A stretch of DNA of 39,498 nt. It comes from Pelagibacteraceae bacterium AG-333-C14 (lineage in GTDB: Bacteria; Pseudomonadota; Alphaproteobacteria; Pelagibacterales; AG-422-B15). The stretch spans positions 1 through 39,498 of the forward strand of contig QBZD01000009.1 of assembly GCA_003282485.1 (NCBI GenBank). Direction: 5' to 3'. Below, piece by piece: positions 1-39,498 of the stretch; the first letter of the stretch is position 1, and each line of letters opens with the position of its first letter. The position numbers and the translations under genes were made by a program. The notes beneath the pieces were generated by a model. That model had not been told where the DNA came from. It saw only the letters and a list, made by a program, of their open reading frames with translations, and searched no databases.

Positions 1-1323
1 GAAGCTGAAAAATCAGATCTAAGACGTCAACAGGGAAAACTAAAAAGTCGGTTTGATGGTATACCCATAGGAGTCAAAGACTTATTCTGCACTAAGAATA
101 TTAAAACAACAGCTTCTAGTAGAATATTATCAAACTTTATACCATCATATGAGTCTACTGTTACTCAAAATTGTATTGATGCAGGTTTAATTAGCTTAGG
201 CAAATTAAACTGTGATGAGTTTGCAATGGGCTCAACAAATAAAACAAGTTATTATGGCCCTGTCACAAATCCATGGAAGTCTAACAAATCAGATGCAAAA
301 CTAGTACCAGGGGGATCATCAGGAGGATCAGCAGCGGCAGTTGCAGCTGATTTATGCGTTGCATCTTTAGGAACTGACACAGGAGGTTCAATCAGACAGC
401 CAGCTTCATTTACAGGAACTGTAGGATTAAAGCCAACTTATGGAAGAGTTTCAAGGTGGGGTACAATAGCTTTTGCATCATCACTGGATCAAGCTGGTCC
501 AATAACTAAAACCGTTGAGGACGCGGCTGCATTATTTGAAATTATTGCAGGACACGACCCTAAAGATTCAACTTCATCTATAAAAGAAAATGAAAGCTTC
601 TTTGATAATTTGAATAGTTCGGTTAAAGGTATGAAAATCGGTATTCCAAGAGAATTTAAAAGTGATAATCTTCCTGTAAGCACTCAAAAAGCATGGGATG
701 ATTGCAAAAAATTGCTTCAATCTAATGGTGCTGAATTAATTGATATGAGTCTTCCGCATACAATGGACGCATTACCAACTTATTATATTATTGCTCCAGC
801 AGAAGCTTCTTCTAACCTTGCAAGATATGATGGCGTAAAATACGGAATCAGAGAAGAGGGAAAAAACCTAATTGAAATGTATGAAAAAACGAGATCCACT
901 GGTTTTGGGGATGAAGTAAAAAGAAGGATATTAATAGGAACTTATGTTTTATCTTCTGGTTACTATGATGCTTATTATATAAAAGCTCAAAAGATAAGAT
1001 CATTAATTAAGAATGATTTCAATCAAGCTTTTGAAAAAGTTGATGCGATCTTAACGCCATCAACTCCATCAACAGCTTTCGAGATTGAAAATGAACCAAA
1101 TGATCCTGTTCAAACATATTTAAATGATATATTTACAGTTCCTATCAATCTGGCTGGTATACCAGCAATATCAATTCCTTTTGCTAACGATGAAAATAAC
1201 TTACCAATAGGTCTTCAATTAATTACAAATTCTTTTGAGGAGCAAAAGTTATTAAATATTGCAAAAAATGTCCAAGATACAGTTAATTATGAATCTTCAC
1301 CTAAAAACTGGTGGCTAACATGA
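1..1323 (+). CDS. gatA: Aspartyl/glutamyl-tRNA amidotransferase subunit A (5' end outside window)
   Basis: GatA is the amidase subunit of GatCAB, which releases ammonia from glutamine for conversion of mischarged Glu-tRNA(Gln) or Asp-tRNA(Asn). The frame is open from base 1, so the gene is cut by the window edge; 440 residues are present and about 50 N-terminal residues are missing against a usual length near 490. The amidase-signature triad is visible: Lys in GVKDLF (codon 76-78), then [12 protein letters not shown] and [10 protein letters not shown] carrying the two serines. The first in-frame ATG at 226 lies inside the conserved domain and is not the start. The stop TGA overlaps the gatB ATG, so the two are probably co-translated. 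Confidence 0.97.
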
Positions 1324-2750
1324 TTAATGGCTGGGAGTTAGTAATTGGAATTGAAATTCACGCTCAAGTAAAGTCGAAATCTAAATTATTTTCTTCTTCT
1401 TCAACTGAATTTGGCTCAGGGCCAAATAGTCAAGTCAGCCTTGTGGACGCGGCCATGCCCGGTATGTTGCCAGTTATTAATAAGTTTTGCGTTGAGCAAG
1501 CTGTGCGATCAGGAATTGGATTAAATGCTAAAATTAATAATAAATCTATCTTTGATCGCAAAAATTATTTTTATCAAGATTTGCCTCAAGGATATCAAAT
1601 ATCACAATTTAAGGATCCTATTGTAGGAAATGGGTTTATTGAAATTGAATTAGAAGGTGTATCAAAAAAAATTGGCATTGAAAGATTGCACCTTGAACAA
1701 GACGCAGGAAAAAGTTTACATGATCAAGATCCAAAGCTAACTTTCGTCGATTTAAATCGGTCTGGCATTGCTTTAATGGAAATTGTTTCCATGCCTGACA
1801 TGAAGTCTCCTGACGAAGCAGTAGAATATGTAAAGAAGGTACGTTCGATATTGCGTTACCTGGACACTTGCGATGGCAATATGGAGCAAGGTTCATTGAG
1901 AGCTGATGTGAATGTATCCGTAAACAAACCAGGGGATGAACTAGGAACGAGATGTGAGATCAAGAATTTAAATTCATTTAAATATATTCATTCAGCAATT
2001 ATTTATGAAGCAAAAAGACAAATAAAATTAATCGAGTCAGGTAAAAATATTGTTCAAGAAACTAGATTGTATAGTATTGATTCTGGAGAAACGCGATCAA
2101 TGCGATCAAAAGAAGATGCACACGATTATAGATATTTTCCTGACCCAGATTTATTACCGCTTGTTCTTGAGGATGAATGGATTAAAAAAATAAAAAGTTC
2201 GATCCCAGAATTACCTGATCAGAAAAAAGAGAGATTTATTAAAGAATATAATCTTAGTGAATATGACTCGAGTGTCATCGTATCTGACAAATCAACAAGT
2301 GATTATTATGAAAAAGTTGTTAGAGATCGAAACCCTAAACTTGTTACTACATGGGTGACTAGTGAACTATTTTCAGTTTTGAATAAAAAAAACCTATCTA
2401 TTGATGAGAGTCCTATATCAGCTAATCATTTAGGTGAATTAATTGATAACATTGATAGTGGTAAAATTTCGAGTCGTCAGGCAAAAGACATATTTGAGGA
2501 AATGTGCGAGACAGGAGAAAGTGCTAACAATATTATAAATGAAAAAGGACTGTCTCAGATAAGTGATGAAGGTGAACTTGAAACATTAGTTGATAATGTT
2601 ATTTCTTCAAATCCAGAAAATGTTGAAAAGTATAAGAATGGAAAAGATAAACTATTTGGTTTTTTTGTAGGTGAGGCTATGAAGCTTTCAAAGGGAAAAG
2701 CAAATCCAAAAGTCTTAAATGAGCTTTTAAAAAGTAAATTAAATACTTAG
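1320..2750 (+). CDS. gatB: Aspartyl/glutamyl-tRNA amidotransferase subunit B
   Basis: GatB carries the kinase-like site that phosphorylates the mischarged tRNA-bound Glu/Asp and also recognises the tRNA. The product has 476 residues, the normal length. The N-terminal GatB signature [12 protein letters not shown] is followed by [14 protein letters not shown] and the [10 protein letters not shown] block; a helical and YqeY-like tail (about residues 300-476) completes the fold. I chose the ATG at 1320, which overlaps the gatA stop as ATGA. A GTG nine bases upstream (1311) is in frame but would add only three residues. Function is certain from family similarity; the start is likely. Confidence 0.97.
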
Positions 2751-2786
2751 ATTATTTAGAATATTTATAGTACTAATCTATTTATC

Positions 2787-2880
2787 GGAGAGATGGGTGA
2801 GTGGTTGAAACCGGCTCCCTGCTAAGGAGTTGTGCGGGCTTATACCCGTACCGAGGGTTCGAATCCCTCTCTCTCCGCCA
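2787..2880 (+). tRNA. tRNA-Ser (anticodon GCU)
   Basis: A class II tRNA of 94 nt including an encoded CCA. The acceptor arm GGAGAGA (2787-2793) pairs with TCTCTCC (2870-2876), with discriminator G2877 and CCA 2878-2880. The anticodon stem 2814-2818/2826-2830 encloses loop CTGCTAA with anticodon GCT at 2821-2823, reading AGC/AGU. A long variable arm with a GCGGGC...CCCGTAC stem follows, then T arm GAGGG-TTCGAAT-CCCTC. It ends 4 bases before the stop of the convergent slt gene. A T-rich run just downstream (2891-2902) may end the transcript. Confidence 0.97.
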
Positions 2881-2884
2881 TATT

Positions 2885-5002
2885 TCAACTTATATTTTTT
2901 TTTGTTGGCTTGATAACTGTTTTACCACCTGTGTAGGCTCTATTTAAATTTAAGTTAAGAGTATACTCAACAGGTAAAAGATCATTCTCAATAAATTCAT
3001 ACACTTGAATATTTTCCATAACTCTTTGCACATAATTCCTTGTTTCTTTAAATGGAATTAATTCGATCCAGTCTTCGCTTGTAATGTCATCTTTTCTTGG
3101 GTCTCCGTATTTTTTTATCCATCGCGAAACACGAGACTCGCCTGCATTATAGGCAGCAAGCGATAATATGTATGAACCATTATAATTAGATAGTAGTTTA
3201 TCTAAGTAAGCACTTCCTAAAATTACATTGTATTTTGGGTCTTCAGTAAGTTTACTTTTTGTATATTCCAACTTAAGTCCTTTAGATACTCTCTTTGCAG
3301 TGTAAGGCATTAATTGCATCAAGCCCTTAGCACCCGCATAACTGCCTGCCTGGGGATCGAATTGACTTTCTTGCCTGGTGACAGAGTGTATTAAACTTTG
3401 AGGTGGAAATATAATTTTGCCAAATTTAGGTCTTTCAACTTCAGGAAAACTTAATGGGTCAAGAAGAACATGATTATAATATAAAATTTTACCAGCTTGC
3501 ACTGCAAAATCGTTTCTACCTAACTCGTTTGCAATTCTAACAGATTTAGTCGCAGTACTTAAACTTTCTCGATCAGCTAGATCCCATATAAATTTTTTTA
3601 CCAGTTTCGATTTATCAAATTCATTTAGCAATGAAATAGCAAGGTAGACACTACTCGATATTTCTTGCTTTTCAGATGATATATTGTCTTTACCGGTCAG
3701 TTTGGGAGAAAATAAAATCTTATTATTTAGCTTTGATGCTGCAAGCTGCCCATAAAAAGTTAAGCTATATTTCGACGCTTTTAAATATTCTTTCTGAGCG
3801 TCATCAGTCTTTCCTAATGCATTGAGAGATTTTCCCATCCAATACGCGGCCCTTGCTTTTGAAATTGGTCTAGATGATACATTCCAAATTTCCTTGAAAT
3901 GTAGATATGCAGACTCTGGGTTATTTAAAAATGTTAGACTTATCCAGCCAGCCATCCATTCCGCTTCAGCTATATATTTATTTTCTTTAAGACCATGGTT
4001 TATAGATAACTTATAAGCAGTATTATACTCATGTTTATCTATGAGTTTTCTTATCAAGAAGTTTTTCTTACCCCAAAACTTATCTGGTCTGACTAATTTA
4101 CTTGAGTCAGTATTGTTAATTTCTAGTAAGAGATCTAATGCACTATCGTATTTTCTTTTTTTAATTCTCCAATGTATCCTGTCATAAACAAGTCCTGGAT
4201 CAGACTTTAATTGATCTGGAACTTTTTTAATCAAATCATCCACTCCTCCAGCAAAAGAAATTAAACCAATTCGTGCCTCAAATAATTTTTGATAATCTTT
4301 ATCTACATACTTAATAAGTCTTGATGCAGTTCTATATTTGCCATTCCAAAGAAGCTGCTCGATTCTTTTTTTATGATGATTTTCTTCTAAAATCATTTTA
4401 AAATTTTTTAATATTTGAGATTGTTCTTTTCTTGAGAAGCTCCCATCAATATAACCTTGAATAATATATTTTTTTCCTTTTTCAATTTCTCCGTTATTCA
4501 GGAGAGCATTCCCATAATATATATTACCCCAACCAGTCTTGGGTTTATTTTCTTTAAAATGGCTTATTATTAATTGATGATTTTCTTTGAACGATATTTT
4601 TGACTCACTTTTAATTTTTATTTTTTCAATTTCGGGCCAATCATTATTTCGATCTATGTACTCTAGATAATTAGTAAAAGTAAGATTATTAGCTCCATTA
4701 TAATACTTTAGCCATTCTAGTGTATCCCTTGCCGTTTCGTTTTTAATATTACTTTGTATTCCTATGACACGATCCCACTTATAAGCATCAGCTTTATCAA
4801 GTGCCAATTTAAATAATTCAACATCTTTATTACTAAGAAGTTGAGATAACTCGGGCTGAGTAGGTCTTTTAATGGGATAGGAAAAGTTGACTGACTGATA
4901 ATTAATAAAGCCTATATCTCTTTTTTGTGGAAAGATTTCAGCATTGGCAAATGAAAGGCTAAAAAGAAAGAATGATAATAGTAAAATAAAGTTTTTTTTC
5001 AC
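2885..5002 (-). CDS. slt: Soluble lytic murein transglycosylase (SLT family)
   Basis: This periplasmic muramidase-like enzyme cleaves peptidoglycan between MurNAc and GlcNAc to give 1,6-anhydroMurNAc ends. The 705-residue product begins with a hydrophobic signal peptide (about residues 1-21, ending ANA). A long helical, TPR-like superhelix follows (about 50-500). The C-terminal catalytic domain has the family landmarks RQESQFDP (catalytic Glu545), AGAKGLMQLMP and SLAAYNAGE. The start codon is GTG (5000-5002); no in-frame ATG lies nearby upstream. It is divergent from dapA across 80 bp and convergent with tRNA-Ser. Exact type (Slt70-like) is inferred from length and domain order. Confidence 0.93.
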   Translation of the reverse strand: MKKNFILLLSFFLFSLSFANAEIFPQKRDIGFINYQSVNFSYPIKRPTQPELSQLLSNKDVELFKLALDKADAYKWDRVIGIQSNIKNETARDTLEWLKYYNGANNLTFTNYLEYIDRNNDWPEIEKIKIKSESKISFKENHQLIISHFKENKPKTGWGNIYYGNALLNNGEIEKGKKYIIQGYIDGSFSRKEQSQILKNFKMILEENHHKKRIEQLLWNGKYRTASRLIKYVDKDYQKLFEARIGLISFAGGVDDLIKKVPDQLKSDPGLVYDRIHWRIKKRKYDSALDLLLEINNTDSSKLVRPDKFWGKKNFLIRKLIDKHEYNTAYKLSINHGLKENKYIAEAEWMAGWISLTFLNNPESAYLHFKEIWNVSSRPISKARAAYWMGKSLNALGKTDDAQKEYLKASKYSLTFYGQLAASKLNNKILFSPKLTGKDNISSEKQEISSSVYLAISLLNEFDKSKLVKKFIWDLADRESLSTATKSVRIANELGRNDFAVQAGKILYYNHVLLDPLSFPEVERPKFGKIIFPPQSLIHSVTRQESQFDPQAGSYAGAKGLMQLMPYTAKRVSKGLKLEYTKSKLTEDPKYNVILGSAYLDKLLSNYNGSYILSLAAYNAGESRVSRWIKKYGDPRKDDITSEDWIELIPFKETRNYVQRVMENIQVYEFIENDLLPVEYTLNLNLNRAYTGGKTVIKPTKKNIS

Positions 5003-5015
5003 AAGAATAAGATTG

Positions 5016-5043
5016 TTGCTTTGAAGGCGAGTATATTTATGAT
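5016..5043 (+). promoter_or_regulatory. Candidate dapA promoter
   Basis: TTGCTT (5016-5021), a 16-bp spacer and TATGAT (5038-5043, 5 of 6 matches to the -10 consensus) lie in the 80-bp gap between divergent slt and dapA. A transcript would start about 33 nt before the dapA ATG. The -35 match is weak (3 of 6), so this is tentative. Confidence 0.35.
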
Positions 5044-5082
5044 TTATGTTTTTTTAAATAATTAAAAGTGTTAAAGTAATGT

Positions 5083-5955
5083 ATGTTTAAAGGTGCCCAT
5101 ACTGCATTAATTACACCCTTTAAAGGAGGTCAAATAGACGAAGAGTCATTTAGATCATTTATTGACTTTCAAATTTCTGAGGGAATACATGGACTTGTTC
5201 CGGTTGGAACAACTGGTGAGTCACCCACACTTAGCCATGAAGAGCATAAACTCGCTGTAGAATTGTGTGTGCAACAAGCAGATAAAAGAGTTCCAATAAT
5301 AGCCGGGACAGGATCAAATAATACAGAAGAAGCAATTGATTTGACGCGACATGCAGAAAGCGCTGGAGCGGATGCCGCTCTAGTTGTAACACCTTATTAT
5401 AATAAGCCGACTCAAAAAGGCTTATACAGTCATTTTGAGGCTATAAGCAAAAGCACAAAGTTACCTATTATAATTTATAATATTCCAGGTAGATCAATTG
5501 TTGATATGTCTACTGAAACAATGAAGAGTTTATTTAAGATTGAAAATATAGTGGGAGTTAAAGATGCTACTTCAAATATACCTAGAGTGTATGAATCAAG
5601 AACTGTTATAGGTGAAAACTTCAATCAACTTACCGGAGATGATGCCACAACACTTGCTTTTATGACTTACGGTGGACATGGATCAATATCGGTTACATCA
5701 AACGTTGCTCCTAAATTATGTTCACAATTTATGCAACTTTGTCTGAGTAAAGACTTTGCAGAAGCTGCAAAGATAAATGATAAATTGATGCCTCTTCATC
5801 ATACTCTTTTTGTTGAGTCGAGCCCTGGACCAGTAAAATATGCGGCATCTAAATTAGGTTTTTGTAGTGAAGAGATACGGTTGCCTCTTACTTTAATTTC
5901 TGATGAGACAAAAGCCTTAGTTGATAAAGCATTAAAACACGCTTCGTTGATATAA
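5083..5955 (+). CDS. dapA: 4-hydroxy-tetrahydrodipicolinate synthase
   Basis: DapA condenses pyruvate with aspartate semialdehyde, the first committed step of the lysine/diaminopimelate pathway. The 290-residue TIM barrel has all expected active-site residues: Thr43-Thr44 in [11 protein letters not shown], Tyr106 in VTPYYNKP, Tyr132 in IIYNIPGRS and Schiff-base Lys160 in GVKDATSN. It opens the long plus-strand run, followed after 2 bases by smpB, the usual alphaproteobacterial dapA-smpB order. There is no clear Shine-Dalgarno sequence before the ATG. Confidence 0.97.
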
Positions 5956-5957
5956 TC

Positions 5958-6392
5958 TTGCAAATAGCAGTCCAAAATAGAAAAGCTAGATATAATTACT
6001 CTTTTATTGAATTATTCGAGGCTGGCATTCAATTGCAAGGAAGCGAAATAAAATCTCTTCGTAATGGCCGAGTTGAAATCGCTGAATCATATGCGCGTGA
6101 AGAAGATAACGAAATATTTTTAATTAACTCACATTTTTCAAAGTATTCAAATGCATCATACTTAAATCATATAGAGAATCGTCCTAGAAAATTATTATTA
6201 AATAGAAAAGAAATTCAAAAAATAATTGGCAAGTTAAATAAAGAACCACTAACTTTAGTACCTCTAAAAATTTATTTTAACAAAAAGGGTATCGCAAAAC
6301 TTGAAATTGCCTTAGCAAAAGGAAAAAAAATATACGATAAAAGAGATGCCAAGAAAAGAAAAGATTGGGTCAGAGAAAGAAAAAAATTATAA
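5958..6392 (+). CDS. smpB: SsrA-binding protein SmpB
   Basis: SmpB binds tmRNA and brings it to stalled ribosomes for trans-translation. The 144-residue product has the core [17 protein letters not shown], the ESYAR segment, and a basic C-terminal tail [18 protein letters not shown] that occupies the mRNA channel. The only sensible start is a TTG at 5958, two bases after the dapA stop, placing NRKARYNY at the expected N-terminal position. The stop TAA overlaps the folK ATG as TAATG. The tmRNA gene itself is not in this window. Confidence 0.96.
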
Positions 6393-6910
6393 TGATTTAT
6401 ATAATTGGGTTAGGTTCTAATATTCCATCAAAGTATGGTGATAAACTTCAGACATTAAAGTTTGCAATGTTAGAATTAGAAAAAAAAAATATAAAAATAC
6501 TAAAAAAATCAAATTTATATTCATCGGTACCTCAGAATTTCTTATCTGCTGCAGATAATTTTATTAATGGAGCTATCATGGTTGAAACCATACAGAAGCC
6601 ACTGATTTTACTAAATTGCCTAAAGAAGATAGAGCGTATGACAGGTCGAAATGCTTACAAGAAAAATACATCAAGAACATGTGATTTAGATATATTAATG
6701 GCAAAACCATTTATTAATTTCTTTATAAAAGACCATATAAATTATTTAGAAATCCCTCATCCTAAATTAATAGAGAGAGATTTTGTATTAAGGCCAATGA
6801 GCGATATATGTCCTAACTGGGTGCACGTTAAAAAAAACAGTACAATTATGAGTCTTACAAAAAGCATAAGATCTAGCAGTAAGCTATATAAGCTCAAGGA
6901 ATTTCTTTAA
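6392..6910 (+). CDS. folK: 6-hydroxymethyl-7,8-dihydropterin pyrophosphokinase (HPPK)
   Basis: FolK transfers pyrophosphate from ATP to the pterin alcohol in folate synthesis. The product of 172 residues begins [10 protein letters not shown], the normal HPPK N-terminus, which is why I place the start at ATG 6392 (overlapping the smpB stop) and not at an upstream non-ATG codon. The HPPK signature appears as SRTCDLDIL, followed by IPHPKLIERDFVLRPM. A run of ten A residues (6480-6489) lies inside the coding region without disturbing the frame. Dihydropteroate synthase is not adjacent. Confidence 0.93.
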   Translation: MIYIIGLGSNIPSKYGDKLQTLKFAMLELEKKNIKILKKSNLYSSVPQNFLSAADNFINGAIMVETIQKPLILLNCLKKIERMTGRNAYKKNTSRTCDLDILMAKPFINFFIKDHINYLEIPHPKLIERDFVLRPMSDICPNWVHVKKNSTIMSLTKSIRSSSKLYKLKEFL

Positions 6911-6965
6911 TCAGGGAATTATTTAATACTTCACTTCATGAATAATGTATGATTAAAAGTGCATT

Positions 6966-9095
6966 ATGAGCAAAATCGAACTGCTAGATAGATCTGAAAA
7001 AAGTAGTTTTGGGCTGAATTCAAAGCTTATTGAGGAGGCTTATCAATTTGCTCTTGAATCGCATAAGAGCCAAAAAAGATATTCAGGTGATCCATACATT
7101 TCTCACCCAGTTGCAGTAGCTGATATTTTGTTAAATTTAAAATTAGATTCATCAACTATAATTACAGGCTTATTGCATGATACTCTAGAAGATACTCTCG
7201 CAACTGAGCATGAAATTAAAGAAAAGTTTGGAGATGAAGTAGCTGTTTTAGTAAATGGTGTTACAAAGCTATCAAAAATTGAAACTTATACTGAAAATAA
7301 ATTTCAGGCTGAAAATTTTCGAAAACTTATTCTAGCAATGTCAAAAGACATAAGAGTATTGCTCGTAAAGTTAGCAGATCGTTTGCACAACATGCGAACT
7401 ATTCAATTTATTCCTCAAGAAAAAAGAAGACAAAGAATAGCATCTGAAACACTCGAAATCTACGCTCCCTTAGCTGGAAGATTAGGTATGCATGAATTTA
7501 AGGATGAGTTGGAAGATTTATCATTTCAAATTTTAAATCCATCTGCTTATTCATCTTTATTAAATCGTATAGAGTATCTAAAGAAAGATAAATCCAATCT
7601 TACCGATAAGATCAAATCACGAATTGGAGAATTATTAAGCAAAAATGAAATTGCCCATAAAATAATTGGACGCGAAAAAAAGTTATACTCAGTTTGGAAT
7701 AAAATGCAAAATAAGCAAATCGCCTTTAGGCAACTTTCAGATATTTTTGCCTTCAGAATTGTTACCAAAAATACTGATGATTGTTATCGAATTTTGGGAA
7801 TAATACATAATCGCTGGTCTGCAGTCCCTGGTTCCTTTAAAGACTATATTTCCACACCTAAGATAAATAATTATCAGTCAATTCATTCAACAATTGTAGG
7901 CCCAGAAAGACAGCGTGTTGAGTTGCAAATTAGAACAACAGAAATGGAGGTTGTTGCCGATAAAGGTATCGCTGCGCATTGGAGTTATAAAGAAAATTAC
8001 AACCTAATTGATAATTCCTCATCAGACCCAGTAAATGTGACTTGGCTGAGAGATCTAGTCGAAATACTCGATAGTGGTGGATCATCTGAGGAGTTAATGG
8101 AAGCAACTAAATTAGAAATGTTTCAAGATCAGGTATTTTGTTTCACGCCAAAAGGAGATCTAATTCATCTTCCTTCAAATTCAAATTCAATTGATTTTGC
8201 ATATGCATTACATTCAGAAATTGGGAATAGGTGTGTGGGATGTAAGATTAATGGCAAACCAAAGCCATTATATACGAAATTACAAAATGGTGATGAAATT
8301 GAAATTTTAACATCTAAAAATCCATCTCCATCAGAAACCTGGGAAAATATTGTAACGACTGCAAAAGCTCAATCATCAATAAAAAGATTCTTTAAAAAAC
8401 AGGAAAAAGATGAGTTTGTTACTTTAGGAATGAAAATTTTACAAAAAATTTTAAAAAAAGATACAGATATATCTATTGTGGAGCTGGAAGGCTATTCAAA
8501 GAAATTCAATAGGAAAAACCCCGACGATTTTTTAATATCCATTGGTAAGGGCAATATTAGACCCAGAGAACTTGAAAAGATAAAATCAAAATCACGTCTA
8601 TCATTTTTCTCTCGATATAGAAAAACGAATTCACTCGATAAAACTCCTCTCGAAATAAGTGACTTTCAACCAGGCGTGGCAATTCATTTTGCTGAGTGTT
8701 GTTTTCCCTTGCCACATGAAAATATTATAGGAATTACATCTGAAGACTCAGGTATCTTCATTCATTCGAATCAATGTAATGCAATTGATAAAGAATATAA
8801 AAAAGATGATTGGATTTCAGCATCATGGAAAGACGTTGATCCAGAGCAATTTTTTTCTTCCAGAATTAAAGTTTCTGTGAAAAACGAACCAGGATCACTT
8901 GGAACTCTCGCAACTATTATTGGAACTGAAAAAGGAAATATTACACATTTAAATATATCAGAAAAGGGTGAAGATTTTTTTGATATGATTTTCGTAATTG
9001 ACGTACATGACTTAGGGCATCTTGATAAAATAATAAATGTTCTTGATGAAGTAGAGAATGTTAGTTCAGTAAATAGATTGTTGCTCGACCTATGA
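6966..9095 (+). CDS. spoT: Bifunctional (p)ppGpp synthetase/hydrolase (Rel/SpoT homologue)
   Basis: The single long RSH enzyme makes and degrades the stringent-response alarmone. The 709 residues carry, in order: an HD hydrolase domain with intact metal ligands (SHPVAVADIL, then GLLHDTLEDT); a synthetase domain with REKKLYSVWNKM, FKDYISTPKINNYQSIH and VELQIRT; a TGS domain (VFCFTPKGDLIHLP); a CCFPLP-containing region; and a C-terminal ACT domain. Both catalytic halves look active. The stop overlaps the pyrE ATG (ATGA). A possible -10 TATGAT lies at 6948-6953, 12 nt before the start, with no convincing -35. Confidence 0.95.
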   Translation: MSKIELLDRSEKSSFGLNSKLIEEAYQFALESHKSQKRYSGDPYISHPVAVADILLNLKLDSSTIITGLLHDTLEDTLATEHEIKEKFGDEVAVLVNGVTKLSKIETYTENKFQAENFRKLILAMSKDIRVLLVKLADRLHNMRTIQFIPQEKRRQRIASETLEIYAPLAGRLGMHEFKDELEDLSFQILNPSAYSSLLNRIEYLKKDKSNLTDKIKSRIGELLSKNEIAHKIIGREKKLYSVWNKMQNKQIAFRQLSDIFAFRIVTKNTDDCYRILGIIHNRWSAVPGSFKDYISTPKINNYQSIHSTIVGPERQRVELQIRTTEMEVVADKGIAAHWSYKENYNLIDNSSSDPVNVTWLRDLVEILDSGGSSEELMEATKLEMFQDQVFCFTPKGDLIHLPSNSNSIDFAYALHSEIGNRCVGCKINGKPKPLYTKLQNGDEIEILTSKNPSPSETWENIVTTAKAQSSIKRFFKKQEKDEFVTLGMKILQKILKKDTDISIVELEGYSKKFNRKNPDDFLISIGKGNIRPRELEKIKSKSRLSFFSRYRKTNSLDKTPLEISDFQPGVAIHFAECCFPLPHENIIGITSEDSGIFIHSNQCNAIDKEYKKDDWISASWKDVDPEQFFSSRIKVSVKNEPGSLGTLATIIGTEKGNITHLNISEKGEDFFDMIFVIDVHDLGHLDKIINVLDEVENVSSVNRLLLDL

Positions 9096-9676
9096 AAAAT
9101 GAAAAAGAAATTATTAGTTTTTTCGAAAAGTCTGGAGCTCTGCAACATGGTCACTTTATTCTTTCGTCAGGAAAAAGATCTAAAATGTATTTTCAATGTT
9201 CAAAGCTATTTATTAGCCCCAATGATGGCATAACTGTTTGTGAAGAACTTAAAAATAAAATTCTCAAAAAGATAGAGACTAATATTGATTATATAGTTTC
9301 ACCTGCTTTAGGAGGGGTTTTAGTTGGATATCAACTTGCCCAAACATTAGGGTGTGATTTCATATTCTATGAGCGGTCAGAAAATGAGTTTGAATTAAGA
9401 AGGGGTTTTGATTTAAAAAAAGGAAGTAATATCTTATTCGTTGAGGATGTAATAACTACTGGCAAATCAACGAAAGAGTGCCTAGATAAAATAAATTTAC
9501 TGGAAGTAAACTTAAAAGGAATAGCTTCAATAGTTGACAGGACTACAGAAAAAGTATTTGAAAATTTCGATATTATATCATTGTTAAAACTTGATATCCC
9601 AATTTTTGATCCCGAAAATCTTCCTGAAGAACTGGCCAATATTCCAGCAATTAAACCAGGAAGCAGAAAATTTTGA
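9092..9676 (+). CDS. pyrE: Orotate phosphoribosyltransferase
   Basis: PyrE joins orotate to PRPP to form OMP in pyrimidine synthesis. The 194-residue protein has the N-terminal GHFILSSGKRS loop, SPALGGVLVGYQ, and the PRPP-binding motif ILFVEDVITTGKST. The ATG overlaps the rsh stop codon, so translation is likely coupled. The order rsh-pyrE-pdxJ is typical of alphaproteobacteria. Confidence 0.96.
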   Translation: MKNEKEIISFFEKSGALQHGHFILSSGKRSKMYFQCSKLFISPNDGITVCEELKNKILKKIETNIDYIVSPALGGVLVGYQLAQTLGCDFIFYERSENEFELRRGFDLKKGSNILFVEDVITTGKSTKECLDKINLLEVNLKGIASIVDRTTEKVFENFDIISLLKLDIPIFDPENLPEELANIPAIKPGSRKF

Positions 9677-9680
9677 TATT

Positions 9681-10418
9681 ATGAATTTACCAAGGTTAGG
9701 AGTAAACATCGATCATGTTGCAACTTTAAGAAATGCAAGAGGAGAGAATTATCCAAGTCCTATTAAAGCTGCAAAATTATGTGAAGAATTTGGCGCCGAT
9801 GGTATTACAGCTCATCTTCGCGAGGATAGAAGGCATATAAAAGATGAAGATATTTTCGAACTTAAAGCAAATATATCATTACCATTAAACTTTGAAATGG
9901 CCCCAACACTAGAAATGCTTGACATAGCATTAAAAGTAAAGCCAAACGCATGTTGTATTGTTCCTGAGAAGCGAGAAGAAATAACCACAGAGGGCGGCAT
10001 CGATGTTAAAAAAAATCATAATTTACTACATACCATTATTCCAAAACTAAAACAGAGCGGTATAAAAGTGTCATTATTTGTTGACGCTGATGAAGAGCAA
10101 ATTATTGCATCAAAAGACATCCAAGCCGACATTGTAGAAATTCACGCAGGAGAGTTTTGTAGAAAAATTGAAAATTCTCTTGATTTTGAAGATGATTTAG
10201 AGAGAATAAAAAAGACCTCTCAATTAGCTGACAATTTAGGACTAGAAGTGCATATAGGTCATGGGATTACTTTTGATTCAATAGTCGAATTAGCAAAAAT
10301 ACCTGAAGTAAAGGAATTTAATATTGGCCATTTTATAATAGCCGAAGCTATATTTTCTGGATTAGGAGAAACTGTTAGTAAACTAAAAGTACTTATAAAA
10401 GAAAATAGAGGCTCATAA
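9681..10418 (+). CDS. pdxJ: Pyridoxine 5'-phosphate synthase
   Basis: PdxJ closes the pyridoxine ring from 3-amino-2-oxopropyl phosphate and deoxyxylulose 5-phosphate in vitamin B6 synthesis. The product of 245 residues begins MNLPRLGVNIDHVATLRNAR, matching the family N-terminus, so the start is ATG 9681, five codon-free bases after pyrE. Other landmarks are GADGITAHLREDRRHI, NFEMAPT and VEIHAGEF. The stop is immediately followed by the acpS ATG. Confidence 0.96.
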   Translation: MNLPRLGVNIDHVATLRNARGENYPSPIKAAKLCEEFGADGITAHLREDRRHIKDEDIFELKANISLPLNFEMAPTLEMLDIALKVKPNACCIVPEKREEITTEGGIDVKKNHNLLHTIIPKLKQSGIKVSLFVDADEEQIIASKDIQADIVEIHAGEFCRKIENSLDFEDDLERIKKTSQLADNLGLEVHIGHGITFDSIVELAKIPEVKEFNIGHFIIAEAIFSGLGETVSKLKVLIKENRGS

Positions 10419-10799
10419 ATGAAAGGCATTGGTTCAGATTTAATTGATATACGCAGAATAGATAAAGCTATAGCCAGATTTGGTGATCGGTTTAAGAAGA
10501 GAATATTTACAGATAATGAAATTAAAAAGTGTGAAAAAAGAAAACAAAGTGTCTCCTGCTATGCAAAGAGATTTGCTGCAAAAGAAGCTGCAGCTAAGGC
10601 ATTAGGCACTGGTTTCCGCAAAGGTGTCTATTGGCGAGATCTAGAGATTGTAAATGAACCATCGGGCAAGCCGACTCTTGAGTTTCACGGAAAATCGAAA
10701 TTACATTTATTAAATTTAGTTTTAGACAATGATTATACTATCAATTTGTCAATAACTGACGAATTTCCATATGCACAAGCAATTGTAACTATTAATTAA
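10419..10799 (+). CDS. acpS: Holo-[acyl-carrier-protein] synthase
   Basis: AcpS transfers phosphopantetheine from CoA to apo-ACP. The 126-residue product shows the group-I PPTase motifs GIGSDLIDI (Asp7, metal ligand) and RFAAKEAAAKALGTG (Glu56, metal ligand). It starts with no gap after pdxJ and is followed by lepB after 4 bases. Confidence 0.95.
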   Translation: MKGIGSDLIDIRRIDKAIARFGDRFKKRIFTDNEIKKCEKRKQSVSCYAKRFAAKEAAAKALGTGFRKGVYWRDLEIVNEPSGKPTLEFHGKSKLHLLNLVLDNDYTINLSITDEFPYAQAIVTIN

Positions 10800-10803
10800 C
10801 ACA

Positions 10804-11538
10804 ATGAGTGATAAAAAAATAAATGCATCTTGGATAAAATCTAATTTGTTAACACTTTTCTATGCACTTGTAATTGCATTGATTATTAGAACCTTTTTAA
10901 TACAGCCATTTTTTATACCTTCTTCATCAATGGAACCAAATTTATTAGTTGGTGACAGACTTTTTGCTTCAAAATTTGATTACGGTTACAGTAAGCATTC
11001 ATTTCCTTTTAGCTTAGGTCCTATATCCAATCGAATATTTTCAAATGTTCCAGACAGGGGTGACGTGATAATATTCAAGCCTCCACATACAAATTTAGAC
11101 TATATTAAAAGATTGATCGGACTACCAGGGGATCGAATTGAAGTTCGAAATGGTAAATTAATTATTAACAGTAACTTACTTGAGTATGAAAATATCCGCG
11201 AGGATTCGAAAGTTCTTAAAAATGGAAGAGTAATAAAAATAAACGTTTTAAAAGAAACTTTGCCAAATGGTATTTCTTACGAAATTTATAATTATTTAGA
11301 TGGATCTCCTGGTGACAATACAAAGGAATTCGTAGTGCCAGAAAACCATTATTTTTTTATGGGTGATAATAGAGATAACTCAAATGATAGTAGGTTTTGG
11401 GGGACAGTTGAATTCAACAGGTTAGTAGGCAAGGCTCAAATAATTTTTTTTTCAACAGAAGATGGATCAACTATTCTTGAATTTTGGAAATGGCCATTTG
11501 ATATCCAATTTAATAGACTGCTGAAATTAATAAATTAG
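10804..11538 (+). CDS. lepB: Signal peptidase I
   Basis: LepB removes signal peptides from exported proteins at the inner membrane. The 244-residue protein has one N-terminal membrane segment (about residues 14-36). The Ser/Lys dyad motifs are IPSSSMEPNLLVGD (Ser42) and DYIKRLIGLPGDRIE (Lys102), followed by FFMGDNRDNSNDSR. It sits in the conserved acpS-lepB-rnc-era block and lacks a clear Shine-Dalgarno sequence. Confidence 0.96.
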   Translation: MSDKKINASWIKSNLLTLFYALVIALIIRTFLIQPFFIPSSSMEPNLLVGDRLFASKFDYGYSKHSFPFSLGPISNRIFSNVPDRGDVIIFKPPHTNLDYIKRLIGLPGDRIEVRNGKLIINSNLLEYENIREDSKVLKNGRVIKINVLKETLPNGISYEIYNYLDGSPGDNTKEFVVPENHYFFMGDNRDNSNDSRFWGTVEFNRLVGKAQIIFFSTEDGSTILEFWKWPFDIQFNRLLKLIN

Positions 11539-11545
11539 TTGAGCA

Positions 11546-12220
11546 ATGGAAAAAGATTTATCATTACTTGAAAAAAAAATTAAATATAAATTTAAAGATA
11601 TCAGTCTACTTAAATTAGCTTTGACTCATTCAAGTTTTGAAAAAACTCTTAATAATGAGAATCTTGAGTTTTTAGGTGATCGCGTGTTGGGTTTAGTGAT
11701 AGCTGAAAAACTAATTAAAGATTACCCTAGTGCCGACGAAGGTTCTTTAGATAAGATGCTTAGTAGTTTAGTTAATAGGAATACATGTTTTATGGTTGCC
11801 AATAATCTAGCATTAGGTGATTTCATACTGCTGGGGAGCACAGAAAGATCATCTTTAGGCAATAAAAAGAAGAGCATCTTGTCTAATGCTTGTGAGTCAA
11901 TTCTTGGTGCTGTATATCGAGATTCAGATTTCGTCATAGTAAAGAAATTGATTTTAGAACTATGGCGTGAGCATATTCATAACATTGATCAAAATTTAAT
12001 TGATCCAAAATCTTTTTTGCAAGAATGGACATTAAAGAAATACAAAAAACTTCCAGAATATAAGACTTTATCCAAAGAAGGTCCTGATCATGAGCCAATT
12101 TTTGAAATTGAATTAAAATTTATGAATTATAAAAAGGCTTTTAGTAAAGCCAGTTCGATAAAAGAAGCAGAAAAACTTGCAGCTGAGTCATTCATTCAAT
12201 TAAATAAAATTATTCAATAA
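11546..12220 (+). CDS. rnc: Ribonuclease III
   Basis: RNase III cuts double-stranded RNA in rRNA and mRNA processing. The 224 residues contain the catalytic signature NLEFLGDRVLGLVIAE, a second acidic motif in ACESILGAVYRD, and a C-terminal dsRNA-binding domain (about residues 150-222, from DPKSFLQEW to AEKLAAESF). The stop TAA is directly followed by the era ATG. Confidence 0.96.
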   Translation: MEKDLSLLEKKIKYKFKDISLLKLALTHSSFEKTLNNENLEFLGDRVLGLVIAEKLIKDYPSADEGSLDKMLSSLVNRNTCFMVANNLALGDFILLGSTERSSLGNKKKSILSNACESILGAVYRDSDFVIVKKLILELWREHIHNIDQNLIDPKSFLQEWTLKKYKKLPEYKTLSKEGPDHEPIFEIELKFMNYKKAFSKASSIKEAEKLAAESFIQLNKIIQ

Positions 12221-13069
12221 ATGAAAAGTGGGAATATAGTTTTAATAGGTCCTACTAATTCAGGAAAGTCAACCTTAGTTAATTCGATCATGGGACGAAG
12301 AGTGACATTGGTTTCTAGAAAGAAACAATCCACTACTTTCAACCAAAAATTAACAAAAAATATATCAGAATTCGAATATATTTTACAGGATACACCTGGG
12401 ATTTTTGCATCTATGAAAAAAATAAGCAACAAAGTTATTTCATCTCCATTTGCAGAAATAGACAATGCAGTAATTATATATTTAGTGCTAGATATATCAA
12501 AAAAAACAAAAACAGAATTTAAAAGAATTCAATCATCTTTGAAAGATAAAATTATAGATCAGAAAATTTTCCTTGTACTAAATAAAATAGATAAATGTGA
12601 TGATGAAGATGTTTTAAAAGGTATTAATTTTTACTCAAAGGAAAGTTTAATTCAGGAAATTTTCCCTGTATCAAGCATTAATGGTGATGGAGTATCAAGA
12701 TTGCTAGAAAGATCTAATAAATATCTCAAAATTAAAGAATCTAAATATCAATCTAAAGATAAGGTTCAGATCAAGAAAGAACTTTTTTATTCAGAGGTTA
12801 CAAGAGAGAAAATATTAGACAAAGTACACAAAGAGATACCTTACCAATGTGATGTCATCACAGATAAAGTCGAAAATAGAAAGAATGAAATCAAAATATT
12901 TCAAACTATAGAAGTAAGAAGAAAATCACATAAAAGTATTGTCATTGGTAAGCGAGGATCTTTGTTGAAAGAAATAGGATCATCGTCTAGAAAAGAAATA
13001 GCTAAACATGAAAATAAAAAAATTCATTTATTTTTATTTGTAAAAGTTGTTAGCGAAAAAAAACTATGA
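12221..13069 (+). CDS. era: GTPase Era (divergent)
   Basis: Era is a ribosome-assembly GTPase that binds the 3' end of 16S rRNA through its KH domain. The 282 residues show G1 GPTNSGKST, G3 DTPG, G4 NKID and a G5-like SSING, then a KH domain with VIGKRGSLLKEIG. Two things are unusual. The normally very conserved switch I K-[AP]-Q-T-T-R reads KKQSTTFN. The protein also stops right after the KH core, about 20 residues short, without the usual W...LGY tail. Position between rnc and recO supports the call. Confidence 0.92.
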   Translation: MKSGNIVLIGPTNSGKSTLVNSIMGRRVTLVSRKKQSTTFNQKLTKNISEFEYILQDTPGIFASMKKISNKVISSPFAEIDNAVIIYLVLDISKKTKTEFKRIQSSLKDKIIDQKIFLVLNKIDKCDDEDVLKGINFYSKESLIQEIFPVSSINGDGVSRLLERSNKYLKIKESKYQSKDKVQIKKELFYSEVTREKILDKVHKEIPYQCDVITDKVENRKNEIKIFQTIEVRRKSHKSIVIGKRGSLLKEIGSSSRKEIAKHENKKIHLFLFVKVVSEKKL

Positions 13070-13803
13070 GGTGGTCTGGTGATGGCTTTATTTTGGGATT
13101 CAGTAAATATAATGAAAAATCGTATATACTTGAAATATTTACACATGAGCATGGAAGACATAAAGGTTTAATACGAGGAATTCATTCAAAGAATCTTAGA
13201 GCTACAATCGAGCCAGGAAATGAGGTGCATGTTAATTGGTCAGGTAGATTAGAAAGTCACTTGGGTAATTTTACAATTGAGCCTATAAAGATGTGGTCTT
13301 CATATATTTTAAATCAAAGAGCGAAGCTTCTTGCAGTTACAACGATTTGTTCAATGATAATCTCAACTATGGCTGAGAAGCAGCAAAATATACTTATATA
13401 CGAAAAAACATTAAAACTTATAAAAGATATATCTCGTGGAGAAAAGGATTGGATAAAAAATTATATATTTTGGGAATTAGATCTTTTATCAGAAATTGGT
13501 TATGGTCTTGATTTATCTGAATGTGCTGTAACAGCGCGAAGTGACAAACTAAAATACGTTTCTCCTAGTAGCGGTAGAGCTGTAACAATGGAAGGCGCCG
13601 GAAGCTTTAAAGACAAATTATTTTTACTGCCAGAATTTATTATTGATAGCTCAATTGATCTTACCTTAGCTGATATTAAAAATGCCTTGGTACTTACAGA
13701 ATATTTTTTCTTAAAACGTTTTTATGAACCAAATAATCTAAACTTTCCTAAAAGTAGGAATCATTTAAAGAATATACTTATAAATGAAGATAAAAAATAT
13801 TAA
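13066..13803 (+). CDS. recO: DNA repair protein RecO
   Basis: RecO helps RecR load RecA onto SSB-coated single strands in RecFOR repair. The 245-residue protein begins with an OB fold ([26 protein letters not shown]) and continues with the helical domain. A C-x-V-T core typical of the alphaproteobacterial zinc region is present only in part (LSECAVTA), so zinc binding is doubtful. Its ATG overlaps the era stop, and its last 20 bases overlap the parC start. Confidence 0.92.
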
Positions 13804-15988
13804 TTTCACTGAAGCCTTGGAGGAGAAATACCTTGCTTATGCTTTATCCACAATTACTCATCGAGCTCTTCCAGATATAAGGGATGGCTTAAAACCAGTT
13901 CATAGAAGGCTTCTCTACGCCATGTATCAGTTGAGATTAAGTTCTAATTCAGGCTATAAAAAATCAGCAAGAATAGTGGGAGATGTAATTGGTAAATTTC
14001 ATCCTCACGGTGATCAATCTGTATATGAAGCTCTTGTTCGTTTAGCTCAGGATTTCTCAACTCGCTATCCATTAGTTGATGGACAAGGCAACTTTGGCAA
14101 CATTGATGGCGATAATGCAGCGGCAATGAGATATACAGAAGCAAGACTAACAGCGCTAGCTGAATTAATGATTCAAGATATATCAGAGGAAACTATTGAT
14201 TATATAAGTACTTATGACGGAGTAGATTTAGAGCCAATAGTATTACCGTCATATTTTCCTAATCTTTTAGCAAATGGAAGTTCAGGCATAGCAGTGGGTA
14301 TGGCAACAAATATTCCACCACACAATATAATTGAATTATTTTTGGCTCTAACAAAATTATTAAAAAATCCAAATTACACTAGCTCACAATTAATAAATAT
14401 TATACCAGGTCCTGATTTTCCAACAGGAGGTGAAATTGTCGATAGTAAGACAGCTATCAGGGAAGCTTATTTAAAAGGAAGAGGGACTATACGTCTAAGA
14501 GCAAAATGGAAAAAAGAAGACCTAGGAAGAGGACAGTATCAATTAGTAATTTATGAAATTCCTTATCAAGTAAATAAGTCAAAGATTATTGAGAGAGTAT
14601 CTGAATTAATTGATTCTAAAAAAATAAATTATCTTGAAGCTATACAAGATGAGTCTGCTGAGGACATTAGAATTGTTTTAGTGCCAAAAAATAGAACCTT
14701 TAAGCCAGAAGTAATTTTTGAGGATTTGTGTAAGAATTCGGATTTAGAAATTAGATTTGCTATTAATTTCAATGCAATAAACAGTAAGTTAGAGCCAAAA
14801 CTCTTCTCACTTAAAGAGAGTTTAAAAGCATTTATTGATCATCGCTTTGTTGTTTTAAAAAAAAGAACCCAGTATCGTCTCACGCAAACTGAAAATAGGT
14901 TGGAGATCTTAAAAGGCTTCCTAATAGTTTTTAGTAATTTAAATAAGGTGATTAAGATTATAAGAACAGATACTAATCCTGAAAAAAAACTAATTACTGT
15001 ATTTAAAATCAATAAAAAACAAGCTGAGGCCATACTAGCAATGCGATTAAGACAGTTAAAAAAACTTGAGGAAAAGCAAATAAAGAATGAATATCAAGAT
15101 TTACTAAATTATAAAAAAGAATTAAATCAGATTCTAAAGTCAAAGAGCAACCAAAGTAAAATATTAAACAAAGAATTCAATGAGAGTTTAGAAGTATTTA
15201 AAAAAATAAATTCTTTTGCTGAAAGAAGAACTGTAATTAATGATGCGTATCAAGAACTTGATTATTCTCTGGAGGAATTTGACTCAAAGGAACCGGTAAC
15301 AGTATTGTTATCTAAAAATGGTTGGGTAAAATCAATCAAAGGTCATCAGGATGACTACTCGGCTGTTAAGTATAAAGAAGGTGATAGTGAAAAGTTTATT
15401 GTTAAGTGTAAGAGTAATAATAAATTGGTTATATTTTCTACTTTAGGTAAGTTTTATACCATAAATTGCTCTAGAGTTTCATCTGGTAGAGGGTTTGGTG
15501 ATCCAATAAGTTTGTTAATTGACAAAAATGACAACGAAGAAGTTTTATTCTTTAAGATTTATGAGCAAGATAAAGAATTTTTAATAACCAGCTCTGCTGG
15601 TAAAGGCTTTTTTGTTAATTCAAATGACTTTATTGCATCTACAAAATCAGGTAAGAAAGTTATGAATTTAAAGGATAATGATCGAGCAGTATCATGTGCA
15701 GAGAAAAAAGGAGATTTGATTGTGTCTATAAGTGGTGAAAAAAAATCATTTAAATTATTAGCTTTCAATAGTTCAGAAATACCTAATATGCAAAAGGGAC
15801 GAGGTGTTACACTTCAAAAATTTAAGTCAGGAAAAACTCTTAACGCTTTTTGTGCAGAATCAAATGAAGGAATAATCAATGAAAAGTCTAAAAAAGTTTT
15901 ACTATCTGCTAAAGATCTAAAGAAATGGCTTGGTAAGAGGGCTCAAGCAGGTAGAATTGAGCCAAAGAATTTACACTCTAAAATCTAA
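13784..15988 (+). CDS. parC: DNA topoisomerase IV subunit A
   Basis: ParC is the DNA-cleaving subunit of the decatenase topoisomerase IV. The 734 residues include [17 protein letters not shown], the resistance-region motif [12 protein letters not shown], and catalytic Tyr117 in [11 protein letters not shown] long coiled-coil region (about 400-480) precedes a degenerate beta-propeller C-terminal domain. No strong GyrA-box is seen, the length is short, and the GDQSVYEAL form is typical of alphaproteobacterial ParC, which argues against GyrA. The start overlaps recO by 20 bases. ParE is not in the window. Confidence 0.93.
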
Positions 15989-16008
15989 ACTTAACTTAAT
16001 TGTATTTA

Positions 16009-17298
16009 ATGTCTCATTATCCTAATAGTTATTATGCAACAAGCCTTAGTCAGCAAAAAGATGCTCTTCCAACTTTAATTGATGACCACGAATGTGACCT
16101 GTGTGTAATAGGAGGTGGCTTCTCGGGACTGTCAACTGCAATCGAAGCTGCCGAGCGAGGACTTAAAGTAATTTTATTAGAGCAAAATATTATAGGTTGG
16201 GGAGCTTCAGGTAGAAATGGTGGTCAAATTTGGAATGATGTTGCATGGGGAATTGATGGTATTGAAAAAAAATATGGCCTTAAACATGCCATGCAGCTAT
16301 GGAACATATCACAAGCAGCAGTTGATCTTATCGATGAAAGAATAAAAAACTTTAATATTGAATGTGATAAGAAGAGTGGTGGAATACATGCAGCCACCAG
16401 TTTATCAAAATTCAAAGAGTATGAAAATGATCTAAAATATAAATTAAAAACTTATAATTATGATAAGCTTGAAGTTCTTGACAAAGCTACGGCCGATCAT
16501 GAAATTGGCTCTTCACTCTACTATGGAGGAATACTAGATAGAGGAGCGGGGCATCTACATCCGTTAAAATACGCTATTGGATTAATGAACGCTGCACTTT
16601 CATTAGGTGTTAAGGTTTATGAGAATTCTCCAGCGAAAAAAATTTTACAAAATAGTAATGACATTGAAGTATTAATAGAAAATGGAAAAGTTAATGCAAA
16701 AAAGATAGCTGTATGTTGTAATGCCTATATTGAAGGTTTAAAACTCGGCATCGAAAATAAAGTCATGCCTTGTGAAACATATATTGTTTGTACAGAACCT
16801 CTTAATATTGATTTGCAGCAAAATATTCTACCTAATGATTATTGTGTCAGCGATACTAACTTTGATCTTAATTATTATAGACTTTCCGAAAGTAAGAGAA
16901 TGATTTTTGGAGGAGCTGTAGGCTATTCTCTTAAAAATGTAGATGGTTTAAAGAAAAGAACAAAAAAACAGTTAAACAGAGTATTCCCGCAACTCCAAAA
17001 TATCAAAGTTGATTATATTTGGGGTGGATTAATTGCTATTACGGTCAACAGAGTTCCCGATATAGGAATGATAAATGAAAAGATATTTTATGCCCAGGGC
17101 TTTTCAGGGCATGGAGTTGCATTTACTGGTATTGCCGGTAAAATTTTGGCTGAAAATATTGTATCTGGCAAAACTAATGAAATGGAAGCTTTCGAGAAGA
17201 TTAAGCATAGAAATTTTCCTGGAGGCAGATTATTTAGAATGCCTTTATTGGTAACAATTAGTGCCATGCAGAGGATGATGGATATTTTTAATGTATAA
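16009..17298 (+). CDS. FAD-dependent oxidoreductase, DAO family (gamma-glutamylputrescine oxidase-like)
   Basis: The 429-residue protein belongs to the D-amino-acid oxidase/PuuB/OrdL group of flavin amine oxidases. The N-terminal dinucleotide fold is CVIGGGFSGLSTAIEA with a following LLEQ; the PuuB-like SGRNGGQI motif follows, and near the C-terminus the FAD-contact segment YAQGFSGHGVAFTG. I start at ATG 16009; a TTG three codons earlier is less likely. Its last 8 bases overlap the start of a beta-hydroxyacid dehydrogenase-like gene, so the two form a small coupled module. The substrate cannot be read from sequence: a putrescine conjugate, a D-amino acid or another secondary amine are possible. 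Confidence 0.85.
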   Translation: MSHYPNSYYATSLSQQKDALPTLIDDHECDLCVIGGGFSGLSTAIEAAERGLKVILLEQNIIGWGASGRNGGQIWNDVAWGIDGIEKKYGLKHAMQLWNISQAAVDLIDERIKNFNIECDKKSGGIHAATSLSKFKEYENDLKYKLKTYNYDKLEVLDKATADHEIGSSLYYGGILDRGAGHLHPLKYAIGLMNAALSLGVKVYENSPAKKILQNSNDIEVLIENGKVNAKKIAVCCNAYIEGLKLGIENKVMPCETYIVCTEPLNIDLQQNILPNDYCVSDTNFDLNYYRLSESKRMIFGGAVGYSLKNVDGLKKRTKKQLNRVFPQLQNIKVDYIWGGLIAITVNRVPDIGMINEKIFYAQGFSGHGVAFTGIAGKILAENIVSGKTNEMEAFEKIKHRNFPGGRLFRMPLLVTISAMQRMMDIFNV

Positions 17299-18155
17299 AA
17301 TTTTGTTCATTGGAATTGGAAAAATGGGATTTCCAATGGCTGGGTTCCTAACAGAAAAATATGAAGTTTCTGTATACAATAGATCAAAGGAAAAAATCAG
17401 CATTTGGAAAAAAAAAGTATAAAGGAAATGCAGTAGATAGCCTTAATCAGCTTGATGAAAAATTTGATTTCATTATTTCATGTATCGGTAACGATGATGA
17501 TCTGAGAGAGATTACTTCAAACGACACTGGATGTTTTAATGTAATTAGAAAAAATACTATTTTTATTGATCATTCGACAGTTTCACCAAAAATTGTCCAA
17601 GAGCTTGAACTTAAATTAAAAGAAAAAGAAGCTTTTTTTCTAGATGCACCAATCTCTGGTGGTCAGTTGGGTGCTGAAAAGGGACAATTAAGTATCATGG
17701 TAGGAGGAGATAAAAATGCATTTAACAAAAGTGAGAGTATTTTTGAGGTTTATGGAAAAAAAAGAAAGTACATGGGGTCATCAGGTTCAGGACAATTAAC
17801 TAAAATTATTAATCAAATTTGTATAGCTGGTTTAGTACAGGGCCTTTCAGAATCAATTTATTTTATGAAGCAAACTAAACTTAATCCAGAGGATGTTTTG
17901 GATGTTATTTCCTCTGGAGCAGCCCAATCTTGGCAAATGGATAATAGATTTATGACAATGACTGAAAACAAATTTGATTTTGGGTTCGCGGTTGATTTAA
18001 TGAGAAAGGATTTATCAATCGCATTTGATGAAGCCAAAAAATTTGGAATTGATTTAGAAATTACGAAGATTGTTGATGAATTTTACAAAGATGTACAAAA
18101 TATGGGTGGTAATAATTTTGACACATCAAGTTTAGTAAAAAGATTACTCAGTTAA
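17291..18155 (+). pseudogene. Beta-hydroxyacid dehydrogenase (3-hydroxyisobutyrate dehydrogenase-like), frameshifted at an A9 run
   Basis: Members of this NAD(P)-dependent family reduce small aldehydes or oxidise beta-hydroxyacids. Frame 2 from ATG 17291 encodes the Rossmann start FIGIGKMGFPMAGFL and VYNRSKEK, then stops at 17420-17422. The rest (DHSTVSP, DAPISGGQLGAEKGQL, the catalytic-Lys segment GQLTKIINQ, and the helical domain) continues in frame 0 to 18155. The frames meet at nine A residues, 17408-17416. Removing one A joins WKKKYKGNAVDS seamlessly and gives 287 residues, the family's usual size. The break may be a sequencing or assembly error, a young pseudogene, or a site rescued by polymerase slippage. 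The 3' end overlaps convergent hemB by 12 bases. Confidence 0.88.
17408..17416 (+). repeat. A9 homopolymer at the frameshift point
   Basis: Nine consecutive A residues, preceded by TGG and followed by GTATAA, mark the exact point where the two halves of the dehydrogenase gene change frame. Eight A residues would restore a single open frame. Confidence 0.95.
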
Positions 18156-19154
18156 TTTAATAAACTTTGAAACTTCAGGAGCAAAGTAAGTAATTATAGC
18201 ATCAGCTCCAGCTCTTTTAAAAGAAGCAAGCTGCTCAAGGACTACCGCCTTCTCATCAACCAAACTTTTTTCTGCAGCGAGTTTAATCAAGCTATATTCA
18301 CCAGATACTTGGTAGGCAAAAGTTGGAAAATTTAGCTCATGCTTAATTCTATAAATAATATCTAAATAACTTATCCCTGGCTTTACCATCAATATATCTG
18401 CGCCTTCACTAATGTCCATCGAGGCTTCTCTGATTGCCTCGTCAGAGTTATTTATATTCATTTGATAAGCTTTTTTATCTGATTTAAGGCTACTTGAGGA
18501 GCCTACAGCATCTCTGAATGGTGAATACATAGCAGATGCATATTTTGCGGCGTACGAAAGTATTAAGGTATCTTGAAAATCGTCTTTTTCTAGTTGATTT
18601 CGTATCATCCCTATTCTTCCGTCCATCATGTCAGATGGAGCAATAACATCAGCCCCACATTTTGCATAAAGTACTGCTTGTTTTACAAGTAATTTATTTG
18701 TTTCATCATTAAGTATTTTTCCACTGTCATTTATTAAACCATCATGTCCATGATCAGTATAGGGATCAAGCGCCACGTCACACATCAATCCAAAACTTTT
18801 GTTTGATCTTGATAATTGATCTATAGACTTACAAACTAGATTTTCAGGATTTAATGCCTCATTACCATCATTAGATTTGAGTTCTTCAGGGGTATAGGGA
18901 AAAAGAGCAATTAAATTAATATTTTGACTTTCCGCAATATCTTTCACTTCATTTAGATTATCTATTGAATATCTATAGACATTAGGCATAGATTTAATCT
19001 CTTCTTTTTTATTTTTCCCCTCACATATGAAAACTGGCCAAATTAGATCATTAGATGTTAATGAATGCTCTTCAACCAAATTTCTAATCCAGCTAGACTG
19101 CCTGTTCCTTCTGAGTCTAGTACTTGGAAATTTTAAGATACTCTCTTTCATCAT
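18144..19154 (-). CDS. hemB: Delta-aminolevulinic acid dehydratase (porphobilinogen synthase)
   Basis: HemB condenses two 5-aminolevulinates to porphobilinogen in haem synthesis. The 336-residue protein has both active-site lysines, Lys204 in YAAKYASAMYSPFRDA and Lys258 in MVKPG. The metal-site segment reads DVALDPYTDHGHDG, with Ala/Asp instead of the zinc-binding cysteines, so it belongs to the Cys-free, Mg-dependent type. Two adjacent ATGs (19154 and 19151) can serve as start; the first overlaps the stop of the upstream DUF1295 gene. The 3' end overlaps the convergent dehydrogenase. Confidence 0.96.
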   Translation of the reverse strand: MMKESILKFPSTRLRRNRQSSWIRNLVEEHSLTSNDLIWPVFICEGKNKKEEIKSMPNVYRYSIDNLNEVKDIAESQNINLIALFPYTPEELKSNDGNEALNPENLVCKSIDQLSRSNKSFGLMCDVALDPYTDHGHDGLINDSGKILNDETNKLLVKQAVLYAKCGADVIAPSDMMDGRIGMIRNQLEKDDFQDTLILSYAAKYASAMYSPFRDAVGSSSSLKSDKKAYQMNINNSDEAIREASMDISEGADILMVKPGISYLDIIYRIKHELNFPTFAYQVSGEYSLIKLAAEKSLVDEKAVVLEQLASFKRAGADAIITYFAPEVSKFIKLTE

Positions 19155-19924
19155 TTTATATTTTTTTTTGGCATTATTATAAAAGAACTAGTTGATTTAA
19201 TATAGTTATCATAACCTTCTTTTTTCTTTGCAATAGTTTTTTCAAGTAAACTTACTCCAGAAACTTTTAACAATAGGTACGTCATGATAATGGGAGATAT
19301 GAATATAAATATATTATAAGAAATACTAAAACAAAATAAAGAGATACCCCACCAAAATACACTATCGCCAAAATAATTTGGATGCCTCGAATAAAACCAC
19401 AGACCTTTATCCATAAGTTTATCTTTATTATTTTTTTCAGATTTAAATTTTGTTAGTTGAATATCAGATATAGTTTCAATTATTATACCAAGAAGCGCTA
19501 TAATTATTGCAATGACTCCAAGTACATTTAAATCTAAGTTATTTGGAGCCATACTGAGACTTTGCATTGGGAAAGATACAATACAAATTAAAATAACTTG
19601 TATTAAATATGCTGTATAAAAAAGACCAAAATCACCTCTGTACTCCCTTATCTTAACGTATCTAATATCTTCAGACTTTCTTATATTTCTTGAGAATAAA
19701 TAAATGCCTAATCTTAATCCCCATAGGCCAACAAGGGATAAGGCAATAATTTTTGGAAGGGAATAATCATTATCTAAGAAATAAATAATAGCTGTTGAAA
19801 AGAAGAAACTTGGACCCCAATAAATATCAATAAAATCAGCCCGTCTTGTTTTTAACGATGATAGCCATAGAATAGTAATGACTATAAAATTGAAGCTTAA
19901 TATAATAAGTAAATTCTCAATCAT
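19151..19924 (-). CDS. DUF1295 family membrane protein (steroid 5-alpha-reductase / isoprenylcysteine methyltransferase-like fold)
   Basis: This 257-residue polytopic protein has about six or seven hydrophobic segments. The C-terminal signature of the DUF1295 family is GLWFYSRHPNYFGDSVFWWG followed by the LLLKVSGVSLLEK segment and a GYDNYIKSTSSFI end. Related proteins are integral-membrane reductases or methyltransferases, but the substrate of this family is not established. It precedes hemB with overlapping stop/start, suggesting one transcript, and its start codon is only 14 bp from the divergent phosphodiesterase gene. Confidence 0.85.
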   Translation of the reverse strand: MIENLLIILSFNFIVITILWLSSLKTRRADFIDIYWGPSFFFSTAIIYFLDNDYSLPKIIALSLVGLWGLRLGIYLFSRNIRKSEDIRYVKIREYRGDFGLFYTAYLIQVILICIVSFPMQSLSMAPNNLDLNVLGVIAIIIALLGIIIETISDIQLTKFKSEKNNKDKLMDKGLWFYSRHPNYFGDSVFWWGISLFCFSISYNIFIFISPIIMTYLLLKVSGVSLLEKTIAKKKEGYDNYIKSTSSFIIMPKKNIK

Positions 19925-19938
19925 AAGAAAACATATAT

Positions 19939-20691
19939 ATGTCTTTTAGGTTTTTAAACAATCATAAATTTACTCCCTTTGCTCATAGAGGAGGATCATT
20001 GGAAAATAGGGAAAATACTCTTGATGCTTTTGAAAAGTGTATTTCTATTGGATACGATTATATTGAAACTGATGTTAGAGAAACTAAGGATGGAAAGCTT
20101 GTTATTTTTCATGATGAAGATTTAAGTAGAATTTGTGGTCTACAGATAAAAATTAATCAATTAGAATATGAAGAAATAAAAAAAATAAAAATATTTGATG
20201 ATCACCATGTGCCACTTTTGGATGAAGCATTAATTTCATGGCCACATTTGAATTTTAATATAGAACCAAAATCAACACTTGCCGCACATCTTTTAATAAA
20301 GTCACTTAAATTGAATAAAAAAAACTTGGATCGTTTTTGCATTGGATCATTTAGTACAAATAAAATTAATTTATTAAGAAATTCATGTGGTGACCAATTA
20401 TGTACATCAATGACAAAGCAAGAAACAATAATGTTTTATTTAGATAGTGTGTTGCCATTTTTTAAGAACAATATTCCTTGTTTGCAAATACCAATGTTTT
20501 ATTTTGGTTTTCAGATTGTATCTAAGTCTTTTGTATCTCACGCTCATAGCCTTGGGAAAAAAATACATGCCTGGACGATTAATGATGAAAGTCAGATGAA
20601 TCAACTTATTGATTATGGAGTGGATGGAATCATGACAGATCGTCCACAATTACTGAAGGACGTACTTATAAAAAGGTCATTATGGAGATAA
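19939..20691 (+). CDS. Glycerophosphodiester phosphodiesterase
   Basis: This enzyme hydrolyses glycerophosphodiesters to glycerol 3-phosphate and an alcohol, salvaging phosphate and head groups. The 250-residue TIM-barrel protein shows the GDPD motifs FAHRGGSLENRENT, ETDVRETKDGKLVIFHDE and NIEPKS, and the C-terminal HAWTINDE...GVDGIMTDRP. There is no signal peptide, so it is probably cytoplasmic (UgpQ-like). The start ATG lies inside a 12-bp AT palindrome (19931-19942) shared with the divergent DUF1295 gene, leaving no room for a normal leader. Confidence 0.92.
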   Translation: MSFRFLNNHKFTPFAHRGGSLENRENTLDAFEKCISIGYDYIETDVRETKDGKLVIFHDEDLSRICGLQIKINQLEYEEIKKIKIFDDHHVPLLDEALISWPHLNFNIEPKSTLAAHLLIKSLKLNKKNLDRFCIGSFSTNKINLLRNSCGDQLCTSMTKQETIMFYLDSVLPFFKNNIPCLQIPMFYFGFQIVSKSFVSHAHSLGKKIHAWTINDESQMNQLIDYGVDGIMTDRPQLLKDVLIKRSLWR

Positions 20692-20706
20692 GTCTATCAA
20701 TTTCTA

Positions 20707-20735
20707 TTTACAATATTTAGTATATTTTGTTTAAT
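20707..20735 (+). promoter_or_regulatory. Weak candidate promoter before rpiB-glyA
   Basis: TTTACA (20707-20712), a 17-bp spacer and TTTAAT (20730-20735) precede the rpiB ATG by 10 nt. The geometry is right and resembles the ihfA and rplM promoters, but AT-rich sequence makes chance matches easy. Confidence 0.3.
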
Positions 20736-20745
20736 ATTGATCAAC

Positions 20746-21183
20746 ATGAACGAAAATATAATTATATCTATAGCTTCAGATCACGCCGGTTATGATATGA
20801 AAGTTAAAGTAGTTAAATTTCTAAAGACAAAAAATATTGAAGTTATCGATAGAGGGCCTGAACAAAATGAACCCGTGGACTATCCAGATTTTGCAGAGAA
20901 AGTTGCTTCAGACATTTCCAACCAAACTGTGAATATGGGTATATTGATTTGTGGTTCTGGCCAAGGAATGTCAATGGCAGCTAATAAAAAACCAGGAATT
21001 AGAGCGGCACTTTGCTACAATGACGAAATAACTAGACTTGCAAGAGCCCATAATGATGCAAATATTTTGACTTTAGGAGCAAGAGTGATAGATGAAAGTA
21101 CAGCTATTAATTGTGTCGACACATTTATTAATACAGAATTTGAGGGAAGTCGTCACATTACTAGGATTAACAAAATAGGATAA
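20746..21183 (+). CDS. rpiB: Ribose 5-phosphate isomerase B
   Basis: RpiB interconverts ribose 5-phosphate and ribulose 5-phosphate in the pentose phosphate pathway. The product of 145 residues starts [24 protein letters not shown], the active-site Cys motif [17 protein letters not shown], and LTLGARV are all present. I prefer ATG 20746 to the in-frame TTG at 20737. It leads the classic alphaproteobacterial run rpiB-glyA-nrdR-ribD-ribE-ribB-ribH-nusB. Confidence 0.95.
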
Positions 21184-21191
21184 CATACAAA

Positions 21192-22454
21192 ATGAGCTTT
21201 TTTTCTTCACCACTTAAAGATATTGATAATGAAATTCACAAGGCAATTAACCTTGAGCTAGATAGGCAACAAAATCAGATAGAATTGATTGCTTCTGAAA
21301 ATATAGTTTCTAAAGCTGTTCTTGAAGCCCAAGGTTCCATAATGACAAATAAGTATGCCGAAGGCTATGCTAGTTCTCGATACTATGGAGGGTGTGAATT
21401 CGTTGATATTGCAGAAGACCTTGCAATAAAAAGACTTCAAAAATTATACAAGTGTGAATATGCAAATGTTCAGCCTCATTCGGGTGCCCAGGCAAATGGA
21501 GCAGTTATGCTAGCTCTAATTAAACCAGGTGATACTATTCTTGGAATGAGCTTAGATGCTGGCGGACATTTAACTCACGGTTCTGCCCCGTCTATGTCTG
21601 GTAAGTGGTTTAATGCTATACAATACGGCTTAGAAGACAATGGGTTAATTGACTATGATGAAGTTGAAAGGTTAGCAAAAGAACACAACCCAAAAATTAT
21701 TATTGCCGGAGGAAGTGCTTATTCAAGAATTATAGATTTTAAAAAATTTAGAGAGATCTGTGATCAAGTCGGTGCATTTCTTCATGTAGACATGGCTCAC
21801 TTTTCAGGCCTGGTTGCTGCTGAGGAGTATCCAAATCCATTAGAATATGCTGATGTAGTAACTTCTACGACTCATAAGACTATTCGAGGGGCAAGAGGAG
21901 GTATGATTTTGTCAAACAATTTAGAGCTAGGTAAAAAATTTAATTCTGCAGTATTTCCTGGTTATCAAGGTGGCCCATTAATGCATGTGATTGCTGGTAA
22001 AGCCGTAGCTTTTGGAGAAGCATTGAAACCAGAATTTAAGGAATACATAAAACAAGTAATAACAAACGCTAAGACATTAAGTGACACCCTTGTTAGTGGA
22101 GGATTAAAGATTGTTTCTGGTGGAACTGATACTCATTTAATCTTAGTAGATTTAACTCCAATGGATTTAACAGGCAACTCCGCTCAAACTAGTTTGGAAG
22201 CAGCAAATATAACATGTAATAAAAATGGAATACCTAAGGACCCGAAGCCGCCTAAAATCACATCAGGTATCAGACTTGGAACCCCAGCTGCAACAACAAG
22301 AGGATTTAAGGAAAACGAGTTTAAGCTTGTAGGAGAATTGATACTAGAAACACTTGTTGGCTTAAAAAGTAATCCTACTGATAATAGCAATGTAGAAAAT
22401 GCTGTAAAAGAAAAAGTAATTAATTTATGTGGCGAGTTTCCAATTTATAGTTAG
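21192..22454 (+). CDS. glyA: Serine hydroxymethyltransferase
   Basis: GlyA is a PLP enzyme that moves the serine hydroxymethyl group to tetrahydrofolate, yielding glycine and one-carbon units. The 420-residue protein has the N-terminal [25 protein letters not shown], and the PLP-lysine motif [18 protein letters not shown] at the end of rpiB gives a plausible ribosome-binding site. No glycine riboswitch is possible in the 8-bp gap. Confidence 0.97.
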
Positions 22455-22462
22455 GTTTTTTT

Positions 22463-22921
22463 ATGAAATGTCCATTTTGTGGAAATGAAGATACTCAAGT
22501 AAAAGACTCTAGGTCTACAGAGGACAATTCTGCTATTAGAAGAAGAAGGTTTTGTTCTGCATGCGGAGCCAGATTTACAACATTTGAGAGAATACAGTTG
22601 CGTGAATTAACTGTTATAAAAAAATCTGGTAAAAAAGTTCCTTTTGATAGAGATAAATTAGAGAGATCAGTTCAAATTGCCTTAAGGAAAAGGCCAGTAG
22701 AGTCTGAAAGAGTTGATCGCATGATTAGCGGAATAGTTAGAAGAGTTGAAAGTCTAGGTGAAGCTGAAATAGCTTCAGATGTAGTTGGTGAAATTGTTAT
22801 GGAGGGCTTACAAAGTATAGATCCTGTCGCGTATGTGAGGTTTGCATCTGTGTATAAAAATTTCAGAGAAGCTAAAGACTTTGAAGAGTTTATTGGAGTG
22901 ATCTCATCAAATAAAGAATAG
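22463..22921 (+). CDS. nrdR: Transcriptional repressor NrdR
   Basis: NrdR represses ribonucleotide reductase genes in response to ATP/dATP. The 152-residue protein has an N-terminal zinc ribbon with Cys3, Cys6, Cys31 and Cys34 (MKCPFCG and CSACG), followed by an ATP-cone domain ([19 protein letters not shown]). The length and domain order are normal. No ribonucleotide reductase gene is in the window. Confidence 0.96.
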
Positions 22922-22929
22922 GTATTTAA

Positions 22930-24015
22930 TTGAAAATTGTCGACTATATGCAGCTGGCAGAAAGAATGGCTCATAGAGCGATTGGCTCTACCTTCCCAAA
23001 TCCACCTGTTGGGGCTATAATCGTAAAAGACAAAACCATTATTGCCAGAGGCTGGACTCAGAGAAATGGCTCTCCACATGCCGAAGTTCATGCGATTAAT
23101 CAAGTTAGAAATAAGAAACAATTAGAAGGCGCATCTATATATACAACTCTAGAGCCTTGCTATCATGTTGGAAGAAATCCGCCTTGCGTTGATAAAATAA
23201 TAAAATATAAATTTTCGAAAGTATTTATTTCAGAAATCGATAAAAATGCATTGGTTAAAGGCAAATCTATAAAAAAGCTTAGGAAAAGAAAAATAAAAGT
23301 TATTGTTAAAAATTTTGGCAATCAAACAAGACATATTAATAAAGTCTTCTTTAAATCATTAAATAATAATCTACCTTATATAACACTTAAAATCGCATCA
23401 ACCGCAGATGGAAAGATTGCTACAAAATCAAAAAAAAGTAAATGGATTACAAATGCAGTTTCAAGACAACATGGTCATATGTTGCGAGCACAAAATGATT
23501 GTATGTTAGTAGGGAAAGGAACAATAATAGAGGATAATCCTTCATTAGACTGCAGACTAAGCGGACTTGAAAGTTTATCGCCAGATTTATTTATACTTGA
23601 TAGCAGTCTGAATATACCAAGTAATTATAAAATATATACTAAACATTCAAGAAATGTATTTGTATTTTACTCTGATGGAAAAAAATTATCGAAATTAAAC
23701 AATAAAAATATTAAGCATATAAAGGTAAGTAAAAAAGGCTCAGAACTATCTTTAAAAGATATATTAAATAAAATTACAAATCTTGGATATATGAGAATTC
23801 TTGTTGAAGGAGGCTCACATTTAAGTGGTTCATTGATAAAAAATAATTATGTTGATGAGATCCAATGGTTTAGAGCTAGTAAAATAATTGGCAAAGATGG
23901 AATGGATGCCGTGTCAGATATAGGAGTAAGTAATATGGAATCTACAAAGAACTATGTTCTTTTAGAAAGTAAAAATTATGGAAATGATATTCTAACCATA
24001 TATAGAAAGGGATAA
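22930..24015 (+). CDS. ribD: Riboflavin biosynthesis deaminase/reductase RibD
   Basis: RibD deaminates and then reduces the pyrimidine intermediate of riboflavin synthesis. The 361 residues hold an N-terminal zinc deaminase domain (HAEVHAI and TLEPCYHVGRNPPC) and a C-terminal DHFR-like reductase domain (about 145-360: ITLKIASTADGKI, ILVEGGSHLSGS). The start is uncertain: TTG at 22930 gives MKIVDYMQLAERM, with the residues that usually precede the first helix, while ATG 22948 would trim six of them. I keep the TTG. Confidence 0.93.
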   Translation: MKIVDYMQLAERMAHRAIGSTFPNPPVGAIIVKDKTIIARGWTQRNGSPHAEVHAINQVRNKKQLEGASIYTTLEPCYHVGRNPPCVDKIIKYKFSKVFISEIDKNALVKGKSIKKLRKRKIKVIVKNFGNQTRHINKVFFKSLNNNLPYITLKIASTADGKIATKSKKSKWITNAVSRQHGHMLRAQNDCMLVGKGTIIEDNPSLDCRLSGLESLSPDLFILDSSLNIPSNYKIYTKHSRNVFVFYSDGKKLSKLNNKNIKHIKVSKKGSELSLKDILNKITNLGYMRILVEGGSHLSGSLIKNNYVDEIQWFRASKIIGKDGMDAVSDIGVSNMESTKNYVLLESKNYGNDILTIYRKG

Positions 24016-24020
24016 TTTAA

Positions 24021-24611
24021 ATGTTTTCAGGAATTATTGAAAATAAAGGTTTTGTTCTTAATTTTGAGAAAAAAAAAGATTTCAGATTAGTGTTAGATAC
24101 AAATCTTAAATATAAAGATATAAAAAAAGGCAGCTCAGTATGTTGTAATGGTATTTGTCTTACAGTGATAAGTAAGAAAAAGAAAAAAAAATACACTCAG
24201 CTCTCATTTGATGTTTCTCAAGAGACAATCAACTGTTCAAACTTCAATGTAATTAAAAAAGGCGATGAAATAAATATTGAGAAATCCTTGCGTATAGGTG
24301 ACGAAATTAGCGGTCACTTTGTATTTGGTCATGTTGATGATACTTCAAAATTGATCAGCGTAAAAAAAGTAGGAGACTCACATGAGATAAAGTTAGAAAT
24401 TTCAAAGAAGATTAAAAAATTTATTGCAAAAAAAGGATCTGTTTCTCTAAATGGTATTTCATTAACAGTAAATAAAGTCACAAATAATTTTATTGTTCTC
24501 AACATTATTCCCTTCACATGGTTGAACACTAATCTAAAAGGATTGAAAATAGGTGACAGAATAAACCTTGAAGTTGATATGTTAGCAAGATATGTTACGC
24601 GAAATCAGTAA
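24021..24611 (+). CDS. ribE: Riboflavin synthase, alpha subunit
   Basis: This enzyme dismutates two 6,7-dimethyl-8-ribityllumazines into riboflavin and the pyrimidinedione. The 196 residues form two tandem lumazine-binding barrels: MFSGIIENKG and GSSVCCNGICLTV in the first, GHFVFGHVD and KGSVSLNGISLTV in the second. AAAGGG (24006-24011 region) is a fair ribosome-binding site. A run of nine A residues at 24183-24191 encodes lysines in frame. Confidence 0.95.
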   Translation: MFSGIIENKGFVLNFEKKKDFRLVLDTNLKYKDIKKGSSVCCNGICLTVISKKKKKKYTQLSFDVSQETINCSNFNVIKKGDEINIEKSLRIGDEISGHFVFGHVDDTSKLISVKKVGDSHEIKLEISKKIKKFIAKKGSVSLNGISLTVNKVTNNFIVLNIIPFTWLNTNLKGLKIGDRINLEVDMLARYVTRNQ

Positions 24612-24624
24612 TTAAACTTAAAAA

Positions 24625-25740
24625 ATGAATAAGGAATTTATATCTTCTGTAGAGGAAATAATAGAAGACCAAAGAGCTGGAAAGATGGTGATTATGGTCG
24701 ACGATGAAGACCGTGAGAATGAAGGTGATCTAATAATTCCTGCAGAAAAAACTGATGATAAAGCAGTAAACTTTATGGCAAAATACGGAAGGGGTCTAAT
24801 ATGTCTTTCTTTGACAGAAGAAAGAGTTAAACAATTGGATTTGCCATTAATGGCTCAAAACAACGAAATGAGAGACTCAACGGCATTTACAGTTTCGATA
24901 GAAGCAAAAGAAGGCGTTACAACTGGTATTTCTGCTCAAGATAGAGCTATTACAATTCAAGCCGCAATAAATAAAAGTATGACTAAAGATGATATTATGA
25001 GTCCGGGTCATGTATTTCCTCTAGTAGCTCGTGATGGTGGAGTATTGGTGAGAGCAGGTCATACCGAGGCATCCGTTGATTTAGCTAGGCTTAGTGGAAA
25101 TATACCAGCTGGTGTAATCTGTGAGATTATGAATGATGATGGGACAATGGCTAGAATTCCAGATTTGATTGAATTTTCAAAAAATCATAATATTAAGATT
25201 GGTCGAATTGTTGATTTAATAGCTTACCGAAGAGAAAAAGATAAGTTTGTAAAAAAGATTCACGACTCGAAAGTAAAAATTAAATCCAATTATGAGTTTG
25301 ATATCAAAATTTATGAGTCCTTGTTTGACAATACTGAACAAATAGTACTATCGAAGGGAAATATTGATAATGGAAAACCAGTAATGGTTAGAGTCCATGT
25401 TACTGATTATTTTGATAATCTATTTGGTGAGTATGGCAGCGATGATGCCTCATTGAATAAGAGCGTAAAGGTTATACAAGAGCATGGACGAGGAATACTA
25501 GTTTTAATTAGAGATAGTGGCAAATCTATTATAAATAGACTCATAACTAATTCATCTTCTGGTGGCAATAAATCTGAAAACGATAAAGATGAACTGAGAA
25601 TTTATGGCATGGGCGCTCAAATTCTATCTGAGTTAGGTGTAAAAGAAATGATACTTCTCACGAATACAGAATGGAAATTCATTGGTCTGGAGGCTTACGG
25701 AATTGATATAATTGAGACAAAATTACTAAGTGAACTATAA
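24625..25740 (+). CDS. ribB: 3,4-dihydroxy-2-butanone 4-phosphate synthase with degenerate GTP cyclohydrolase II domain (RibBX type)
   Basis: The N-terminal domain (about residues 1-205) is an intact DHBP synthase: VDDEDRENEGDLIIPAE, the metal/phosphate segment SPGHVFPLVARDGGVLVR and RAGHTEASVDLARL. It makes the four-carbon unit of riboflavin from ribulose 5-phosphate. The C-terminal half aligns with GTP cyclohydrolase II, but the zinc and catalytic region, normally a GD-x-F-x-S-x-RCDC type motif after VRVH, reads RVHVTDYFDNLFGEYGSDD without any cysteine. This matches published proteobacterial RibBX variants that lack cyclohydrolase activity. A separate ribA should exist elsewhere. Confidence 0.93.
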   Translation: MNKEFISSVEEIIEDQRAGKMVIMVDDEDRENEGDLIIPAEKTDDKAVNFMAKYGRGLICLSLTEERVKQLDLPLMAQNNEMRDSTAFTVSIEAKEGVTTGISAQDRAITIQAAINKSMTKDDIMSPGHVFPLVARDGGVLVRAGHTEASVDLARLSGNIPAGVICEIMNDDGTMARIPDLIEFSKNHNIKIGRIVDLIAYRREKDKFVKKIHDSKVKIKSNYEFDIKIYESLFDNTEQIVLSKGNIDNGKPVMVRVHVTDYFDNLFGEYGSDDASLNKSVKVIQEHGRGILVLIRDSGKSIINRLITNSSSGGNKSENDKDELRIYGMGAQILSELGVKEMILLTNTEWKFIGLEAYGIDIIETKLLSEL

Positions 25741-25743
25741 ACA

Positions 25744-26154
25744 ATGAAAAAATATAAATTTCTTTTGGTCGCTTCAAACTTTTATCCTGAAATAACTCTA
25801 AACTTACTAAAAGGTGCCCAAAAATATCTAGAAAAAAATGGACATAAGTTTGATACCACGTTTACAAAGGGGTCCTTAGAAATTCCAACAAAGATATCAA
25901 TCAAATTAAATAAACAAAAGTATGATGCAGTTGTGGCAATAGGTTGCATTATCAAGGGCAAAACTGACCATTATGAGTTCATTGCAAATGCAATTACTAA
26001 GACATTACTTGAACTTTCAATTCAATGTAAATTACCAATTTCTAACTCTATTCTTACTTGCAGGAATATAAAGCAAGCAAAGGAGAGATCATCAAAAAAA
26101 CTTAATAGAGCAAAAGAGGCAGTCGATGCGGCTATAGCGGTGCTGCAAGATTAA
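25744..26154 (+). CDS. ribH: 6,7-dimethyl-8-ribityllumazine synthase
   Basis: RibH condenses the DHBP unit with the ribityl pyrimidine, the penultimate riboflavin step. The 136-residue product shows FYPEITLNLLKGA, KGSLEIPTKI, AIGCIIKGKTDHYEFIA with the catalytic His, and PISNSILT. It is slightly short, with Cys replacing Val/Ile at usual hydrophobic spots, but the active-site residues are kept. It starts 3 bases after ribB. Confidence 0.93.
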   Translation: MKKYKFLLVASNFYPEITLNLLKGAQKYLEKNGHKFDTTFTKGSLEIPTKISIKLNKQKYDAVVAIGCIIKGKTDHYEFIANAITKTLLELSIQCKLPISNSILTCRNIKQAKERSSKKLNRAKEAVDAAIAVLQD

Positions 26155-26158
26155 ATAA

Positions 26159-26587
26159 ATGTCTAATATAAAATCATTCCAAAGACTATTAGTTGTCCAA
26201 GCTCTTTATGAATTGTCAATTAATGAAAATAGAAGTCAAACACCTATCAAAGAAATATTTGCAAATATAGTTGAGCAATCTGATTATAAAAAAAAGATGA
26301 ATAATTCGAATTTGAACTTTGCAGAAAAAATTTATGAAGGGGTTATGGAAAATTTAGATGACATTAATAAGATACTAAAAGTGTCAACGAGTAAGAAAGT
26401 CAAAATCAATAATATGGACAAGTTGCTAATTTCAATTTTTAGGTCGGCAATATACGAGATTTTATTCTCTGATAATGTGACGAAGAAAATTGTAATTTCT
26501 GAGTATTTATTGATTGCTAACCGTTTTTTTGGAAATAATGAAACGGCTTTAATAAACGGAGTCCTTGATAATCTGCAGTATTCTTAA
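26159..26587 (+). CDS. nusB: Transcription antitermination factor NusB
   Basis: NusB works with NusE (S10) on boxA RNA in rRNA antitermination. The 142-residue all-helical protein contains RLLVVQALYELSIN near the start and MDKLLISIFRSAIYEILF plus a VISEYLLIANRFFGNNETALINGVLD end, the usual NusB C-terminal signature. ribH-nusB adjacency is typical. Confidence 0.93.
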   Translation: MSNIKSFQRLLVVQALYELSINENRSQTPIKEIFANIVEQSDYKKKMNNSNLNFAEKIYEGVMENLDDINKILKVSTSKKVKINNMDKLLISIFRSAIYEILFSDNVTKKIVISEYLLIANRFFGNNETALINGVLDNLQYS

Positions 26588-26639
26588 ACTTTAAATAAAA
26601 GATTGCAAAACTCTGTAAATTTTGGCATTTTCACCCAAC

Positions 26640-26649
26640 TGTAATTACA
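26640..26649. promoter_or_regulatory. 10-bp perfect palindrome upstream of the pyrophosphatase gene
   Basis: TGTAATTACA is a perfect palindrome lying 11 nt before the hppA ATG in a 73-bp gap. It could be an operator half-site pair, but one this short and AT-rich may arise by chance. No convincing promoter was found in this gap. Confidence 0.25.
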
Positions 26650-26660
26650 AAGGGTTATTT

Positions 26661-28733
26661 ATGAGCATAATGAATTTAATAATTTTTTCTGGCATATTAT
26701 CAATTATCTATGGAATTTGGGCAGGCAACTCTGTATTAAAATCAGATGCTGGTAATGAAAAAATGCAAGAAATTTCTTCTGCCATTCAAGTTGGTGCTCA
26801 AGCATATTTAAATAGGCAGTACACAACAATTGCAATTGTTGGCCTAGTGATATGTGTCCTTTTATATCTATTTTTTCAAGATATTTGGGTAATAGGTGGT
26901 TATTTAATTGGTGCCATTTTATCTGGCGCGGCTGGCTACATAGGAATGATTATTTCAGTTAGAGCGAATGTCAGAACAGCTCAAGCTGCAAATGAGAGTT
27001 TGGGAAAGGGCTTAAATGTAGCTTTTAAGGCTGGTGCAGTGACAGGCATGTTAGTTGCAGGCTTGGCGCTTCTATCCATTTCTGTTTACTATGTAATTCT
27101 AGAATCTTATTCAGTTTCTGACGAGACACTAAAGCATGCGTTAGTTGCTTTAGGCTTTGGTGCTTCATTAATATCAATCTTTGCAAGGCTAGGTGGAGGC
27201 ATATTTACCAAAGGAGCTGATGTAGGCGCTGATTTAGTCGGTAAGGTTGAAGCGGGTATACCTGAAGACGATCCAAGAAATCCGGCAGTTATTGCAGATA
27301 ATGTTGGTGACAATGTAGGTGATTGTGCTGGCATGGCTGCAGACTTATTTGAAACATACGCAGTAACTATTGTTGCAACAATGGTTTTGGCTACAATATT
27401 CTTTACTGGTCCAGTAGCCGAGATGATGACAATTTATCCAATGGCAATTGGTGGAAGTTGCTTAGTTGCTTCAATAATTGGAACATTTTTTGTAAGACTT
27501 GGGCGTTCACAAAGTATAATGGGAGCTCTCTATAAGGGTTTTATTGCTTCAGCAATACTATCTCTAATTTTTATTTACCCTGTAACTCAAGTAATTTTAG
27601 GAGACATGTCTAAAGAATTTAATTTTGGGACAACTTCCTTCACAGGTATGTCGCTTTACATATGTGCTTTTATTGGAATTATTATAACAGGTTTATTAAT
27701 CTGGATCACTGAATATTATACAGGAACTAATTATCGACCTGTTCAAAGCGTTGCCAAAGCATCAACTACTGGGCATGGTACAAATGTTATTCAGGGACTT
27801 GCAGTTTCAATGGAAGCTACGGCTTTGCCGGCTATAGTAATTGTTATAGGTATAGTATTAACTTTTCAGCTTGCTGGTTTATTTGGAATTGCAATTGCAG
27901 TCACAGCAATGCTTGCGCTTGCTGGAATGGTAGTTGCGTTGGATGCTTATGGCCCTGTAACTGATAATGCTGGAGGAATTGCAGAAATGGCAAATCTAGA
28001 TGAAAGTGTCAGAAAAACAACCGATGCATTAGATGCTGTTGGCAATACGACAAAAGCTGTTACCAAAGGTTATGCAATTGGATCAGCTGGTCTAGGTGCT
28101 TTAGTTTTATTTGCAGCATATGTTGAAGACTTGAAGCTTATACCAGAAATAACTCCCGATTTTAGTCTAGAAAACCCATATGTAGTAGTAGGACTTTTGA
28201 TAGGAGGACTACTGCCCTATTTATTTGCCTCTATGGGAATGATGGCAGTAGGAAGAGCAGGCGGAGCTGTTGTTGAAGAAGTAAGAAAACAATTTTCAGA
28301 TAACCCAGGAATTATGACTGGCGATGCAAAGCCGGATTACTCAAGGTCTGTCGATATGTTAACCAAATCAGCTATCAAGGAAATGATAATTCCTTCAATG
28401 TTACCAGTATTGTCTCCATTAGTACTTTATTTTATTATATCTATAGTTGCTGATCAAAACGCAGCTGTTTCCTGTGTTGGCGCTATGTTGCTAGGAGTTA
28501 TTGTGACAGGTATTTTTGTTGCTATTTCAATGACAGCAGGTGGTGGAGCCTGGGATAATGCAAAAAAGTTTGTTGAAGATGGAAATTTTGGCGGTAAGGG
28601 CTCTGAGGCACACAAGGCGGCGGTAACCGGCGACACAGTAGGGGATCCTTATAAAGATACCGCGGGCCCAGCTGTAAATCCTATGATAAAGATTACTAAT
28701 ATAGTCGCCTTACTTTTACTTGCAGCCTTATAA
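26661..28733 (+). CDS. hppA: Membrane-bound K+-independent H+-translocating pyrophosphatase
   Basis: This inner-membrane pump couples PPi hydrolysis to proton export. The 690-residue protein has about 16 membrane segments. The catalytic motifs are [18 protein letters not shown], the [19 protein letters not shown] segment and [19 protein letters not shown]. At the position that distinguishes subclasses the sequence is [17 protein letters not shown], with Lys instead of Ala, so it should be K+-independent. I start at ATG 26661 (AGGG ribosome-binding site at 26651-26654 region); an upstream non-ATG extension lacks family similarity. It ends 2 bp from convergent bamE. Confidence 0.96.
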
Positions 28734-28735
28734 AT

Positions 28736-29170
28736 CTATTGGCCTCTAGTAAATGTTTCATATATCTGGTCTACTAATCCAAAGTTATCACTAAATGCTT
28801 TTGTTTTATCTTTAGAGAATGCAATTTCAGTAAAGTCTTCTTCATCAAAGAATTCTTTGGATAATAAGATTCCATTATTATCAAATTCATATCTCATAAT
28901 ATATTGATGCATTAGCTCATCGTCCTCAAAGATATGCTCTTTCTTAACAGCAACTAAATAAATCCAAATATTGCTAATATCATCAATGATTATTGAGGGT
29001 GAGCCAAGAGTTTGTAAGATTTCATTTTCTGTTGTAGTTTTCAAATTGAATTGTGATAGAGAATTTGTAGAGCTAACAATATCTTCCAATATATAGCCAT
29101 GTTGGTTATTTATAGGAGAACAACTATATGTTATGATAGAGACACTAATTAAGAAGAAAACTAATTTCAT
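28736..29170 (-). CDS. bamE: Outer membrane assembly lipoprotein BamE (SmpA/OmlA family)
   Basis: BamE is a lipoprotein of the BAM complex that inserts beta-barrel proteins into the outer membrane. The 144-residue protein has a lipoprotein signal peptide with lipobox TYSC (Cys17). The BamE fold follows: a helix starting at TTENEILQTLGSPS, an IWIYL strand and the MRYEFDNNGILLS strand. Sequence conservation is modest; the call also rests on its place beside the bc1 chaperone and plsX, a common alphaproteobacterial arrangement. Confidence 0.85.
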   Translation of the reverse strand: MKLVFFLISVSIITYSCSPINNQHGYILEDIVSSTNSLSQFNLKTTTENEILQTLGSPSIIIDDISNIWIYLVAVKKEHIFEDDELMHQYIMRYEFDNNGILLSKEFFDEEDFTEIAFSKDKTKAFSDNFGLVDQIYETFTRGQ

Positions 29171-29175
29171 TGCTT

Positions 29176-29715
29176 ATGTTTTTTAAAAGAAAAAATATAC
29201 AAGTACATAATATTTATCAGAATATTGTTGAAATATCGAGGTCAAAGTTTTTCTATTTAAACCTAAGATTGCAGGATAATTTTGAAACACGATTTGATTT
29301 AATAATCTTTCATGCTTTTCTTATATTTTATTATTATAAAAACCTTAGACAAGGAAAGTCAAGTATTTCCCAAGAACTTTTTGACTTTATGTTTACTGAC
29401 TTTGAAAATAATTTGAGGGAAATGGGTTTTGGAGATATTGCAGTAAATAAAAAAATGAAAGTATTTATAACAGCTTTTTACGGAAGAATTGCTCAGTACA
29501 GCAGGGGAATTGATGTTTATAAAACTAATGGCGATAAATCATTGCTTCAGCAAACAATCTTAAATAATATTTATAAGGGAGATCAAACACTAAAGCATAA
29601 TATTAATTATTTTATTGATTATATGACAAAAAATATTGACCATTTTATTGAAAATGAAGAATCAAAGAATCTAAAAAATAACTTTTATTTTATAGATATA
29701 AAATATGGCGCTTAA
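29176..29715 (+). CDS. Ubiquinol-cytochrome c chaperone family protein
   Basis: The 179-residue protein belongs to the family related to mitochondrial Cbp3, which assists assembly of the cytochrome bc1 complex. Visible landmarks are RFDLIIFHAFLIFYYYKNL, an ELFDFMFTDFENNLREMGFGD segment and the FYGRIAQY stretch. The start is ATG 29176; the alternative TTG six bases upstream would overlap the divergent bamE start codon. Only 5 bp separate the two ATGs. The DUF177/YceD gene that often follows in alphaproteobacteria is absent; plsX begins 3 bases later. Confidence 0.85.
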   Translation: MFFKRKNIQVHNIYQNIVEISRSKFFYLNLRLQDNFETRFDLIIFHAFLIFYYYKNLRQGKSSISQELFDFMFTDFENNLREMGFGDIAVNKKMKVFITAFYGRIAQYSRGIDVYKTNGDKSLLQQTILNNIYKGDQTLKHNINYFIDYMTKNIDHFIENEESKNLKNNFYFIDIKYGA

Positions 29716-29718
29716 GAA

Positions 29719-30753
29719 GTGACCAAAGTCTTCACACTATCTGTTGATATGTTAGGCAGTGAGACAAAATTAAATGACATTTTAAAAGGTCTAAATCAGT
29801 CACTGCTGCGCAACTTAAATTATAAATTCCGATTGTACGGTTCTGAGAGAGCCATAAAAAAGAAGATTGAAAAGTATAAAAGGCTTATCGAGGTAACAGA
29901 AATTATTAATTGTGATTCTTATATTGCAATGGAAGATAAGCCTTCAGATATTCTCAAATCAAAAAAAAACTCAAGTATGTCTCTTGCGATAAATTCAGTA
30001 ACAGAAAATACTGCAGATGCAGTATTATCTTTTGGCAATACTGGCGCACTAATGTCTTTATCCTTATTAAATATAAAAACTTTAAAAGGTATTAAGAGGC
30101 CAGCAATAGCATCGATTTGGCCTAATATGAAAGGGGAGTCGGTTGTTCTTGATTTGGGTGCAAACACCAAGCTTGACTCGCGTTATTTAATTGACAACTC
30201 AATACTTGGAGCAAGCCTAGCTTCTATATTATTTAAAATTGACAATCCTAGTATCGGTTTGCTTAATGTTGGCAAAGAAGATAATAAGGGCAAAGAGGAA
30301 ATAAAGTTAGCCTCAGATCAATTAAAAGAAATATCAAAAAATCTAGGGATAAATTACTACGGATACGTTGAAGGAAACGATATTTCTTTTGGAAGAACAA
30401 ATGTAGTAGTTACAGATGGTTTTACAGGGAATATTTCATTAAAAACTGCTGAGGGCACAGCAAAACTTTTTCAGAGTCATCTTCAAGATGCCTTTAGGAG
30501 CTCAATTATATCTAAAATGGGTTATTTTTTATCTTCTCTAGCGATGAAATCTGTAAGAGACAGATTAGACCCAAGGGTGCATAATTGCGGCATTCTGATG
30601 GGCCTTAATTCTTTAGCTGTCAAATGTCACGGTCAATCCGAGTATAGAGGTGTTTCTTATGCAGCTGATATCATATATTCACTATTAGAAAATAATATGA
30701 ATAAAAAAATTCATGATTATGTATCCGAAATGCATAACAAATTGATGAATTAG
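29719..30753 (+). CDS. plsX: Phosphate acyltransferase PlsX (divergent)
   Basis: PlsX makes acyl-phosphate from acyl-ACP for phospholipid synthesis. The 344-residue protein contains SFGNTGALMSLSL, KRPAIASIWPN, LDLGANT, VVTDGFTGNISLK and GYFLSSLAMKSVRDRLDP, all PlsX landmarks. The N-terminal motif, usually DAMGGDxxP, is changed to SVDMLGSETK. The start is GTG 29719. fabH, commonly next to plsX, is missing here; the following gene is ihfA. Confidence 0.92.
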   Translation: MTKVFTLSVDMLGSETKLNDILKGLNQSLLRNLNYKFRLYGSERAIKKKIEKYKRLIEVTEIINCDSYIAMEDKPSDILKSKKNSSMSLAINSVTENTADAVLSFGNTGALMSLSLLNIKTLKGIKRPAIASIWPNMKGESVVLDLGANTKLDSRYLIDNSILGASLASILFKIDNPSIGLLNVGKEDNKGKEEIKLASDQLKEISKNLGINYYGYVEGNDISFGRTNVVVTDGFTGNISLKTAEGTAKLFQSHLQDAFRSSIISKMGYFLSSLAMKSVRDRLDPRVHNCGILMGLNSLAVKCHGQSEYRGVSYAADIIYSLLENNMNKKIHDYVSEMHNKLMN

Positions 30754-30775
30754 TGAAAAAAAAAGAATTAATATA

Positions 30776-30804
30776 TTGTTATAAGTAATTATTATTATTA
30801 TAAT
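30776..30804 (+). promoter_or_regulatory. Strong ihfA promoter, predicted leaderless
   Basis: TTGTTA (30776-30781), a 17-bp spacer and a perfect TATAAT (30799-30804) lie before ihfA. The spacer and -10 include four TTA/ATT repeats (30788-30800 region). Only 8 nt separate the -10 box from the ATG at 30813, so transcription would start at or within two bases of the start codon. No Shine-Dalgarno sequence is present. Confidence 0.65.
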
Positions 30805-30812
30805 TTTTATAT

Positions 30813-31124
30813 ATGGATAAAACCACAACTAGATCAACGTTAAGTGAAGCTGTATTTAAGAACGTTGGTCTATCTAGAAATGAGTCAGCAAACCTAGTTG
30901 ATTCGGTTTTTAGTGAAATTTTATCGAGTTTAATTAAAGGAGATGATGTAAAAATCTCCTCCTTTGGAACATTCATTGTTAGAGAAAAAAAAGAAAGAAT
31001 AGGAAGAAATCCAAAAACTGGAGAGGAAGTTCCTATTACAGCAAGAAGCGTAGTAACATTTAGAGCTTCAAATGTGCTGAAATCAAAAGTTAACGTAAAG
31101 AATAAAATAAATATTTCGGAGTAG
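30813..31124 (+). CDS. ihfA: Integration host factor subunit alpha
   Basis: IHF bends DNA in recombination, replication and transcription. The 103-residue HU-family protein has [40 protein letters not shown], and the DNA-arm tip [15 protein letters not shown] with the intercalating proline. Neighbours plsX (upstream) and merR (downstream) are the usual ones for alphaproteobacterial ihfA, which favours IHF-alpha over HU. Confidence 0.93.
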
Positions 31125-31131
31125 CTGTTGA

Positions 31132-31557
31132 ATGGATACAAAATCACCTGAAGCTTTTCGTACGATTAGTGAAGTTTCTAAAGACCTTTCGTTGCCACAA
31201 CATGTTCTCAGGTTCTGGGAAACAAAGTTTATACAAATTAAGCCAATTAAAAGAGGAGGCGGAAGAAGATACTATAGGCCTGAAGATATAAGGCTTTTGC
31301 GAGGTATTAAAAGTTTACTGTATAACGATGGATATACGATAAGAGGAGTTCAGAAAGTAATAAAAGAAGTTGGGACAAAAAAGATACTACGAAATGAAGT
31401 TGAAAATAATTCCTTTACAGACAATGAAATAAATACTAATCAGGACGAAAGTAATGACATATCCCATCCTAATTTAGGAGATGGTAAAAGAAAAAAATTA
31501 ATGAAAGTTTTAAATAACTTGGTAGATTTAAGAAAAAAGATTGATCAAGGTGAATAG
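31132..31557 (+). CDS. MerR-family transcriptional regulator
   Basis: The 141-residue protein has an N-terminal winged helix-turn-helix of the MerR type: [21 protein letters not shown], then [22 protein letters not shown] and a [12 protein letters not shown] helix. The acidic linker and short C-terminal helix carry no recognisable effector domain or cysteines. It follows ihfA by 7 bp with GGAG at 31118-31121 as ribosome-binding site, and directly abuts rpmG. This ihfA-merR pair is widely conserved in alphaproteobacteria; its targets are not known to me. Confidence 0.9.
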
Positions 31558-31749
31558 ATGGCAAAAAAATCAACAGTAAAAGTAAGACTTGTTCCTGAAG
31601 AAAAAGCTGATAGTAGATTTTACTATTATGCTAAAAAGCCTACCTCAGGTCTGAAGGCAAAAGATAAATTAAGAATGAAAAAATATAATCCTGCAACAAA
31701 AAAACATGAATGGTTTGTAGAGAAAAAATTACCACCTCACAGTAAATAA
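31558..31749 (+). CDS. rpmG: 50S ribosomal protein L33
   Basis: A small basic protein of the large ribosomal subunit. The 63 residues include KSTVKVRLVPEE, FYYYAKKP, LRMKKYNPATKKHEWFVEKK, matching the L33 core. It lacks the four zinc cysteines (C- form) and is a little longer than the usual 55 residues, with an added PPHSK tail. It directly follows the merR stop and ends flush against the convergent chorismate mutase gene. Confidence 0.93.
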   Translation: MAKKSTVKVRLVPEEKADSRFYYYAKKPTSGLKAKDKLRMKKYNPATKKHEWFVEKKLPPHSK

Positions 31750-32043
31750 CTATTTTTTAAATTTACTTTTTTCAAATTTAATAAAATTATCAATTATTGA
31801 TAACCATATATTACTTAATAGTTTTGGATTGCCACCAAGCTTTTTTGTTTTTTGAGAAATTTTTTTCGTTATTTCGTGTATTCTTTTCTGATCAACTATT
31901 TCTGAACGTCTTTCTTTTAGTTCTAATGCTTTTTCAACTAATTGTGATCTCTTAACCATCAGTGGCAGCAATTTACTATCAATTAGATCTATTTTATTTC
32001 TTATAAGCTTCATTTGTGGAGTATTGTTTTTTTTGGTTTTCAT
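31750..32043 (-). CDS. Chorismate mutase, AroQ class
   Basis: The enzyme rearranges chorismate to prephenate for phenylalanine and tyrosine synthesis. The 97-residue all-helical protein has the family pattern IRNKIDLIDSKLLPLMVKR near the start, ELKERRSEIVDQKRIHEI in the middle (the catalytic Lys and Arg region), and a WLSIIDNFI end. It is a free-standing domain, not fused to prephenate dehydratase. The ATG overlaps the stop of DUF2842. Confidence 0.85.
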   Translation of the reverse strand: MKTKKNNTPQMKLIRNKIDLIDSKLLPLMVKRSQLVEKALELKERRSEIVDQKRIHEITKKISQKTKKLGGNPKLLSNIWLSIIDNFIKFEKSKFKK

Positions 32044-32234
32044 TTTTTTTTAAATGGTTTGAGTATATACATTGATGGAAATACCCAGAGAATTCCCAAT
32101 AGAAAATATACAATAAATTCAATTAGCCAATGATTAAAGTTGATTTTAGCTAAAATAACCATAACTAATAAGCAATATATCGTGATTGCAATTATAAATA
32201 TAACAACACTTATTGCTTTTTTTAATTTAGTCAT
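32040..32234 (-). CDS. DUF2842 small membrane protein
   Basis: A 64-residue protein with two membrane helices (about 8-30 and 36-56). The pattern HWLIEFIVYFLLGILWVFPS matches the alphaproteobacterial DUF2842 family, whose function is unknown. It is divergent from ctaA with 18 bp between start codons, an association that may point to a role in cytochrome oxidase or haem A biology, though this is only inference from position. Confidence 0.75.
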   Translation of the reverse strand: MTKLKKAISVVIFIIAITIYCLLVMVILAKINFNHWLIEFIVYFLLGILWVFPSMYILKPFKKK

Positions 32235-32252
32235 GCCAAATATGTAATTAAT

Positions 32253-33287
32253 ATGAACAGTAAAATCAATACATTTTCAATTTGGTTGTTATCTTTAATG
32301 GCCTTAATTTGTGCGATAATTTTAATTGGTGGTTACACAAGAATCTCAGACTCTGGGCTTTCAATTACAGAATGGTTGCCAGTTTCTGGTATCCTCTATC
32401 CTCTATCTGAGGCTGCCTGGGAAATAGAGTTTGATAAATACAAATTAATAGATGAATTCATGTTAGTAAATAGCTCAATGACTTTGCAAGAGTTTAAGGT
32501 CATTTATTTCTGGGAGTGGTTTCATAGAGCTTTTGCTAGACTTATAGGCGCTGCTTACTTAATTCCTCTTTGCTTTCTTTTGCTTTATAAAAAAATTGAA
32601 AAAAAATATTATAATAATGTCATTGTTATTGGTGTTCTTTTATTTGCCCAGGCGATTATAGGCTGGTACATGGTAAAAAGTGGCTTATCAGAAAGGGTTG
32701 ATGTAAGCCAATATCGTTTAGCACTTCATTTAACAATGGCATTTATTATTCTTGGTTTAACATTCTATACTTTAGTCTCGTATTTATTAGATAATAAATT
32801 AATAAATAATAATTCAATCTTCATTACGAAATACAAAAGTTTATTAATTATACTTTTTATATTTATTTGCTTTCAAATATCCTATGGTGCCTTTGTTTCA
32901 GGTACTCATTCAGGGCTTCTATATAATACATGGCCACTTTACAATGGGAATATACTTCCCTTTATTGAAAACACGCAAATGAGATGGATAATAAATTTCT
33001 TTGAAAATGGTGAGTACATTATTTTTATTCATAGAACTTTTGCCATGATTATTTTGTTTTTATTATTATATTTGAACTACTCAATAATTATGAATAGAAG
33101 AATAAATAGCTATTATCCTGTAATTATTTTTTTTAATATTACGTTTATTTTACAAATAATTTTGGGCGTTTCCATGACCTACTTGAACATTCCATGGCAT
33201 TTAGCCTTATTACACCAAGGCAACTCAATACTTGTGTTCTTGCTATCTCTTTTTATGTATCAATTGAGTTTGAGGTCACCCCAGTAA
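32253..33287 (+). CDS. ctaA: Haem A synthase (COX15/CtaA)
   Basis: CtaA oxidises the C8 methyl of haem O to make haem A for aa3-type cytochrome oxidase. The 344-residue protein has eight predicted membrane helices. The type-2 signature GGYTRISDSGLSITEW is followed by conserved histidines in FWEWFHRAFARLIG, ALHLTMAF, HRTFAM and ALLHQGNS. The stop codon lies inside a hairpin shared with convergent metY. Confidence 0.95.
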   Translation: MNSKINTFSIWLLSLMALICAIILIGGYTRISDSGLSITEWLPVSGILYPLSEAAWEIEFDKYKLIDEFMLVNSSMTLQEFKVIYFWEWFHRAFARLIGAAYLIPLCFLLLYKKIEKKYYNNVIVIGVLLFAQAIIGWYMVKSGLSERVDVSQYRLALHLTMAFIILGLTFYTLVSYLLDNKLINNNSIFITKYKSLLIILFIFICFQISYGAFVSGTHSGLLYNTWPLYNGNILPFIENTQMRWIINFFENGEYIIFIHRTFAMIILFLLLYLNYSIIMNRRINSYYPVIIFFNITFILQIILGVSMTYLNIPWHLALLHQGNSILVFLLSLFMYQLSLRSPQ

Positions 33288-33304
33288 ATGTACTAAGGTG
33301 ACCT
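33273..33304. terminator. Hairpin between convergent ctaA and metY
   Basis: AGGTCACC (33273-33280) pairs with GGTGACCT (33297-33304). Inside, AGTA (33283-33286) pairs with TACT (33291-33294) across tetraloop AATG, separated by a CC/AA internal loop. The hairpin includes the ctaA stop codon. It lacks a T tract on either strand, so it is more likely a transcript 3'-end or collision structure than a classic intrinsic terminator. Confidence 0.6.
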
Positions 33305-33312
33305 ATGAATGA

Positions 33313-34626
33313 TTAAGCTGCATCTAATGCATTTTTTAAGTCTTCAATGATATCATCGATGTGCTCTATGCCTATGGATAATCTCACATAACTAGGGGTA
33401 ACACCTGCTGACTCCATTTCCTCATCAGATAGCTGCGAGTGGGTAGTCGATGCAGGATGAATAGCTAGACTTCTCGCATCTCCTATATTTGCTACATGAT
33501 AAAACATATTTAAATTATTAATAAATTTTTCACCACTAGCCTTGCCTCCTTTAAGTTCAATACCACAAAGTGCACCATGGCCCCCTTTTAGATATTTGTT
33601 TGCTCTTTCACCTGCTTCACCTTCGTCAAGCCCAGCGTAAATAACTCTAGAGACCTTATTGTGACTTGAGAGGTACTCAGCAACCTTAGCAGCATTAGAG
33701 CAGTGTTTTTCCATTCTCAGTGAAACCGTTTCGAGGCCTTGTATGATATTAAAGGCACTTTGAGGACTCAAAGCTGCACCTATATCTCTTAAGCCAACAA
33801 ATCTTGCTCTAACTATATAGGCAATTGGGCCCACAGCTTTTGCAAATTCTGTCCAAACCATTCCATGATAACTCGGATCCGGATCATTTAGATTAGGTTG
33901 TCTTTTAGGATCTTTTCCCCAATCAAACTTACCACTATCAACAATAATACCTCCAATCGTCGTACCATGCCCGCCGATAAATTTAGTTAATGAGTGAACA
34001 ACAATTGTAGCTCCGTGTTCTATTGGCTTACATATTACTGGTGCCGCAGTGTTATCAACGATCAATGGTATATTATATTCGTCTCCTATATCTGCAACTT
34101 CACGAATTGGAAATACCTTTAACTTTGGATTTGGAAGAGTCTCAGCATAGTATGCCCTAGTATTATCATCCGTTAATTTTCTAAAACTCTCGGGATCTTT
34201 TGGATCAGCAAACCTAACTTCAATTCCAAGATCTTTCATTGTATTAGCAAATAAATTCCACGTACCTCCGTATAAATCAGTGGAACTAACAATATTATCA
34301 CCAGCTTTCACCAAGTTTTGAATACTTAGCATAGAAGCAGATTGTCCTGAACTCACACAAAGAGCGCCAACACCACCTTCCATTGCAGCAACTCTTTTTT
34401 CAAGAACATCTACAGTTGGGTTCATAATTCTTGTATAAATATTTCCAAAGTCTTTGGCGCCAAATAAGTTGGCCGCATGCTCAGTATTATGAAATTGATA
34501 TGAAGTTGTTTGATATATGGGCACCGCTACAGATGTTGTGGATGGATCACTTCTGTAGTCACCGCCATGTAAAGCTATAGTCTCAGGATTTACTGAGTCA
34601 GCTGGTACAAATTTGTTTTTAGCCAT
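33313..34626 (-). CDS. metY: O-acetylhomoserine sulfhydrylase / aminocarboxypropyltransferase
   Basis: MetY makes homocysteine (or methionine with methanethiol) from O-acetylhomoserine. The 437-residue PLP enzyme of the Cys/Met metabolism family has ALHGGDYRSDPSTTSVAVPI, the YTRIMNPT motif, SSGQSA, and PLP Lys215 in HSLTKFIGGHGTTIGG. Its length and the insertion around residues 235-260 (KDPKRQPNLNDPDPSYHG) fit MetY and not MetB/MetZ. The ATG has a good ribosome-binding site (AGGGGAA in the sense strand, complement of 34637-34643). A long structured leader precedes it. Confidence 0.94.
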   Translation of the reverse strand: MAKNKFVPADSVNPETIALHGGDYRSDPSTTSVAVPIYQTTSYQFHNTEHAANLFGAKDFGNIYTRIMNPTVDVLEKRVAAMEGGVGALCVSSGQSASMLSIQNLVKAGDNIVSSTDLYGGTWNLFANTMKDLGIEVRFADPKDPESFRKLTDDNTRAYYAETLPNPKLKVFPIREVADIGDEYNIPLIVDNTAAPVICKPIEHGATIVVHSLTKFIGGHGTTIGGIIVDSGKFDWGKDPKRQPNLNDPDPSYHGMVWTEFAKAVGPIAYIVRARFVGLRDIGAALSPQSAFNIIQGLETVSLRMEKHCSNAAKVAEYLSSHNKVSRVIYAGLDEGEAGERANKYLKGGHGALCGIELKGGKASGEKFINNLNMFYHVANIGDARSLAIHPASTTHSQLSDEEMESAGVTPSYVRLSIGIEHIDDIIEDLKNALDAA

Positions 34627-34666
34627 TTCTTTATTATTCCCCTATTAATTTTTTTGATCGACAATA

Positions 34667-34694
34667 GTTGCTGTAAAAGCTTACAAACTGCAAC
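34667..34694 (-). promoter_or_regulatory. Hairpin in the metY leader flanked by 7-bp direct repeats
   Basis: GTTGC-TGTAA (34667-34676) pairs with TTACA (34681-34685) and GCAAC (34690-34694); the loop is AAGC and AACT forms a bulge. Direct repeats ATCGACA flank it at 34657-34663 and 34698-34704. It lies 41-68 nt upstream of the metY ATG. Role unknown; a cis-regulatory leader element is possible. Confidence 0.5.
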
Positions 34695-34749
34695 CATATC
34701 GACATAAAATTTAATACCGGTTTAAAGATTATGTAAACTTATATATAAA

Positions 34750-34761
34750 GTACTATAGTAC
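34750..34761. promoter_or_regulatory. 12-bp perfect palindrome overlapping a candidate metY -10 box
   Basis: GTACTATAGTAC is a perfect palindrome in the metY/rplM gap. On the minus strand TACTAT within it lies 18 bp from TTGAAT, giving a possible metY promoter with a leader of about 115-120 nt. Binding of a dimeric regulator here would block it. The inverted repeat GTTTA-N9-TAAAC at 34720-34738 is a second nearby candidate. Confidence 0.4.
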
Positions 34762-34803
34762 CATTCGTTAAAATATTGATTCAATTGATGAAATATATAA
34801 AGA

Positions 34804-34832
34804 TTGACAAATAAACAAGTTATTATTATTAA
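34804..34832 (+). promoter_or_regulatory. Strong rplM-rpsI promoter, predicted near-leaderless
   Basis: A perfect -35 TTGACA (34804-34809), 17-bp spacer and TATTAA (34827-34832) precede rplM. The spacer end and -10 contain TTA repeats as in the ihfA promoter. Exactly 8 nt separate the -10 box from ATG 34841, and no Shine-Dalgarno sequence is present. Confidence 0.6.
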
Positions 34833-34840
34833 CATCGCAT

Positions 34841-35305
34841 ATGACTACATCAAAAATATTAAAACAAACAAAGTCTCTAGCTAAGGAAAATATTAGAAAA
34901 AATTGGATGATTGTTGACGCCGAAAACATTGTCTTAGGTAGACTGGCATCTGCAGTATCTAAAATCTTAAGAGGTAAACATAAGCCAACCTATACGCCTC
35001 ATGCTGATTGTGGAGATAACGTTGTAATAGTTAATGCTGAAAAAGTTAAACTAACAGGAAATAAGCTTGAAGATAAAGTCTATTATCGTCATACAGGCTA
35101 TCCAGGAGGTATTAAATCTATTACCGCAAAAAAAGTTCTCGAGGGAAAGAACCCTGACAAACTAGTACGACTTGCAGTTAAAAGAATGATACCCTCAGGT
35201 CCTTTAGGTCGTAAACAGTTATCAAATATGAAGGTTTATGTTGGAAGCAATCATCCACATGAAGCTCAAAATCCTAAAGCATTAAATATAAAAGAGTTAA
35301 TATAG
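34841..35305 (+). CDS. rplM: 50S ribosomal protein L13
   Basis: L13 is an early-assembly protein of the large subunit. The 154-residue product contains [45 protein letters not shown] and [13 protein letters not shown], all standard. It leads the rplM-rpsI operon, with rpsI beginning 2 bases after its stop. Confidence 0.97.
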
Positions 35306-35307
35306 TA

Positions 35308-35766
35308 ATGAGTGATACTGCAAATACTGAAACTATACTTGAAAGTGAAACTACCGAGGTTCAACCAGTTATTGATAAGCTAGGGCGATCTTATGCTACT
35401 GGTAAAAGAAAAAATGCTGTAGCAAGAGTTTGGATCAAGTCAGGATCAGGTAAAATAATTATAAACGGAAAAGAGCTGAATAAATATTTTTTAAGACCAG
35501 TTCTGAGTATGCTAGTTAATCAACCATTAGTATTAACTGATAAAAAGCTTGCAGTAGATACGACTGTAACTGTTAGTGGTGGAGGTCTGTCAGGACAAGC
35601 TGGAGCTGTTAGGCATGGGATTTCAAAAGCTCTTACACTTTTTGATCCAAACTTGAGGCCAGCATTAAAGACCGAAGGTCTTCTGACACGAGACTCAAGA
35701 ATCGTTGAAAGAAAAAAATACGGTAGACGAAAAGCTCGAAGAAGATTTCAATTTTCTAAAAGATAG
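35308..35766 (+). CDS. rpsI: 30S ribosomal protein S9
   Basis: S9 contacts P-site tRNA with its C-terminal tail. The 152 residues have a non-conserved acidic N-terminal extension (about 1-26), the core [35 protein letters not shown] and the basic tail [17 protein letters not shown] ending in the invariant Lys-Arg. The 60-bp gap to argC holds no clear terminator. Confidence 0.97.
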
Positions 35767-35826
35767 TTTCGAAGTCTTAAGCTTAATTTCATAAAGTCTA
35801 TCAATTAATAATTTTAAATTTGTTAA

Positions 35827-36831
35827 ATGAAAAATGTAGTAATATTAGGTGCTAGTGGATTTGTTGGTTATGAACTTTATAATATGTGTAAAGCTCATCC
35901 AAATATAAATCTATCAGCCTTGTCTGCTAATAAATCAGCTGGAAAATTGGTTGATGATAAAGAATTAGAGCAATCACTTAGATATCAAGCAATTGAAAAT
36001 ATAGACTTTGAAAATGTTGATTTTATTTTCAATTGTTTACCAAATATGCAGATGCATAAATTGATTCATAATCTAGACAAAAATATAAGAATTATCGACC
36101 TTTCAATTGACTTCAGACTGGATGAAAAAAAAGGATATAAAAATTGGTACAATTTTGATCATGAAAGTTTTGAATTGAATGAAAATTTTCAATTTGGCCT
36201 CACAGAATTTAATAGAGAGAGTATAAAAAAGAGTAAACATGTTGCTAATCCAGGCTGTTATGCAACAAGTGTATTAGTTCCATTAATAGAATTGGTTTCA
36301 AAGGATGCAATTGAGCAAGATGATATTATTATAGATGCAAAATCTGGATATTCTGGTGCAGGAAAAACAAAGCCTAAGCATGAGCTCATTGAAGAAGTAA
36401 ATGAAAATATTGCAACATATGGCGTTGGTGACCATAAACATATAGCTGAAATAAATCAGGAATTATCAAAAAATACTAAAAATAAAGTTGAAGTTTTTTT
36501 TGCTGCGAATCTAATTCCAGTTGAAAGAGGTATCTTAAGTAATATTTATGTAGACCTTAATAATAATACATTAAATGAACTTCATGAAATTTTAGTTGAA
36601 AGGTTTGAAGAAGAGAAATTCATTGAAGTACTTCCGATTGGTGACATTCCTAAAACTAAAGATGTAGTTGGTACAAATAATTTAGTAATTGGTTTAAAAA
36701 AAGGCTATAAAGAAAATAAAATTTGTATAGTCAGCGCTTTAGATAATCTCTTAAAAGGGGCGGCTGGACAAGCGATACAAAATTTTAACGTAATGAATGA
36801 TTTTGGTGAAGATGAAGGGATATTAATGTGA
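35827..36831 (+). CDS. argC: N-acetyl-gamma-glutamyl-phosphate reductase
   Basis: ArgC reduces N-acetylglutamyl phosphate to the semialdehyde in arginine synthesis. The 334-residue protein has an N-terminal NADP fold (ILGASGFVGYEL), catalytic Cys144 in NPGCYATS, AKSGYSGAGK and HKHIAEINQEL. rpsI-argC adjacency is frequent in alphaproteobacteria. The stop overlaps the GTG start of the next small gene. Confidence 0.96.
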   Translation: MKNVVILGASGFVGYELYNMCKAHPNINLSALSANKSAGKLVDDKELEQSLRYQAIENIDFENVDFIFNCLPNMQMHKLIHNLDKNIRIIDLSIDFRLDEKKGYKNWYNFDHESFELNENFQFGLTEFNRESIKKSKHVANPGCYATSVLVPLIELVSKDAIEQDDIIIDAKSGYSGAGKTKPKHELIEEVNENIATYGVGDHKHIAEINQELSKNTKNKVEVFFAANLIPVERGILSNIYVDLNNNTLNELHEILVERFEEEKFIEVLPIGDIPKTKDVVGTNNLVIGLKKGYKENKICIVSALDNLLKGAAGQAIQNFNVMNDFGEDEGILM

Positions 36832-37022
36832 AAAAAATTAATTTGTTAGTTATATTTTTATTTTCATCTTTTCTTTTTATTAGCTGTTCAAAAATTGAAA
36901 ATTTCTCTTTTTACGAATACTTCATAAATCCAGATATTTCTGACATTGATATGGGCGATGATATCACAAGTGATAAACCTGATATTGAGAGCGTTCCTGA
37001 AAAGGTCGTAATTAATGAATAA
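36828..37022 (+). CDS. Small acidic lipoprotein of unknown function
   Basis: The 64-residue product has a clear lipoprotein signal peptide: MKK, a hydrophobic stretch LLVIFLFSSFLF and lipobox FISC (Cys20). The mature part of about 45 residues is acidic and probably disordered, with many Asp and Glu residues. The GTG start overlaps the argC stop and its own stop overlaps the hom ATG, so it is embedded in a tight operon and is likely translated. I recognise no family. In other alphaproteobacteria similar very small lipoproteins occupy such positions, but no function is established. Confidence 0.7.
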   Translation: MKKINLLVIFLFSSFLFISCSKIENFSFYEYFINPDISDIDMGDDITSDKPDIESVPEKVVINE

Positions 37023-38304
37023 AGTTTTGGGTATAGGAATAGCAGGATTAGGAACTGTTGGAACAGGTTTTTTGAAGCAACTAAAAGGCTTAAAAACTAC
37101 AGCAAAAAAATCAGCTAATATAAGGGTTGTTAAAATTGCCGTTAAAAGTCTTAAAAAGAAGAGAGATCTTCCTATTAAACAATTACCTTTGACCTCAAAT
37201 ACATTGAGTCTTGCAGATGATGACTCCATTGACGTTGTTGTTGAATTAATTGGTGGCTCTAAAGGAATTGCTTATAATTTAGTAAAGAAATCTCTAAAAA
37301 ATAAAAAGCACGTCATTACTGCTAACAAAGCACTTATGGCACTACATGGTAATGAATTAGCCAAGATCGCAGAAAAAAATAATGTATCACTAAATTATGA
37401 GGCTGCTATTGCTGGGGGAATTCCGATTGTTAAAGCAGTAAGAGAAAATTTACGCTTCAATAAAATTAAGAAAATATATGGAATACTTAACGGTACTTGT
37501 AATTATATTTTGACAAAGATGGATAGGAATCTTGGAGACTTTAAAGATGTACTTAGCGATGCACAACAGAAAGGGTTTGCTGAACTTGACCCTACCTTTG
37601 ATATTGAAGGGATAGATGCAGCGCATAAAATTACTCTATTATCATGTTTGGCATTTGATGTGCCAATAAGTTTTAGTTCAACATATATTGAGGGCATTTC
37701 AAAAATTGATACCAACGATTTTAAATATGCTAGTGAGTTTGGCTATGTAATCAAATTACTCGCAGTCAGTTCAAAGGTTAACAACAAAGTTGAACAAAGA
37801 GTTCACCCATGTTTTGTTAAACAAGCATCAGATATAGCTAAAGTAGATAACGAATTAAATGCAGTAATCGTTGAGGATAATGTTATCGGTAAAAACATGT
37901 TTCAAGGGCCAGGAGCGGGCGCAGGTCCAACAGGAGCATCGGTCATGTCTGATTTAATGGAAATAGTAAAAGGTACAATTAATTTACCATTAGGCTCACC
38001 AGTTGACGCAAAGAAAAAACTTATTTTTCAAAAAATTGAAAATCTATCATTTCCATATTACGTAAGAATTATGGGCAAGGATCGTGCAGGTGTTATGGCA
38101 AAAATTTCAAGAGCTTTATCTAAGAAAGGTATATCTATTAAAAGCATAATCCAAAAACCGTCTAAAAAGACAAAATATGCGGAAATAATTTTAATTACAC
38201 ACAAAGTTAAGGAATCATCTCTGAAAGTTGCTTTAAATCAAATTAAAAGATTACCAGAAGTGGCAGCATCTGCTAAATTCATCAGAATCGAAGATTCGTT
38301 ATGA
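37015..38304 (+). CDS. hom: Homoserine dehydrogenase
   Basis: This enzyme reduces aspartate semialdehyde to homoserine, the branch point to threonine and methionine. The 429-residue protein has NAD(P) fold GIGIAGLGTVGTG, TANKALMA, AIAGGIPIVKA, ILNGTCNYI, the catalytic segment DIEGIDAAHKI, and a C-terminal ACT domain (about 350-429) that usually gives threonine feedback. It starts inside the lipoprotein gene (8-base overlap) and overlaps the glpX ATG. Homoserine made here feeds the acetylhomoserine used by MetY. Confidence 0.96.
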   Translation: MNKVLGIGIAGLGTVGTGFLKQLKGLKTTAKKSANIRVVKIAVKSLKKKRDLPIKQLPLTSNTLSLADDDSIDVVVELIGGSKGIAYNLVKKSLKNKKHVITANKALMALHGNELAKIAEKNNVSLNYEAAIAGGIPIVKAVRENLRFNKIKKIYGILNGTCNYILTKMDRNLGDFKDVLSDAQQKGFAELDPTFDIEGIDAAHKITLLSCLAFDVPISFSSTYIEGISKIDTNDFKYASEFGYVIKLLAVSSKVNNKVEQRVHPCFVKQASDIAKVDNELNAVIVEDNVIGKNMFQGPGAGAGPTGASVMSDLMEIVKGTINLPLGSPVDAKKKLIFQKIENLSFPYYVRIMGKDRAGVMAKISRALSKKGISIKSIIQKPSKKTKYAEIILITHKVKESSLKVALNQIKRLPEVAASAKFIRIEDSL

Positions 38305-39251
38305 CCATTATATCAACACAATATGCATCAGGAATAGTTGCGGCAACTGAAAAAGCAGCGATTGCTTCGTCTATGCTAATTGGTCTTGGAGATGAAAAAG
38401 CGGCAGATCAAAAAGCCGTGGATGCAATGAGAACTGCATTAAATCAAATTGATTTTAAGGGAAGAATAGTGATCGGTGAGGGCGAAAGAGATGAAGCTCC
38501 CATGTTATATATAGGAGAAGAAGTTGGTACAGGAAGGAATCATGAAGTTGATATAGCTTTAGATCCTCTTGAAGGAACTACAATTACTGCAAAAGGCATG
38601 CCTAATTCTTTGTCTGTAATTGCAGCTGCTCAAAGGGGCGGACTTTTATACGCGCCTGATACCTATATGAATAAAATTGCGGTTGGTGGGGATCTTCCAG
38701 ATGGGATTATTGATTTAGACGCTACTACTAAAGAGAATATGCAGAATATTGCTGATGCCAAAAAAGTTCCAATAAATGAAGTTACAGCATGTGTCTTAGA
38801 AAGATCTCGTCATGATAGTATTATCGAAGATCTTAGGTCAATTGGGGCAAAAATAGTTTTAATCCCCGATGGAGATGTGGCTGGCATTATTATGACTACT
38901 CAGGAACATAGTTCTGTAGATATTTATATGGGTGTAGGAGGAGCTCCTGAAGGTGTACTTGCAGCTGCTGCATTGCAATGTATTGGTGGTCAAATGCAAA
39001 CAAGACTTGTAATAAACAATGAAGATGAAAAAATCAGAGCTGAAAAAATAGGTATAAAAGACTTAAATAAAAAATACTCGCTTGATGAGCTGGCTCATGG
39101 GGATATTATTTTTTCAGCAACAGGTGTAACCGAAGGAACAATGGTAAGAGGAGTAAGAACAAATCAAAATAAATATGTAACTCATTCTTTAGTACTAAGA
39201 ACGGGTGAATCTTCGTCACAATACATAGAAACATATCACGATATTAGTTGA
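38301..39251 (+). CDS. glpX: Class II fructose-1,6-bisphosphatase (GlpX)
   Basis: GlpX dephosphorylates fructose 1,6-bisphosphate in gluconeogenesis. The 316-residue protein has VIGEGERDEAPML, the metal-site ALDPLEGTT, MGVGGAPEGVLAAAAL and FSATGVTEG. Together with hom and recJ it forms the common alphaproteobacterial hom-glpX-recJ order. Its ATG overlaps the hom stop. Confidence 0.96.
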   Translation: MTIISTQYASGIVAATEKAAIASSMLIGLGDEKAADQKAVDAMRTALNQIDFKGRIVIGEGERDEAPMLYIGEEVGTGRNHEVDIALDPLEGTTITAKGMPNSLSVIAAAQRGGLLYAPDTYMNKIAVGGDLPDGIIDLDATTKENMQNIADAKKVPINEVTACVLERSRHDSIIEDLRSIGAKIVLIPDGDVAGIIMTTQEHSSVDIYMGVGGAPEGVLAAAALQCIGGQMQTRLVINNEDEKIRAEKIGIKDLNKKYSLDELAHGDIIFSATGVTEGTMVRGVRTNQNKYVTHSLVLRTGESSSQYIETYHDIS

Positions 39252-39254
39252 TAG

Positions 39255-39498
39255 ATGTCTGATAATGAATTTAGTGTCGATATACAATCATTAACAAATA
39301 AAAACTGGAAACTAAAAGAATATAGCGATCGTCAAATAGATTTTATTTCACAAAAATATGGATTGAGTAGATTAGTTTCAAAGTTATTAAATATTAGAAA
39401 TATATCGGAACAAGACATACCAAGTTATATAAATCCATCTCTTAAAGAAAGTTTACCTGATCCATATAATTTAGTAGATATGGAAAAATCATGTGACC
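39255..39498 (+). CDS. recJ: Single-stranded-DNA-specific exonuclease RecJ (3' end outside window)
   Basis: RecJ digests single strands 5' to 3' in recombination and repair. Only the first 81 codons are present. The N-terminal pattern ISQKYGLSRLVSKLLNIRNI, then YINPSLKESLPDPYNLVDM, is characteristic of RecJ; the DHH catalytic motifs lie beyond the edge. It begins 3 bases after glpX, which supports the call. Confidence 0.9.
   Translation, partial: MSDNEFSVDIQSLTNKNWKLKEYSDRQIDFISQKYGLSRLVSKLLNIRNISEQDIPSYINPSLKESLPDPYNLVDMEKSCD

Follow-up and report, generated by a model that had tools for sequence, protein, structure and literature searches.

The long gap upstream of metY raises the question of whether the RNA leader of this gene still senses SAM, as the original prediction of a divergent or new SAM riboswitch suggested, or has taken on a different role. 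The window (the whole stretch of 39,498 nucleotides analyzed here) corresponds to contig C9 of the SAR11 genome G000, which is 84.5% complete, and the relatives named below are Pelagibacteraceae or Pelagibacterales genomes obtained from single cells and metagenomes. The metY gene (33313–34626, minus strand), which is of the O-acetylhomoserine sulfhydrylase type and was named on the basis of similarity and gene order, diverges from rplM (34841–35305, plus strand). The gap between the two genes (34627–34840) is 214 bp long and, as first noted, is the longest stretch of the window devoid of open reading frames of at least 60 amino acids, the second longest (134 bp) containing a tRNA. If transcription starts just below a -10-like TACTAT box, the leader would be about 124 nucleotides long; the putative leader RNA placed on the basis of this box occupies positions 34627–34748 (minus strand). 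The box lies within a palindrome, GGTACTATAGTACT (34749–34762, minus strand). A palindrome of the form GGTAYNATNRTACY, with a -10-like TAYNAT, occupies the rplM–metY gap throughout the family, including where the riboswitch has been lost, and could act as an operator for the metY promoter. In G006, the palindrome at this site is longer (ATATAAGGTACTATAGTACCTTATAT). A regulon defined by the palindrome was considered and rejected: in the seven loci inspected, the second site lies within a gene (groES in six, another gene in one), and is thus attributable to coding sequence or chance.

An Rfam search of the whole window returned a tRNA as its sole match. The search of the leader with SAM-II and SAM-V models proposed along with the original prediction was equally unproductive: even at a permissive threshold (E 10), the metY leader matched no SAM model, including RF00521 (SAM-II), the two matches obtained being to unrelated families and at chance level (E 5.3 and 6.4). 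SAM-V (RF01826) had no match in the window or in the G000 genome, and no terminator was found in the window's metY leader. The segment TTTAAACCGGTATT (34726–34713, minus strand), initially likened to a SAM-II core, is present in the sequence, but lies upstream of the aptamer remnant described below (34704–34666). The lack of model matches, contact bases and a terminator led to the rejection of a functional SAM-II or SAM-V in the window. Kinship with SAM-II by descent is the part of the prediction that stands; the leader behaved as a working SAM-II or SAM-V in none of the tests run.

The evidence for this kinship comes from relatives, 32 of which, gathered through MetY similarity, had their metY leaders aligned with that of the window. 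In most leaders from the window's family (f1) outside the window's own clade, the corresponding site reads GUCGA(G)UUU...GCUUGCGGAC...ACAGCUAAGC, after which come CCGC...GCGG and a run of T. When the core was searched for as a strict pattern, 26 of the 297 genomes of the order matched, all belonging to f1 (19/43 in the window's genus, 5/5 in g2, 0/3 in g3 and 2/2 in g4, with 0/244 in f2, which by coordinates is the P. ubique family). The metY leader of f2 reads GCCGAUUUG.UCCUAUUGCGGGC...GCUAAAAAGGA, with a SAM-V directly after it. A column-by-column alignment of f1 and f2 metY elements (A3, 31 distinct rows) has 15 invariant positions. In its P1 helix (3 bp), C-G in 16 rows is replaced by U-A in 15, a double change that may reflect a single event, because it separates f1 from f2, and P2 (UUGC/GC[U]AA) is invariant, including its bulged U. 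The intact f1 element, thus, has P1, P2 with the bulged U and a U-rich strand, and a terminator pattern follows in 27 of 28 intact leaders, the 28th having an interrupted T run.

These intact elements share with SAM-II (RF00521, SAM_alpha) the pseudoknot plan (P1, a GAUUUG-like third strand and UUGC/GC[U]AA), the terminator and the position before metY, but the f1 form is shorter, falls under the Rfam cut-off and is short of one A that contacts the ligand; from the window form, the bulged U, third strand and terminator are missing as well. RF00521 found the f1 metY element of G091 (13.1 bits, below the Rfam gathering score of 36 bits) and the f2 metY element of G162 (16.0 bits) in the right place, and it gave 15.5 bits to the bhmT SAM-II of a genome corresponding by coordinates to the model strain HTCC1062 (the HTCC1062-like genome); scores this low are meaningful by position only, since 14 of 14 control genomes had matches at E 10. 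For that bhmT SAM-II, a KD of 1.2 µM is given in PMC5069961. SAM-II and SAM-V share an H-type pseudoknot plan, as described in PMC6061858, and the SAM-V reported at Pelagibacter metY in the same account has the gene, the rplM/metY gap and the fold class in common with the element considered here (PMC6061858). However, SAM-V is absent from 43 of 43 genomes of the window's genus, and its f1 occurrences are limited to G006 and G098, where it precedes a BhmT-like gene.

In a tree built from 47 rows of MetY DNA, 42 of them from f1, the intact element is present in 28 f1 rows, which fall in g2, g4 and a sister clade within the window's genus. It is absent from the nine-row clade of the window (support 100/99), from L026 and L031 and from both g3 rows; one f1 row, L219, was left unjudged because its leader is too short. 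The grouping of L026 and L031 with the window clade is weakly supported (83/71). By this tree, the intact form is ancestral. The window leader occupies the homologous position, and alignment with the intact elements of relatives places a SAM-II-type aptamer remnant at 34666–34704 (minus strand), comprising remnants of P1 GUC (34703–34701), the third strand (34700–34695), the P2 5' strand (34688–34683), the P1 3' strand (34682–34679) and the former GCUAA region (34671–34666). Members of the clade have lost the bulged U, the U-rich third strand and the terminator, and some have also lost P1. In the window, the model alignment gives GC--AA for the intact GCUAA, without the bulged U, the third strand reads GAUAUG, with no UUU, and P1 is broken (GUC versus AGC); P1 is GUC/GAC in four of the nine rows (L004, L006, L028 and L081) and GUC/GGC in L002.

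Intermediate stages of this decay were sought with R1, a covariance model built from the 31 intact elements. R1 scores 41–67 bits on six intact rows, all part of its training set, and is no general detector of SAM-II, a canonical metX SAM-II scoring 12.2 bits. It matched the leaders of L006, L028 and L081 (18.7 bits each) and L004 (17.9 bits), with E values of about 0.004–0.007 in 134.5 kb, and the same search gave no leader match in L002, L003, L005, L032 or the window. Run over the whole window, R1 found nothing in the metY leader; with filters off, it gave 4.2 bits, no better than at other spots of the 301 bases searched. As this score is not above chance, the descent of the window leader is argued from its position, its clade-mates and the alignment.

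Pairing has, nevertheless, been kept, in a different form. Folding, a nine-row alignment and covariation all point to a rod-like hairpin (34628–34728, minus strand) with the helices UCUUUA/UAAAGA, UAUUAA/UUAAUA, UUUU/AAAA, UG/CA, UCGAUA/UGUCGA and UGGUUGC/GCAACUA, the core of which pairs 34704–34690 with 34671–34655. The minus strand from 34762 to 34627 has a predicted folding energy of -28.9 kcal/mol, versus -18.8 ± 2.9 for shuffled sequences (z -3.48), with none of 200 shuffles as stable. The bulged 10-bp hairpin first seen at 34667–34694 is, thus, borne out by folding, but its real extent is greater (34728–34628). The ATCGACA direct repeats reported around it are present (34657–34663 and 34698–34704), and the inverted repeat placed at 34720–34738 can be read as GTTTA/TAAAC, but, with five bases on each side, is too short to mean much alone. 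Alignment A1 contains the leaders of the nine window-clade members (the window, L002, L003, L004, L005, L006, L028, L032 and L081), all nine of which, folded individually, give the same rod outline. The window's rod is paired in 92.0% of the 338 cells of A1, with four pairs changed on both sides; its covariation score was reached by none of 500 shuffles, versions slid along the alignment pair in 33–59% of cells, and RNAalifold independently yields a nearly identical structure. This support is good rather than overwhelming, because the nine rows are close kin and more than half of the long-helix pairs (15 of 27) are invariant and, hence, uninformative. Covariation among metY leaders, proposed as a check together with the model search, is, thus, present in these nine close relatives, yet the model match is absent.

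The rod encloses the ribosome-binding site in nine of nine rows, with the Shine-Dalgarno sequence AGGGGA (34638–34643, minus strand) lying in an internal loop. No alternative fold that could act as an expression platform was supported for the window leader, despite this location. Simple sequestration of AGGGGA was rejected, because the CC/GG pair that it would involve is complete in only three of nine rows; the motif is predicted to be 0.51–0.75 unpaired across the clade. Taken together, these observations indicate that the metY leader of the window is probably what is left of a SAM-II riboswitch that decayed and became fixed as a SAM-insensitive hairpin enclosing the ribosome-binding site.

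A plausible route to this state can be proposed. In the ancestor, the ligand would stabilize the pseudoknot and hide UGCGG, allowing the terminator to form; without ligand, UGCGG would pair with the CCGC of the terminator and metY would be read. The complementarity of UGCGG in the aptamer to CCGC in the terminator suggests, from sequence, that pseudoknot and antiterminator are mutually exclusive, and by analogy such switching in intact leaders would accord with the usual transcriptional logic of SAM-II. Leaders of the sister clade offer a further pairing: beyond the terminator lies a segment that can base-pair with the aptamer's 5' half (CGAGUUU..ACAGC with GCUGU.AAACUCG). This opposing helix is paired in 97.6% of cells over 18 distinct rows (slid versions, 23–44%), but its covariation does not reach significance (84 of 500 shuffles), as the rows vary little; pairing of the aptamer 5' half is less convincing in g2 and f2. 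A compensating insertion in this helix in L020 was considered and discarded, as L015 carries the extra A without an extra U. The 3' strand of the window's hairpin core (34655–34671, minus strand) may descend from the post-terminator segment of the sister clade, and loss of the intervening part in the window clade would have joined the aptamer-opposing helix into the present core. The rod has been kept through selection on pairing. Since it surrounds the ribosome-binding site, it most likely sets a constant level of metY translation or protects the mRNA, without SAM sensing; the simplest interpretation of the predicted fold is a steady influence on translation or on mRNA lifetime.

The old riboswitch could, alternatively, have given rise to a new hairpin-type translational regulator, acting as a thermometer or binding a protein or ligand. 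The compensatory changes that keep the rod and its enclosure of the ribosome-binding site in every row are compatible with such a role, which we nonetheless regard as unlikely: the apical loop varies freely among the rows of the clade, so that no conserved unpaired core is visible for a ligand or protein, and a thermometer was rejected because the predicted openness of AGGGGA in the window is constant from 5 to 37°C (0.50–0.51). Conservation might also operate at the DNA level, through the divergent rplM and metY promoters and the palindrome, with no role for the RNA fold. Pairwise identity averages 0.86 over the leader, 0.66 over the four-fold sites of metY and 0.87 over the upstream portion of the gap (a value pulled down by L003, the contig of which starts there); the whole gap is, thus, conserved, the leader no more so than the promoter part, and the palindrome is found across the family. 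However, changes in the leader preserve RNA pairs, G-U included, and the fold is more stable than shuffled sequences, making an explanation at the DNA level alone highly improbable. The original proposal, a divergent SAM-II or SAM-V still sensing SAM and controlling metY, is very improbable, even though the leader descends from a SAM-II-type element, P1 can still form in the four GUC/GAC rows, a P2-like AGUU(U)GU/GCAACU pairing is conceivable in the window and metY leaders are classical SAM-II sites in the account of PMC4239095, because no Rfam SAM model matches at E 10, R1 gives just 4.2 bits, the U of GCUAA, the UUU strand, P1 and the terminator are lost or broken, and the strand required for P2 is taken up by the hairpin core.

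The decayed riboswitch that we favor for the window leaves the ligand of its intact relatives to be considered. The mapping of positions between SAM-V and SAM-II used for this purpose is our own. We take A47 to be the SAM-II adenosine in contact with the amino-acid end of SAM, corresponding to A50 in SAM-V. In SAM-V, U47 pairs with the adenine of SAM and its alteration abolishes binding, whereas A50 touches the amino-acid end and its replacement with inosine severely reduces binding; SAM binding by the metX SAM-II is described in the same source as very similar to that by SAM-V (PMC6061858). The equivalent of U47 is missing from the window and its clade-mates. That of A50 is missing from every f1 metY element seen, these elements reading GC[U]AAGC in 15 of 15 distinct rows; the pattern used for f1 rows itself required AAG, but the leaders were obtained through MetY and inspected in the alignment. 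The A50 equivalent is present in 16 f2 rows and in the other SAM-II copies inspected. Two f2 genomes are of note here: metY of G157 also has GCUAAGC, and that of G001 reads GCUAAAGC. GC[U]AAGC elements were observed before metY at L007–L025, L027, L029, L082–L086, L106, L107 and L237. If the mapping is right, the usual mode of SAM binding by the intact f1 element is doubtful. We can, therefore, tentatively envisage an f1 element with a SAM-II fold, lacking the A contact with the amino-acid end and tuned to another ligand or another pose of SAM, the ligand-free helix of which became a stand-alone hairpin regulator of metY translation in the window clade, although the odds are against this scenario.

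The window's genome retains SAM-II elsewhere. G000 has a SAM-II above the Rfam cut-off (37.8 bits; C1:193416–193492, L179), with a terminator, before a MetX-like open reading frame. A SAM-II pattern search, the reversed control of which gave no matches in the 137 genomes searched, found the element in eight of the nine window-clade genomes, with one identical matched sequence, and not in G067 (75% complete). The loss is, thus, particular to metY. In f2, a SAM-II-like aptamer lies directly 5' of SAM-V at metY, with no terminator between them, and R1 matches a further element of this kind, again directly before SAM-V, at a gene resembling mmuM in both G003 and the HTCC1062-like genome. Such f2 tandems at metY and mmuM-like genes were observed at L235, L236, L109–L127 and L218. 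In the window's family, a BhmT-like gene of G098 and G006 is preceded by SAM-V and, upstream of that, by a SAM-II with a terminator (L161 and L162). G006 also carries two metY genes (L085 and L219), 78% and 75% identical to that of the window, one of the leaders being cut by the contig end.

The passages of PMC5069961 and PMC2704228 dealing with P. ubique SAM-II name it at bhmT and metX only, SAM-II/SAM-V tandems are described in PMC9481103 with a terminator after SAM-II, and the treatment of the bhmT tandem in PMC11508383 makes no mention of metY in the part concerned. Like the P. ubique bhmT tandem, the f2 metY and mmuM loci have a SAM-II-like aptamer directly before SAM-V, but a short linker only takes the place of the terminator between the aptamers, and the window, unlike any of these, has neither aptamer intact. 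SAM-II-like elements or tandems at SAR11 metY or mmuM were not found described in the literature covered, to which the original SAM-V paper (Poiata 2009) does not belong. Compact SAM-II-like aptamers at SAR11 metY and mmuM, including those of the HTCC1062-like genome, thus escape the Rfam threshold, and the GC[U]AAGC elements of f1 point to an aptamer subclass with its ligand in question. In the window's family, these loci line up by degree of decay, on a single gene within a single synteny block: riboswitches that are intact, forms that have partly decayed and, finally, a plain hairpin. A SAM-II that remains intact at another locus of the window's genome serves as a control for the decay at metY.
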